In this document: one piece after another, positions 1 through 33,946 of the stretch
Position numbering within the stretch: position 1 is the stretch's first letter
How the letters are laid out: each line of letters starts with the position of its first letter
Source: a virus
Strand: one strand, 5' to 3'
DNA: 33,946 bases
Virus record (IMG/VR): IMGVR_UViG_3300043446_000646
Coordinates: 1-33,946 of that record
Position numbers and translations under genes: made by a program
Notes under the pieces: model-generated
Told to the model about the DNA's origin: nothing
The model's input: the letters and a program-made list of their open reading frames with translations, nothing else
Databases searched by the model: none

Positions 1-43
1 GTCGCAGTCGGATGAAGATTGCTTTCTTGGGTGCTGTTTTCAT
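1..43 (-). CDS. Ribbon-helix-helix regulator, 5' end only (cut by window edge)
   Basis: The first 14 codons read MKTAPKKAIFIRLR, identical to the start of the complete gene at 33250-33441. The rest lies outside the window. If the molecule is circular this is the same gene seen twice, not a second copy. Confidence 0.75.
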   Translation of the reverse strand, partial: MKTAPKKAIFIRLR

Positions 44-76
44 GGCTGTGTGTGTGGGTGATTGCGAGTGGCAAGC

Positions 77-106
77 ATTCTAGGAACGGGTTGTCAAAAA
101 AGTAAA
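77..106 (-). promoter_or_regulatory. Candidate leftward promoter for the replication operon
   Basis: Read on the - strand there is a -10-like TAGAAT (82-77) with a weak -35-like TTTACT (106-101) at 18-bp spacing. It would start transcription about 30 bases before the ribbon-helix-helix start codon. The same sequence is present unchanged at 33475-33504. The -35 is poor, so a regulator may be needed. No convincing Shine-Dalgarno precedes the gene; a CA-rich run lies there instead. Confidence 0.35.
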
Positions 107-132
107 GCCCCCACAGTTTAGTCGGGAATGTG

Positions 133-163
133 TTGACAGGTCAAAACCATGTTGTGCTACAAT
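133..163 (+). promoter_or_regulatory. Early rightward promoter
   Basis: A perfect -35 TTGACA lies at 133-138 and TACAAT at 158-163. The latter is preceded by TG at 155-156, making an extended -10. The spacer is 19 bp, long for sigma70, which the extended -10 may offset. The -35 lies in a small dyad, TTGAC-AG-GTCAA (133-144), also present in the other copy. Expected start is near 170, at the edge of the operator palindrome. Confidence 0.6.
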
Positions 164-170
164 CCTTCCA

Positions 171-191
171 ACGATAGCACGGTGCTATCGT
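171..191. promoter_or_regulatory. Perfect palindromic operator at the early start site
   Basis: ACGATAGCAC is followed by one base and then its exact reverse complement GTGCTATCGT, a 21-bp dyad placed just downstream of the early -10. It fits a repressor-binding site that blocks transcription start. It could also form an RNA hairpin at the very 5' end of the early mRNA. In the right-hand copy (33569-33589) the second half is changed. Confidence 0.6.
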
Positions 192-218
192 ACAACCACC
201 GAGATACAGGAGTTGATC

Positions 219-476
219 ATGGAATTTATCGAAACATACCAACCCGGCGGCGAAATTACATCTCGCCTTGTTTGCGCTGATCTGCCAATTGCGTATGACC
301 GCAAGCGTTATTCCTACAACATCAAGGTTCGCGTAGATGGTTGGTGCGAATGCATCAGCCGCGCTGAAGGTGGCGGCAGTGTTCGCTACTACTCTTTCCG
401 CACATACGATCTGGCAATGGCTCATGCCACTAGTTGGGCCAAGCGCAAGATTGCTCAATCCAAGAGGGGTGCCTGA
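219..476 (+). CDS. Early protein of unknown function (85 aa)
   Basis: First gene of the rightward early operon. AGGAG at 208-212 sits 6 bases before the ATG at 219. An in-frame TTG at 213 is less well placed. I do not recognise the family. The protein is basic, with aromatic patches in the middle (SYNIKV, GWCECI) and a basic C-terminal end (WAKRK...SKRGA), and looks like a small beta-rich domain followed by a helix. Its place directly behind the operator suggests an early regulator or host-takeover protein. In the alternative right-end sequence a different gene occupies this slot. Confidence 0.7.
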   Translation: MEFIETYQPGGEITSRLVCADLPIAYDRKRYSYNIKVRVDGWCECISRAEGGGSVRYYSFRTYDLAMAHATSWAKRKIAQSKRGA

Positions 477-478
477 TC

Positions 479-1129
479 ATGACCAAGTATGTTGCCTACT
501 ACCGCGTATCCACAGACCGCCAGGGCCAGTCAGGCCTTGGCCTTGAGGCCCAGCGTGATGCCGTGGCCCAGCACATTGGCCAAGCCGAGTTAGTGGCCGA
601 GTTCACCGAGGTGGAGTCTGGCCGCAAGAATGACCGGGTGCAGCTTGCTGCAGCACTGGCCAAGGCCAAGTCCACCAAGTCCACCCTGGTGATTGCCAAG
701 CTGGATCGGCTGGCCCGCAATGTCCACTTCATCACCGGCCTGCTGGAGTCTGGCGTCAACTTTGTCTGCGCCGATATGCCAGAGGCAGACCGCACCTTCC
801 TGCAGATGGCAGCGGTCTTTGCCGAGTGGGAGGCCCGCAAGATCTCTGACCGCACCAAGGCCGCCCTGGCTGCAGCCAAGGCCCGTGGCCAGGTCTTGGG
901 CAGCCCGAAGCTGGCCGAGGCAGGCGCCCTGGGCATCCAGTCCATCAAGGCCAGGGCCGCGGCCTATGCCGAGCGCGTTGGCCCCATCGTCCGCGACATC
1001 ATTGCCAAGTCTGGCGCCAAGACCATGCGCGACATCGCCCAGGTGCTGACTGCCCGTTGCGTTGAGACACCCCGCGGTGGCCAGGTATGGCACCCTAGCC
1101 AGGTGTCCAATCTGCTTGCCCGTATTTAA
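479..1129 (+). CDS. Serine recombinase (resolvase/invertase family)
   Basis: A 216-aa site-specific recombinase. The N-terminal catalytic domain has the YYRVSTDRQ motif with the nucleophile at Ser11, the KLDRLARN motif near residue 77, and the EWEARKISDRT helix near residues 122-132 that leads into the dimer helix. The C-terminal part (about 165-216) looks like a helix-turn-helix DNA-binding segment. It matches small resolvases/invertases in length and is far shorter than large serine integrases. I chose the ATG at 479, three bases after the previous stop. An upstream start at 434 would overlap the preceding gene heavily. It may resolve genome multimers or invert DNA; I see no obvious paired crossover sites. 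Family assignment is firm, target unknown. Confidence 0.92.
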   Translation: MTKYVAYYRVSTDRQGQSGLGLEAQRDAVAQHIGQAELVAEFTEVESGRKNDRVQLAAALAKAKSTKSTLVIAKLDRLARNVHFITGLLESGVNFVCADMPEADRTFLQMAAVFAEWEARKISDRTKAALAAAKARGQVLGSPKLAEAGALGIQSIKARAAAYAERVGPIVRDIIAKSGAKTMRDIAQVLTARCVETPRGGQVWHPSQVSNLLARI

Positions 1130-1143
1130 CCAGGAGAACTAGC

Positions 1144-1356
1144 ATGAAAAAACAAGTCCCATACAACACAGGAAAAGTCGAGATCGGCAAGGAATACATA
1201 CCGCCGCAGCGTATTGAGATGAGCGACTCCATGCTGCTGCTGCAGCGGGCCTTGCTGGAGGATAAAACCAAGCGCCGCGCCGAGGCCGCGGCTGACTTTG
1301 CCTTGTACATTGTGGCCTGCATTGCAGTCATCGTGATGGTGCTAACATGGAAGTGA
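1144..1356 (+). CDS. Small single-span membrane protein
   Basis: A 70-aa protein with a charged N-terminal two thirds (helical, residues 25-48) and one C-terminal membrane segment (ALYIVACIAVIVMVL, about 53-67) ending in TWK. CAGGAG precedes the start. Its end overlaps the next start by 10 bases, implying coupled translation. The topology, with a soluble N-terminal domain and C-terminal anchor, suggests an inner-membrane tail-anchored protein. No family recognised. Possible roles are superinfection exclusion or anchoring of a host factor, both guesses. Confidence 0.75.
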   Translation: MKKQVPYNTGKVEIGKEYIPPQRIEMSDSMLLLQRALLEDKTKRRAEAAADFALYIVACIAVIVMVLTWK

Positions 1357-1655
1357 CCGGCCAGCACATTCGGGACACGCAACTGTCCCTGTTCGAGGCC
1401 AGAGATGCAGTCTTTCTGGCCAGGTGCAGGGCCATTGCAGCCGACATCTGCCGGCAACAGGGATCGGTTAGCATCAATGAGGTTCGGCAACGGGTTGAGA
1501 TCCCTGCAGGAATGCACCCCTCAGTGCTAGGCGCCGTCTTCAAGTCTAAAAAATTCAAGGCCATCGGATTCACCGAGGCCACCCATCCCCAGGCCCACGC
1601 CCGTGTGGTCAGGGTTTATCAACTGACCGGAGAAGGAGAAACCAATGGTCAATAA
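1347..1655 (+). CDS. Winged-helix-like small phage protein
   Basis: A 102-aa protein that begins inside the end of the membrane-protein gene. Residues 20-55 (AIAADICRQQGSVSINEVRQRVE) look like a helix-turn-helix. Residues 56-92 (HPSVLGAVFKSKKFKAIGF...ARVVRVYQL) look like the wing strands of small DNA-binding phage proteins often found beside recombination genes. Probably an accessory DNA-binding protein for the exonuclease/annealase module. The function is inference; the fold call rests on pattern only. Confidence 0.75.
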   Translation: MEVTGQHIRDTQLSLFEARDAVFLARCRAIAADICRQQGSVSINEVRQRVEIPAGMHPSVLGAVFKSKKFKAIGFTEATHPQAHARVVRVYQLTGEGETNGQ

Positions 1656-2604
1656 AGTAACGCCAGACACCATGCTGTCGGCATCCCGCTTGCCCAGTGT
1701 CATGGGCATCAGCAAGTACCGCACACCCAATGATGAGTTGGAGTTGAGCATCGCCGCGGAGAAGGGCATTGAGTCCGACTTTGATGGCAATGAGGCCATG
1801 GGCTGGGGCAATCAGTTGGAACCGCTGATCCTGCGCGAGGCGGCCGCCAGGCTCGAACTGGCTGACCTGGTGACCGAGCATCCAGATGCCCGGTTTCATG
1901 CCACCCTGCCCCTTTGCTGCAGCCTGGATGGCACCGGCAATGGGCTGGGCCGGGTCTACACCACAGATGTGGAAAAGGGCATCTATGTGATCGGCCAGGA
2001 CAGCATCACGCTGGAAGGCGTGGGCGCCATCGAGGCCAAGCTGACCGGCATGGATGTGGAGGATGTGCCGCCACTGTGGCGCGGCCCAATCCAACTGCAG
2101 GCACAGATGGACATCATCGGTGCCAAGTGGGGTGCCATCGCTACTCTGTACCGCGGCACCGCGTTGCGAATCTTCCTGTTTGCCCCACACCAGGGAACTC
2201 TGAACAAGATTGCCGAGGTGGCCACCGACTTCCAGCGCCGCCTGGATGTGTGGAAGCAGTCCGGCATCGTTGACTACTACCCACCCCAGGAGGGTGAGCG
2301 GTGGACTGATGGCCGGGGTGCATACCCCATCGATGCGGAGCCAGTCGAACTGGACAAGGATGCTGCAGACTTTGCCGACAAGGTGATGGACACCAGGGCC
2401 AAGATGAAGGATCTGCAGGCTGACCTGGACATCTTTGAGGATGCCCTGAAGCGCAAGATGGGTGACCATCAGACCGGCATTGCCGGACAGTGGCGCATTT
2501 CCTGGCCGACTCGCAGCTACAAGGCCCAGCCTGCCAAGACAGTCCCGGCCAAAGAGGCCTACACCATTCGTCAGTCCACCCTCACTATCAAGGAAGCAAA
2601 ATGA
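1645..2604 (+). CDS. YqaJ-type phage exonuclease
   Basis: A 319-aa 5'-3' double-strand exonuclease of the YqaJ/lambda-exonuclease (PD-(D/E)XK) type, producing 3' single strands for the annealase. Visible motifs are the N-terminal SRLPSVMGISKY (14-25), GNQLEPLI (55-62, conserved Glu), SLDG (93-96, metal-binding Asp), EAK (130-132, catalytic Glu and Lys) and the Gln-rich helix QLQAQMDI (150-157). The C-terminal third is helical. It overlaps the previous gene by 11 bases and the next by 4. RecT follows two genes later, the classic pairing. High confidence in family. Confidence 0.93.
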   Translation: MVNKVTPDTMLSASRLPSVMGISKYRTPNDELELSIAAEKGIESDFDGNEAMGWGNQLEPLILREAAARLELADLVTEHPDARFHATLPLCCSLDGTGNGLGRVYTTDVEKGIYVIGQDSITLEGVGAIEAKLTGMDVEDVPPLWRGPIQLQAQMDIIGAKWGAIATLYRGTALRIFLFAPHQGTLNKIAEVATDFQRRLDVWKQSGIVDYYPPQEGERWTDGRGAYPIDAEPVELDKDAADFADKVMDTRAKMKDLQADLDIFEDALKRKMGDHQTGIAGQWRISWPTRSYKAQPAKTVPAKEAYTIRQSTLTIKEAK

Positions 2605-2954
2605 GCAAACATACAGATGGCCCGTGGCTTGTCGCCATAGTCCGCGATAAACATGACACAACTAGCTACCAAGTTCTTACACATACTCATACGCTCGTAT
2701 CTGTGAATGCGGAAGAATTTTATGAGGATGGTAATTATCCAGAAAGAGATGATGACGGGTTCTACATTCCAGATGAGTACATTGATTGTTCTGCTTCAAA
2801 AGTGGCTAATGCTTATCTGATTGCAGCGGCACCTGATTTGCTAGAAGCACTTAAAGCATTATTGAAAACGGTTATACACACAGATGTAGCAAAACTTTTA
2901 GAAGCAAAACAAGCATTTAAAGCAATCAAAAAAGCGGAAGGAAAATTTAAATGA
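2601..2954 (+). CDS. Small phage protein with LIAAAPDLLEAL helix
   Basis: A 117-aa protein of a widespread phage/prophage family marked by an N-terminal HTDGPW and a C-terminal ANAYLIAAAPDLLEALKALL helix (near residues 72-91). The function of the family is unknown. Start ATGA overlaps the exonuclease stop and its own stop overlaps the RecT start, so it is translationally coupled between the two. Its base composition is clearly more AT-rich than either neighbour, which suggests a separate insertion into the exonuclease-annealase pair. The acidic stretch EDGNYPERDDDG lies at about 42-53. Confidence 0.85.
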   Translation: MSKHTDGPWLVAIVRDKHDTTSYQVLTHTHTLVSVNAEEFYEDGNYPERDDDGFYIPDEYIDCSASKVANAYLIAAAPDLLEALKALLKTVIHTDVAKLLEAKQAFKAIKKAEGKFK

Positions 2955-3976
2955 GCAACATCACTACCACCAAGGGTTTCGCACCGGCCACCCTCACCGA
3001 GGCCGTGCAGTTCAGCCAGATGCTGGCAGAGTCCAGCATGGTTCCCAAGGCCTACCAGGGCAAGCCACAGGACATCCTGGTCTGTGTGCAGTGGGGCTAT
3101 GAGATGGGCCTGGCGCCAATGCAGGCGCTGCAGAACATCGCCGTGATCAATGGCAAGCCATCGGTCTACGGCGATGCAGCCATGGCGCTGGTGCAGGCCA
3201 GCCCGGTCTGCGAGGGTGTCGAGGAGCGGGTGGATGGCGAGGGTACGCCCAACCCTGTAGCGGTCTGCATAGCGCACCGCAAGGGCCGTAAGCCGGTGAC
3301 GGCCACCTTCAGTGTCGAGGATGCCAAGCGGGCAGGCCTGTGGGGCAAGCAAGGCCCATGGCAGGCCTACCCCAAGCGGATGCTGCAGATGCGGGCCAGG
3401 GGGTTCGCCTTGCGGGACGCCTTCCCTGATGTTCTCAAGGGACTGATCACCGCGGAAGAGGCCCAGGACTACCCAGATGAGGCCAAGCCCCGCCCGGCCA
3501 AGGACATCACGCCACGCAATCCGCTGGACATGATGGCCAAGCCTGCCATTGAGCGGACCAACAACCCAGTAGAAATTGAGGCCATGATGGCCGACACAGT
3601 CGAGGCCGTGGTAATGCCTGGCACAGAGGTGGTCAAGATCGAAGAGGTCGTGCAGCAGCCAGAGCCTGTGGCCGAAGAGCCGTGGCAGCCAGAGCCGATT
3701 GCCGTGGGCGACGGGTTCGCTGTGTTTGTGCCAGGCAAGGACACGCCAAACAGCGTACACGCCACCCTCGAAGAGTGGCAAGACGCATACGAGGACGTTG
3801 CCGACAAGATCTTCAAGGCAGGCAAGCGGCCAGCCAGGGAACGCATGACAATCCTCAAGGAATTCAAAGAGGCCAATCAGAAAACACTCGAGATGATTGA
3901 CTCGGTCAAGCGTGTCAAGCACACCTCTGGCTATCAGTCTCGGCTGCGTACACTTGGGGCGCAAAATGGTGTGTGA
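2951..3976 (+). CDS. recT: RecT single-strand annealing protein
   Basis: A 341-aa annealase of the RecT/Redbeta superfamily that binds the 3' single strands made by the exonuclease and pairs them with complementary DNA. The core (about 5-170) shows the family pattern: SSMVPKAYQGKPQDILVCVQ, then GLAPMQALQNIAVINGKPS, then a Trp/Lys region ending with MLQMRARGFALRDAFPDVLKG. After residue 190 come a linker rich in Glu, Pro and Val and a separate basic C-terminal region (about 250-341), longer than usual and possibly a protein-interaction tail. It overlaps the next gene by 11 bases. Confidence 0.93.
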   Translation: MSNITTTKGFAPATLTEAVQFSQMLAESSMVPKAYQGKPQDILVCVQWGYEMGLAPMQALQNIAVINGKPSVYGDAAMALVQASPVCEGVEERVDGEGTPNPVAVCIAHRKGRKPVTATFSVEDAKRAGLWGKQGPWQAYPKRMLQMRARGFALRDAFPDVLKGLITAEEAQDYPDEAKPRPAKDITPRNPLDMMAKPAIERTNNPVEIEAMMADTVEAVVMPGTEVVKIEEVVQQPEPVAEEPWQPEPIAVGDGFAVFVPGKDTPNSVHATLEEWQDAYEDVADKIFKAGKRPARERMTILKEFKEANQKTLEMIDSVKRVKHTSGYQSRLRTLGAQNGV

Positions 3977-4253
3977 ATACATTCCCTGCAACTACCCTGT
4001 GGGCCAGTGCCTGGAACTGTGTGGCGAGCGGTTCTGGCCTGGTACCAATGTGGTCAAGTCCAAAGGCAATGCCTTTGACTGGCGCAACCAGGACAGGTCT
4101 GATCTGGATAGGTGGATGACCCACCTGGCCTATGTTAAGCGTGGGGTGGAGAATGCCAGCAAGAAGGTGGACAAGAATGCTGGCCTGACTACCGCTGAGA
4201 ATGTGCTGTTCAAAATGAACATCATTGCATTCAGCAAAGCAAAGAAAAGTTAA
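3966..4253 (+). CDS. Hypothetical protein (95 aa), Cys-rich N-terminus
   Basis: Start chosen at the ATG at 3966, overlapping the RecT stop; an upstream in-frame ATG at 3897 would bury it deep in recT. The first 20 residues hold three cysteines (MVCEYIPC...CLELC counts four with the last), a possible metal site. The rest is basic and helical (RWMTHLAYVKRGVENASKKVDK). Not recognised. Its place behind recT suggests a DNA-metabolism accessory. Confidence 0.7.
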   Translation: MVCEYIPCNYPVGQCLELCGERFWPGTNVVKSKGNAFDWRNQDRSDLDRWMTHLAYVKRGVENASKKVDKNAGLTTAENVLFKMNIIAFSKAKKS

Positions 4254-4268
4254 CTCAAACAAAAGAAC

Positions 4269-4580
4269 ATGAAACCACTTTCAAAGCTACACCAAGAAGC
4301 AATCACCAAAGCCAAGACTGAGCAAGAGAAGGTCAAGGCGGCAGCGATGGCAATGATTGAAACACCTATGGAGATGATCCAAGCAATCTTGTTGAAACAT
4401 GAGCAAGCTGTGATTGAAGTGATGCGTGAACTACAAGAAGCCAAGGATGCCGCAGTCGTGGCAGAGCGCCAGCGCATCGTCAATTTGCTGATGATCCAGC
4501 ACGACATGGCAAAGGATCGTCATAACTATTGGCAGGTTGCGGCACAGTTAATTCAAGCAGACGTAGCGAGTGACACATGA
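4269..4580 (+). CDS. Coiled-coil early protein (103 aa)
   Basis: Almost wholly helical and charged: lysine/glutamate-rich with alanines (HQEAITKAKTEQEKVKAAA, then QAVIEVMRELQEAKDAAVVAERQRIV). It probably forms a dimeric coiled coil. Only a weak Shine-Dalgarno precedes it (AAAAGAAC). The stop overlaps the next ATG. No family recognised. Confidence 0.7.
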   Translation: MKPLSKLHQEAITKAKTEQEKVKAAAMAMIETPMEMIQAILLKHEQAVIEVMRELQEAKDAAVVAERQRIVNLLMIQHDMAKDRHNYWQVAAQLIQADVASDT

Positions 4581-4705
4581 ACGATGGCTATTACTGCGTA
4601 GTGTGTGGCAGATTTCTGCCAGCAGACGAATATGGTGTCATCGTCCATGATGACATTGAACACCCACAAGAAATGGATTTTGGAGACGAGGATAAACCAC
4701 AATGA
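4577..4705 (+). CDS. Very small acidic protein with CxxC (42 aa)
   Basis: ATGA overlaps at both ends bind this ORF into the operon, the main evidence that it is real. The N-terminus MNDGYYCVVCGRFLPADEYG resembles half a zinc ribbon, with one CVVCG knuckle. The rest is acidic (HDDIEHPQEMDFGDEDK). It might bind zinc as a dimer or act as a DNA mimic; both are speculative. Confidence 0.6.
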   Translation: MNDGYYCVVCGRFLPADEYGVIVHDDIEHPQEMDFGDEDKPQ

Positions 4706-4890
4706 CTTGCGAAAAATGCCCATATTTAGAAATCCATGATGCTGTAAATAAAGACTCGGACGAAATTTACCAGCTACTGCGTGAAGCAGAGAACGAAATG
4801 CGTTATGCGGGCTGGGGGACATATACCAACGACAACCCTGCAAGGTTTGAACTGTTCAAAAGAATTCAAATAAAACTGGAGAAAAAATGA
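4702..4890 (+). CDS. Small hypothetical protein (62 aa)
   Basis: Begins at the overlapping ATGA of the previous gene and ends at the ATG of the next. The N-terminal MTCEKCPYLEIHD has a CxxC. The rest is helical with GWGTYTNDNPARFELFKRI. Unrecognised. Confidence 0.6.
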   Translation: MTCEKCPYLEIHDAVNKDSDEIYQLLREAENEMRYAGWGTYTNDNPARFELFKRIQIKLEKK

Positions 4891-5159
4891 TTCTGAAATC
4901 TCAATCAATGTGGTTTGTCATGGAAGCCATGATGGACACGGCAAAGACATGGACAAGGGACAAGATTGATGGCAACGATACCAGCATGAACATTGACCCA
5001 TCCAAGCCCTTAATCGTACAAGTCGGCGACTACGGCTATGAAGTGCAGTCATGTGGCGGTGATGGTGACATCGAAGGCTTTGTCATTCAGTGTAAGGAAG
5101 AACCTGTGTGCAAGTGGGAAGGCATGGAGTGCACCAAACTCAAGGAGAAGAACACATGA
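4887..5159 (+). CDS. Small hypothetical protein (90 aa)
   Basis: Coupled by 4-base overlaps to both neighbours. Acidic, with four cysteines in the C-terminal half (SCGGDGD, QCKEEPVCKWEGMEC), so a metal site or disulfide-bearing fold is possible. The central GDYGYEVQSCGGDGDIEGFVIQC looks like short beta strands. Function unknown. Confidence 0.65.
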   Translation: MILKSQSMWFVMEAMMDTAKTWTRDKIDGNDTSMNIDPSKPLIVQVGDYGYEVQSCGGDGDIEGFVIQCKEEPVCKWEGMECTKLKEKNT

Positions 5160-5812
5160 CACCTTTAATTTGTGAGGCAGTCAAACTTGCTCCAGAGCCT
5201 GAATCCGCTTTATGGTTCGATGTTGGCATGATGGAGCCAGTATTTGACAAACACATTTCAGCAGAAACAGTAATGAACCTACCATTTAAGCGTACAGGTA
5301 TCGCTGGATTGGATAGCAAAAACAGGAAGTTCAGTCTGTGGCTTACGGCTGGCGAAAATAGCGTAACTGTTGCTGGTTGCACTATCGCGCCAACAAAGTA
5401 TTTTGCGCCTTTTGCCTACATTTTGACAGATGATGGGATGCGGTATTACAACAACAATAAAGAGGTAACACAAGATGAAATCTTGCCAGTCTTACGCATG
5501 GTTTATGCGGTACTGATTAAGTTGGCTGGAAAAGAACAAGCATATAAACCAACTCCGCAGCGCACATTTATTAACCAAAAACGCCAAGCAAAAGGCAAGT
5601 CTGCTTTGACATTTGATTGGCACACGGTTGATATTGAACCCGCAAAAGCCAAGAATGATCCGCAAGGTGGTACACACGCAAGTCCTCGCAGGCATCAAGC
5701 CAGAGGACATTGGCGCACTTACAAATCAGGCAAGCGTGGTTGGGTCAAAGAATGTTGGAAAGGTGATGCCAGCAAAGGCACAGTTTTCAAAGATTATCAA
5801 CTCAGGACTTGA
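5156..5812 (+). CDS. Last early gene: protein with basic Trp-rich C-terminus (218 aa)
   Basis: Start chosen at the ATGA overlap at 5156. The N-terminal about 160 residues are a mixed fold. The C-terminal 50 residues are strongly basic with His, Arg and Trp (ASPRRHQARGHWRTYKSGKRGWVKECWKGD), a motif I have seen in uncharacterised phage early proteins and one that suggests nucleic-acid binding. Its stop lies inside the end of the opposing endolysin gene: the reading frames overlap by 16 bases, tail to tail. Confidence 0.75.
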   Translation: MTPLICEAVKLAPEPESALWFDVGMMEPVFDKHISAETVMNLPFKRTGIAGLDSKNRKFSLWLTAGENSVTVAGCTIAPTKYFAPFAYILTDDGMRYYNNNKEVTQDEILPVLRMVYAVLIKLAGKEQAYKPTPQRTFINQKRQAKGKSALTFDWHTVDIEPAKAKNDPQGGTHASPRRHQARGHWRTYKSGKRGWVKECWKGDASKGTVFKDYQLRT

Positions 5813-6393
5813 ATAGCTTCAAGCGTATGCTTGATGCGGTCTTGGAGGCCGATAGTGCCGCCGTTGATGATCTTCGTCAGGCGGCCCCATTCCTGCGCTT
5901 GTGCCGCTTCATTGCACTTATGGGTTGACCAGAACCAACCTGCTGTCAGGGCCGCGTATTTGGGCGTTGCAACCAGGTCTGGATCAGCCCAGAAGTCAAC
6001 TCCCAGAGCCTTGCCAGCGTTAAAATAGTTAGTGCTACCAGTAAGCTGAATGCACCCGCGGCCAGCAAAGCGATAACCATCACCGCTTGACTCATCTCGA
6101 TTGCCCATCCGATTGGCGTAGACCTTGTTGGCAATCTTCTTTGGCTGCCCGGCATATTCATTGGCCACCTCCAGCGTTGGAAATCTCTTTGGCCACAACT
6201 TCATCAGGGTGGCTGCCCGGTAGTTCAGGTTCTCTTTCAACACCTTGAAATTGGCACACTCATGGCCGCACTGTCCAATGAATGCGCCCTGCTGGATCGG
6301 TGTGCTGATGTTGAACCTGGCAAAGGTTTCGTTCAGCGGATCGGCCCACTCAGCGCCAATGTGTAGCTTTTGCAACTGCTCACTGCTTACCAT
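5797..6393 (-). CDS. Endolysin, GH19 chitinase-like
   Basis: A 198-aa glycoside hydrolase family 19 lysin that cleaves the glycan strands of peptidoglycan. Catalytic GHE is at 43-45 and KEN with the second Glu at 54. The family hallmark GYRFAGRGCIQLTGSTNY spans 106-123. There is no signal peptide or membrane anchor, so a holin is needed for release. It overlaps the Rz gene start by 14 bases and is the last gene of the leftward late unit. Confidence 0.93.
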   Translation of the reverse strand: MVSSEQLQKLHIGAEWADPLNETFARFNISTPIQQGAFIGQCGHECANFKVLKENLNYRAATLMKLWPKRFPTLEVANEYAGQPKKIANKVYANRMGNRDESSGDGYRFAGRGCIQLTGSTNYFNAGKALGVDFWADPDLVATPKYAALTAGWFWSTHKCNEAAQAQEWGRLTKIINGGTIGLQDRIKHTLEAIQVLS

Positions 6394-6880
6394 TCAGTGT
6401 CTCCCGTAGGTTGTTGTAGGCATCAATACAGGCATTGAGTTGCTGTGTGTTCCTGTCGCCCTGCGCCACTATTTCTGCGATGGCTGCGAGGGTTGCTCGC
6501 TCGGCATCAGTAGCTTGGTCAGTCTGTCGGTCAGGTTCGCTTCTTGTTTCTTCCCTATTTCCGGCGGGAGGGGTGGAACTTGGGGAGGCTTGTACGCAAC
6601 TGGCGGTCGGGAGGCGCACCCTGCCAGCAGCAATAGCGCGATTAAGAGCAGACTGTTTTTGGTTGATAGCATCATTGGCCTCCGAAAGTTTGCTTGCAGT
6701 TTGATTGATTTGCTCTGTAAGTTTCTGTTCCTTCTGCCGAGATTCCTCGTTCTTGATGGCAATTTCTGCCTGCATCTCGGCATCCCGCTGCGCCCATCCC
6801 TTATGATGGCCGACAAAATAGACCGTGACTGCGGTGACAACTGCGCCTAAAATAAGATAAGGATTAGGTAACCCAATCAT
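6380..6880 (-). CDS. Rz-like inner-membrane spanin (i-spanin)
   Basis: A 166-aa protein with one N-terminal membrane segment (PYLILGAVVTAVTVYFVGH, about 6-24). A long charged coiled coil follows (about 30-85), then a Pro/Ser-rich stretch and a helical tail. This is the architecture of the spanin subunit that bridges to the outer membrane after the wall is cut. The outer-membrane partner is encoded inside it in another frame, which supports the call strongly. The start overlaps the upstream gene's stop by 4 bases. Confidence 0.85.
   Translation of the reverse strand: MIGLPNPYLILGAVVTAVTVYFVGHHKGWAQRDAEMQAEIAIKNEESRQKEQKLTEQINQTASKLSEANDAINQKQSALNRAIAAGRVRLPTASCVQASPSSTPPAGNREETRSEPDRQTDQATDAERATLAAIAEIVAQGDRNTQQLNACIDAYNNLRETLNGKQ
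6469..6675 (-). CDS. Rz1-like outer-membrane spanin lipoprotein (o-spanin), embedded
   Basis: A 68-aa protein starting at one of two adjacent ATGs (6675 or 6672). It is nested entirely in the Rz-like gene in a different frame. MMLSTKNSLLLIALLLLAGC is a lipoprotein signal with lipobox LLAGC. The mature part is proline-rich (PPVAYKPPQVPPLPPEIGKK), typical of o-spanins. Together with the host gene it forms a lambda-type embedded spanin pair. Confidence 0.85.
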   Translation of the reverse strand: MMLSTKNSLLLIALLLLAGCASRPPVAYKPPQVPPLPPEIGKKQEANLTDRLTKLLMPSEQPSQPSQK

Positions 6881-7386
6881 GTCTCACTCCTTGCAGCCGC
6901 TCTCTCCTGTGCAATATCATCGCGTTCAGGCGGTAAGTAGTCAACAGGTGTCGTTGGCGGTGGGCCAGGAGTCCACGATTCATCGAGCGGTGGGTTCACC
7001 CAAACAGGTAGCTGGCCAAATGGTTGTGTCGCAGGTGCTGACGATTGACCGGCTGCAACTGGTGCTGGTGAACTTGCAGTCGGAGGTGCGCTTGGTGGAT
7101 GTGATGGTGTGACTATATCGGCCACACTCTTGACCGCTCTCTTTGTCATGATGCCACCAATGCCACCAACAATCAGCAGCACGATGTCGTTGAGCATCTT
7201 GGTGTAGGCCTGGTCGATAGGAGCCATGCTCTTGATTGGCTGAGTCACAAAGGTGACTGAATACAGCAGCATGGCAACGATAAACACAAGCACAAGTGTG
7301 ACCATGACCACCACAAATGCCCAGACCCTGACTTCTATTGCGTCAGGCGATAGGTAGTCTTTATTTGTTTTCAGGCTGTTGTCCAA
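6877..7386 (-). CDS. Two-span membrane protein, candidate holin
   Basis: I favour the TTG at 7386, which has GGAGAAG in front; a TTG at 7410 adds eight residues. The 169-aa protein has two hydrophobic segments (WAFVVVMVTLVLVFIVAMLLY, and a weaker DIVLLIVGGIGGIM). A long Pro/Ala/Ser-rich tail follows, ending in charged ERDDIAQERAAARSET. It sits directly upstream of the spanins and endolysin, which makes it the best holin candidate, although the proline-rich tail is unusual. No family motif recognised. Confidence 0.65.
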   Translation of the reverse strand: MDNSLKTNKDYLSPDAIEVRVWAFVVVMVTLVLVFIVAMLLYSVTFVTQPIKSMAPIDQAYTKMLNDIVLLIVGGIGGIMTKRAVKSVADIVTPSHPPSAPPTASSPAPVAAGQSSAPATQPFGQLPVWVNPPLDESWTPGPPPTTPVDYLPPERDDIAQERAAARSET

Positions 7387-7558
7387 CTTGCTTCTCCAGT
7401 ATAGGCGCAACTAGGTACTCAGGGCATTGCTGGCTGAATAAACAAGCTGGCTTTTGGCACTCTTGCTTGTAGAAGTTCTTGGGATTCTGGCAGGGATAGC
7501 GATACCTATCCTCGCACCCAGCAAGGATCAGGATAGTTGCAATCAGCAAGAATCTCAT
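7361..7558 (-). CDS. Small Cys-rich lipoprotein
   Basis: A 65-aa protein. The signal MRFLLIATILILAGC has lipobox ILAGC, with the lipidated Cys at 15. The mature part has four further cysteines at 23, 34, 39 and 45 within RYPCQNPKNFYKQECQKPACLFSQQC. This compact pattern occurs in small lipoproteins near lysis genes of aquatic phages as I recall them. It overlaps the holin candidate. It may act at the outer membrane in lysis or in superinfection exclusion, which is inference. Confidence 0.75.
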   Translation of the reverse strand: MRFLLIATILILAGCEDRYRYPCQNPKNFYKQECQKPACLFSQQCPEYLVAPILEKQVGQQPENK

Positions 7559-7716
7559 TTGACTAGACCAACAATCCTCTCAGCAATCGGAGCGGCCAAC
7601 TCATCTGGCAGCTTTGGCAACAAGTCCAACAACCATAGCGCACCGCACCCATAGCAAAACAGTTTGAACCACTTGGCAAAGCCGTCCTGAATTTCCTTGC
7701 ACCACCACTTGCTCAT
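7555..7716 (-). CDS. Small hydrophobic Trp/Cys protein (53 aa)
   Basis: Its stop overlaps the lipoprotein start and its ATG overlaps the stop of the next small gene. MSKWWCKEIQDGFAKWFKLF is amphipathic, followed by the short hydrophobic CYGCGALWLLDLLPKL and a helical tail ending IAERIVGLVK. It may lie on or in the membrane. Unrecognised; supported by the tight overlaps. Confidence 0.6.
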   Translation of the reverse strand: MSKWWCKEIQDGFAKWFKLFCYGCGALWLLDLLPKLPDELAAPIAERIVGLVK

Positions 7717-7814
7717 CGCCTTGGAAATGCAGAAAGCATTGAGTCAACTACACCGAGAATTATTAAGAACAATGCCATCACCACAATTCCAAATGCAATG
7801 ATGATCTTGTTCAT
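7713..7814 (-). CDS. 33-aa single-span membrane peptide
   Basis: MNKIIIAFGIVVMALFLIIL is nearly all membrane segment, followed by GVVDSMLSAFPRR. ATGA overlaps at both ends with neighbouring genes argue that it is translated. Size and position next to lysis genes fit a holin accessory or antiholin-like peptide; no direct evidence. Confidence 0.55.
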   Translation of the reverse strand: MNKIIIAFGIVVMALFLIILGVVDSMLSAFPRR

Positions 7815-8305
7815 CGCCCACAAACGGTAGCAGCAGAACAAAAGGTAATTGCTTCATACGCCGCCCATGCCAAGAAGATGCCAGCCACAATCGCTATGCC
7901 AACGCCGAGGATGATCTCGTTGAGTTCCTGTTCTCGCCGCTTGCGCCTTGCCTCGGCAATCGCATCTTGCTTTGCTCCCTCGACATCAGCAGCGTTCATC
8001 TCTGCCACCCGCTTCATGATGTTCTGCCAGATGTCCATGTTATTACTTGCAAAGAATAGTCCTTGCAGTTCGCGCTCAAAGTCGGCTTGTGCTTTGATGG
8101 CAAGTTCTAGTTCAATAGCCTTGCCCATGTTGGAGCCACCTTTTCGCTTTGCTTCCCTGACTGCTTTGGTGGCTGTGGCCTTGGCATCAAAATACTTTCC
8201 AATCATCGGCCCCAGACTGGCAACATCGTCCACAGTCTTGCTTGCCTTCTTTATGAGGGCAACTGCCGACTGAACTGCGGCTAGGGCTGAGACAGGATCG
8301 ATCAT
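7811..8305 (-). CDS. Helical phage protein with C-terminal membrane segment (164 aa)
   Basis: The N-terminal PVSALAAVQSAVALIKKASKTV, a long charged helical middle (AKRKGGSNMGKAIELELAIKAQ, KQDAIAEARRKRREQELNEI) and one C-terminal hydrophobic span (about 130-152) are visible. It resembles a family of unknown role in aquatic phages that usually lies near fibre and lysis genes. It overlaps the next gene start by 4 bases. Possibly virion-associated or membrane-associated at lysis. Confidence 0.75.
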   Translation of the reverse strand: MIDPVSALAAVQSAVALIKKASKTVDDVASLGPMIGKYFDAKATATKAVREAKRKGGSNMGKAIELELAIKAQADFERELQGLFFASNNMDIWQNIMKRVAEMNAADVEGAKQDAIAEARRKRREQELNEIILGVGIAIVAGIFLAWAAYEAITFCSAATVCGR

Positions 8306-8502
8306 ATTCCGATAACCTTCTTGACGAACATTGCCGCCACACCAGGGCCAAGAAACACCGCAGCAATGGTGATGTATAGCAGTATCTCAATGCGACTCAT
8401 GCGCTTGCTGCCATCATCGAGTCGCTTCTCAATTGCCTCATAGCGTTTGGCACAAACCGCTTCATGCACAGAGAACTTTGTGTCTAAAGATTCTTCAGAC
8501 AT
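8302..8502 (-). CDS. Small protein with C-terminal membrane span (66 aa)
   Basis: A helical charged N-terminus (FSVHEAVCAKRYEAIEKRLDD) leads into one membrane segment (IEILLYITIAAVFLGPGVAAMFV). The layout resembles hemolysin XhlA-like lysis accessories: an amphipathic N-terminal domain plus one span. A second holin candidate. Coupled to the downstream gene by a 4-base overlap. Confidence 0.65.
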   Translation of the reverse strand: MSEESLDTKFSVHEAVCAKRYEAIEKRLDDGSKRMSRIEILLYITIAAVFLGPGVAAMFVKKVIGI

Positions 8503-8504
8503 TT

Positions 8505-8783
8505 CTAATACTTTCCCTCAGCAAAGACATTAATAAACACCGTGCCATCCTCTAGCGCCTCAATCTCGTGCCACTCCGCTGCTCTCAAGCTGATTGGCTG
8601 CGTGGTCTTGTCGATCACTTTTTCAATGCCTTCTTTGCGAATCACGCACGATCCAGAAGCACAGTAGGTGGCGTGGGCATAAGAGTGTTCATGCCGTGGC
8701 AGTCCCTCACCCTTGTTGGCGTGGTAGATATTTAACTGCGCCCCATCGTAGGTAAAGGCGTGGCGTGGTGCTACGGTGTTCAT
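8505..8783 (-). CDS. Cupin-fold protein
   Basis: A 92-aa single-domain cupin. HANKGEGLPRHEHSYAHATYCASG carries the metal-binding HxH...H motif of cupin motif 1. A second motif (RAAEWHEIEALEDGTVFINVF) has the later His. Cupins bind metal and small ligands or sugars. Here it lies next to a small fibre-region protein and the tail fibre, so a structural or assembly role is possible. No enzyme function can be assigned. Confidence 0.8.
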   Translation of the reverse strand: MNTVAPRHAFTYDGAQLNIYHANKGEGLPRHEHSYAHATYCASGSCVIRKEGIEKVIDKTTQPISLRAAEWHEIEALEDGTVFINVFAEGKY

Positions 8784-8923
8784 GTTTCTTCCTTAACTAT
8801 TGGTACATCCATCCATTTACCTGTATAGCCTTGATTTGAATTGATATATCTGACTTGTAATACCTGGGCACCATCTTTTTTAACTAAGATTCTGAATTCA
8901 GGTGAACTGCCGGGATAAATCAC
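8780..8923 (-). CDS. Small protein with GTG start (47 aa)
   Basis: Fills the gap between the cupin and the next gene with overlaps at both ends: GTGA with the upstream stop at 8920 and ATGA with the cupin start. The sequence MIYPGSSPEFRILVKKDG is followed by a beta-rich VLQVRYINSNQGYTGKWMDVPIV. The YTGKW...VP pattern is familiar from small proteins around fibre genes of aquatic podoviruses. Function unknown. Confidence 0.65.
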   Translation of the reverse strand: MIYPGSSPEFRILVKKDGAQVLQVRYINSNQGYTGKWMDVPIVKEET

Positions 8924-9183
8924 AATTCTTCAGTTCCTGTCGTAGTGGGTTGTTCTTCTGCGGGGGCTGGAGGTGGCGGGGGAGGTGGAACATATTCAGC
9001 AATTGCCCCAAAATCACCCGCTACTGCTCTGGCATAAATCTCTTTGGTGTGGTCATACATATCATTTGGGTTTGCACCAAACGGAACTGCCTCAACAAAT
9101 TGGTCAAACTTAACCATGCAAGTGATTGATGAGTGTTCGGCATCTGTCCACATTAAATCTGTAACTGTTGTGTATGTAAACAT
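8920..9183 (-). CDS. Small fibre-associated protein (87 aa) with polyproline tail
   Basis: Residues about 25-65 (KFDQFVEAVPFGANPNDMYD, KEIYARAVAGDFGAIAEY) match a short domain often found in small proteins or C-termini near phage tail fibres. The C-terminus has a run of seven prolines and ends acidic (EEQPTTTGTEEL). Located 12 bases downstream of the fibre gene. A role in fibre assembly is inferred from position. Confidence 0.75.
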   Translation of the reverse strand: MFTYTTVTDLMWTDAEHSSITCMVKFDQFVEAVPFGANPNDMYDHTKEIYARAVAGDFGAIAEYVPPPPPPPAPAEEQPTTTGTEEL

Positions 9184-9195
9184 TTTTATTTTCCT

Positions 9196-11475
9196 TTAAG
9201 CATAACGAACCCAAAGACCACTTTCTGCAATTGAGCTTCCATTTCCTGGTGCTGGAGAAACACATCGCCATGATCCAGTATTTACTAAAGTTTGATTCCC
9301 ACCAACCCTAGTATTAGTCCAAGTCCAAGTTCCACAATCAAGAAGGAGACTACAACCACTTGAGGCTGCATATAGAGAACTGCCAGCTATTGTTGAATTA
9401 ACCGTGTAATTTGTAGCATTTTGTGGTCTGCCATTTACATAACTACCAATTGCGTAAAGAGTAGTATCAGTAATTGCCCCCGTCTGCCCATTGAGGGATG
9501 TCACGCCGCCAGAGGATGGGGTTATCCAGCTAGGTGCAGCAGCACCGTTTGATTGCAAGACCTGACCAGCGGTGCCAGCCGCCAGCATAGCTGTTGTGCC
9601 TGATGCACTTTGGTAGGGAACCTGACCTGCACCGCCGCCAGCGAGGTTGGTTGCAGTTGTTGCAGTTGTGGCTGATGTTGCACTGGTTGCGGTAGTTGCT
9701 GTGGTTGCATTACCACTCAAACTGGCAGTAATTGTTCCAGCAGAGAAATTACCAGAAGCATCGCGGGCCACCACTTTAGATGCGGTGTTTGCAGAGGTTG
9801 CATCAACAGCAAGGGTTCCGCTTGTAGTAATAGTGCCACCAGTTAGATAAGATCCTCCCGTAACACTAGTGACTGTTCCTGTATTGCTTGTGTATCCGTT
9901 TGGATTGCTTGCAGCATAAGCACCAAGATTAGTGAGTGCTGTGGCAGCATCAGACGCCCCTGTACCACCATTTGCAATTGTTAAATCAGTACCAGACCAA
10001 TATGCATTGTTGATACTACTTGCGGTAGCAAGTGAACCAAGGCCAAGATTTGTCCTGGCTGATGTTGTGCTTGCAACATCTGACAGGTTGTTAGCAACAA
10101 GTAAAGCACCAGACAATGATGCATAAGCAGCAACCCAGACTGATCCTTCATACACCTTCATCACACTGCTTGTTGTATTGAAATACAACGCGCCTGCAAC
10201 AAGTGCATTTCCATCATTGTCTAAAGTTGGGTCAGATGTTTTCTGTCCTAAATATCTATCATCAAAACTATCAAGAGCAGCAAGAGCAGAATCTGCTGCC
10301 GACTGAGCATTGGTTGCTGATGTTGCTGCACTAGTTGCAGATGATGCAGCATTTGTAGCCGATGTTGCCGCATTACTTGCTTGAGTTGAGGCAGTTGATG
10401 CAGATGACGCTGCATTACTTGCAGATGTTGATGCACTAGATGCACTAGATGCTGCATTGCTTGCTTGCGTGGATGCGGTACTTGCTGATGATGATGCACT
10501 AGATGCGCTTGAGGCTGCATTGGTTGCTGATGTTGCCGCATTGCTTGCGCTTGTGTTTGCGGAATTTTTGTAGGTAAGCGCATTGCTTTCGCTAGTGGCG
10601 GCATTGCTTGCGCTAGTGCTGGCAGATGATGCTGAAGATGCTGCACTAGCAGCATTGGATGCGGCATTCTGAATAGCAGTAATGTTTGTTGCATTTGTAT
10701 TTACAGCACTAATGTTTGTTGCTACTGTATTTACATTGGTAATACTATTGCCAACACTGTTTACATTTGTAATGTTGACGGCCACCGTGTTTATCTCAGA
10801 CACCGGCTCATTCAGATCATCAGCAACAGTGTTCACATTTGCAATTGATCCAGCCACAGTGGTCACATTGCCGGACACTCCAGCGACTGTGTTGACATTG
10901 CTAATGTTGGTTGCAACAGTGTTTACATTTGAGATGCTACCGGCAACCGTATTGATGTTGGCAGATTGATTTGCAACCGTCTCCACAGATGCAATTGATG
11001 GGCCTGCTTCTGGGTTTCCAGATGTTGCATTAAAGGCAAGCACAGTACCTTTTCTGGTTGCCTTCACAGGCAATGTCATATTGACATCTGTCGGGTCAGT
11101 GACCGGCGCCTTGAGGCCGCGGTCTGCCTTCTCATCAATCTGCTGGGCAAAGATAACCAGACTGTCAAACTCATCATTCAAGGTATTGGCAAACAGGTCA
11201 CCACCAGTCACAAAGTCTGTCGTGCGCTCGATGGCCCTGGCGCCCACCAGGGTGATGTTGTCAGACCCTGTTGCTGCGCTTACTAGGGTCACAGACCCGG
11301 TGCCATTGGCATTGATGGTGACCGAGTAATCTGTGGTCAGTGTCAGCAGTGTGGTGTTCTTGTACACCTCGATGTCGGTGTTAGCCAGCACCTCGAAGCT
11401 GAACGAATACGGGCCAACACCGGCACTGCCGGTATAGACCACTCGCCTGGTTACATCTGATATTGGGTATGCCAT
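9196..11475 (-). CDS. Tail fibre with T7 gp17-like N-terminal anchor
   Basis: A 759-aa fibre. Residues 1-125 (MAYPISDVTRRVVYTGSAGV..., GARAIERTTDFVTGG, DEFDSLVIFAQQIDEKADR) form the T7 fibre N-terminal domain that attaches to the tail tube. Next is a repeat region of INTVA/VNTVA units (about 165-265). Then comes a long Ala/Ser/Asn-rich 7-residue-periodic region (ASNAAS, ASTQASNAA; about 268-390) expected to form a trimeric shaft. The C-terminal domain (about 640-759) is beta-rich with TWTWTN and likely binds the receptor. No self-cleaving chaperone motif seen. Confidence 0.9.
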   Translation of the reverse strand: MAYPISDVTRRVVYTGSAGVGPYSFSFEVLANTDIEVYKNTTLLTLTTDYSVTINANGTGSVTLVSAATGSDNITLVGARAIERTTDFVTGGDLFANTLNDEFDSLVIFAQQIDEKADRGLKAPVTDPTDVNMTLPVKATRKGTVLAFNATSGNPEAGPSIASVETVANQSANINTVAGSISNVNTVATNISNVNTVAGVSGNVTTVAGSIANVNTVADDLNEPVSEINTVAVNITNVNSVGNSITNVNTVATNISAVNTNATNITAIQNAASNAASAASSASSASTSASNAATSESNALTYKNSANTSASNAATSATNAASSASSASSSASTASTQASNAASSASSASTSASNAASSASTASTQASNAATSATNAASSATSAATSATNAQSAADSALAALDSFDDRYLGQKTSDPTLDNDGNALVAGALYFNTTSSVMKVYEGSVWVAAYASLSGALLVANNLSDVASTTSARTNLGLGSLATASSINNAYWSGTDLTIANGGTGASDAATALTNLGAYAASNPNGYTSNTGTVTSVTGGSYLTGGTITTSGTLAVDATSANTASKVVARDASGNFSAGTITASLSGNATTATTATSATSATTATTATNLAGGGAGQVPYQSASGTTAMLAAGTAGQVLQSNGAAAPSWITPSSGGVTSLNGQTGAITDTTLYAIGSYVNGRPQNATNYTVNSTIAGSSLYAASSGCSLLLDCGTWTWTNTRVGGNQTLVNTGSWRCVSPAPGNGSSIAESGLWVRYA

Positions 11476-11477
11476 GT

Positions 11478-14400
11478 TTACTCCTGCGGTTCGCGCTTAA
11501 TTCTGTCAATGTGTAGGTCTGCTTTCATCTTGTTTTTTTGGATCTGTGCAGCCAAGTCTGGATAGAGTGCCTTGAATTCTGGTGATTCAACTGCAGCCTT
11601 TTTGTACTCGCTAACCGTGCTGGATAGCTTGTTGGCCAGACCCAAGAATCTATTGCCGTCTGTTTCAGTCTTAAAGGCAGAAACATCCTGGCCAATCTGC
11701 TCACGCAATGTTTTCCCATTTAGCCGGGTGGTGGCCATGAATAGCGTTAGATCAGAATACTCATTGTCATTCAGTTTGATGTTTTCTATTGTTTTTTCTG
11801 GTTTATTAAAAATCATCTTTCCTCGCTTAACAGAAAGATCTTTTAATGTTTTTGCAAGCGGATCATTCTTTTCTGTTTTGACAGAGAACGGGAAAAGCCA
11901 TTGCCATGCACCAAATGTTCCAACCGTTACCTCATCGCCATCTAGTATTGATCTGACTGGTTTTACCTGATCAGAGAACAATGGTGTATTTGCCAGGAAG
12001 TTGCGGAATGCAAAATCAAAATATCTGACATCCATTGGCAAGCTAGGGTCAGCGGTAACATCTCTCTTTGTCGGATCTATTGTGCGTTCAATTTGTCTAA
12101 GCAGTGCTGCAAATGGCATCGGGAATGGAGCAACCCCTCCAACAAGATTTTGCGTGAAGCCACCAAAAAACTTGTTCATTGTGTCTCCAGCTTTTTCCCC
12201 TTTTGGATCTCTGCTTAGTTCCTGAATCATGTCAGCGAATTTGCCGAGTCCATCCATCATGGGCAATTGGCCAATATATTTGAATGGCAGAAGCGCAGAA
12301 TAAAGTAAAAGATCACCCCATTCTGAATCGTCATCCTTGCCATACACAGACCCAATTTCAGCAACCGTTGCCGCTGAACATAGCAGACCACCAATAGGCT
12401 CAAGGCCTGCTATTGAATAATACTTGTCGCCGGCCTTGATAGAGCATGGCTGCCATCCAAGTTCGTTTTTCAGATACTCACGCATCTTTGGATCTGCAGG
12501 GCCAAGTCCTGTTAGCATTCCTTCTGTAGTCATCCAGTAGGCCATGCCCATAAGCGCAGATCCCTGAGAAATCTTCCCCAGAGCCATCTGTCTCCTGGCG
12601 CCTCCTGCTGCTATCTCTGCCCTAACCTCTGACATCAATGGTGCTAATGGTGTCCTTTCCAAAAGTGTTTTTTCAGCATTGATGACGGTCTTAACAAATG
12701 GAGCAAGTATTGTTCCAACTGGCAGTCCGGTAAAGTTTTGATCTAATGCCTGCCTCGTCTTCATGACCCAATTGCCGAAGCTACCAAGATCAGACTGCAG
12801 CGTTCCTTCTTTGACGGCTTTATTAACCATCTCCAAAGTTTCTGTGCTTGGATCTGTGATGTTCTTTGCCATCATCATTAAGGCATCATCAGTTGGCATA
12901 CCATTTTTGATGGAGAACAAGGCGTCTCTTGCCGCAATTCTTCTCAATTCCATCTGGGCAACCATTGCCTTGGTGCCTTCATCAATGAAGAGCATATTCC
13001 TAAATGGCAATCTAATAACCTTGCCAGCCATGTCAACGGCATGAGCAAGTGGCGAATTGGGATCCTGAAACAATTTTGCGCTAATTGCAGGATCAGGTAG
13101 GGTGTCTATATTTTTGCCAACCCCATAGACAGGCATTTCTGTTTTCCATGCCTGGGAAGCTGCCCTCCAGCCATTGGGAATTGAGGTAATGAAATTTGCA
13201 AGTTCAATTGCAGCCTCTGTTGATGTGACAAAATCTTCCGCTTCACCTTTGCCAATCACCATGGATAGCGGTTTATCCAGAACTCGGCCAGCAGTAGCAG
13301 CAAATGTCGTATCAAATGGCCGCACAAATGTCAGAAGTGCCTGACCAAAGAATGCCCTTTCCCATGTTGCTGGCGCATACATCAAAGAAGACATCCATGT
13401 CTCCTTCCAAGCGCTGCCTAACTTTTGTAGATTTGTCCCGCCAGTCTGGATGAATTTTGCCTTCTGTGCATCATTCAACAATTCCATCATGTTGGACATA
13501 TTCTTGATGTTATTTGCGCCACCCATCTCTGCAATGAGATTGTTTAGCACATTGACATCGACAGCGCCCTCAGCATCTGTATAAACACGCGCCGCCCTCA
13601 ATGCTCGTCCAGCCTCGGATTTTGCTGCCTTGAAATTCATCATCATGGCGGCGTGTTTACCAAGTTGATTGGTAAAGTCAATCAACAATGCGGCGTCTTC
13701 TTTTCCTGCTTTTGTCACAGCAGTAATCTGCTGCCGCATTTTCTCAATCTCTCGGCTTGATTCTGCAAGAATTAGTTTTGCTGCCTGCAATTCTTCCGCG
13801 TTGTAAACCGTACCAATCTCACGCTTCAACAAATCCGGTGGATGGTTAAGGTTGGCGGCCAAGCTATTTAATTCATCGTCAGATATCTTTCCGCGCTTGG
13901 CCTGAAAGATTGGATCCTTAAACACCTCAAGAGTCTTCCTGACAACATAGTCAATGTCATCTGGATTTTTGATGTTTCTGAAACTGATATCAAATGGCGC
14001 GCTATCTGGCAGGTTCCCAGAAAGAAACTCTTTTACCCTTTCTGGATTGACTTCAGGTATCAGATCTTGGCGCTCTATGGCCAAGTTGATTGGTTGCGCC
14101 TCTGGAACCAGGGGAGTAATTTGCTCCGGTTTTGGTTCTGTTGGCAGGATGTTTGTTGTGGTTGGTGTCTCTGCAGGTGCAATCGGTTCTTTTGGTTGTT
14201 CCTCCGCAACCTTTGGTTTTCTAGGCTTAGTTGTTTTTGTTTGTTTCTGTATTGTCTCAATAGCCTTTTCGTTTTCCTTGACAACAGTCTCTAATGTTTC
14301 TGTGCTTTTGGTGCCTTGCTTAAAAATCTTTGCCCCACGAATGAGGCCACCAAGCATTGCGTATTGCTCGTCCCTTTCTTCTGGCAAGGCAGCATCCTGA

Positions 14401-14495
14401 CCCGCAATGTCTTGCTCTGTTTGGACATCAAGGGGCGATGGTTGCTGGTCTGCAACCATTTCAGAAATTCTTTGATCAAGCGGTTGGATGGCCAT
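11478..14495 (-). CDS. Large internal virion protein, polyvalent-domain type (1005 aa)
   Basis: By gene order (after the second internal protein, before the fibre) this takes the place of T7 gp16, the largest ejection protein. The N-terminus is disordered and charged, with a Pro/Thr/Lys-rich segment (about 85-130). The middle is helical. Around residues 590-720 it carries NWVMKTRQALDQ...GTILAPFVKTVINAEKTLLERTPLAPL...GSALMGMAYW...GLGPADPKM with GWQPCSI, resembling a large polyvalent protein-associated domain of phage ejection proteins (LPD38-like by memory). I see no lysozyme or transglycosylase motif, unlike T7 gp16. The ATG overlaps the preceding gene's stop. Confidence 0.8.
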   Translation of the reverse strand: MAIQPLDQRISEMVADQQPSPLDVQTEQDIAGQDAALPEERDEQYAMLGGLIRGAKIFKQGTKSTETLETVVKENEKAIETIQKQTKTTKPRKPKVAEEQPKEPIAPAETPTTTNILPTEPKPEQITPLVPEAQPINLAIERQDLIPEVNPERVKEFLSGNLPDSAPFDISFRNIKNPDDIDYVVRKTLEVFKDPIFQAKRGKISDDELNSLAANLNHPPDLLKREIGTVYNAEELQAAKLILAESSREIEKMRQQITAVTKAGKEDAALLIDFTNQLGKHAAMMMNFKAAKSEAGRALRAARVYTDAEGAVDVNVLNNLIAEMGGANNIKNMSNMMELLNDAQKAKFIQTGGTNLQKLGSAWKETWMSSLMYAPATWERAFFGQALLTFVRPFDTTFAATAGRVLDKPLSMVIGKGEAEDFVTSTEAAIELANFITSIPNGWRAASQAWKTEMPVYGVGKNIDTLPDPAISAKLFQDPNSPLAHAVDMAGKVIRLPFRNMLFIDEGTKAMVAQMELRRIAARDALFSIKNGMPTDDALMMMAKNITDPSTETLEMVNKAVKEGTLQSDLGSFGNWVMKTRQALDQNFTGLPVGTILAPFVKTVINAEKTLLERTPLAPLMSEVRAEIAAGGARRQMALGKISQGSALMGMAYWMTTEGMLTGLGPADPKMREYLKNELGWQPCSIKAGDKYYSIAGLEPIGGLLCSAATVAEIGSVYGKDDDSEWGDLLLYSALLPFKYIGQLPMMDGLGKFADMIQELSRDPKGEKAGDTMNKFFGGFTQNLVGGVAPFPMPFAALLRQIERTIDPTKRDVTADPSLPMDVRYFDFAFRNFLANTPLFSDQVKPVRSILDGDEVTVGTFGAWQWLFPFSVKTEKNDPLAKTLKDLSVKRGKMIFNKPEKTIENIKLNDNEYSDLTLFMATTRLNGKTLREQIGQDVSAFKTETDGNRFLGLANKLSSTVSEYKKAAVESPEFKALYPDLAAQIQKNKMKADLHIDRIKREPQE

Positions 14496-16936
14496 TATTC
14501 AGCACCCCTGCCTTGCTGTTTTCTGTCATCCATTGTAGCACCGGCAGTACCGGCGCCGACACCTGTTGCGGTAAATAATGGCTGTCCTTTGGAGGTCGAT
14601 GCCCTCATCTCAGGCGTAATGTCGATATAGCGGATTGGTTCAGTCTTTCCTGAAACTTTCCATGCTGCTGTGCCGCTTCTTTCAATGGTTGGCTTCTGTG
14701 TTTCAATGCTAGTCTCACCGACTTTGGCTCCCCACTTCTTACCGTATTTATCAAGAAACTTTGGATAAATCTCATCGTAGTATTTCTTCATGCCCTCGCC
14801 TCCAATGTTAAGGCCTTCGCCTTTTATTGTTTGCGAACTTCCTTCCATAATTTGTTTTGCAATATCTTTACCAACAACTTCAGAAAGTTTTTTTCCTTTG
14901 AAATTGTCTATTTCACTCATATTTACATTATCAATTACGCCATCGTTGTTGACGCCTAATCTGTAAGATGTTCCTGATTTCAAATCTAACGCGACTGATC
15001 TTGTCTTTTCTCCCGTTCTAGCATCAGTGCGACCAGTAACATTTATCTCGTCAACTTCATTGCTTAATTTATACCGTTCAGCCTGTCGTGCGCCAGTAGT
15101 CAGACCAACCCGGTCATAGCCATTGTCGGCTGCATACTTCATGGCGCGTTTCAAAGCAAGCTGATACCAAGTGTCTTTCATTGGGGCGTCTGGGACTGCA
15201 TCAATCGGACGCTGCTCCATAGGGTCTTTTGGAATGTACCCCTTCTCCCGCCCGGCCTGATGCCAATCTGATTGCACTTCCTCAATCAGCAGCATTTTCT
15301 TGCCATCAGCATCCACACGGTCATTGACCCGGATGTGGGCTAGGACATTGGGTTGCTCCCAATGGGAGGATTTATACTTTTCCCCAACATTTCTAAATGC
15401 TGGAGATAATCCAATTTTTTCAGCAGTTTTTCTTACAATCGGGTCAGCAAGATCAGCCTCTGAAAAAAATGCGCCATTTGGCGTCATAAATCCTTTTTCT
15501 TGCTTTAACGGCAAAGTCAGCAGAATCTCACGGTAGTTCTCGCCGCCGGGTAGGGTGTATTCACCGAACTTGGGCGGGTTGCTCATGCCTTGACCTTGTA
15601 GGTCTAGTTTTTCTGCGCGTGTATTAAGAAACTCAGCCTCGCGGAAATACTTTTCAGCAGTAGTTTTGTTGCCTTGACGCTGTGCGCGTTGTGCGCTTCT
15701 TGTTGCCTGCTCTGCTGCGTCATATAGCGATTGCGTTGTACTTTGATCGCGGATGTTCATCAAGCGGATCATCTCGTCATATTTTTCTTCGCCAAATGCT
15801 GGATCATCAACTGGATGTTGCTCCAGAGTCTTGTACTCAGATTCAAGTTGTGCAAGTCGATTTTTGTCATAAGGTTGTGCGCCACCAAGCTGAACCTCCT
15901 GCACATCAACCCTGTTTTGTGCAATGTAGTCTTGTACCTCTTGCTTGGTGACATTCTTCTTGTCTCTCAAGAAATCATCCAATCCCATCCACTTGATCTC
16001 GTCTGCCTTGACATTCTCACCCTTGGAAATGTCATTCAGGAATGATTGGCCAGTCCCTGATTTGCGCTGCAGACCGGATGCCGCTTTTTCCACTGCCGAA
16101 TAGAATCCGATATCACTTACTGGTGCTGCAGCTTTTGCAGCATCGCCCATGGATGGCCCCTGCTCCACAATCCTGGGCATCATTGGCGCCATGGTTTTCT
16201 CAATGCCTTGCTGCGCCAACTCTGCAGCTTTGGGGCCGAGGTACTCTGCGCCTTTGGCAATGCCCTTGCCCACCATCGGTGCGGCTTTTAACACAGTGAA
16301 TGGGTTCGCCACAATTTCACCTGTAATCCTGCCAACCGTTGCGGCAGTCTGCCGTTCTTCTGGCGTCAGGCCAAATGCGCTTGTTCCTGCAGGAACTACT
16401 GGGCCAAATTGCTTGGTAAGCCATTTGTCTACATCATTAGAAGTCGGCAAGATGAAACCTTGTTCCATTCCATGAAGGAAAGCATCAAGCACACTCTGAT
16501 CACCACCTCTGCGTCCAATCTCATACAAACCGCGCCCAATGGCAAGAATATCTCCAGTCCCACCCACACTTCCGCTTATGAGTCCCTTAACACCACCAGC
16601 AGCCAAATCAGGCAAACCAAGAATCATCTTCTCGCCAGTGTCACTTTTCTGTGTGCGCTTGCCCATACCAGGGTACACACCGAAAGCAGCACCTGCATCG
16701 CTCACCACCGGGCTAGGCCCGGCAGCAAGCTGGATGTCTTCAGGATTCCTGACACCCAAAAAGTATCGAGTCCCGCTTTCTGTTGTGTAATAGACAGATT
16801 CTGTTCCATCGTTGTGTTTGTCAATCACATACGATTGATCACCATCCTTGGCGCCACTCATCAATCCCTGGACAACTCCAGAAGTGCTGATGAATTCGTC
16901 ATCAAAATACAGATCGGCTAGAGTGGGTTGTTTCAT
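14495..16936 (-). CDS. Large internal virion protein 2, polyvalent domain (813 aa)
   Basis: The N-terminal 90 residues include a small strand-rich segment and GMGKRTQKSDTGEKMILGLPDLAAGGVKGL (about 92-121), then hydrophobic helical regions. From about 300 there is a domain of the pattern MGLDDFLRDKKNVTKQEVQDY...EVQLGG, HWEQPNVLAHIRVNDR..LLIEEVQSDWHQAGREKGY, WYQLALKRAMKYAADNGYDRV with TTGARQAERY. It recurs in huge polyvalent phage proteins and is likely an enzyme-like domain of unknown activity. Probably ejected into the host. It overlaps both neighbours by 1-4 bases. Confidence 0.8.
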   Translation of the reverse strand: MKQPTLADLYFDDEFISTSGVVQGLMSGAKDGDQSYVIDKHNDGTESVYYTTESGTRYFLGVRNPEDIQLAAGPSPVVSDAGAAFGVYPGMGKRTQKSDTGEKMILGLPDLAAGGVKGLISGSVGGTGDILAIGRGLYEIGRRGGDQSVLDAFLHGMEQGFILPTSNDVDKWLTKQFGPVVPAGTSAFGLTPEERQTAATVGRITGEIVANPFTVLKAAPMVGKGIAKGAEYLGPKAAELAQQGIEKTMAPMMPRIVEQGPSMGDAAKAAAPVSDIGFYSAVEKAASGLQRKSGTGQSFLNDISKGENVKADEIKWMGLDDFLRDKKNVTKQEVQDYIAQNRVDVQEVQLGGAQPYDKNRLAQLESEYKTLEQHPVDDPAFGEEKYDEMIRLMNIRDQSTTQSLYDAAEQATRSAQRAQRQGNKTTAEKYFREAEFLNTRAEKLDLQGQGMSNPPKFGEYTLPGGENYREILLTLPLKQEKGFMTPNGAFFSEADLADPIVRKTAEKIGLSPAFRNVGEKYKSSHWEQPNVLAHIRVNDRVDADGKKMLLIEEVQSDWHQAGREKGYIPKDPMEQRPIDAVPDAPMKDTWYQLALKRAMKYAADNGYDRVGLTTGARQAERYKLSNEVDEINVTGRTDARTGEKTRSVALDLKSGTSYRLGVNNDGVIDNVNMSEIDNFKGKKLSEVVGKDIAKQIMEGSSQTIKGEGLNIGGEGMKKYYDEIYPKFLDKYGKKWGAKVGETSIETQKPTIERSGTAAWKVSGKTEPIRYIDITPEMRASTSKGQPLFTATGVGAGTAGATMDDRKQQGRGAE

Positions 16937-18672
16937 TTGCTCTGATCCATTGATTTCTTGATGCTTAGATAATTTTCCCTGGCTGCCCTTGCTGCTGCAA
17001 TGCTGCTTTGATTTAATTTATTTTTTGCTGCCTCGGCAATGGCCGCTTCAAACGAAGCATTGTCATCAATCTTCAGGTTTTCACCATACTTACCTAATTG
17101 CATCCTCACATTACTTTCGACATCCCTTAGCGTCCTCTCATACATGGGAGACATCAATGTTCTTACCCCACTCGCCAGCCTGAGTCCTTCTGCTCTAATT
17201 TCCGCAGCAGTCGGATATGTGCCATCTGGCCTAAGCGTTCTGGCATATCTCATCAACTCCAGCCGTGATGTCTGTGACGCCAGTACCGCAGCAGATCTTG
17301 CCTCGGCATCTTTGATTTCTGGTGGGGCGCCTTCTCTTCCAATAAGCGCCGCACCATCAATGACTTTGACGCCAAAGGCAATGTCATCCTTTGGATCAGC
17401 AATGTTCATGATCAGCGTCTTTGCTGATGCCTTTGTTAGCTTTCCTTGCCTTGATGCCGTGATGACATCTTGTGGAGTCGCCTCGCCATTGGCCATCTTT
17501 CTTGTGATGGTTGCCAATGTATTAAGGTCATCATTCTTTGGCCCATCATTGATTTGATGCTCAATGTATTCCCTGGCTCGCTTGATGTGTGATGGGTCAA
17601 CTGCCAACTCATTCATCTGAGCCAGTAAACTTTTCATCAACTTGGGATCATTAGTTGCGTAGATCTGTTTCTCAATCGCATTGGCAGAAAATGTTTCGTT
17701 TGCCTGAAATGACTGCCTGGCTTTGCTAAGACTGTCTATTCTTTCATTGATCAGCTTTTGGACGCCTTCCTGCTGATCCAATGACATACTTTTGTAAATG
17801 ATTGATTTGTTCCCAAAGTCTCCCTTGCGAACTCTTTCTCCGCGAGAAATGTCGTTTGGCGCAAAGTCTTTTTCCATTGCAAGATTTGCAAGGTATTGCT
17901 GCGCCTCTTTCTCTATCTTTTTCTCCATGTCAACAATGTATTTTTTGGCATCAGGATTCACCTTTACCGCATCGTAAAAAGGCTTCATGATGTTTTGAAT
18001 CATCATGCCAAAATCAACTTGCTTGTTTGTTTGTGAATCAATTTGACCCGCTGCTTCAAACTGCAGCCGAATCAATGGGCCGGATTCCCTGACTTGTTTT
18101 TCTAATTCGACATCGCGCTGGGCAACAAATTTCTTAATCTCAAACTCTGTTGCCGCCTTAAACAGCAAGGATCCATTCGTTGCTGCAGACGCCCTAAATT
18201 GAACTGATTGATTTGGACTTAATTGATTCAGTGCTGCAGCATATCCATCGGTTTGTGACCTTAGATCATCACGCATTGCCTGAATGTCAACATCTAATCC
18301 AGCCTGAATCTTTGCTGCATATGATGTGACCTTGTTCTGCAATTGTGTTTGCAATTGACTTCTAAGAACCGCACCTTGCGTTTCAAGATATGACTCCTGA
18401 AACACAGTGCCTGCACCAGGAACCTTGGGAGGTTGTTTTGCACCAATTGCTGTAAGCAATTGATCCTGTGTGATTGGGTTTTCTAGAGCATATTTGGCGC
18501 CAGCTTTTTGAGCCTCGGTAGTTGCTTCTTGATGAAAGAATGCAGCCATCCTGTCCAACTGCTGGCCAAGTACACTCCAGCCGGAAGCGGCCGCTTGCTG
18601 TGGCGCCGTGCTGATCTTTGGCAGGTCAGCGTACTGGGCGCCAGCGTATTCGTATGTGGGTAGGGTTGCCAT
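16933..18672 (-). CDS. Internal virion protein, gp15-like position (579 aa)
   Basis: Almost entirely helical and charged, without hydrophobic spans. It begins MATLPTYEYAGAQYADLPK and continues with long helices rich in Gln, Lys and Ala. The position between the 199-aa gp14-like gene and the two large proteins matches T7 gene 15, a component of the internal core and the DNA-ejection tube. No motif beyond the helical repeats is recognisable, so the call rests on synteny and composition. Confidence 0.75.
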   Translation of the reverse strand: MATLPTYEYAGAQYADLPKISTAPQQAAASGWSVLGQQLDRMAAFFHQEATTEAQKAGAKYALENPITQDQLLTAIGAKQPPKVPGAGTVFQESYLETQGAVLRSQLQTQLQNKVTSYAAKIQAGLDVDIQAMRDDLRSQTDGYAAALNQLSPNQSVQFRASAATNGSLLFKAATEFEIKKFVAQRDVELEKQVRESGPLIRLQFEAAGQIDSQTNKQVDFGMMIQNIMKPFYDAVKVNPDAKKYIVDMEKKIEKEAQQYLANLAMEKDFAPNDISRGERVRKGDFGNKSIIYKSMSLDQQEGVQKLINERIDSLSKARQSFQANETFSANAIEKQIYATNDPKLMKSLLAQMNELAVDPSHIKRAREYIEHQINDGPKNDDLNTLATITRKMANGEATPQDVITASRQGKLTKASAKTLIMNIADPKDDIAFGVKVIDGAALIGREGAPPEIKDAEARSAAVLASQTSRLELMRYARTLRPDGTYPTAAEIRAEGLRLASGVRTLMSPMYERTLRDVESNVRMQLGKYGENLKIDDNASFEAAIAEAAKNKLNQSSIAAARAARENYLSIKKSMDQSK

Positions 18673-18673
18673 G

Positions 18674-19273
18674 TTATGCCGTCATGCTTGGGATCTTGAC
18701 GCCTTTGTATGCCGCACCGGCAAGCAGTCCCTTGCCAGCCCCGGTAAGCCACCCAGTCTCCTCGCTGGTGGCCGCCGCGTATCGCAAACTCTGAGACTGT
18801 GCCAGGCCACCAGAAATGGCCAGTTGGGCATTCTCTTCCAGGATCTGCATCTCGTTGCCGGCACGGTATGCATTGGACTGGGCAACGGTCATGGGGCTGC
18901 CTGACAAAGGATCCACGCCGCCGGCCACGGCCCTGGCAATTAGGGTTCCCCGCAGACGCTCCTGGCGCTCCAGCAGTTGGTATGCCTGCCGGTTGTAGTT
19001 CAGGGCATTCTGCCGGCCCTGCAGTTCTGCCTGGCCTGCCTGCAGCCGGTAATAGTCGGCCTGTGCGCTGCCTTGGGCAATGCTGCTGAATGCGCTAATC
19101 GCATTGCCGGCAAGCTGCATATTGGCCGCGGTGAATAGGGTAGGTGTGGCGGCCGTGGCAACTGGCGCACCCGCTGCAATAGACCCGGCCTCAATGACTC
19201 CACCGGATGTCGCTGCAGTGGCCGCGAAATCTATTCCTGCAGCTTCAGCAAACCAAAGTGCAACTGCTTCCAT
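18674..19273 (-). CDS. Internal virion protein, gp14-like (199 aa)
   Basis: Hydrophobic Ala/Gly-rich N-terminus (about 5-75), then a Gln/Ala/Arg helix (YYRLQAGQAELQGRQNALNYNRQAYQLLERQERLRGTL), then GGVDPLSGSPMTVAQSN and a short C-terminal tail. This layout matches T7 gp14-type proteins that leave the virion first and enter the outer membrane. It sits between the tail tube B gene and the larger internal proteins, as in T7. The start codon lies 1 base from the end of the upstream gene. Confidence 0.8.
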   Translation of the reverse strand: MEAVALWFAEAAGIDFAATAATSGGVIEAGSIAAGAPVATAATPTLFTAANMQLAGNAISAFSSIAQGSAQADYYRLQAGQAELQGRQNALNYNRQAYQLLERQERLRGTLIARAVAGGVDPLSGSPMTVAQSNAYRAGNEMQILEENAQLAISGGLAQSQSLRYAAATSEETGWLTGAGKGLLAGAAYKGVKIPSMTA

Positions 19274-21255
19274 TATGAACCTCCATACACGCTCAGTTTG
19301 TACTCCATCCCAAGCAGGTTCAGCTTCAGGGGCAGAGTCTGTGTGATCGAAATCTGGGCATCTCGGTCATAGCCACCAATGCCAGATATCTGCTTGGTTC
19401 CAGTGAACTCCGGCACATCATTGTCCAGTATGCCGCCAGTGTCCAGTGTCCTGATCGGCACCAGGTTGTCGTTGACCACAATGTGCTGGGTCTGATACAG
19501 GATTGCATTGACCTCAATGACGCGCTTGACAAAGCCGGTGCGAGGCCCGGCCTGGAACCGCGGCTCAATCGGCAAAGTCACAATGCTGACCGTGAATGGC
19601 AGGCCCACCTCATAGCTGGTGGTGCTTGCCCTGTCCATGGTGATTGAGCCACCACCGCTGACCACCTCATCTGACAGCACAGAGCCGTCTGCCTTGACAT
19701 TCAGGGTCTTGCCAATGTGTGGCAGGCTCGAAATGGTGGTGGCCACGCCGCCAGTGAAGGCGCAGTCAGTGAACACAGTCTGGTCAAAGACCTCTACATA
19801 GTACTTGTCCACCGAGTTGAATGTGCGCTTGACCACCACATAGATGTCCTCAATGTCCACGCCAATGTCTTTGAACTGGCCATCTGTGGTCAATTTGCTG
19901 GGGGCCACCACATTCTGCTGTCGCAGGATAGAGTAGTTGGCAATGGTGCCATCCCCATTCAGCATAAACAGGGTATCGGTTTCCTCGGTACTGGTGGCCT
20001 TCCTAAGTGCCAACTCAGCCGGGCTATTGATCAGGTGGCTGGACAGCAGGCTGATGGACTGGCTCACATACGAAGCCGTTGTATCGCTGAACTGGAACTC
20101 GTTCAATGCCTTGCCCTGGCGCTGCACATACAGTGTGCCGGACTGCAGGATCTGCACCCGAATGCCTTCCCGGCTGCCATTGCGGGATATTGCCTTCACG
20201 AAGAAGTTGGTGGGGGTGATCGGATCGAGGCCTGATTGCGGAACATAGAACTCACCTCCGCTAGTGAAGACCTGCAGATCCCGGCCACTAATAATGTCAA
20301 TGATCACATTCAGACTGTTGGTGTCCAGGGTGGCCTCGACAGCATCATCGTCATATGCCTGGTCAGGCATGAAGTCAAAGAATTGGGCAACCTTGCTGCC
20401 CCACACCGTGCTTGGCCTGCTCTTGCTGCCACCAAAGTACAGCCTGCCTTCATGGAAGGTAGCCGTCCTGGGCCAGCCTCTGCCGGAAGACCACACATCC
20501 TCGTACCCAGACTCCAGTTCCCAGTTGCCATTGGCAATGGCGGTGGTATCAAAAAATGGTATCTCGGTCACCGCACTGACCACTGTGGCACTTGTATACG
20601 CCACAATCCTGGCCCTGCCCTGGGGGCTGGCATTGATGTACTGGCCAACAGACCCGGCACTGAATACGCCAGAACTGGCCGTCAGTGTGACCTCGCCAGA
20701 CTTTGCACTGGGTGTCAGGGTGCCTGCAGGATTGGACAGGGTAATGGTGAATGCATACTTTGGTACGCTGACAAACGATATGTTGCTGACTGTCCAGCTT
20801 GCGTCTGTGCCACCCCGCACAATCTTGATCGGGTTGATGTCCTTGTGAGTGATAATCAGAGTATCCGCGCTCTGAGTCCAGCACATGGTTGACAGGATAG
20901 AACTGGTTACCGCAGACACTGCCAGGTAAGGGTTTCCACTACCATTGATGTTCGTGATCAGCGTCTTGTCCTTGAACACATACATCCGCTGGTTAGTGAA
21001 GATCAGCATATAGCTGTCATCCACCGAGAACTCAAATGGGACACACCGGGTGCCATTCTGCGGGCTGGCCGCACTGGGCAACTCGTACAGGTACCTCAGG
21101 CCGCCCCGGCGCCTTACCCCACCCTGGGGCTGCACCACCACATTGGTAAGTGTCTCAGCCCCATTCTGGTATTGATTTAGATCAACCCTGGCTCGAAGCA
21201 AGGGATCCAATTCCCCGCTACTAAAGTTGGTCTGGAACAGGACAAGCCGGGTCAT
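19273..21255 (-). CDS. Tail tubular protein B (nozzle), gp12-like
   Basis: A 660-aa beta-rich protein. The N-terminus has FSSGELDPLLRARVDLNQYQNGAETLTNVVVQPQGGVRRRGGLRYL (residues 11-56), the hallmark of T7 gp12-like nozzle proteins, followed by FEFSVDDSYMLIFTNQRMYVF. The C-terminus has GPRTGFVKRVIEVNAIL and a PLKLNLLGMEYKLSV segment. It forms the distal tail tube. It shares one base with the tail tube A gene and abuts the gp14-like gene. Confidence 0.92.
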   Translation of the reverse strand: MTRLVLFQTNFSSGELDPLLRARVDLNQYQNGAETLTNVVVQPQGGVRRRGGLRYLYELPSAASPQNGTRCVPFEFSVDDSYMLIFTNQRMYVFKDKTLITNINGSGNPYLAVSAVTSSILSTMCWTQSADTLIITHKDINPIKIVRGGTDASWTVSNISFVSVPKYAFTITLSNPAGTLTPSAKSGEVTLTASSGVFSAGSVGQYINASPQGRARIVAYTSATVVSAVTEIPFFDTTAIANGNWELESGYEDVWSSGRGWPRTATFHEGRLYFGGSKSRPSTVWGSKVAQFFDFMPDQAYDDDAVEATLDTNSLNVIIDIISGRDLQVFTSGGEFYVPQSGLDPITPTNFFVKAISRNGSREGIRVQILQSGTLYVQRQGKALNEFQFSDTTASYVSQSISLLSSHLINSPAELALRKATSTEETDTLFMLNGDGTIANYSILRQQNVVAPSKLTTDGQFKDIGVDIEDIYVVVKRTFNSVDKYYVEVFDQTVFTDCAFTGGVATTISSLPHIGKTLNVKADGSVLSDEVVSGGGSITMDRASTTSYEVGLPFTVSIVTLPIEPRFQAGPRTGFVKRVIEVNAILYQTQHIVVNDNLVPIRTLDTGGILDNDVPEFTGTKQISGIGGYDRDAQISITQTLPLKLNLLGMEYKLSVYGGS

Positions 21256-21869
21256 CAGTACCTCACCGCAACCAGGCTGAAGTCTTCAAAGCTGGGGGTC
21301 ACATTGCCTTGCCCATCAATGACCATGGCGGTGCGGAAGAACCCGCCCCGGTTGTTCTCGGCCGGCGCACCAACGGCCACGCCCTGCCAATACTGGGTCT
21401 TGGTCACCTGGTCTGTGATCGGGTCTGCCAGGTGCCATGCCATCATGTACTTCAGCAATTGGACAAAGTAGCTGGGCATCTCAGCCTCGGTGGGCAGAAA
21501 CTGGTAGTCGATGACCACAGTCTCCTCATTGGTCAGCAATTTGTCGCCCTGGATTGTCCAGTCAGTAAATGTCCTGGCACCTACCGCGGTGCTGTTGTAG
21601 GCCCGGCGAATCGTACCCAATCGGTCTGATGGGAGTTGGTATTCGTATCTGTACTGATTGACTGGCGTATTGATAGTCTGAGCCAGCGCAACCTTCTTGA
21701 ATGTAAAACTCCAGGGGTATGCCTGGAGCGTGGCCTTCTTCAGGTCTGGATAGATCCGGTCACAGATGTTGGATGCATCGGTTCCCTCATTGAATGAGGT
21801 GATCGACTTTGCGCCCAGCATCAGTAGCGCATCTGAGCAAACCTTGAGATCTGTATCACCACTGGCCAT
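21255..21869 (-). CDS. Tail tubular protein A (gatekeeper), gp11-like
   Basis: A 204-aa protein matching T7 gp11-type adaptors: DLKVCSDALLMLGAKSITSF (6-25), ASNICDRIYPDLKKATLQAYPWSFTFKKV (about 31-59), QYRYEYQLPSDRLGTIR (about 72-88) and later DYQFLPTEAEMPSYFVQLLKYMMAWHLA (about 120-147). It joins the portal to the nozzle. GGAG lies 9 bases upstream of the ATG. A strong terminator hairpin sits just upstream (21884-21922), so this gene starts a new transcription segment or depends on readthrough. Confidence 0.92.
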   Translation of the reverse strand: MASGDTDLKVCSDALLMLGAKSITSFNEGTDASNICDRIYPDLKKATLQAYPWSFTFKKVALAQTINTPVNQYRYEYQLPSDRLGTIRRAYNSTAVGARTFTDWTIQGDKLLTNEETVVIDYQFLPTEAEMPSYFVQLLKYMMAWHLADPITDQVTKTQYWQGVAVGAPAENNRGGFFRTAMVIDGQGNVTPSFEDFSLVAVRY

Positions 21870-21882
21870 TCGGTTTTCTCCA

Positions 21883-21922
21883 TGTAAGAAAGGCCAACCC
21901 CTAGAACACTAAGAGTTGGCCT
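21883..21922 (-). terminator. Strong intrinsic terminator after the capsid cassette
   Basis: On the - strand AGGCCAACUCUUAG can pair with CUAGGGGUUGGCCU, 14 base pairs including G-U pairs, around a UGUU loop. UUUCUU follows immediately. It stands 18 bases beyond the stop of the 105-aa cement-like gene and ahead of the tail tube genes. A textbook rho-independent terminator except that the U run is interrupted by one C. Confidence 0.85.
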
Positions 21923-21939
21923 GTCTAGTTGATTACCGA

Positions 21940-22257
21940 TTAGTCGGTATCAGTTGTCGAAATGGTGGTGGCGTCATTGACATCCACAATACCACTGCTG
22001 TTGCCAGACACAATGTGCAGGCCAGCAGAGGTCACAGATGTCGGTGCCGACACCGAATCAACAGTAACGCGCAGAACAATGTCACCAATGTTCATCACAT
22101 TACGCATCCCGGTATTGGTAGTCGAACCATTGTCAAAGTACCCGGCGCTGTCTACAGTAGCTGCAGAGTCAGCAGTCCAGTACGCCCACACGGTAGGAGC
22201 ATTACCTTTTTTGGGATTTCCACCCAAGGGATAAAGACTTGTTTTATCAAATGCCAT
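21940..22257 (-). CDS. Small capsid-associated (cement/decoration-like) protein
   Basis: A 105-aa beta-rich protein of a common phage family. The pattern is MAFDKTSLYPLGGNPKKGNA, then WTADSAATVDSAGYF, then MRNVMNIGDIVLRVTVDS and a Ser/Thr/Val-rich end. It lies directly downstream of the major capsid gene, the position of the cement protein in BPP-1-type phages, and shares the capsid promoter and terminator. That makes it likely to be needed in amounts similar to capsid. The cement role is inferred from position and size. Confidence 0.75.
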   Translation of the reverse strand: MAFDKTSLYPLGGNPKKGNAPTVWAYWTADSAATVDSAGYFDNGSTTNTGMRNVMNIGDIVLRVTVDSVSAPTSVTSAGLHIVSGNSSGIVDVNDATTISTTDTD

Positions 22258-22270
22258 GATAATTTACTCC

Positions 22271-23113
22271 TTATTCGCGGCAGGTAATTGCGACAATGCC
22301 ACCGGCATCGATAGCGATAGCGCCCGCAGAGAACATCGATGACACCAACCAAGAAGTCTTCTCGGGGATGTAGTTGATTTCACTGCGAACGCCCATGCCC
22401 TCGGCCATGCCAACAGCATTTTTGTGGTAAGCATATACCACACGGTCAGAGCCAGAGCCGCCACCAGTCAGACCACCCTCGGAGCGGTCACCAATGGTGA
22501 TGAACTTGAAGCCCAGGAAGGTGTCCAGTTCGCCCTGCACCAGTGCCTTCACGGTATTGAAGTCGCTGGAGGTTACCGAAGTCTCGGACAGCAGGTTGGA
22601 CAGGTTGGAAGCGTGGATCAGAATGTAGCGGTCTTCCATCGGCACATTGCCTGCATTGAGCAGACGCTGTGCTTCACGCAGCTTGGCCACATTCATGTTG
22701 GTGTCAGTGCCACCAATGTCGTTGCTCACAGTCAGGCTAGTGCTGGAAGCAGCAAGCGCATCAATAACAAGTTGGTCAGCACGGCGGCCAATGGCTTTGG
22801 AAACCACTTGCACCAGTTCTTGACGCTCGTCAAAGTTGACTTTGGCCTGGTTGAAGATGTCGCTGTATTCAGCAGCAATCCAGTCACTGAGGGTGACGGT
22901 AGCTTGCGAATAGGTGACATTCAGCGGAGTCACATCGGTTTGCGGAATGCGAACCTGGGCAACGCCAGAACCAATCTTGGGGAACTTATGAGTAGATGCC
23001 GTTACACCAGTACGCAACCGGACGGTGTTACGCAAGACCGCATCGGCTTGATAGGCTTGCTTAACCTCGGTATCGAACAGGGTGACAAAGGCATTCGAAA
23101 TCGAAATAGCCAT
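22271..23113 (-). CDS. Major capsid protein
   Basis: A 280-aa capsid protein of the BPP-1-like podovirus type. The N-terminal MAISISNAFVTLFDTEVKQAYQ, then the E-loop-like TASTHKFPKIGSGVAQVRIPQ, then SDWIAAEYSDIFNQAKVNFDERQELVQVVSKAIGRRADQLVIDAL and the C-terminal GMGVRSEINYIPEKTSWLV are family-like. Scaffold lies upstream and the cement-like protein downstream. AGGAGA precedes the ATG by 6 bases. Its own near-consensus promoter lies about 140 bases upstream. Confidence 0.92.
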   Translation of the reverse strand: MAISISNAFVTLFDTEVKQAYQADAVLRNTVRLRTGVTASTHKFPKIGSGVAQVRIPQTDVTPLNVTYSQATVTLSDWIAAEYSDIFNQAKVNFDERQELVQVVSKAIGRRADQLVIDALAASSTSLTVSNDIGGTDTNMNVAKLREAQRLLNAGNVPMEDRYILIHASNLSNLLSETSVTSSDFNTVKALVQGELDTFLGFKFITIGDRSEGGLTGGGSGSDRVVYAYHKNAVGMAEGMGVRSEINYIPEKTSWLVSSMFSAGAIAIDAGGIVAITCRE

Positions 23114-23179
23114 TTGTTTCTCCTAGAAACAGTTGATAAAAAAAGTATTTCGTCAACGGTTGTCCAGAATACTCTGGGC

Positions 23180-23296
23180 CTAGACTTGTGCCTTACAGCG
23201 CACCCCTGGGCTGATTACAGCCGTCATGGGCCTTGCGGTTGTCCATGCCCCATTATAGGCAAATTCAGGATGTGTCAAGTATTTTTTTTTAGACAT
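23180..23296 (-). CDS. Possible 38-aa peptide overlapping the capsid promoter
   Basis: MSKKKYLTHPEFAYNGAW begins at 23296 with GGGGA five bases upstream, and the ORF runs 38 codons to a TAG at 23180. The -35 and -10 of the capsid promoter lie inside it, so it cannot be made from that promoter. It may be fortuitous. A conserved frame in relatives would decide. Confidence 0.25.
   Translation of the reverse strand: MSKKKYLTHPEFAYNGAWTTARPMTAVISPGVRCKAQV
23252..23278 (-). promoter_or_regulatory. Near-consensus capsid promoter
   Basis: On the - strand a perfect TTGACA (23278-23273) and a perfect TATAAT (23257-23252) lie 15 bp apart. The spacer is shorter than the 17-bp optimum. A 9-base A run directly upstream could serve as an UP-like element. 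Transcription would start near 23245, 130 bases before the capsid start codon. Confidence 0.65.
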
Positions 23297-23311
23297 AGGT
23301 TCCCCAAGGGT

Positions 23312-23627
23312 GGATAGCTTGGTATCCCGCCCCTCCCGAAGGGACTGATCTGTAGTCCCACCCAGAGTACCCATGAGGCAGCTATTCATCCGACATTGGC
23401 TTGGTCTACCACCCGTGTACCAATGTCTACCCTAGTCCCTAGCTGACAGGCTAGTCGAGTTCCTGGGGGTGTACCAGTCCCGGTGTTTACTGGGTGCGGC
23501 CCATGCAGGCCCATTAGCTGACGCGCCCTGACGGCTGCCGTAGAAGCAAAAAAACCACTTACTGCTGTATCCCGGTGGCAACCCGCTGGACTAGACATCC
23601 TTTGGGCGAGATACATGAGTAAGTGGT
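23312..23627 (-). ncRNA. Candidate structured noncoding RNA (hairpin chain)
   Basis: Stems that I can pair are: ten bp ACCACTTACT/AGTAAGTGGT (23554-23563 with 23618-23627) enclosing GTATC/GATAC; CCAGT/ACTGG (23474-23493); CTAGC/GCTAG (23439-23454); eight bp GACATTGG/CCAATGTC (23392-23399 with 23420-23427); GGGACT/AGTCCC (23341-23359); CCAAG/CTTGG (23314-23332); and ACGG/CCGT plus GGCC/GGCC near 23498-23541. The strand is uncertain: the seven U after the largest hairpin favour -, but an inner stem (CCGGUGG/CCGCUGG) pairs fully only on +. No known ribozyme core recognised. Confidence 0.4.
23548..23627 (-). terminator. Second terminator-like long hairpin
   Basis: A 10-bp outer stem, a 3x3 internal loop, a 5-bp second stem and a 38-base inner region, followed on the - strand by seven U. 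It could back up the terminator at 23671 or end a short RNA. Confidence 0.55.
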
Positions 23628-23670
23628 CTATCTTTGTTACTTGCCACAGCAACGCCAACATTATAAACAC

Positions 23671-23719
23671 AAAAAAAAGCCAGGCACAAGTCCTGGCTTA
23701 ACTAAGGGTTTACCCTTAG
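23671..23719 (-). terminator. Intrinsic terminator after scaffold gene
   Basis: On the - strand AAGCCAGG pairs with CCTGGCTT around a 7-base loop and is followed by eight U in all. A second hairpin (CTAAGGG/CCCTTAG, 23702-23719) lies just before it. It begins 21 bases past the scaffold stop and separates the packaging/portal genes from the capsid cassette. Confidence 0.85.
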
Positions 23720-23740
23720 ATGGAGAATAGCAACTGCCCC

Positions 23741-24505
23741 CTAACCATACATCTTTTCAAACAACTTCTCTACCTTAGCCCGGTAGGCCGGATTCTTCCG
23801 GTATTCTGGGTTTGCCACCATGGCGTCCAGTTCTTCCTTGCTCATAGACCCTTCAGGATCCTGTTTGAGCGTTTCGGTGGGCACCCTGCCCTCGTAGGTT
23901 TCCCGCAGCTTTTGGAGCGCTTTAATGCCCTTGGCGGTGTCTCCCCAGCGGGTGAACTCATTGAACTCATCCTGGCCCCAGATGCCCTTCTGAACCATGC
24001 CCCTGCCCCACCTGGCCATATCAGTGACTATGGCCTTGGCATTGGGGCCAAGTGCTTCCAGTTCCTGTTGGACACTTTGCTTGGCCTCGGCCACGGTATT
24101 GGCGCCTATCCCGGTCACCTCCTTGGCCAGTTCCTCGAAGGCGGTCTGGCTGATGCCGTACCTCTGCGCCCAGCCCACATAGCTTTTGACTACGGGGTCA
24201 TCTTCCTTGAGTCCAAGGCTGCCAATGTCGTACTGGCCATTTTCTGGTGGCTTGTGGCCACCTGCTCTGAACTTCTTTTCCAGTTCAATGTAGGACTTGG
24301 ATATGCCCTCTAGGTCTGGGGCTGCTTCTTCTTTCTTCCAGAATTTCTCTGGCCAGAAGTCAGGGCGCTCAAGCGGGGCATCATCCTGTTCTGTTCCTGC
24401 AACATGGTTGATTGATTGCTCTTGGCCCTCGGTTGTCTGCTCGGCAGGCGCTTCCTCATCGGCAGCAGCAGCCAGCAGGCCTGGGTTGTCATTTGCATCA
24501 CTCAT
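23741..24505 (-). CDS. Scaffolding protein
   Basis: A 254-aa protein upstream of the capsid gene. The acidic N-terminal 60 residues (EEAPAEQTTEGQEQ) lead to RPDFWPEKFWKKE and LEGISKSYIELEKKF (about 49-78). The helical body follows, and the basic C-terminal helix (EYRKNPAYRAKVEKLFEKMYG) is the usual coat-binding end of scaffolds. The RPDFIPEKFWD-like motif is shared by T7-like scaffolds. Confidence 0.88.
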   Translation of the reverse strand: MSDANDNPGLLAAAADEEAPAEQTTEGQEQSINHVAGTEQDDAPLERPDFWPEKFWKKEEAAPDLEGISKSYIELEKKFRAGGHKPPENGQYDIGSLGLKEDDPVVKSYVGWAQRYGISQTAFEELAKEVTGIGANTVAEAKQSVQQELEALGPNAKAIVTDMARWGRGMVQKGIWGQDEFNEFTRWGDTAKGIKALQKLRETYEGRVPTETLKQDPEGSMSKEELDAMVANPEYRKNPAYRAKVEKLFEKMYG

Positions 24506-24759
24506 CTTTGTTTAGCCTTTCTGATACGGTTTTCAATATCGCGGACAACACTGTTCTGTCCCTCTCGGAACATTCCCATCGAACTGTCCGCGCCTGGTTG
24601 CCAGCACGGTTGCTCCAGATAAAACTGTCGCAGCCACGCCAACACTTTTTGACCCTCATCTGTGCCAAATGTCTTGGCCATCTGAAGGTTCAAATCGACT
24701 CCCTCTTGCCCAGGCTCAAAGGTAAAGGGGTCTTGTTCTAGGTCTTCCCACCCACTCAT
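24502..24759 (-). CDS. Bbp19-like small head protein
   Basis: An 85-aa protein between portal and scaffold, the place of Bbp19 in Bordetella phage BPP-1. The core GQKVLAWLRQFYLEQPCW followed by MFREGQNSVVRDIENRI (residues 69-84 region) matches that short domain. Role unknown. ATGA overlaps on both sides. Confidence 0.75.
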   Translation of the reverse strand: MSGWEDLEQDPFTFEPGQEGVDLNLQMAKTFGTDEGQKVLAWLRQFYLEQPCWQPGADSSMGMFREGQNSVVRDIENRIRKAKQR

Positions 24760-26324
24760 GCCATGGCCCCTGCAGGCGCGGCTTCAGGTGCCGGCAATGC
24801 CTGCTGCTGTTGCTGTGCCATGGCCGCTGCTTGCGCCATTTGCTGCATCAGACCGCGGCGCTCCTCCCCGGTGGTACGCACCTGAATCGGCACACCCAGC
24901 TTGTCGGCAATGTAGTCGATGGCGGTGCCTGCCTTGATGGCCATTTGGCCCTCTGGCCCCATGCCTGCAGCAATCTGCATGAACTGCAGAATGTTGTTGA
25001 TCTCGTCCATGTTCTGAGCCATGGCCAGCGGTGACACCGGGCTGACCTTGACCTCCAGTCCATTGACCTGGATTGGCAGCACAATCATGCCGTCCTGATC
25101 CATGACCTCCAGAATCTTGGTGACCAGGGGAATCATGGTTTCGTTGATGAGTCGTCCAAAGGCTGATCCCAGGTTCTGGGCCAGTTCCTTCATCCGCTCC
25201 ACCACCTCGGTAGCAGACCTGGCAGACATATTGTCTGGGGGCAGACTCTCGTCCAGCAGGGTGCGCTTGATGGATGCCACCAGATCGTTGATCACAATCT
25301 GACTGACATTGAAGTCGCCAGCACGGGGCAGTGGTTTGAGTGCCTCGCCCTGGGGGCCGCCGTTCCTAGCCACCGGGATAATGGCGCCGGGAGTGATCTT
25401 CACATTGGCTGGGTTGAGCACACCGTCATCGGCCGCGGTGTATACGCCAGTAATGGCCAGGGACGCATTCTTAAGCAGCAATTCCTTGACCTTGTTCAGC
25501 GTCTTGATGTCCGGCAGTGCGGTCAGCACCGGGCCACGGCCATAGATCTCGCCGGCCACTTTCATGTACCTGCTGACCACCCATGGGCTGGACTTCAGCT
25601 TGCGGTAAACAATCTCTGACTTGGACTTCTCATGTACCACATGGTAGCAATAGTCGCCCCGATCCAGGTTCAGCACCGTTGCCTCGATCAGATCCACCTC
25701 CTCGGTGGGCTTGTCGGAGATCAGTTTCTGCAGGTCTGGCGGGATGTTGGCATCCTTCCACTGCATCTGGATGGATTCGCCCTTGAGCCGCATCTTGCGG
25801 TACACATTGTCCACCTGGCCATTGGCGCCTTCCTCGAAGCTGACCAGGTACTGTGGCACCGGAATGAAGTTGATGGGGTTGACCGCATCACCCTTCTGCA
25901 CCAGCATGACCGCGGTGCCGACAGACAGATCCAGCAGGAACTCGCCCATTGCGATGTCAAAGTTGGACTGCTTTAGCAGCGCAAACATCTTGTCTGCGTA
26001 CATATCCAGCATCATCTGAACCTGGCTACGCCGATCCATGGGGATGTCTGAGCCGGGTTCGAGGCGGCACCACTTGCGCTGGGGCGGGAAGATGCCAGAC
26101 TGCAGACGGTTGGCAAATCGCTGAGTGCTGTTGATGGCCGTTGAGTCAAAGACCCTGGTCATCTTGCGCTTGCCGCCCACCTTGCCCTCGTACTCGCCAC
26201 CGTACAGATTGCGCTGGGGCAGGGCAAATTCCATCGCGTCTTCATACAGACTACGGAAATCGTCCTTCTTGGTCTGCGCTATCTTGTGACGCTGCAGTAT
26301 CTGCTCAACCGTCATCTTTGCCAT
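24756..26324 (-). CDS. Portal (head-to-tail connector) protein
   Basis: A 522-aa T7 gp8/BPP-1-type connector. N-terminal helices lead into RSLYEDAMEFALPQRNLYGG (24-43) and DSTAINSTQRFANRLQSGIFPPQRKW (60-85), both diagnostic for this portal family. Later come FIPVPQYLVSFEEGANGQVDNVYRK and GEIYGRGPVLTALPDIKTLNKVKEL. The C-terminus is Gln/Ala/Pro-rich (MAQQQQQALPAPEAAPAGAMA), likely a disordered barrel end. It forms the dodecameric DNA entry ring. Confidence 0.93.
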   Translation of the reverse strand: MAKMTVEQILQRHKIAQTKKDDFRSLYEDAMEFALPQRNLYGGEYEGKVGGKRKMTRVFDSTAINSTQRFANRLQSGIFPPQRKWCRLEPGSDIPMDRRSQVQMMLDMYADKMFALLKQSNFDIAMGEFLLDLSVGTAVMLVQKGDAVNPINFIPVPQYLVSFEEGANGQVDNVYRKMRLKGESIQMQWKDANIPPDLQKLISDKPTEEVDLIEATVLNLDRGDYCYHVVHEKSKSEIVYRKLKSSPWVVSRYMKVAGEIYGRGPVLTALPDIKTLNKVKELLLKNASLAITGVYTAADDGVLNPANVKITPGAIIPVARNGGPQGEALKPLPRAGDFNVSQIVINDLVASIKRTLLDESLPPDNMSARSATEVVERMKELAQNLGSAFGRLINETMIPLVTKILEVMDQDGMIVLPIQVNGLEVKVSPVSPLAMAQNMDEINNILQFMQIAAGMGPEGQMAIKAGTAIDYIADKLGVPIQVRTTGEERRGLMQQMAQAAAMAQQQQQALPAPEAAPAGAMA

Positions 26325-26325
26325 A

Positions 26326-26652
26326 TCAGTCCTTTTTCTTGCTTGCTTGGTATCTCTTCAAAATGGCCCTGCCCTTGGCCGCCAATCTAGCGGCAGCATC
26401 TGCGGTTTTGGGAACCGGTTCACCCCAAGCATGGGCAGACAGTGCCAGCCTAGTGGGCTTGCCATCTTTGACCAATGGGCCGCTGGGATTTGTGAAAAAT
26501 CTAGTAAGAAAAGATCCTTTGCGCCTGGCATCCTGGCCCTTTGGATTAGATGCCTTCACGCCTGGTTGCAAATTCTTGCTCTCACCAGAACGCTCGAACT
26601 TGCGTCTGCCGGCTTCTGTCAGGCCGCCTTCAGGATCTTTGTACTTGCTCAT
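26326..26652 (-). CDS. DUF6321-type basic phage protein (108 aa)
   Basis: A very basic protein with DPEGGLTEAGRRKFERS...LQPGVK, then RRKGSFLTRFFTNPSGPL and KPTRLALSAHAWGEPVPKTADAAARLAAKGRAIL. This ordered set matches the DUF6321 family found in many phages upstream of the portal gene. Function unknown; its charge suggests contact with DNA in the head or packaging site. Confidence 0.82.
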   Translation of the reverse strand: MSKYKDPEGGLTEAGRRKFERSGESKNLQPGVKASNPKGQDARRKGSFLTRFFTNPSGPLVKDGKPTRLALSAHAWGEPVPKTADAAARLAAKGRAILKRYQASKKKD

Positions 26653-27098
26653 TCCTCGTCATCCTCCTGCTCGTCTTTTATCGGGCCGCCCACTAGCCAG
26701 GCATCGCAGGTTCTGGTGCCAGCGCACTTGAAATGGAACAACTCGCAAAACCCAAGCTGGGCGGCCTCAATGACATCCTCGTCATATCCAGACTCCTCCG
26801 CTGGATTCTTGGCCTCAATGCCTGCCTTGATGCATTCCAGCATTTGCTCGGTCTGGATAAATGCAGCGCAGTTACCGCACCTCATGCCCATGGCCTCATC
26901 CAGCAAGGTGTTCCAGATCACACTCTTGCGAAGCCAGAATGTCTCATTGTTTTTGTTGTCATTGGGATTGGCCGGGCCATATCCAACATTGGCAAATGCC
27001 CAGTCTCTGTTCTTGAGATTGGTCTTGATGTCTCTTGTGGCCAATGGACACTGGTACTCTTCCTCGGCCTCGACTTCTTCAATCATGTTTGTTGCCAT
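26649..27098 (-). CDS. Cys-rich head-region protein, HiPIP-like cysteine pattern (149 aa)
   Basis: I start it at the ATG at 27098, overlapping the upstream TAA; an upstream start at 27110 adds four residues. The core has ATRDIKTNLKNRDWAFANVGYGPANPN, then GMRCGNCAAFIQTEQMLECIKAG, then LGFCELFHFKCAGTRTCDAWLVGGPI. The CGNC...C...GFC...C...C spacing with terminal CDAW recalls high-potential iron-sulfur proteins. The family recurs in aquatic phages between terminase and portal. Metal binding is inference. The C-terminus is acidic (KDEQEDDEE). Confidence 0.78.
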   Translation of the reverse strand: MATNMIEEVEAEEEYQCPLATRDIKTNLKNRDWAFANVGYGPANPNDNKNNETFWLRKSVIWNTLLDEAMGMRCGNCAAFIQTEQMLECIKAGIEAKNPAEESGYDEDVIEAAQLGFCELFHFKCAGTRTCDAWLVGGPIKDEQEDDEE

Positions 27099-27685
27099 TA
27101 TTCGTACCACTCAAGTGTTAAAACGGCCACCTGGTTTGATCCAGATGTGTTGGTTAGTCTGACCATGTAATTTGTAAGAGGTAGCAAGACAAATTCAAGG
27201 GATGTTGTGTCACCACCACCTGTTTTTGTTTTGCCACCACCAATGATCAAATTTGAATAGATCAGTGTGCCGGTGGTGTTTACAGTTGGATTCAGCACCA
27301 TGGCAACATTGCTGATGGTGCTTGATGTCCGATTTCTTTTTAGAGGTGTGTATGAGGTTCCACCTGTGGATGTGGTTCCTTCATACAGCAAGATTTCAGC
27401 ATCGCCACCACACGCGCCACCATAGGTCAGGTGCATTGTTGTGCCTGGCCCCGCGGCAAACACAAAATCAATGGAAGACCCGTTTGGCAGAGTGCTTCCA
27501 TTGTTGATGATGTGCGATGCAAAGAATGCCCGGCCCTCATGCAGTCGCTGATGGTTTACATCAACAACAATAACGGGCGCATCAGATCCATTCAGAAGTT
27601 GATTGCCGTCCTTATCTTTCTGGGTTAGGGCGACAAGTTGTGTCTTCTGATTCTCTGACTCTCTTTGAACATAGATGATGGCCAT
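27098..27685 (-). CDS. Beta-rich virion-associated protein (195 aa)
   Basis: Beta-strand-rich with the family pattern HEGRAFFASHI...IDFVFAAGPGTTMHLTYGGACGGDAEILLYEG..TSYTPLKRNRTSS, then GTLIYSNLIIGGG, LPLTNYMVRLTN and C-terminal VAVLTLEWYE. This set is common in phages near head or fibre genes and likely forms a jelly-roll-like decoration or head fibre. Function not proven. TAATG overlaps at both ends couple it to its neighbours. Confidence 0.8.
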   Translation of the reverse strand: MAIIYVQRESENQKTQLVALTQKDKDGNQLLNGSDAPVIVVDVNHQRLHEGRAFFASHIINNGSTLPNGSSIDFVFAAGPGTTMHLTYGGACGGDAEILLYEGTTSTGGTSYTPLKRNRTSSTISNVAMVLNPTVNTTGTLIYSNLIIGGGKTKTGGGDTTSLEFVLLPLTNYMVRLTNTSGSNQVAVLTLEWYE

Positions 27686-27846
27686 TATTTCTTCTTGACT
27701 GCCTGCCTGGCCTCACTCATTCCGATTGCAATTGCCTGCTCACGGGACTTGACCTTCTGTCCACTAGATGACTTGAGTTTGCCAGCGGCATACTCCTTCA
27801 TCACCTTGTGAACCTTGGCCTGCATCTTGTCTTTTGTGTCGGCCAT
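27685..27846 (-). CDS. DUF6496-like small basic protein (53 aa)
   Basis: MADTKDKMQAKVHKVMKEYA, then GKLKSSSGQKVKSREQAIAIG, then MSEARQAVKKK. The GKLKSSSGQKV..REQAIAI motif marks a small basic protein family (DUF6496 as I recall) found in phages and bacteria. Overlaps by TAATG with the genes on both sides. Function unknown; the high lysine content suggests nucleic-acid binding. Confidence 0.78.
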   Translation of the reverse strand: MADTKDKMQAKVHKVMKEYAAGKLKSSSGQKVKSREQAIAIGMSEARQAVKKK

Positions 27847-28103
27847 TACGCGCCACCACCAAGTTTGGTGCTATTGCCAAGTCCCAACTCGGAGTCGGTG
27901 CGCTCTGCAGACAACAGTGACCGCAGACCACCGCCGCGGCGAGCCTTCATGCCAGCCTGGGTACGCTTTGCAAGATCAGACTCCTGCTTAGACAGTTGCG
28001 ATTCTTGCTGTGCAATCTGCTGCTTTTGCAATTCAATCTGCTTCTCTGCTGCAGCAGAACCGCCACCACCGCCACCACCACCAAATAGTCCACCCATGTT
28101 CAA
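27846..28103 (-). CDS. Gly-rich, coiled-coil head-region protein (85 aa)
   Basis: MNMGGLFGGGGGGGGSAAA is followed by a Gln-rich coiled coil (AEKQIELQKQQIAQQESQLSKQESDLAKRTQAGM). A tail ARRGGGLRSLLSAERTDSELGLGNSTKLG follows. The RRGGxRSLLS...ETG-like tail is a common small phage protein near the terminase. Probably a minor virion or assembly component. Confidence 0.75.
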   Translation of the reverse strand: MNMGGLFGGGGGGGGSAAAEKQIELQKQQIAQQESQLSKQESDLAKRTQAGMKARRGGGLRSLLSAERTDSELGLGNSTKLGGGA

Positions 28104-28570
28104 CTCCTAGACATCATGTAAAAATCTGCCATGTCAGGGCCATACTTTTTCATCAGGCCTTCTATCTCAAACCCAATTGCCTGGCCCCACCTGACAGCGC
28201 GAGTGTCCCTGCATCTTACAGTTATTTGAATTCGATGTAAATTGTTGGATATCACTCTGAAATCACGATAACCAATTGCCGCCTTGGTCATGATTACCGG
28301 GAATTTCCTGGCCCTCTCCTCCATAAAGCACCACATCTCCTCCACGCCTGTCCAGATCTTGACCGATCCGAAGCAGGCAACGGGCTTGCCGTGCAATATC
28401 GCGGTGATAGCATGGCCAGACCTGGCCTGAATTTCCAGCATCTTGCCAATATCGAGTGCTTTGCTGATGGCCTGGTAGTTTTGTGCCTTGATGTCCATGA
28501 CTGCCACATGGCCGGGGTTGAATGGCACCCAGGTGACACCCGGCATGGTGGGCAATTCAGGCAAAGACAT
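28100..28570 (-). CDS. GNAT-like protein (gp13/DUF2833-like)
   Basis: A 156-aa protein with an acetyltransferase-like layout: a central strand pair (AITAILHGKPVACFGSVKIWTGVEEMWCFMEE), then RRIQITVRCRDTRAVRWGQAIGFEIEGLMKKYGPD with the WGQAIGFEIEG turn typical of GNAT domain ends. Similar small proteins in T7-like phages are virion-linked (T7 gp13 family). The acetyl-CoA P-loop is not clear, so activity is doubtful. Overlaps terminase by 14 bases. Confidence 0.7.
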   Translation of the reverse strand: MSLPELPTMPGVTWVPFNPGHVAVMDIKAQNYQAISKALDIGKMLEIQARSGHAITAILHGKPVACFGSVKIWTGVEEMWCFMEERARKFPVIMTKAAIGYRDFRVISNNLHRIQITVRCRDTRAVRWGQAIGFEIEGLMKKYGPDMADFYMMSRS

Positions 28571-30113
28571 CGAATTCGTCAGTCACAATGGTGGTTGCCA
28601 GGAAAGTCTGGCTGGAAGTGCGGTTGGTACCGCGGGTTAGCTGTCGATATTCGCCGCCACCAGTGAGCAAATAGCCAAATGCATCGCCCACATGGGAGTG
28701 TTCGTTCTTGCTGGGCGCATCTTTGAACCGTTCCTGACCGGCACCCACCGCAATCCGCTTGAAATGGTAGCCACCAGACAGGGATTTGCGTAGCAACTTG
28801 CACTGCTTGTGTACCAGTAGGCCTGGTTTGCCCATGACCATGCGGTTCATGGGGGCTGCAGCCGCCTCGCGCCTGGCCTTGAAGTCATTGGTGGCCGTTG
28901 GCTCGGCCTTCAGGCCCAGGCTTTTCAGGTACTCGAAGGCCGTAGTCTCATAAATGGCGTCCCGCTGCAGGCCTGCAGGGTCACCCCAAATCCGGCATTC
29001 GTACTTTGGAAACCTGACCTGCAGTTCACTGAGCAATTGCTGTCCAAAACGCTCCAGCCCCATGTCAAAGGTGACGATCTCATGCAGCACACGCCACTGG
29101 CCGGAGGGATGCCGCTGGCCAAAGACGGCTGCAGGTGTCAATCCGAAGTCCAGACCAACCTGAATCGGCAAGGTAGGGTCTGCTTCCAGTTCGGCAGACA
29201 TGATGCCATCGTCATACTCTGGCCAGACAGGCCTGCCCTCCTGCACATAGGTGTACAGCCCACCGGCATAGCACCGAATCCAATCCAGATTCTTGCCTAG
29301 CAACATCTGCTGGTAATAGCCTGTGGGCAGATTGTTGATATTCTCGGCATTGGGATTGATCTTCCACCACTTGCCGGACGCAAACACATGGTCTTGTGCC
29401 TCTGGATTTTCCGGCAAATCATCAGACGCCACCTCCAGAATACCCGCCGGTTGCTTCCAGAATTTCCAAGCATACGGGCCAGACATCTTTTCCTTCTCAG
29501 CCATGTTATGCCACCAATGGTCATCGTCCATGGGGTTAGTGTCCATCCAGATCCCGTGCCAGGTGGCGCCGCCATCCCTCTTTGTGGGGTATCGGCCAAC
29601 CCGGTGAGTCAGCCCATCAATCACTGCCTTGGGCAATTCCCTGGCCTCATTCACCCAGGCGCCGGTCAGTTCCAGCGAAAGCAGTTTCCTGACATCCTTG
29701 GGCTGATCAAGGGCCAGGAAAATGACCTCGCAGTCAATGCCAGCAGCACCGTCCCTGGCCGGCAGCCGGATGTGGTGAGTAATGGGTGGCGTCCAAAGCA
29801 TGGGGCCAAAGGTGGCCTCTGGAAACAGATCCAGCCAGGTCTTGATGGTGGTGGTCTTCAGCATGGGATAGCTGTTTCTGACCACCGCCCACCGGGTATA
29901 GCGGATATTGTCGTGGGGGCTGGGTTTCTGCTGGATAGCTTTCTTGAATATTTTGGCAGCACAGCCATAAGACTTGCCAGACCCCACCGGCCCCATAATG
30001 CCCTGCACAAATGCATTGCTTTGGAAGAAGTCATATATCACCGGAGACTTGCTGAAATCAAATCTCAGACCACCGGCATTGACTTCTTTGGTGCTTCTTT
30101 CTTTGGTTTTCAT
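28557..30113 (-). CDS. terL: Terminase large subunit
   Basis: A 518-aa packaging motor and nuclease. Walker A is GPVGSGKS (41-48). The Walker B region is LTGAWVNEAREL. The nuclease domain shows QVGLDFGLTPAAVFGQ (first Asp), RIWGDPAG and the late HVGDAFGYLL with the last Asp. I chose the ATG at 30113, one base after the small-subunit TAG; a start at 30149 would overlap that gene. Its order next to TerS is standard. Confidence 0.95.
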   Translation of the reverse strand: MKTKERSTKEVNAGGLRFDFSKSPVIYDFFQSNAFVQGIMGPVGSGKSYGCAAKIFKKAIQQKPSPHDNIRYTRWAVVRNSYPMLKTTTIKTWLDLFPEATFGPMLWTPPITHHIRLPARDGAAGIDCEVIFLALDQPKDVRKLLSLELTGAWVNEARELPKAVIDGLTHRVGRYPTKRDGGATWHGIWMDTNPMDDDHWWHNMAEKEKMSGPYAWKFWKQPAGILEVASDDLPENPEAQDHVFASGKWWKINPNAENINNLPTGYYQQMLLGKNLDWIRCYAGGLYTYVQEGRPVWPEYDDGIMSAELEADPTLPIQVGLDFGLTPAAVFGQRHPSGQWRVLHEIVTFDMGLERFGQQLLSELQVRFPKYECRIWGDPAGLQRDAIYETTAFEYLKSLGLKAEPTATNDFKARREAAAAPMNRMVMGKPGLLVHKQCKLLRKSLSGGYHFKRIAVGAGQERFKDAPSKNEHSHVGDAFGYLLTGGGEYRQLTRGTNRTSSQTFLATTIVTDEFDVFA

Positions 30114-30114
30114 A

Positions 30115-30531
30115 CTATTCCCTTGAGTCTGGCGCCACCACATTGACATCGATCACACTGGGCTTGTCATTGTCATCTGGATTGTCCAGCAAGCCACTGG
30201 CCTTGGCCGCCAGCCGCAAGACACCCACCTTGTCAAACAACTCAATTTCCAGCGAAGTATTCCCATCACGGTCAGTCCTGACTTTGATGTTCTTAATGCT
30301 CTGCAATGCGTGTTCAGGTATCTGGTGACTGGGTTTTATTTTGACCTTTCCATCCTCATCCCAAGACATGATGTCTGTCAGCTTGGTATTCATCATGGCC
30401 AGTATCTGATACGCAATGGCCTCTTTATTCCCAAGCATGGTGCCAGACCTCTCCATCCGGCGCTGGATAGATCTGATACCACCCCAGTTTTTCAGACTGG
30501 GTATTTGCTCACCAATGCGAGATTTAGTCAT
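30115..30531 (-). CDS. terS: Terminase small subunit
   Basis: A 138-aa protein directly upstream of TerL. It has a helical N-terminus (IRSIQRRMERSGTMLG) and KLTDIMSWDEDGKVKIKPSHQIPEHALQSIKNIKV, with a strand ELFDKVGVLRLAAKASGLL, the pattern of many small terminases (IPxHAxxxIKxIKV...KxxALxLLxKxxGL). It recognises the packaging site. The C-terminus is acidic (DNPDDNDK) and may contact TerL. Confidence 0.85.
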   Translation of the reverse strand: MTKSRIGEQIPSLKNWGGIRSIQRRMERSGTMLGNKEAIAYQILAMMNTKLTDIMSWDEDGKVKIKPSHQIPEHALQSIKNIKVRTDRDGNTSLEIELFDKVGVLRLAAKASGLLDNPDDNDKPSVIDVNVVAPDSRE

Positions 30532-30533
30532 TA

Positions 30534-30815
30534 TCAGAATGGAATATCACTGTCTTGCTGCGGCTGATATCCATTAGCCTTGGCCTGATTATGATTATTG
30601 ATAACCGGCTGAGCAGCAGGCGCATTCTGAACCTTATTGCCAACCTTCACAGCCACCCAGGTGTCACCATTGGCAGTCTTCTTTGGAGTCACATCCAGCC
30701 AATGCACTGAGCCATCCGGCAGCATCACCTTGCCTTTGTAGGCAGGATGCCAGTCCTCAGTCTTCTTGTCATTCTTGAAGGCAGATCCCTGCCCAGGTTT
30801 CATTTCGTATGCCAT
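30534..30815 (-). CDS. SSB-like protein with DSDIPF tip
   Basis: A 93-aa protein. Residues 8-62 (GQGSAFKNDKKTEDWHPAYKG, LPDGSVHWLDVTPKKT, DTWVAVKVGNKV) look like a small beta domain. A Gln/Asn-rich linker follows (about 66-86), and the protein ends DSDIPF, the acidic-hydrophobic tip by which bacterial SSB recruits partner proteins. It is probably a single-strand DNA-binding or SSB-mimicking replication/recombination protein. Shine-Dalgarno AGGAAG precedes the ATG. It sits between the initiator and the terminases. Confidence 0.72.
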   Translation of the reverse strand: MAYEMKPGQGSAFKNDKKTEDWHPAYKGKVMLPDGSVHWLDVTPKKTANGDTWVAVKVGNKVQNAPAAQPVINNHNQAKANGYQPQQDSDIPF

Positions 30816-30866
30816 CTCAGCTTCCTTTCAAAGTTAATGAACACTAACACAATCACCGAAAAAGTA

Positions 30867-30901
30867 GGGAAAAGTTTTGGAAAAGCGGGGAAAAGTTTTG
30901 G
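30867..30901. repeat. Two 14-bp repeats 21 bp apart
   Basis: GGGAAAAGTTTTGG occurs at 30867-30880 and again at 30888-30901. Each has an AAAA-G-TTTT dyad core. The 21-bp period equals two helical turns, so two proteins could bind on the same DNA face. Possible operators upstream of the SSB-like gene. Confidence 0.7.
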
Positions 30902-30919
30902 GGGACACCCCCATCGCTA

Positions 30920-30944
30920 GGGTGAGGGGTGGGGGGGCAAGGGG
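30920..30944 (+). other. Predicted G-quadruplex motif
   Basis: Four G tracts of 3, 4, 7 and 4 on the + strand, separated by loops of 3, 1 and 3 bases, meet the usual intramolecular G-quadruplex pattern. The G-rich strand is the template for the leftward mRNA, so the structure could form behind the transcribing polymerase or ahead of replication from the nearby origin. Confidence 0.6.
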
Positions 30945-31181
30945 TCGTTTCCTGTACGCGCATACAGTATGGCCATGCCCTGCCCACCCCCGCCAGCCAG
31001 GCAGCATGACCACCCCCACCCCCTGGCTGCCGGTCTGTACAAAATCCATATGTTCGATTGGGTTTGAGATCAGGCCGGTTTATAGCCCCCACAAGGCGCC
31101 GGAAGACCATCTGGCTACCCTGGTACCAACCAGGTGCAGATCTCGCCTCCTGGCTCGATCTAGGCGCCTTCCTGAGCCTGT

Positions 31182-32099
31182 TCATCTTTGGGTGTCCCGG
31201 TGCAGTTGCAGGATCTCGGCCGGCAGTCTGTCCGGGTTCGGGGTCAGGCCTTCGATCCGGTAGGCTTCGATGATGCACTCCAAATGCTCTTCAAATTGTT
31301 GTCGACTTATGTAAAGTTCTTTTACAACCTGGTTGTACATAACAACCTTATCTATACCCTTGTTCTTTCGTTCGGCACAACCTCTGGAGGTTGTAGAAAT
31401 TGCATCAAAAGGTTGTGCCTGGAGATCAATTGGTTGTACAACCTCTGGAGGTTGTGTGTGTGATGGGTTATCCACAGGATTAGATACAACCTCTGAAGGT
31501 TGTGTCTTAGACCTCCTTGACTTGACCTTGGCGATGTCTTCCTTCATCTTTTGTACCGTCCTTGACTGTCCTTTTGCTGGCATGGTTGGTTCCTTTCTGG
31601 GGGGTTGGTTGAGTGCTTTGGCCACCAGGTCAGCTATCCTGCGCTGGCCTGCTGGGTCTGGTGCTGCGGCCTGTTCCTCCTTCATCCAGGGCGGTCTGGT
31701 GTCCTCGATGGTGCTGACCAGGCTGATGGCATCCTCGCCTGAGATATTGGGGTCAAAGATCACCCGCCAGGTGGTTGTGCGCTCGCCTGGCCTGGGCTTA
31801 CGCATGACCTCCAGGTAGCCTGCCTTGACCAGCTTGATCAGGTGCTTGCTGATGCCTTGCTGGCTGATACCCAGCTTGGATGCCAATGTGTTCTGGCTCA
31901 CCCAGGTGATTCCTGAGCGGTTCATGTAGCTGCAGATCAGCACAAAGGTACGCATCATGCCAAGCGTGATCTGCTTGTCAATGCAGGCGCGTATTGGCAC
32001 CACGCAGAGTCTGCGCTGGTCTGGTGGCGATTCGTGCAGCTTGATCCGAGGCTTCTTCGGGATCTTCAGCGGCACCACATTGTCAAGCGTCACGGTCAT
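31182..32099 (-). CDS. Winged-helix replication initiator (lambda O-like organisation)
   Basis: A 305-aa DNA-binding protein. Residues about 42-117 form a winged helix: LGMMRTFVLICSYMNRSGITWVSQNTLASKLGISQQGISKHLIKLVKAGYLEV with the wing TTTWRVIF. A basic linker follows, then a low-complexity part (about 195-262) whose DNA encodes the iteron dyads, and a C-terminal helical end (SRQQFEEHLECIIEAYRIEG). N-terminal DNA binding plus binding sites inside the gene is the layout of lambda O. It would bind its own gene and load the host replisome. No helicase loader gene is visible. A plain transcription factor is the alternative. Confidence 0.75.
   Translation of the reverse strand: MTVTLDNVVPLKIPKKPRIKLHESPPDQRRLCVVPIRACIDKQITLGMMRTFVLICSYMNRSGITWVSQNTLASKLGISQQGISKHLIKLVKAGYLEVMRKPRPGERTTTWRVIFDPNISGEDAISLVSTIEDTRPPWMKEEQAAAPDPAGQRRIADLVAKALNQPPRKEPTMPAKGQSRTVQKMKEDIAKVKSRRSKTQPSEVVSNPVDNPSHTQPPEVVQPIDLQAQPFDAISTTSRGCAERKNKGIDKVVMYNQVVKELYISRQQFEEHLECIIEAYRIEGLTPNPDRLPAEILQLHRDTQR
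31377..31503. repeat. Three 18-bp iteron dyads
   Basis: ACAACCTCTGGAGGTTGT lies at 31377-31394 and 31438-31455, and a one-base variant (GAAGG instead of GGAGG) at 31486-31503. Each is an 8-bp inverted repeat with a 2-base centre, with one mismatched arm position in the variant. The first is read in a different protein frame (TTSRGC) from the other two (TQPPEVV, TQPSEVV). Confidence 0.9.
31468..31476 (+). promoter_or_regulatory. Consensus DnaA box
   Basis: TTATCCACA, a perfect match to the DnaA box consensus TTATNCACA, between the second and third iterons. Confidence 0.75.
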
Positions 32100-32307
32100 G
32101 CCTGATCATCCTCATGTACCGTCTGACAACCTCTTCGCAGCCCTTGGCATACCGCTTGTCCACCGTGGCCAGCCTGGCGTCCACGAATGCCTTGTCCTTG
32201 GTCAGTTCCCAGTGAGTCAGCAGTTCCCGTGCCTCTGCCTTGAGCAGCACAGGCATATCGGGGCTGGGCCGGTTTGAGGGCGGCCTGTAGGGGCGCAGTG
32301 GCTTCAT
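32083..32307 (-). CDS. Small basic protein upstream of initiator (74 aa)
   Basis: The Pro/Arg-rich N-terminus (RPYRPPSNRPSPDMP) is followed by a helical body (ARELLTHWELTKDKAFVDARLATVDKRYAKGCEEVVRRYMRM). Overlaps the initiator start by 17 bases and the upstream gene by 4. It could be a loader-type accessory by position, but no motif supports this. Confidence 0.65.
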   Translation of the reverse strand: MKPLRPYRPPSNRPSPDMPVLLKAEARELLTHWELTKDKAFVDARLATVDKRYAKGCEEVVRRYMRMIRHDRDA

Positions 32308-32423
32308 TTACGCTTGCTGTAGCACTGGCCGCAGATCCAGGTTCTGGCGCCCAGCCAGAAGACTATTCTGCAGCCCAGCCTGTTCTTGGTTCGGCCGCAC
32401 ATCGGGCAGAGGATTGTGGTCAT
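32304..32423 (-). CDS. Mini zinc ribbon protein (39 aa)
   Basis: MTTILCPMCGRTKNRLGC... and RTWICGQCYSKRK carry two CxxC knuckles separated by a short linker, a complete zinc-ribbon layout. ATGA overlaps at both ends show it belongs to the operon. It may bind DNA or another replication protein. Confidence 0.68.
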   Translation of the reverse strand: MTTILCPMCGRTKNRLGCRIVFWLGARTWICGQCYSKRK

Positions 32424-32626
32424 GCTCTGTTCTCCAGCCCAAGCATCATGGCTCGCATCCTGTCCAGCAGTTCTTTCAGGTCCTTGATGTAGGCGCGCTC
32501 AATGTATAGCTGCTCGATCAGCGCATTCAGTTCATCCTGCAGATGGTGAATCTTGATATTGCAGTGCATTGTGGCAAGGCTGTAGCCGTTTTTGAAGTCC
32601 TCAGACATCTCTTCAAGTTCCATCAT
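32420..32626 (-). CDS. Coiled-coil small protein (68 aa)
   Basis: Start at one of two adjacent ATGs (32626 or 32623) behind GGAGG; the second has better spacing. Helical throughout (IHHLQDELNALIEQLYIERAYIKDLKELLDRMRAMM), likely a dimer. It overlaps the RuvC-like gene end by 14 bases. Unknown function. Confidence 0.65.
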   Translation of the reverse strand: MMELEEMSEDFKNGYSLATMHCNIKIHHLQDELNALIEQLYIERAYIKDLKELLDRMRAMMLGLENRA

Positions 32627-33080
32627 TTGCCTCCATCGAGTAATACAGCAAGGCAAGCGCGTCTGCCTCATTGTCATCTGTTACCGGATGCCCCAGTGCT
32701 TGCATGGCGGCCAGCATCTCTGGCTTGCCGGCATTGCCCTTGCCAGTAGCGTGTTTCTTGATGGTGCCAACCGGAATGCCGCTGTAGGCAATGTTCTGCA
32801 TCTCGCACCAGGCAGTCAGTGTGGCCATCAGGCCGCCATAGACATGGGCCGCGTCAGTGCTGCTGTGTCGCCGCACTTCTTCAAAATAAACTTCATTCAC
32901 ATCGCCCAGCGTGGCCTTGATCTCACTCAGCCAGCGTTTGAAGCGCAGATAGCGCATTCCACCGCCTTCATATCGCCCAGGCTTGAATGATGCCCAGCCA
33001 TGCACTACAGGCCCGTTTAGAGGCCTTGCTGCCCATCCTGTCGTGGTGCCAAGGTCCAGGGCAAGGATCGCCGCGGTCAC
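32613..33080 (-). CDS. RuvC-like Holliday junction resolvase
   Basis: A 155-aa RNase H-fold nuclease. ILALDLGTTTGWA gives Asp9. VYFEEVRR gives the Glu at 67/68. DDNEADALALL (135-145) supplies the last acidic residues, with Asp140 the likely metal ligand. It should cut branched recombination or replication intermediates before packaging. It starts with GTG, whose GTGA overlaps the upstream stop. Confidence 0.88.
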   Translation of the reverse strand: MTAAILALDLGTTTGWAARPLNGPVVHGWASFKPGRYEGGGMRYLRFKRWLSEIKATLGDVNEVYFEEVRRHSSTDAAHVYGGLMATLTAWCEMQNIAYSGIPVGTIKKHATGKGNAGKPEMLAAMQALGHPVTDDNEADALALLYYSMEANDGT

Positions 33081-33253
33081 AGTAGGCCTTCCCTACGCAT
33101 GGCATCCACAAAGATCTCAATGTCCAGCTTGGCAGCCCAGTTACTCTGCAGCAGGTCGCCAGTGACTGTCAACGCCCAAGAGATCACCTCGGTTGGCACC
33201 GCCAGGCCTGCCCTGGCCATATCCAGCAGTGTGTTTGCTTCCTGGGGGTTCAT
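33077..33253 (-). CDS. Small helical protein (58 aa)
   Basis: MNPQEANTLLDMARAGLAVP, then TEVISWALTVTGDLLQSNW and KLDIEIFVDAMRREGLL. Coupled by overlaps to the regulator upstream and the RuvC-like gene downstream. No family recognised. Confidence 0.68.
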   Translation of the reverse strand: MNPQEANTLLDMARAGLAVPTEVISWALTVTGDLLQSNWAAKLDIEIFVDAMRREGLL

Positions 33254-33441
33254 TGCTGCGCTCCTACCAAACTGTTCAGCCTGGCGCTCAGGTCAGCGTA
33301 CTGCTTGGTCAATGTCTCCTGCAGGATGACATCCACCATCATGCTGCGGCTGCGGGTCTGCGCCTTGCAGGCACGGTCAAGCATTTCGAGGGTGTCCTGT
33401 CGCAGTCGGATGAAGATTGCTTTCTTGGGTGCTGTTTTCAT
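33250..33441 (-). CDS. Ribbon-helix-helix regulator
   Basis: A 63-aa protein: the strand KKAIFIRLRQD is followed by two helices (TLEMLDRACKAQT, SRSMMVDVILQETLTKQYADL), the Arc/CopG-type ribbon-helix-helix. First gene of the leftward operon and next to the palindromic operator, so it may repress one or both divergent promoters. No good Shine-Dalgarno precedes its ATG, which suggests low or leaderless translation. Confidence 0.8.
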   Translation of the reverse strand: MKTAPKKAIFIRLRQDTLEMLDRACKAQTRSRSMMVDVILQETLTKQYADLSARLNSLVGAQQ

Positions 33442-33530
33442 GGCTGTGTGTGTGGGTGATTGCGAGTGGCAAGCATTCTAGGAACGGGTTGTCAAAAAAG
33501 TAAAGCCCCCACAGTTTAGTCGGGATTGAG

Positions 33531-33561
33531 TTGACGGGTCAAAACCATGTTGTGCTACAAT
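33531..33561 (+). promoter_or_regulatory. Early rightward promoter, second version
   Basis: -35 TTGACG (one base off consensus) at 33531-33536 and extended -10 TGC-TACAAT ending at 33561, with the same spacing as the left copy. The dyad TTGAC-GG-GTCAA is kept. Confidence 0.55.
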
Positions 33562-33568
33562 CCTTCCA

Positions 33569-33589
33569 ACGATAGCACTTCGCAATCGT
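33569..33589. promoter_or_regulatory. Operator variant at second early promoter
   Basis: The left arm ACGATAGCAC is unchanged, but the right arm now reads GCAATCGT. The dyad is reduced to ACGAT-N-GC with its partner, centred on the same base. The substitutions fall in the arm interior. Confidence 0.5.
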
Positions 33590-33616
33590 ACAACCACCGA
33601 GAAACAGGAGTTGATC

Positions 33617-33763
33617 ATGTACTTAATCACTGACTCATACGGCACCCGCCAACGCGCATGGACCCGCGCCAATGCCTTAGACTGGCTGCGCTACTGCAGC
33701 CCCGAGGCTGAAGTCCGCAACATCTGGGGCCGCCTGGTCGCCACTCGCAAACAGGGGGTGTGA
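33617..33763 (+). CDS. Small early protein (48 aa), alternative early region
   Basis: Follows AGGAG and TTGATC exactly as the left copy does. MYLITDSYGTRQRAWTRANA, then LDWLRYCSPEAEVRNIWGRLVATRKQGV. It looks like one small alpha/beta domain. Not similar to the 85-aa protein in the corresponding left position. Unrecognised. Confidence 0.65.
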   Translation: MYLITDSYGTRQRAWTRANALDWLRYCSPEAEVRNIWGRLVATRKQGV

Positions 33764-33765
33764 TC

Positions 33766-33946
33766 ATGACCACCAAACTGATTCAAACAAAGACAAACAA
33801 ACGCGGCATTCAATACGCGCTTGGCACAGACGGCAACACTTTCAGCGTATGGAAACTGTGCGAGAACTACGCATCCCACCGCAAGGGTGGTATGTCCTAC
33901 ACCTGGCGCTATGTCCAAAAAGACATGGTTCAAGACGCCGCAAAAG
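33766..33946 (+). CDS. Early protein, cut by window end (60 aa seen)
   Basis: Starts two bases after the previous TGA in the context TGATCATG. The first 60 residues include RGIQYALGTDGNTFSVWKLC and KGGMSYTWRYVQKDMVQDAAK, a small beta domain with an aromatic C-terminal helix. Loosely like the 85-aa left protein in layout (strands, then Tyr/Trp, then helix) but not clearly homologous. The 3' end is outside the window. Confidence 0.6.
   Translation, partial: MTTKLIQTKTNKRGIQYALGTDGNTFSVWKLCENYASHRKGGMSYTWRYVQKDMVQDAAK

Follow-up and report, generated by a model that had tools for sequence, protein, structure and literature searches.

The chain of hairpins between the scaffold and capsid genes of the window, the 33,946-base virus record analyzed here over its whole length, is part of a genuine structured RNA gene of approximately 360 bases, which is encoded on the minus strand and has its own predicted promoter. 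The structure, strand, and family of this RNA were established by comparison among phages, and the ends of its transcript are inferred. It represents a new family of large ornate phage RNAs resembling GOLLD and ROOL, and by covariance model it is a member of neither. Within the sequences searched, the family is widespread, occurs only in phage sequences, and has no match in Rfam; the hosts of the metagenomic phages were not identified. The initial annotation, made without database searches, had proposed a possible unnamed phage RNA at 23312-23627. This proposal is supported by covariation, a covariance-model match, a dedicated predicted promoter, and the absence of both a conserved reading frame and an Rfam match. 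The hairpins it described are present on the minus strand, and its interval nearly equals the RNA without stem-loop 1, with the last conserved hairpin closing at 23312 and 23627 lying at the beginning of stem-loop 2.

The RNA gene and its surroundings

The window derives from a podovirus-like phage encoding RecT and an O-like replication protein, with late genes on the minus strand. No match to an RNA polymerase family was found among the window proteins searched, and the relative MEP301 is reported to lack genes for both RNA polymerase and DNA polymerase (PMC8024684). The scaffold, or capsid assembly protein, gene (24505-23741, minus strand; 254 aa) lies upstream of the RNA. Its product had no PHROG match and showed 46% identity to the protein annotated for capsid assembly in MEP301. 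The major capsid gene (23113-22271, minus strand; 280 aa; PHROG 3437 major head protein, E 1.4e-55) lies downstream, leaving a gap of 627 bases. The folding z-score of this 627-nt region was −4.7 on the minus strand and −3.6 on the plus strand (20 shuffles each).

A strong terminator and a strong promoter had been claimed to flank the hairpins, and both are present there. The intrinsic terminator of the scaffold gene occupies 23699-23671, and the capsid gene promoter occupies 23278-23252 (TTGACA at 23278-23273, a 15-nt spacer, and TATAAT at 23257-23252), both on the minus strand. The conserved leader of the capsid gene (23245-23114, minus strand) is a separate element that is kept in relatives with or without the RNA. 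It is probably structured; an alignment of 36 sequences yielded no consensus structure. The predicted sigma-70-type promoter of the RNA itself has a weak −35 box (TTGTGC, 23689-23684) within the loop of the scaffold terminator and a −10 box (TATAAT, 23665-23660, minus strand) approximately 8 nt ahead of the first stem.

The whole RNA extends over 23655-23294 on the minus strand, from stem-loop 1 to a start codon at the 3′ end, both transcript ends being inferred from sequence. Stem-loop 1 (23655-23635) carries the loop GTGGCAA (23647-23641), which pairs with TTGCCAC (23581-23575) inside stem-loop 2. The latter (23628-23548) is terminator-like with seven T residues at its end, and corresponds to the "10+5-bp closed hairpin ended by a U run" of the initial annotation, which was thus correct on this point. 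The 3′ domain core (23536-23362), supported by covariation, contains six helices including a pseudoknot. It overlaps a highly conserved 57-nt block (23537-23481; CCGTCAGGGCGCG...GTAAACACCG) that was evident in the type-1 alignments and in a comparison of locus L020 with the otherwise unrelated phage ctfne034, in which 57 of 59 nt (96.6%) were common to both. The loop of hairpin P4 (23456-23430), CAGCT (23445-23441), pairs with AGCTG (23383-23379) to form pseudoknot P5, and the 8-bp hairpin P6 occupies 23427-23392. Two more hairpins near the 3′ end (23359-23341 and 23328-23312) are followed by the conserved terminus CCACCCTTGGGGAACCTATG (23313-23294), which comprises a Shine-Dalgarno-like GGGGAA and the start codon. 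This codon opens a 38-aa mini-ORF (MSKKKYL...; 23296-23180) overlapping the capsid gene promoter; all of these features are on the minus strand. Stem-loop 1, the two pseudoknots, and the second promoter inside the terminator, which is predicted to start the RNA, had been missed initially.

Covariation, strand, and reading frames

The 3′ domain occurs in two types, and that of the window is type 1. The type-1a 3′ domain (28 diverse sequences) comprised 32 pairs including the pseudoknot and was 99.2% paired, and 23 of these pairs showed two-sided changes; none of 500 shuffles reached the observed value, and slid controls were 31-48% paired. Pseudoknot P5 was paired in 100% of the 28 sequences with two-sided changes at three of its five pairs, and hairpin P6 showed such changes at all eight pairs. 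The type-1b 3′ domain was represented by 30 sequences, almost all of them from other phages; its structure, which is independent but has the same layout, was 96.6% paired, and 25 pairs had two-sided changes. The shuffles gave the same result (0/500), and slid controls were 21-43% paired. The type-1a structure was built by hand, and both structures were derived from the sequences on which they were scored, which biases the percentages of pairing in their favor; the double changes and the shuffles are independent of that bias. A search for covariation over related phages had been suggested by the initial annotation, and compensatory changes were indeed found in the stems. It had also held that homologous regions lacking stem conservation or carrying an intact coding frame would refute the RNA. 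This refutation failed: the stems covary, and the relatives have no conserved reading frame.

Cells with GU pairs exceeded those with AC by 60:6 and 77:7 in the two alignments, and the RNA is therefore assigned to the minus strand. A covariance model derived only from type-1b sequences of other phages detected the window copy at 23536-23363 (97.8 bits, E 7.9e-27), as well as all five other type-1 loci searched, and gave no significant score at type-2 or empty-slot loci. No reading frame was conserved across the RNA region, in which the longest ORFs varied in strand, frame, and length among relatives sharing the same RNA. By the same count, the longest ORF was at most 40 aa in the 88%-identical relative L003 versus 91 aa in the window. 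ORFs of 69 and 94 aa in this region of the window were considered as genes and rejected, being unconserved in relatives.

The 3′ end of the RNA resembles a translation start, as inferred from an NTG codon and a preceding GGGGAA or GGAGAA. Among 110 type-1 copies, NTG lay 17 nt past a C[CT]ACCC motif in 97 and nearby in 12 more (109/110), the codon being ATG in 85, TTG in 16, GTG in 8, and CTG in none. In phages carrying the RNA at the capsid slot, this codon opens only a mini-ORF (MSKNS or MPK followed by a stop; 38 aa in the window), with a length of 1-15 codons in most of these relatives. In other phages, real genes begin at the codon or a few bases beyond it. The capsid-slot subset of the type-1a alignment (22 sequences) showed two-sided changes at 22 of 32 pairs, with 99.9% of cells paired. 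Because covariation persists in these phages, where only a mini-ORF and a capsid gene with a promoter of its own follow, the RNA is maintained without a gene directly behind it.

Exchangeable modules and distribution

Every RNA had the same 5′ layout, a short hairpin whose loop pairs inside a second hairpin ending in a U run. At least six contiguous Watson-Crick bases joined the loop region to stem-loop 2 in all 85 modules tested; the mean pairing length was 8.0, compared with a mean of 5.2 and a maximum of 5.6 after partners were swapped, and 50 distinct pairing sequences were represented. Several versions of the 5′ domain are unrelated in sequence and share this layout. One version precedes both type-1 (L227 and L145) and type-2 (L235 and L239) 3′ domains; therefore, modules have been exchanged, and 5′ and 3′ modules are swapped among phages. 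Of 126 upstream sequences, 96 contained a promoter with at least 8 of 12 matches that ended 7-8 nt ahead of stem-loop 1; scores of this kind were rarely attained by shuffled sequences.

The type-2 3′ domain is unrelated to that of type 1, yet the two are interchangeable. It contains a pseudoknot, for which 22 distinct loop pairs gave a mean of 6.2 contiguous pairs, compared with 4.2 and at most 5.2 after swapping, and an 8-nt direct repeat, one copy of which lies past GGCTCCG and the other at the 3′ end past CACCA. The two copies were identical over at least seven bases in 50 of 50 cases, encompassing 19 different octamers (observed, 8.2; swapped, 3.8). The repeat brackets the last hairpin and varies in concert (L235, L236, L239-L249, L248, and other type-2 loci), and at the capsid slot it differs between phages (TAGAGGGT, TAGGGCAT, CAGAGGGT, CAGGGCAT, and ATGGGGAC). 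No complementary pairing partner for the octamer was found within the RNA, and we offer no explanation for its concerted variation.

Some members contain additional domains. In L020 (3410-3570), L087, L112, and L115, an extra domain of approximately 170 nt links the 5′ and 3′ domains. It carries an arm resembling the T-arm of a tRNA (UCUGGUUCGAYUCCAGA), and the 8-bp stem below this arm covaries (UCGGGUUG/CAAUCCGA and UCAGAUUG/CAAUCUGA); ARAGORN made no call on the domain. Three other unrelated linker domains of approximately 80-190 nt lie between stem-loop 2 and the 3′ domain in L006/L132, L016, and L049. A more diverged type-1 version (5′ end ...CACCTTCGGGGCTCTCACC..., 3′ end TCACCCAACCCCTGGCTTTGG) was present in L234, L139, L147, L180, and L195, partly in larger phage contigs.

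A search of IMG/VR with the capsid protein retrieved 80 loci with 69-98% identity. Among the 73 relatives with both flanks, the scaffold-capsid gap was short (178-315 bp) in 50 and long (571-978 bp) in 23. Short gaps consisted of the terminator, the capsid promoter, and the leader, with the terminator joined directly to the promoter. The long gaps held a type-1 RNA like that of the window in 16 cases, a type-2 RNA in 5, and an ORF instead in 2 (HTH in L009 and HNH in L018). The RNA at the capsid slot is thus an optional insert, 50 of 73 relatives being empty. Both the empty-slot relatives and MEP301 have a short intergenic region at the capsid gene and share the gene order of the window, and the former also share its terminator, capsid promoter, and leader, but neither contains the RNA insert.

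Other occupants of this slot were also observed. In L018, the HNH gene is accompanied by only the 3′ tail of type 1, whereas in L009 (3380-3850) an HTH-type ORF of 155 aa and a tandem repeat (GGGTAGTGTCAAAT) replace the RNA. Another RNA-like insert (GGGGAAAGCGGATGCTGGC...GACGTAGCGAGTACCC) occupies the slot in L017 (2690-2950, whole) and L021 (3740-3810, partial).

Pattern scans of IMG/VR recovered at least 119 stretches with type 1 and at least 120 with type 2, and each 3′ domain was spread over non-homologous phages. Of 191 distinct instances, 64 were followed by an ORF for a replication-initiator C-terminal-like protein, 52 by that for the capsid protein, 16 by one for a Zn-ribbon protein, and 12 by one for an HNH protein; in the remainder the next ORF belonged to more than 20 other kinds, and YbcO-like proteins were also among the downstream types. 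In many phages, the RNA follows a cro-like gene and precedes a replication gene. When 35 records were searched whole, 18 had a type-1 match and 15 a type-2 match, with one RNA each and none with both; one type-1 record gave two pattern matches 71 bases apart, and two of the 35 were missed by the exact pattern. The types may therefore have equivalent functions, a possibility resting on a weak test because the records had been chosen by one type.

Within the collection of named phages, the RNA was found only in ctfne034, and no copy was found in plasmids. The type-1 pattern had four matches in 84,980 GTDB genomes, all in apparent coding DNA, and these were rejected as chance; exact patterns may miss diverged copies. 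The RNA had no match in Rfam 15, and searches of the window and related loci at gathering and relaxed thresholds returned only weak sub-threshold sRNA matches, mostly at the scaffold terminator. No description of it was found in the open-licence PMC literature searched. It may nevertheless be listed as an unnamed candidate in a large catalogue of structured viral RNAs predicted by computation.

Related RNAs and possible functions

We compared the RNA with GOLLD, ROOL, and HEARO (the omega RNA of IscB/IsrB), which are Rfam RF02032, RF03087, and RF02033, respectively. GOLLD is a large, pseudoknotted, phage-encoded RNA with a conserved 3′ region and a variable 5′ region, sometimes with a tRNA in a linker (PMC12286853). 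Our RNA likewise has a variable 5′ domain, a conserved 3′ domain, and, in a few members, a tRNA-like linker domain. It differs in being half the size (approximately 360-430 nt versus >800), in having two unrelated interchangeable 3′ domains, in not matching the GOLLD covariance model, and in that no tRNA gene was found near it. ROOL is a large, ornate, pseudoknotted RNA whose function is not known and which is encoded by phages and a wide variety of prophages (PMC12286853). The present RNA is also phage-encoded, large, ornate, and pseudoknotted, with a function that has not been shown, but it is smaller, does not match the ROOL covariance model, and has no convincing copy among the GTDB genomes scanned with the type-1 pattern. 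Similar to HEARO, it sometimes adjoins an HNH gene; however, these HNH proteins are stand-alone endonucleases of approximately 110 aa and are usually absent, and there was no covariance-model match. No IscB/IsrB protein with a RuvC-like domain was seen among the downstream clusters or representatives scanned. The RNA matched no Rfam group I or group II intron model, lies between complete genes in the window, and was not called as a tRNA or tmRNA by ARAGORN or Rfam. The put RNA of HK022 and the EAR element are RNA antitermination elements with which phage or operon transcripts begin, close to promoters and terminators. Our RNA shares with them a structured nature and a position at a predicted transcript start near a promoter and terminator; however, it is much larger and has no sequence link to them. 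Antitermination is suggested only by analogy.

The reading we favor, which is the likeliest one although it falls somewhat short of even odds, is a stand-alone structured RNA acting in trans during infection in the manner of GOLLD and ROOL; trans action is inferred, and no transcript data exist. Host RNA polymerase would initiate at the sigma-70-type promoter whose −35 box lies in the scaffold terminator, presumably at stem-loop 1. The nascent 5′ domain would form two stem-loops joined by a loop-to-stem pseudoknot with a U run at the end, where some transcripts probably terminate. Readthrough past stem-loop 2 would produce the RNA of approximately 360 nt with the conserved 3′ domain, which may act as a structured RNA or RNP particle on a molecular target not yet identified. 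Its 3′ end would double as the translation start for whatever gene comes next. This reading is favored by the covariation and the GU/AC asymmetry, the covariance-model match, the promoter ahead of stem-loop 1, the lack of a conserved reading frame, the upkeep of the RNA at the capsid slot without a cargo gene, the occurrence of the same RNA before many different genes, the single RNA per record with types 1 and 2 never together, and the optional nature of the insert. Against it, a ribosome-binding site and start codon are found at the 3′ end nearly everywhere, and the RNA generally seems to be codirectional with the next gene, as a cis leader would be. Moreover, efficient termination at the U run of stem-loop 2 would remove the 3′ domain, and no transcript, target, partner, or phenotype supports trans action.

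The main rival, which ranks below the trans reading and which we consider rather more likely to be wrong than right, is a cis-acting leader. Here, the 5′ domain would be an attenuator or an antitermination element like put RNA or EAR, and the 3′ domain would control or load translation of the following gene or operon. This explanation is supported by the fixed place of the start codon at the 3′ end (109/110 copies have NTG there, and none has CTG), downstream genes often starting within approximately 20 nt of the RNA end, and the terminator-like stem-loop 2 directly behind the promoter. In addition, the site that the RNA occupies in many phages, past a cro-like gene and ahead of a replication gene, is the place of nutR/tR1 in lambda. 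The U-run hairpin and the 3′ start codon could serve as an expression platform, although such control is only inferred. Against a cis leader, the downstream genes are highly diverse with no constant class (capsid, replication, Zn-ribbon, HNH, YbcO-like, and >20 others), and the capsid-slot RNA is kept and covaries even though it opens no real gene and the capsid gene is served by a separate promoter and leader. A ligand-specific riboswitch is further disfavored by the interchangeability of two unrelated 3′ domains.

A small mobile element, consisting of the RNA and an HNH or other cargo gene with the RNA guiding or assisting mobility, is unlikely. Several phages (L010, L244, and L248) have an HNH ORF immediately behind the RNA, an HNH gene accompanies the type-1 3′ tail in L018, presence and absence at the capsid slot are clean, and the type-2 octamer, with one copy within the RNA and the other at its 3′ junction, resembles a guide and its target. 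However, this HNH family followed the RNA in only 12 of the 191 instances, neither a transposase nor a RuvC-type nuclease was seen, no target-site rule was found, and the differing capsid-slot octamers indicate no obvious fixed target sequence. There is still less to recommend a self-cleaving or self-splicing ribozyme of an undescribed class. The size, two pseudoknots, highly conserved stretches, and concerted type-2 octamers would fit; on the other hand, there is no Rfam ribozyme or intron match, no interrupted gene, and no cleavage data. Plain regulatory DNA, in which a terminator, a promoter, and debris of inverted repeats would have gathered at a recombination hotspot and no RNA would function, can be all but ruled out because of the covariation (0/500 shuffles in two independent sets), the covariance-model match, the GU/AC asymmetry (60:6 and 77:7), and the near-identical 3′ block in unrelated phages, even though the slot also gathers other inserts (the HTH ORF of L009 and the HNH gene of L018).

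The roles suggested in the initial annotation, namely packaged or assembly RNA, small regulatory RNA, ribozyme, and mRNA-stability element, stand as proposals only. The case for packaging or assembly linked to the capsid locus is weakened by the many phages in which this RNA lies far from capsid genes and by its absence from most relatives of the window phage.

The trans-acting RNA also permits a bolder reading, which as one joint claim remains a possibility only. Types 1 and 2 would be alternative forms of one phage-specific RNA machine with exchangeable, sequence-unrelated modules that have only their architecture in common: stem-loop 1 pseudoknotted to the U-run-ended stem-loop 2, followed by a pseudoknotted 3′ domain ending at the start codon. 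This machine may act in trans as an oligomeric RNA assembly, a host-defence decoy, or a takeover RNA, with the type-2 octamer marking an RNA-templated or RNA-guided step. If a counter-defence or takeover RNA is indeed involved, a common phage weapon would have been overlooked by protein-based annotation. Large ornate phage RNAs are few (GOLLD and ROOL) and their function is an open question, to which a new family widespread in environmental phages is now added. The RNA is small enough for structural and genetic work and offers swapped modules, presence/absence pairs, and the concerted octamer repeat; nature has already run the experiment of emptying or filling the slot in related phages, and 3D modelling can draw on strong covariation among the many homologues.

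A replication-origin RNA was also considered, since a replication gene often follows the RNA and the scaffold-capsid slot of L009 is occupied by an HTH/repeat ORF. It was disfavored by the iteron-like repeats that the window phage has in its own O-like gene, 8 kb away. These three 21-nt palindromic repeats (TACAACCTCTGGAGGTTGTGT; 31376-31505) are likely to constitute a lambda-type iteron origin.
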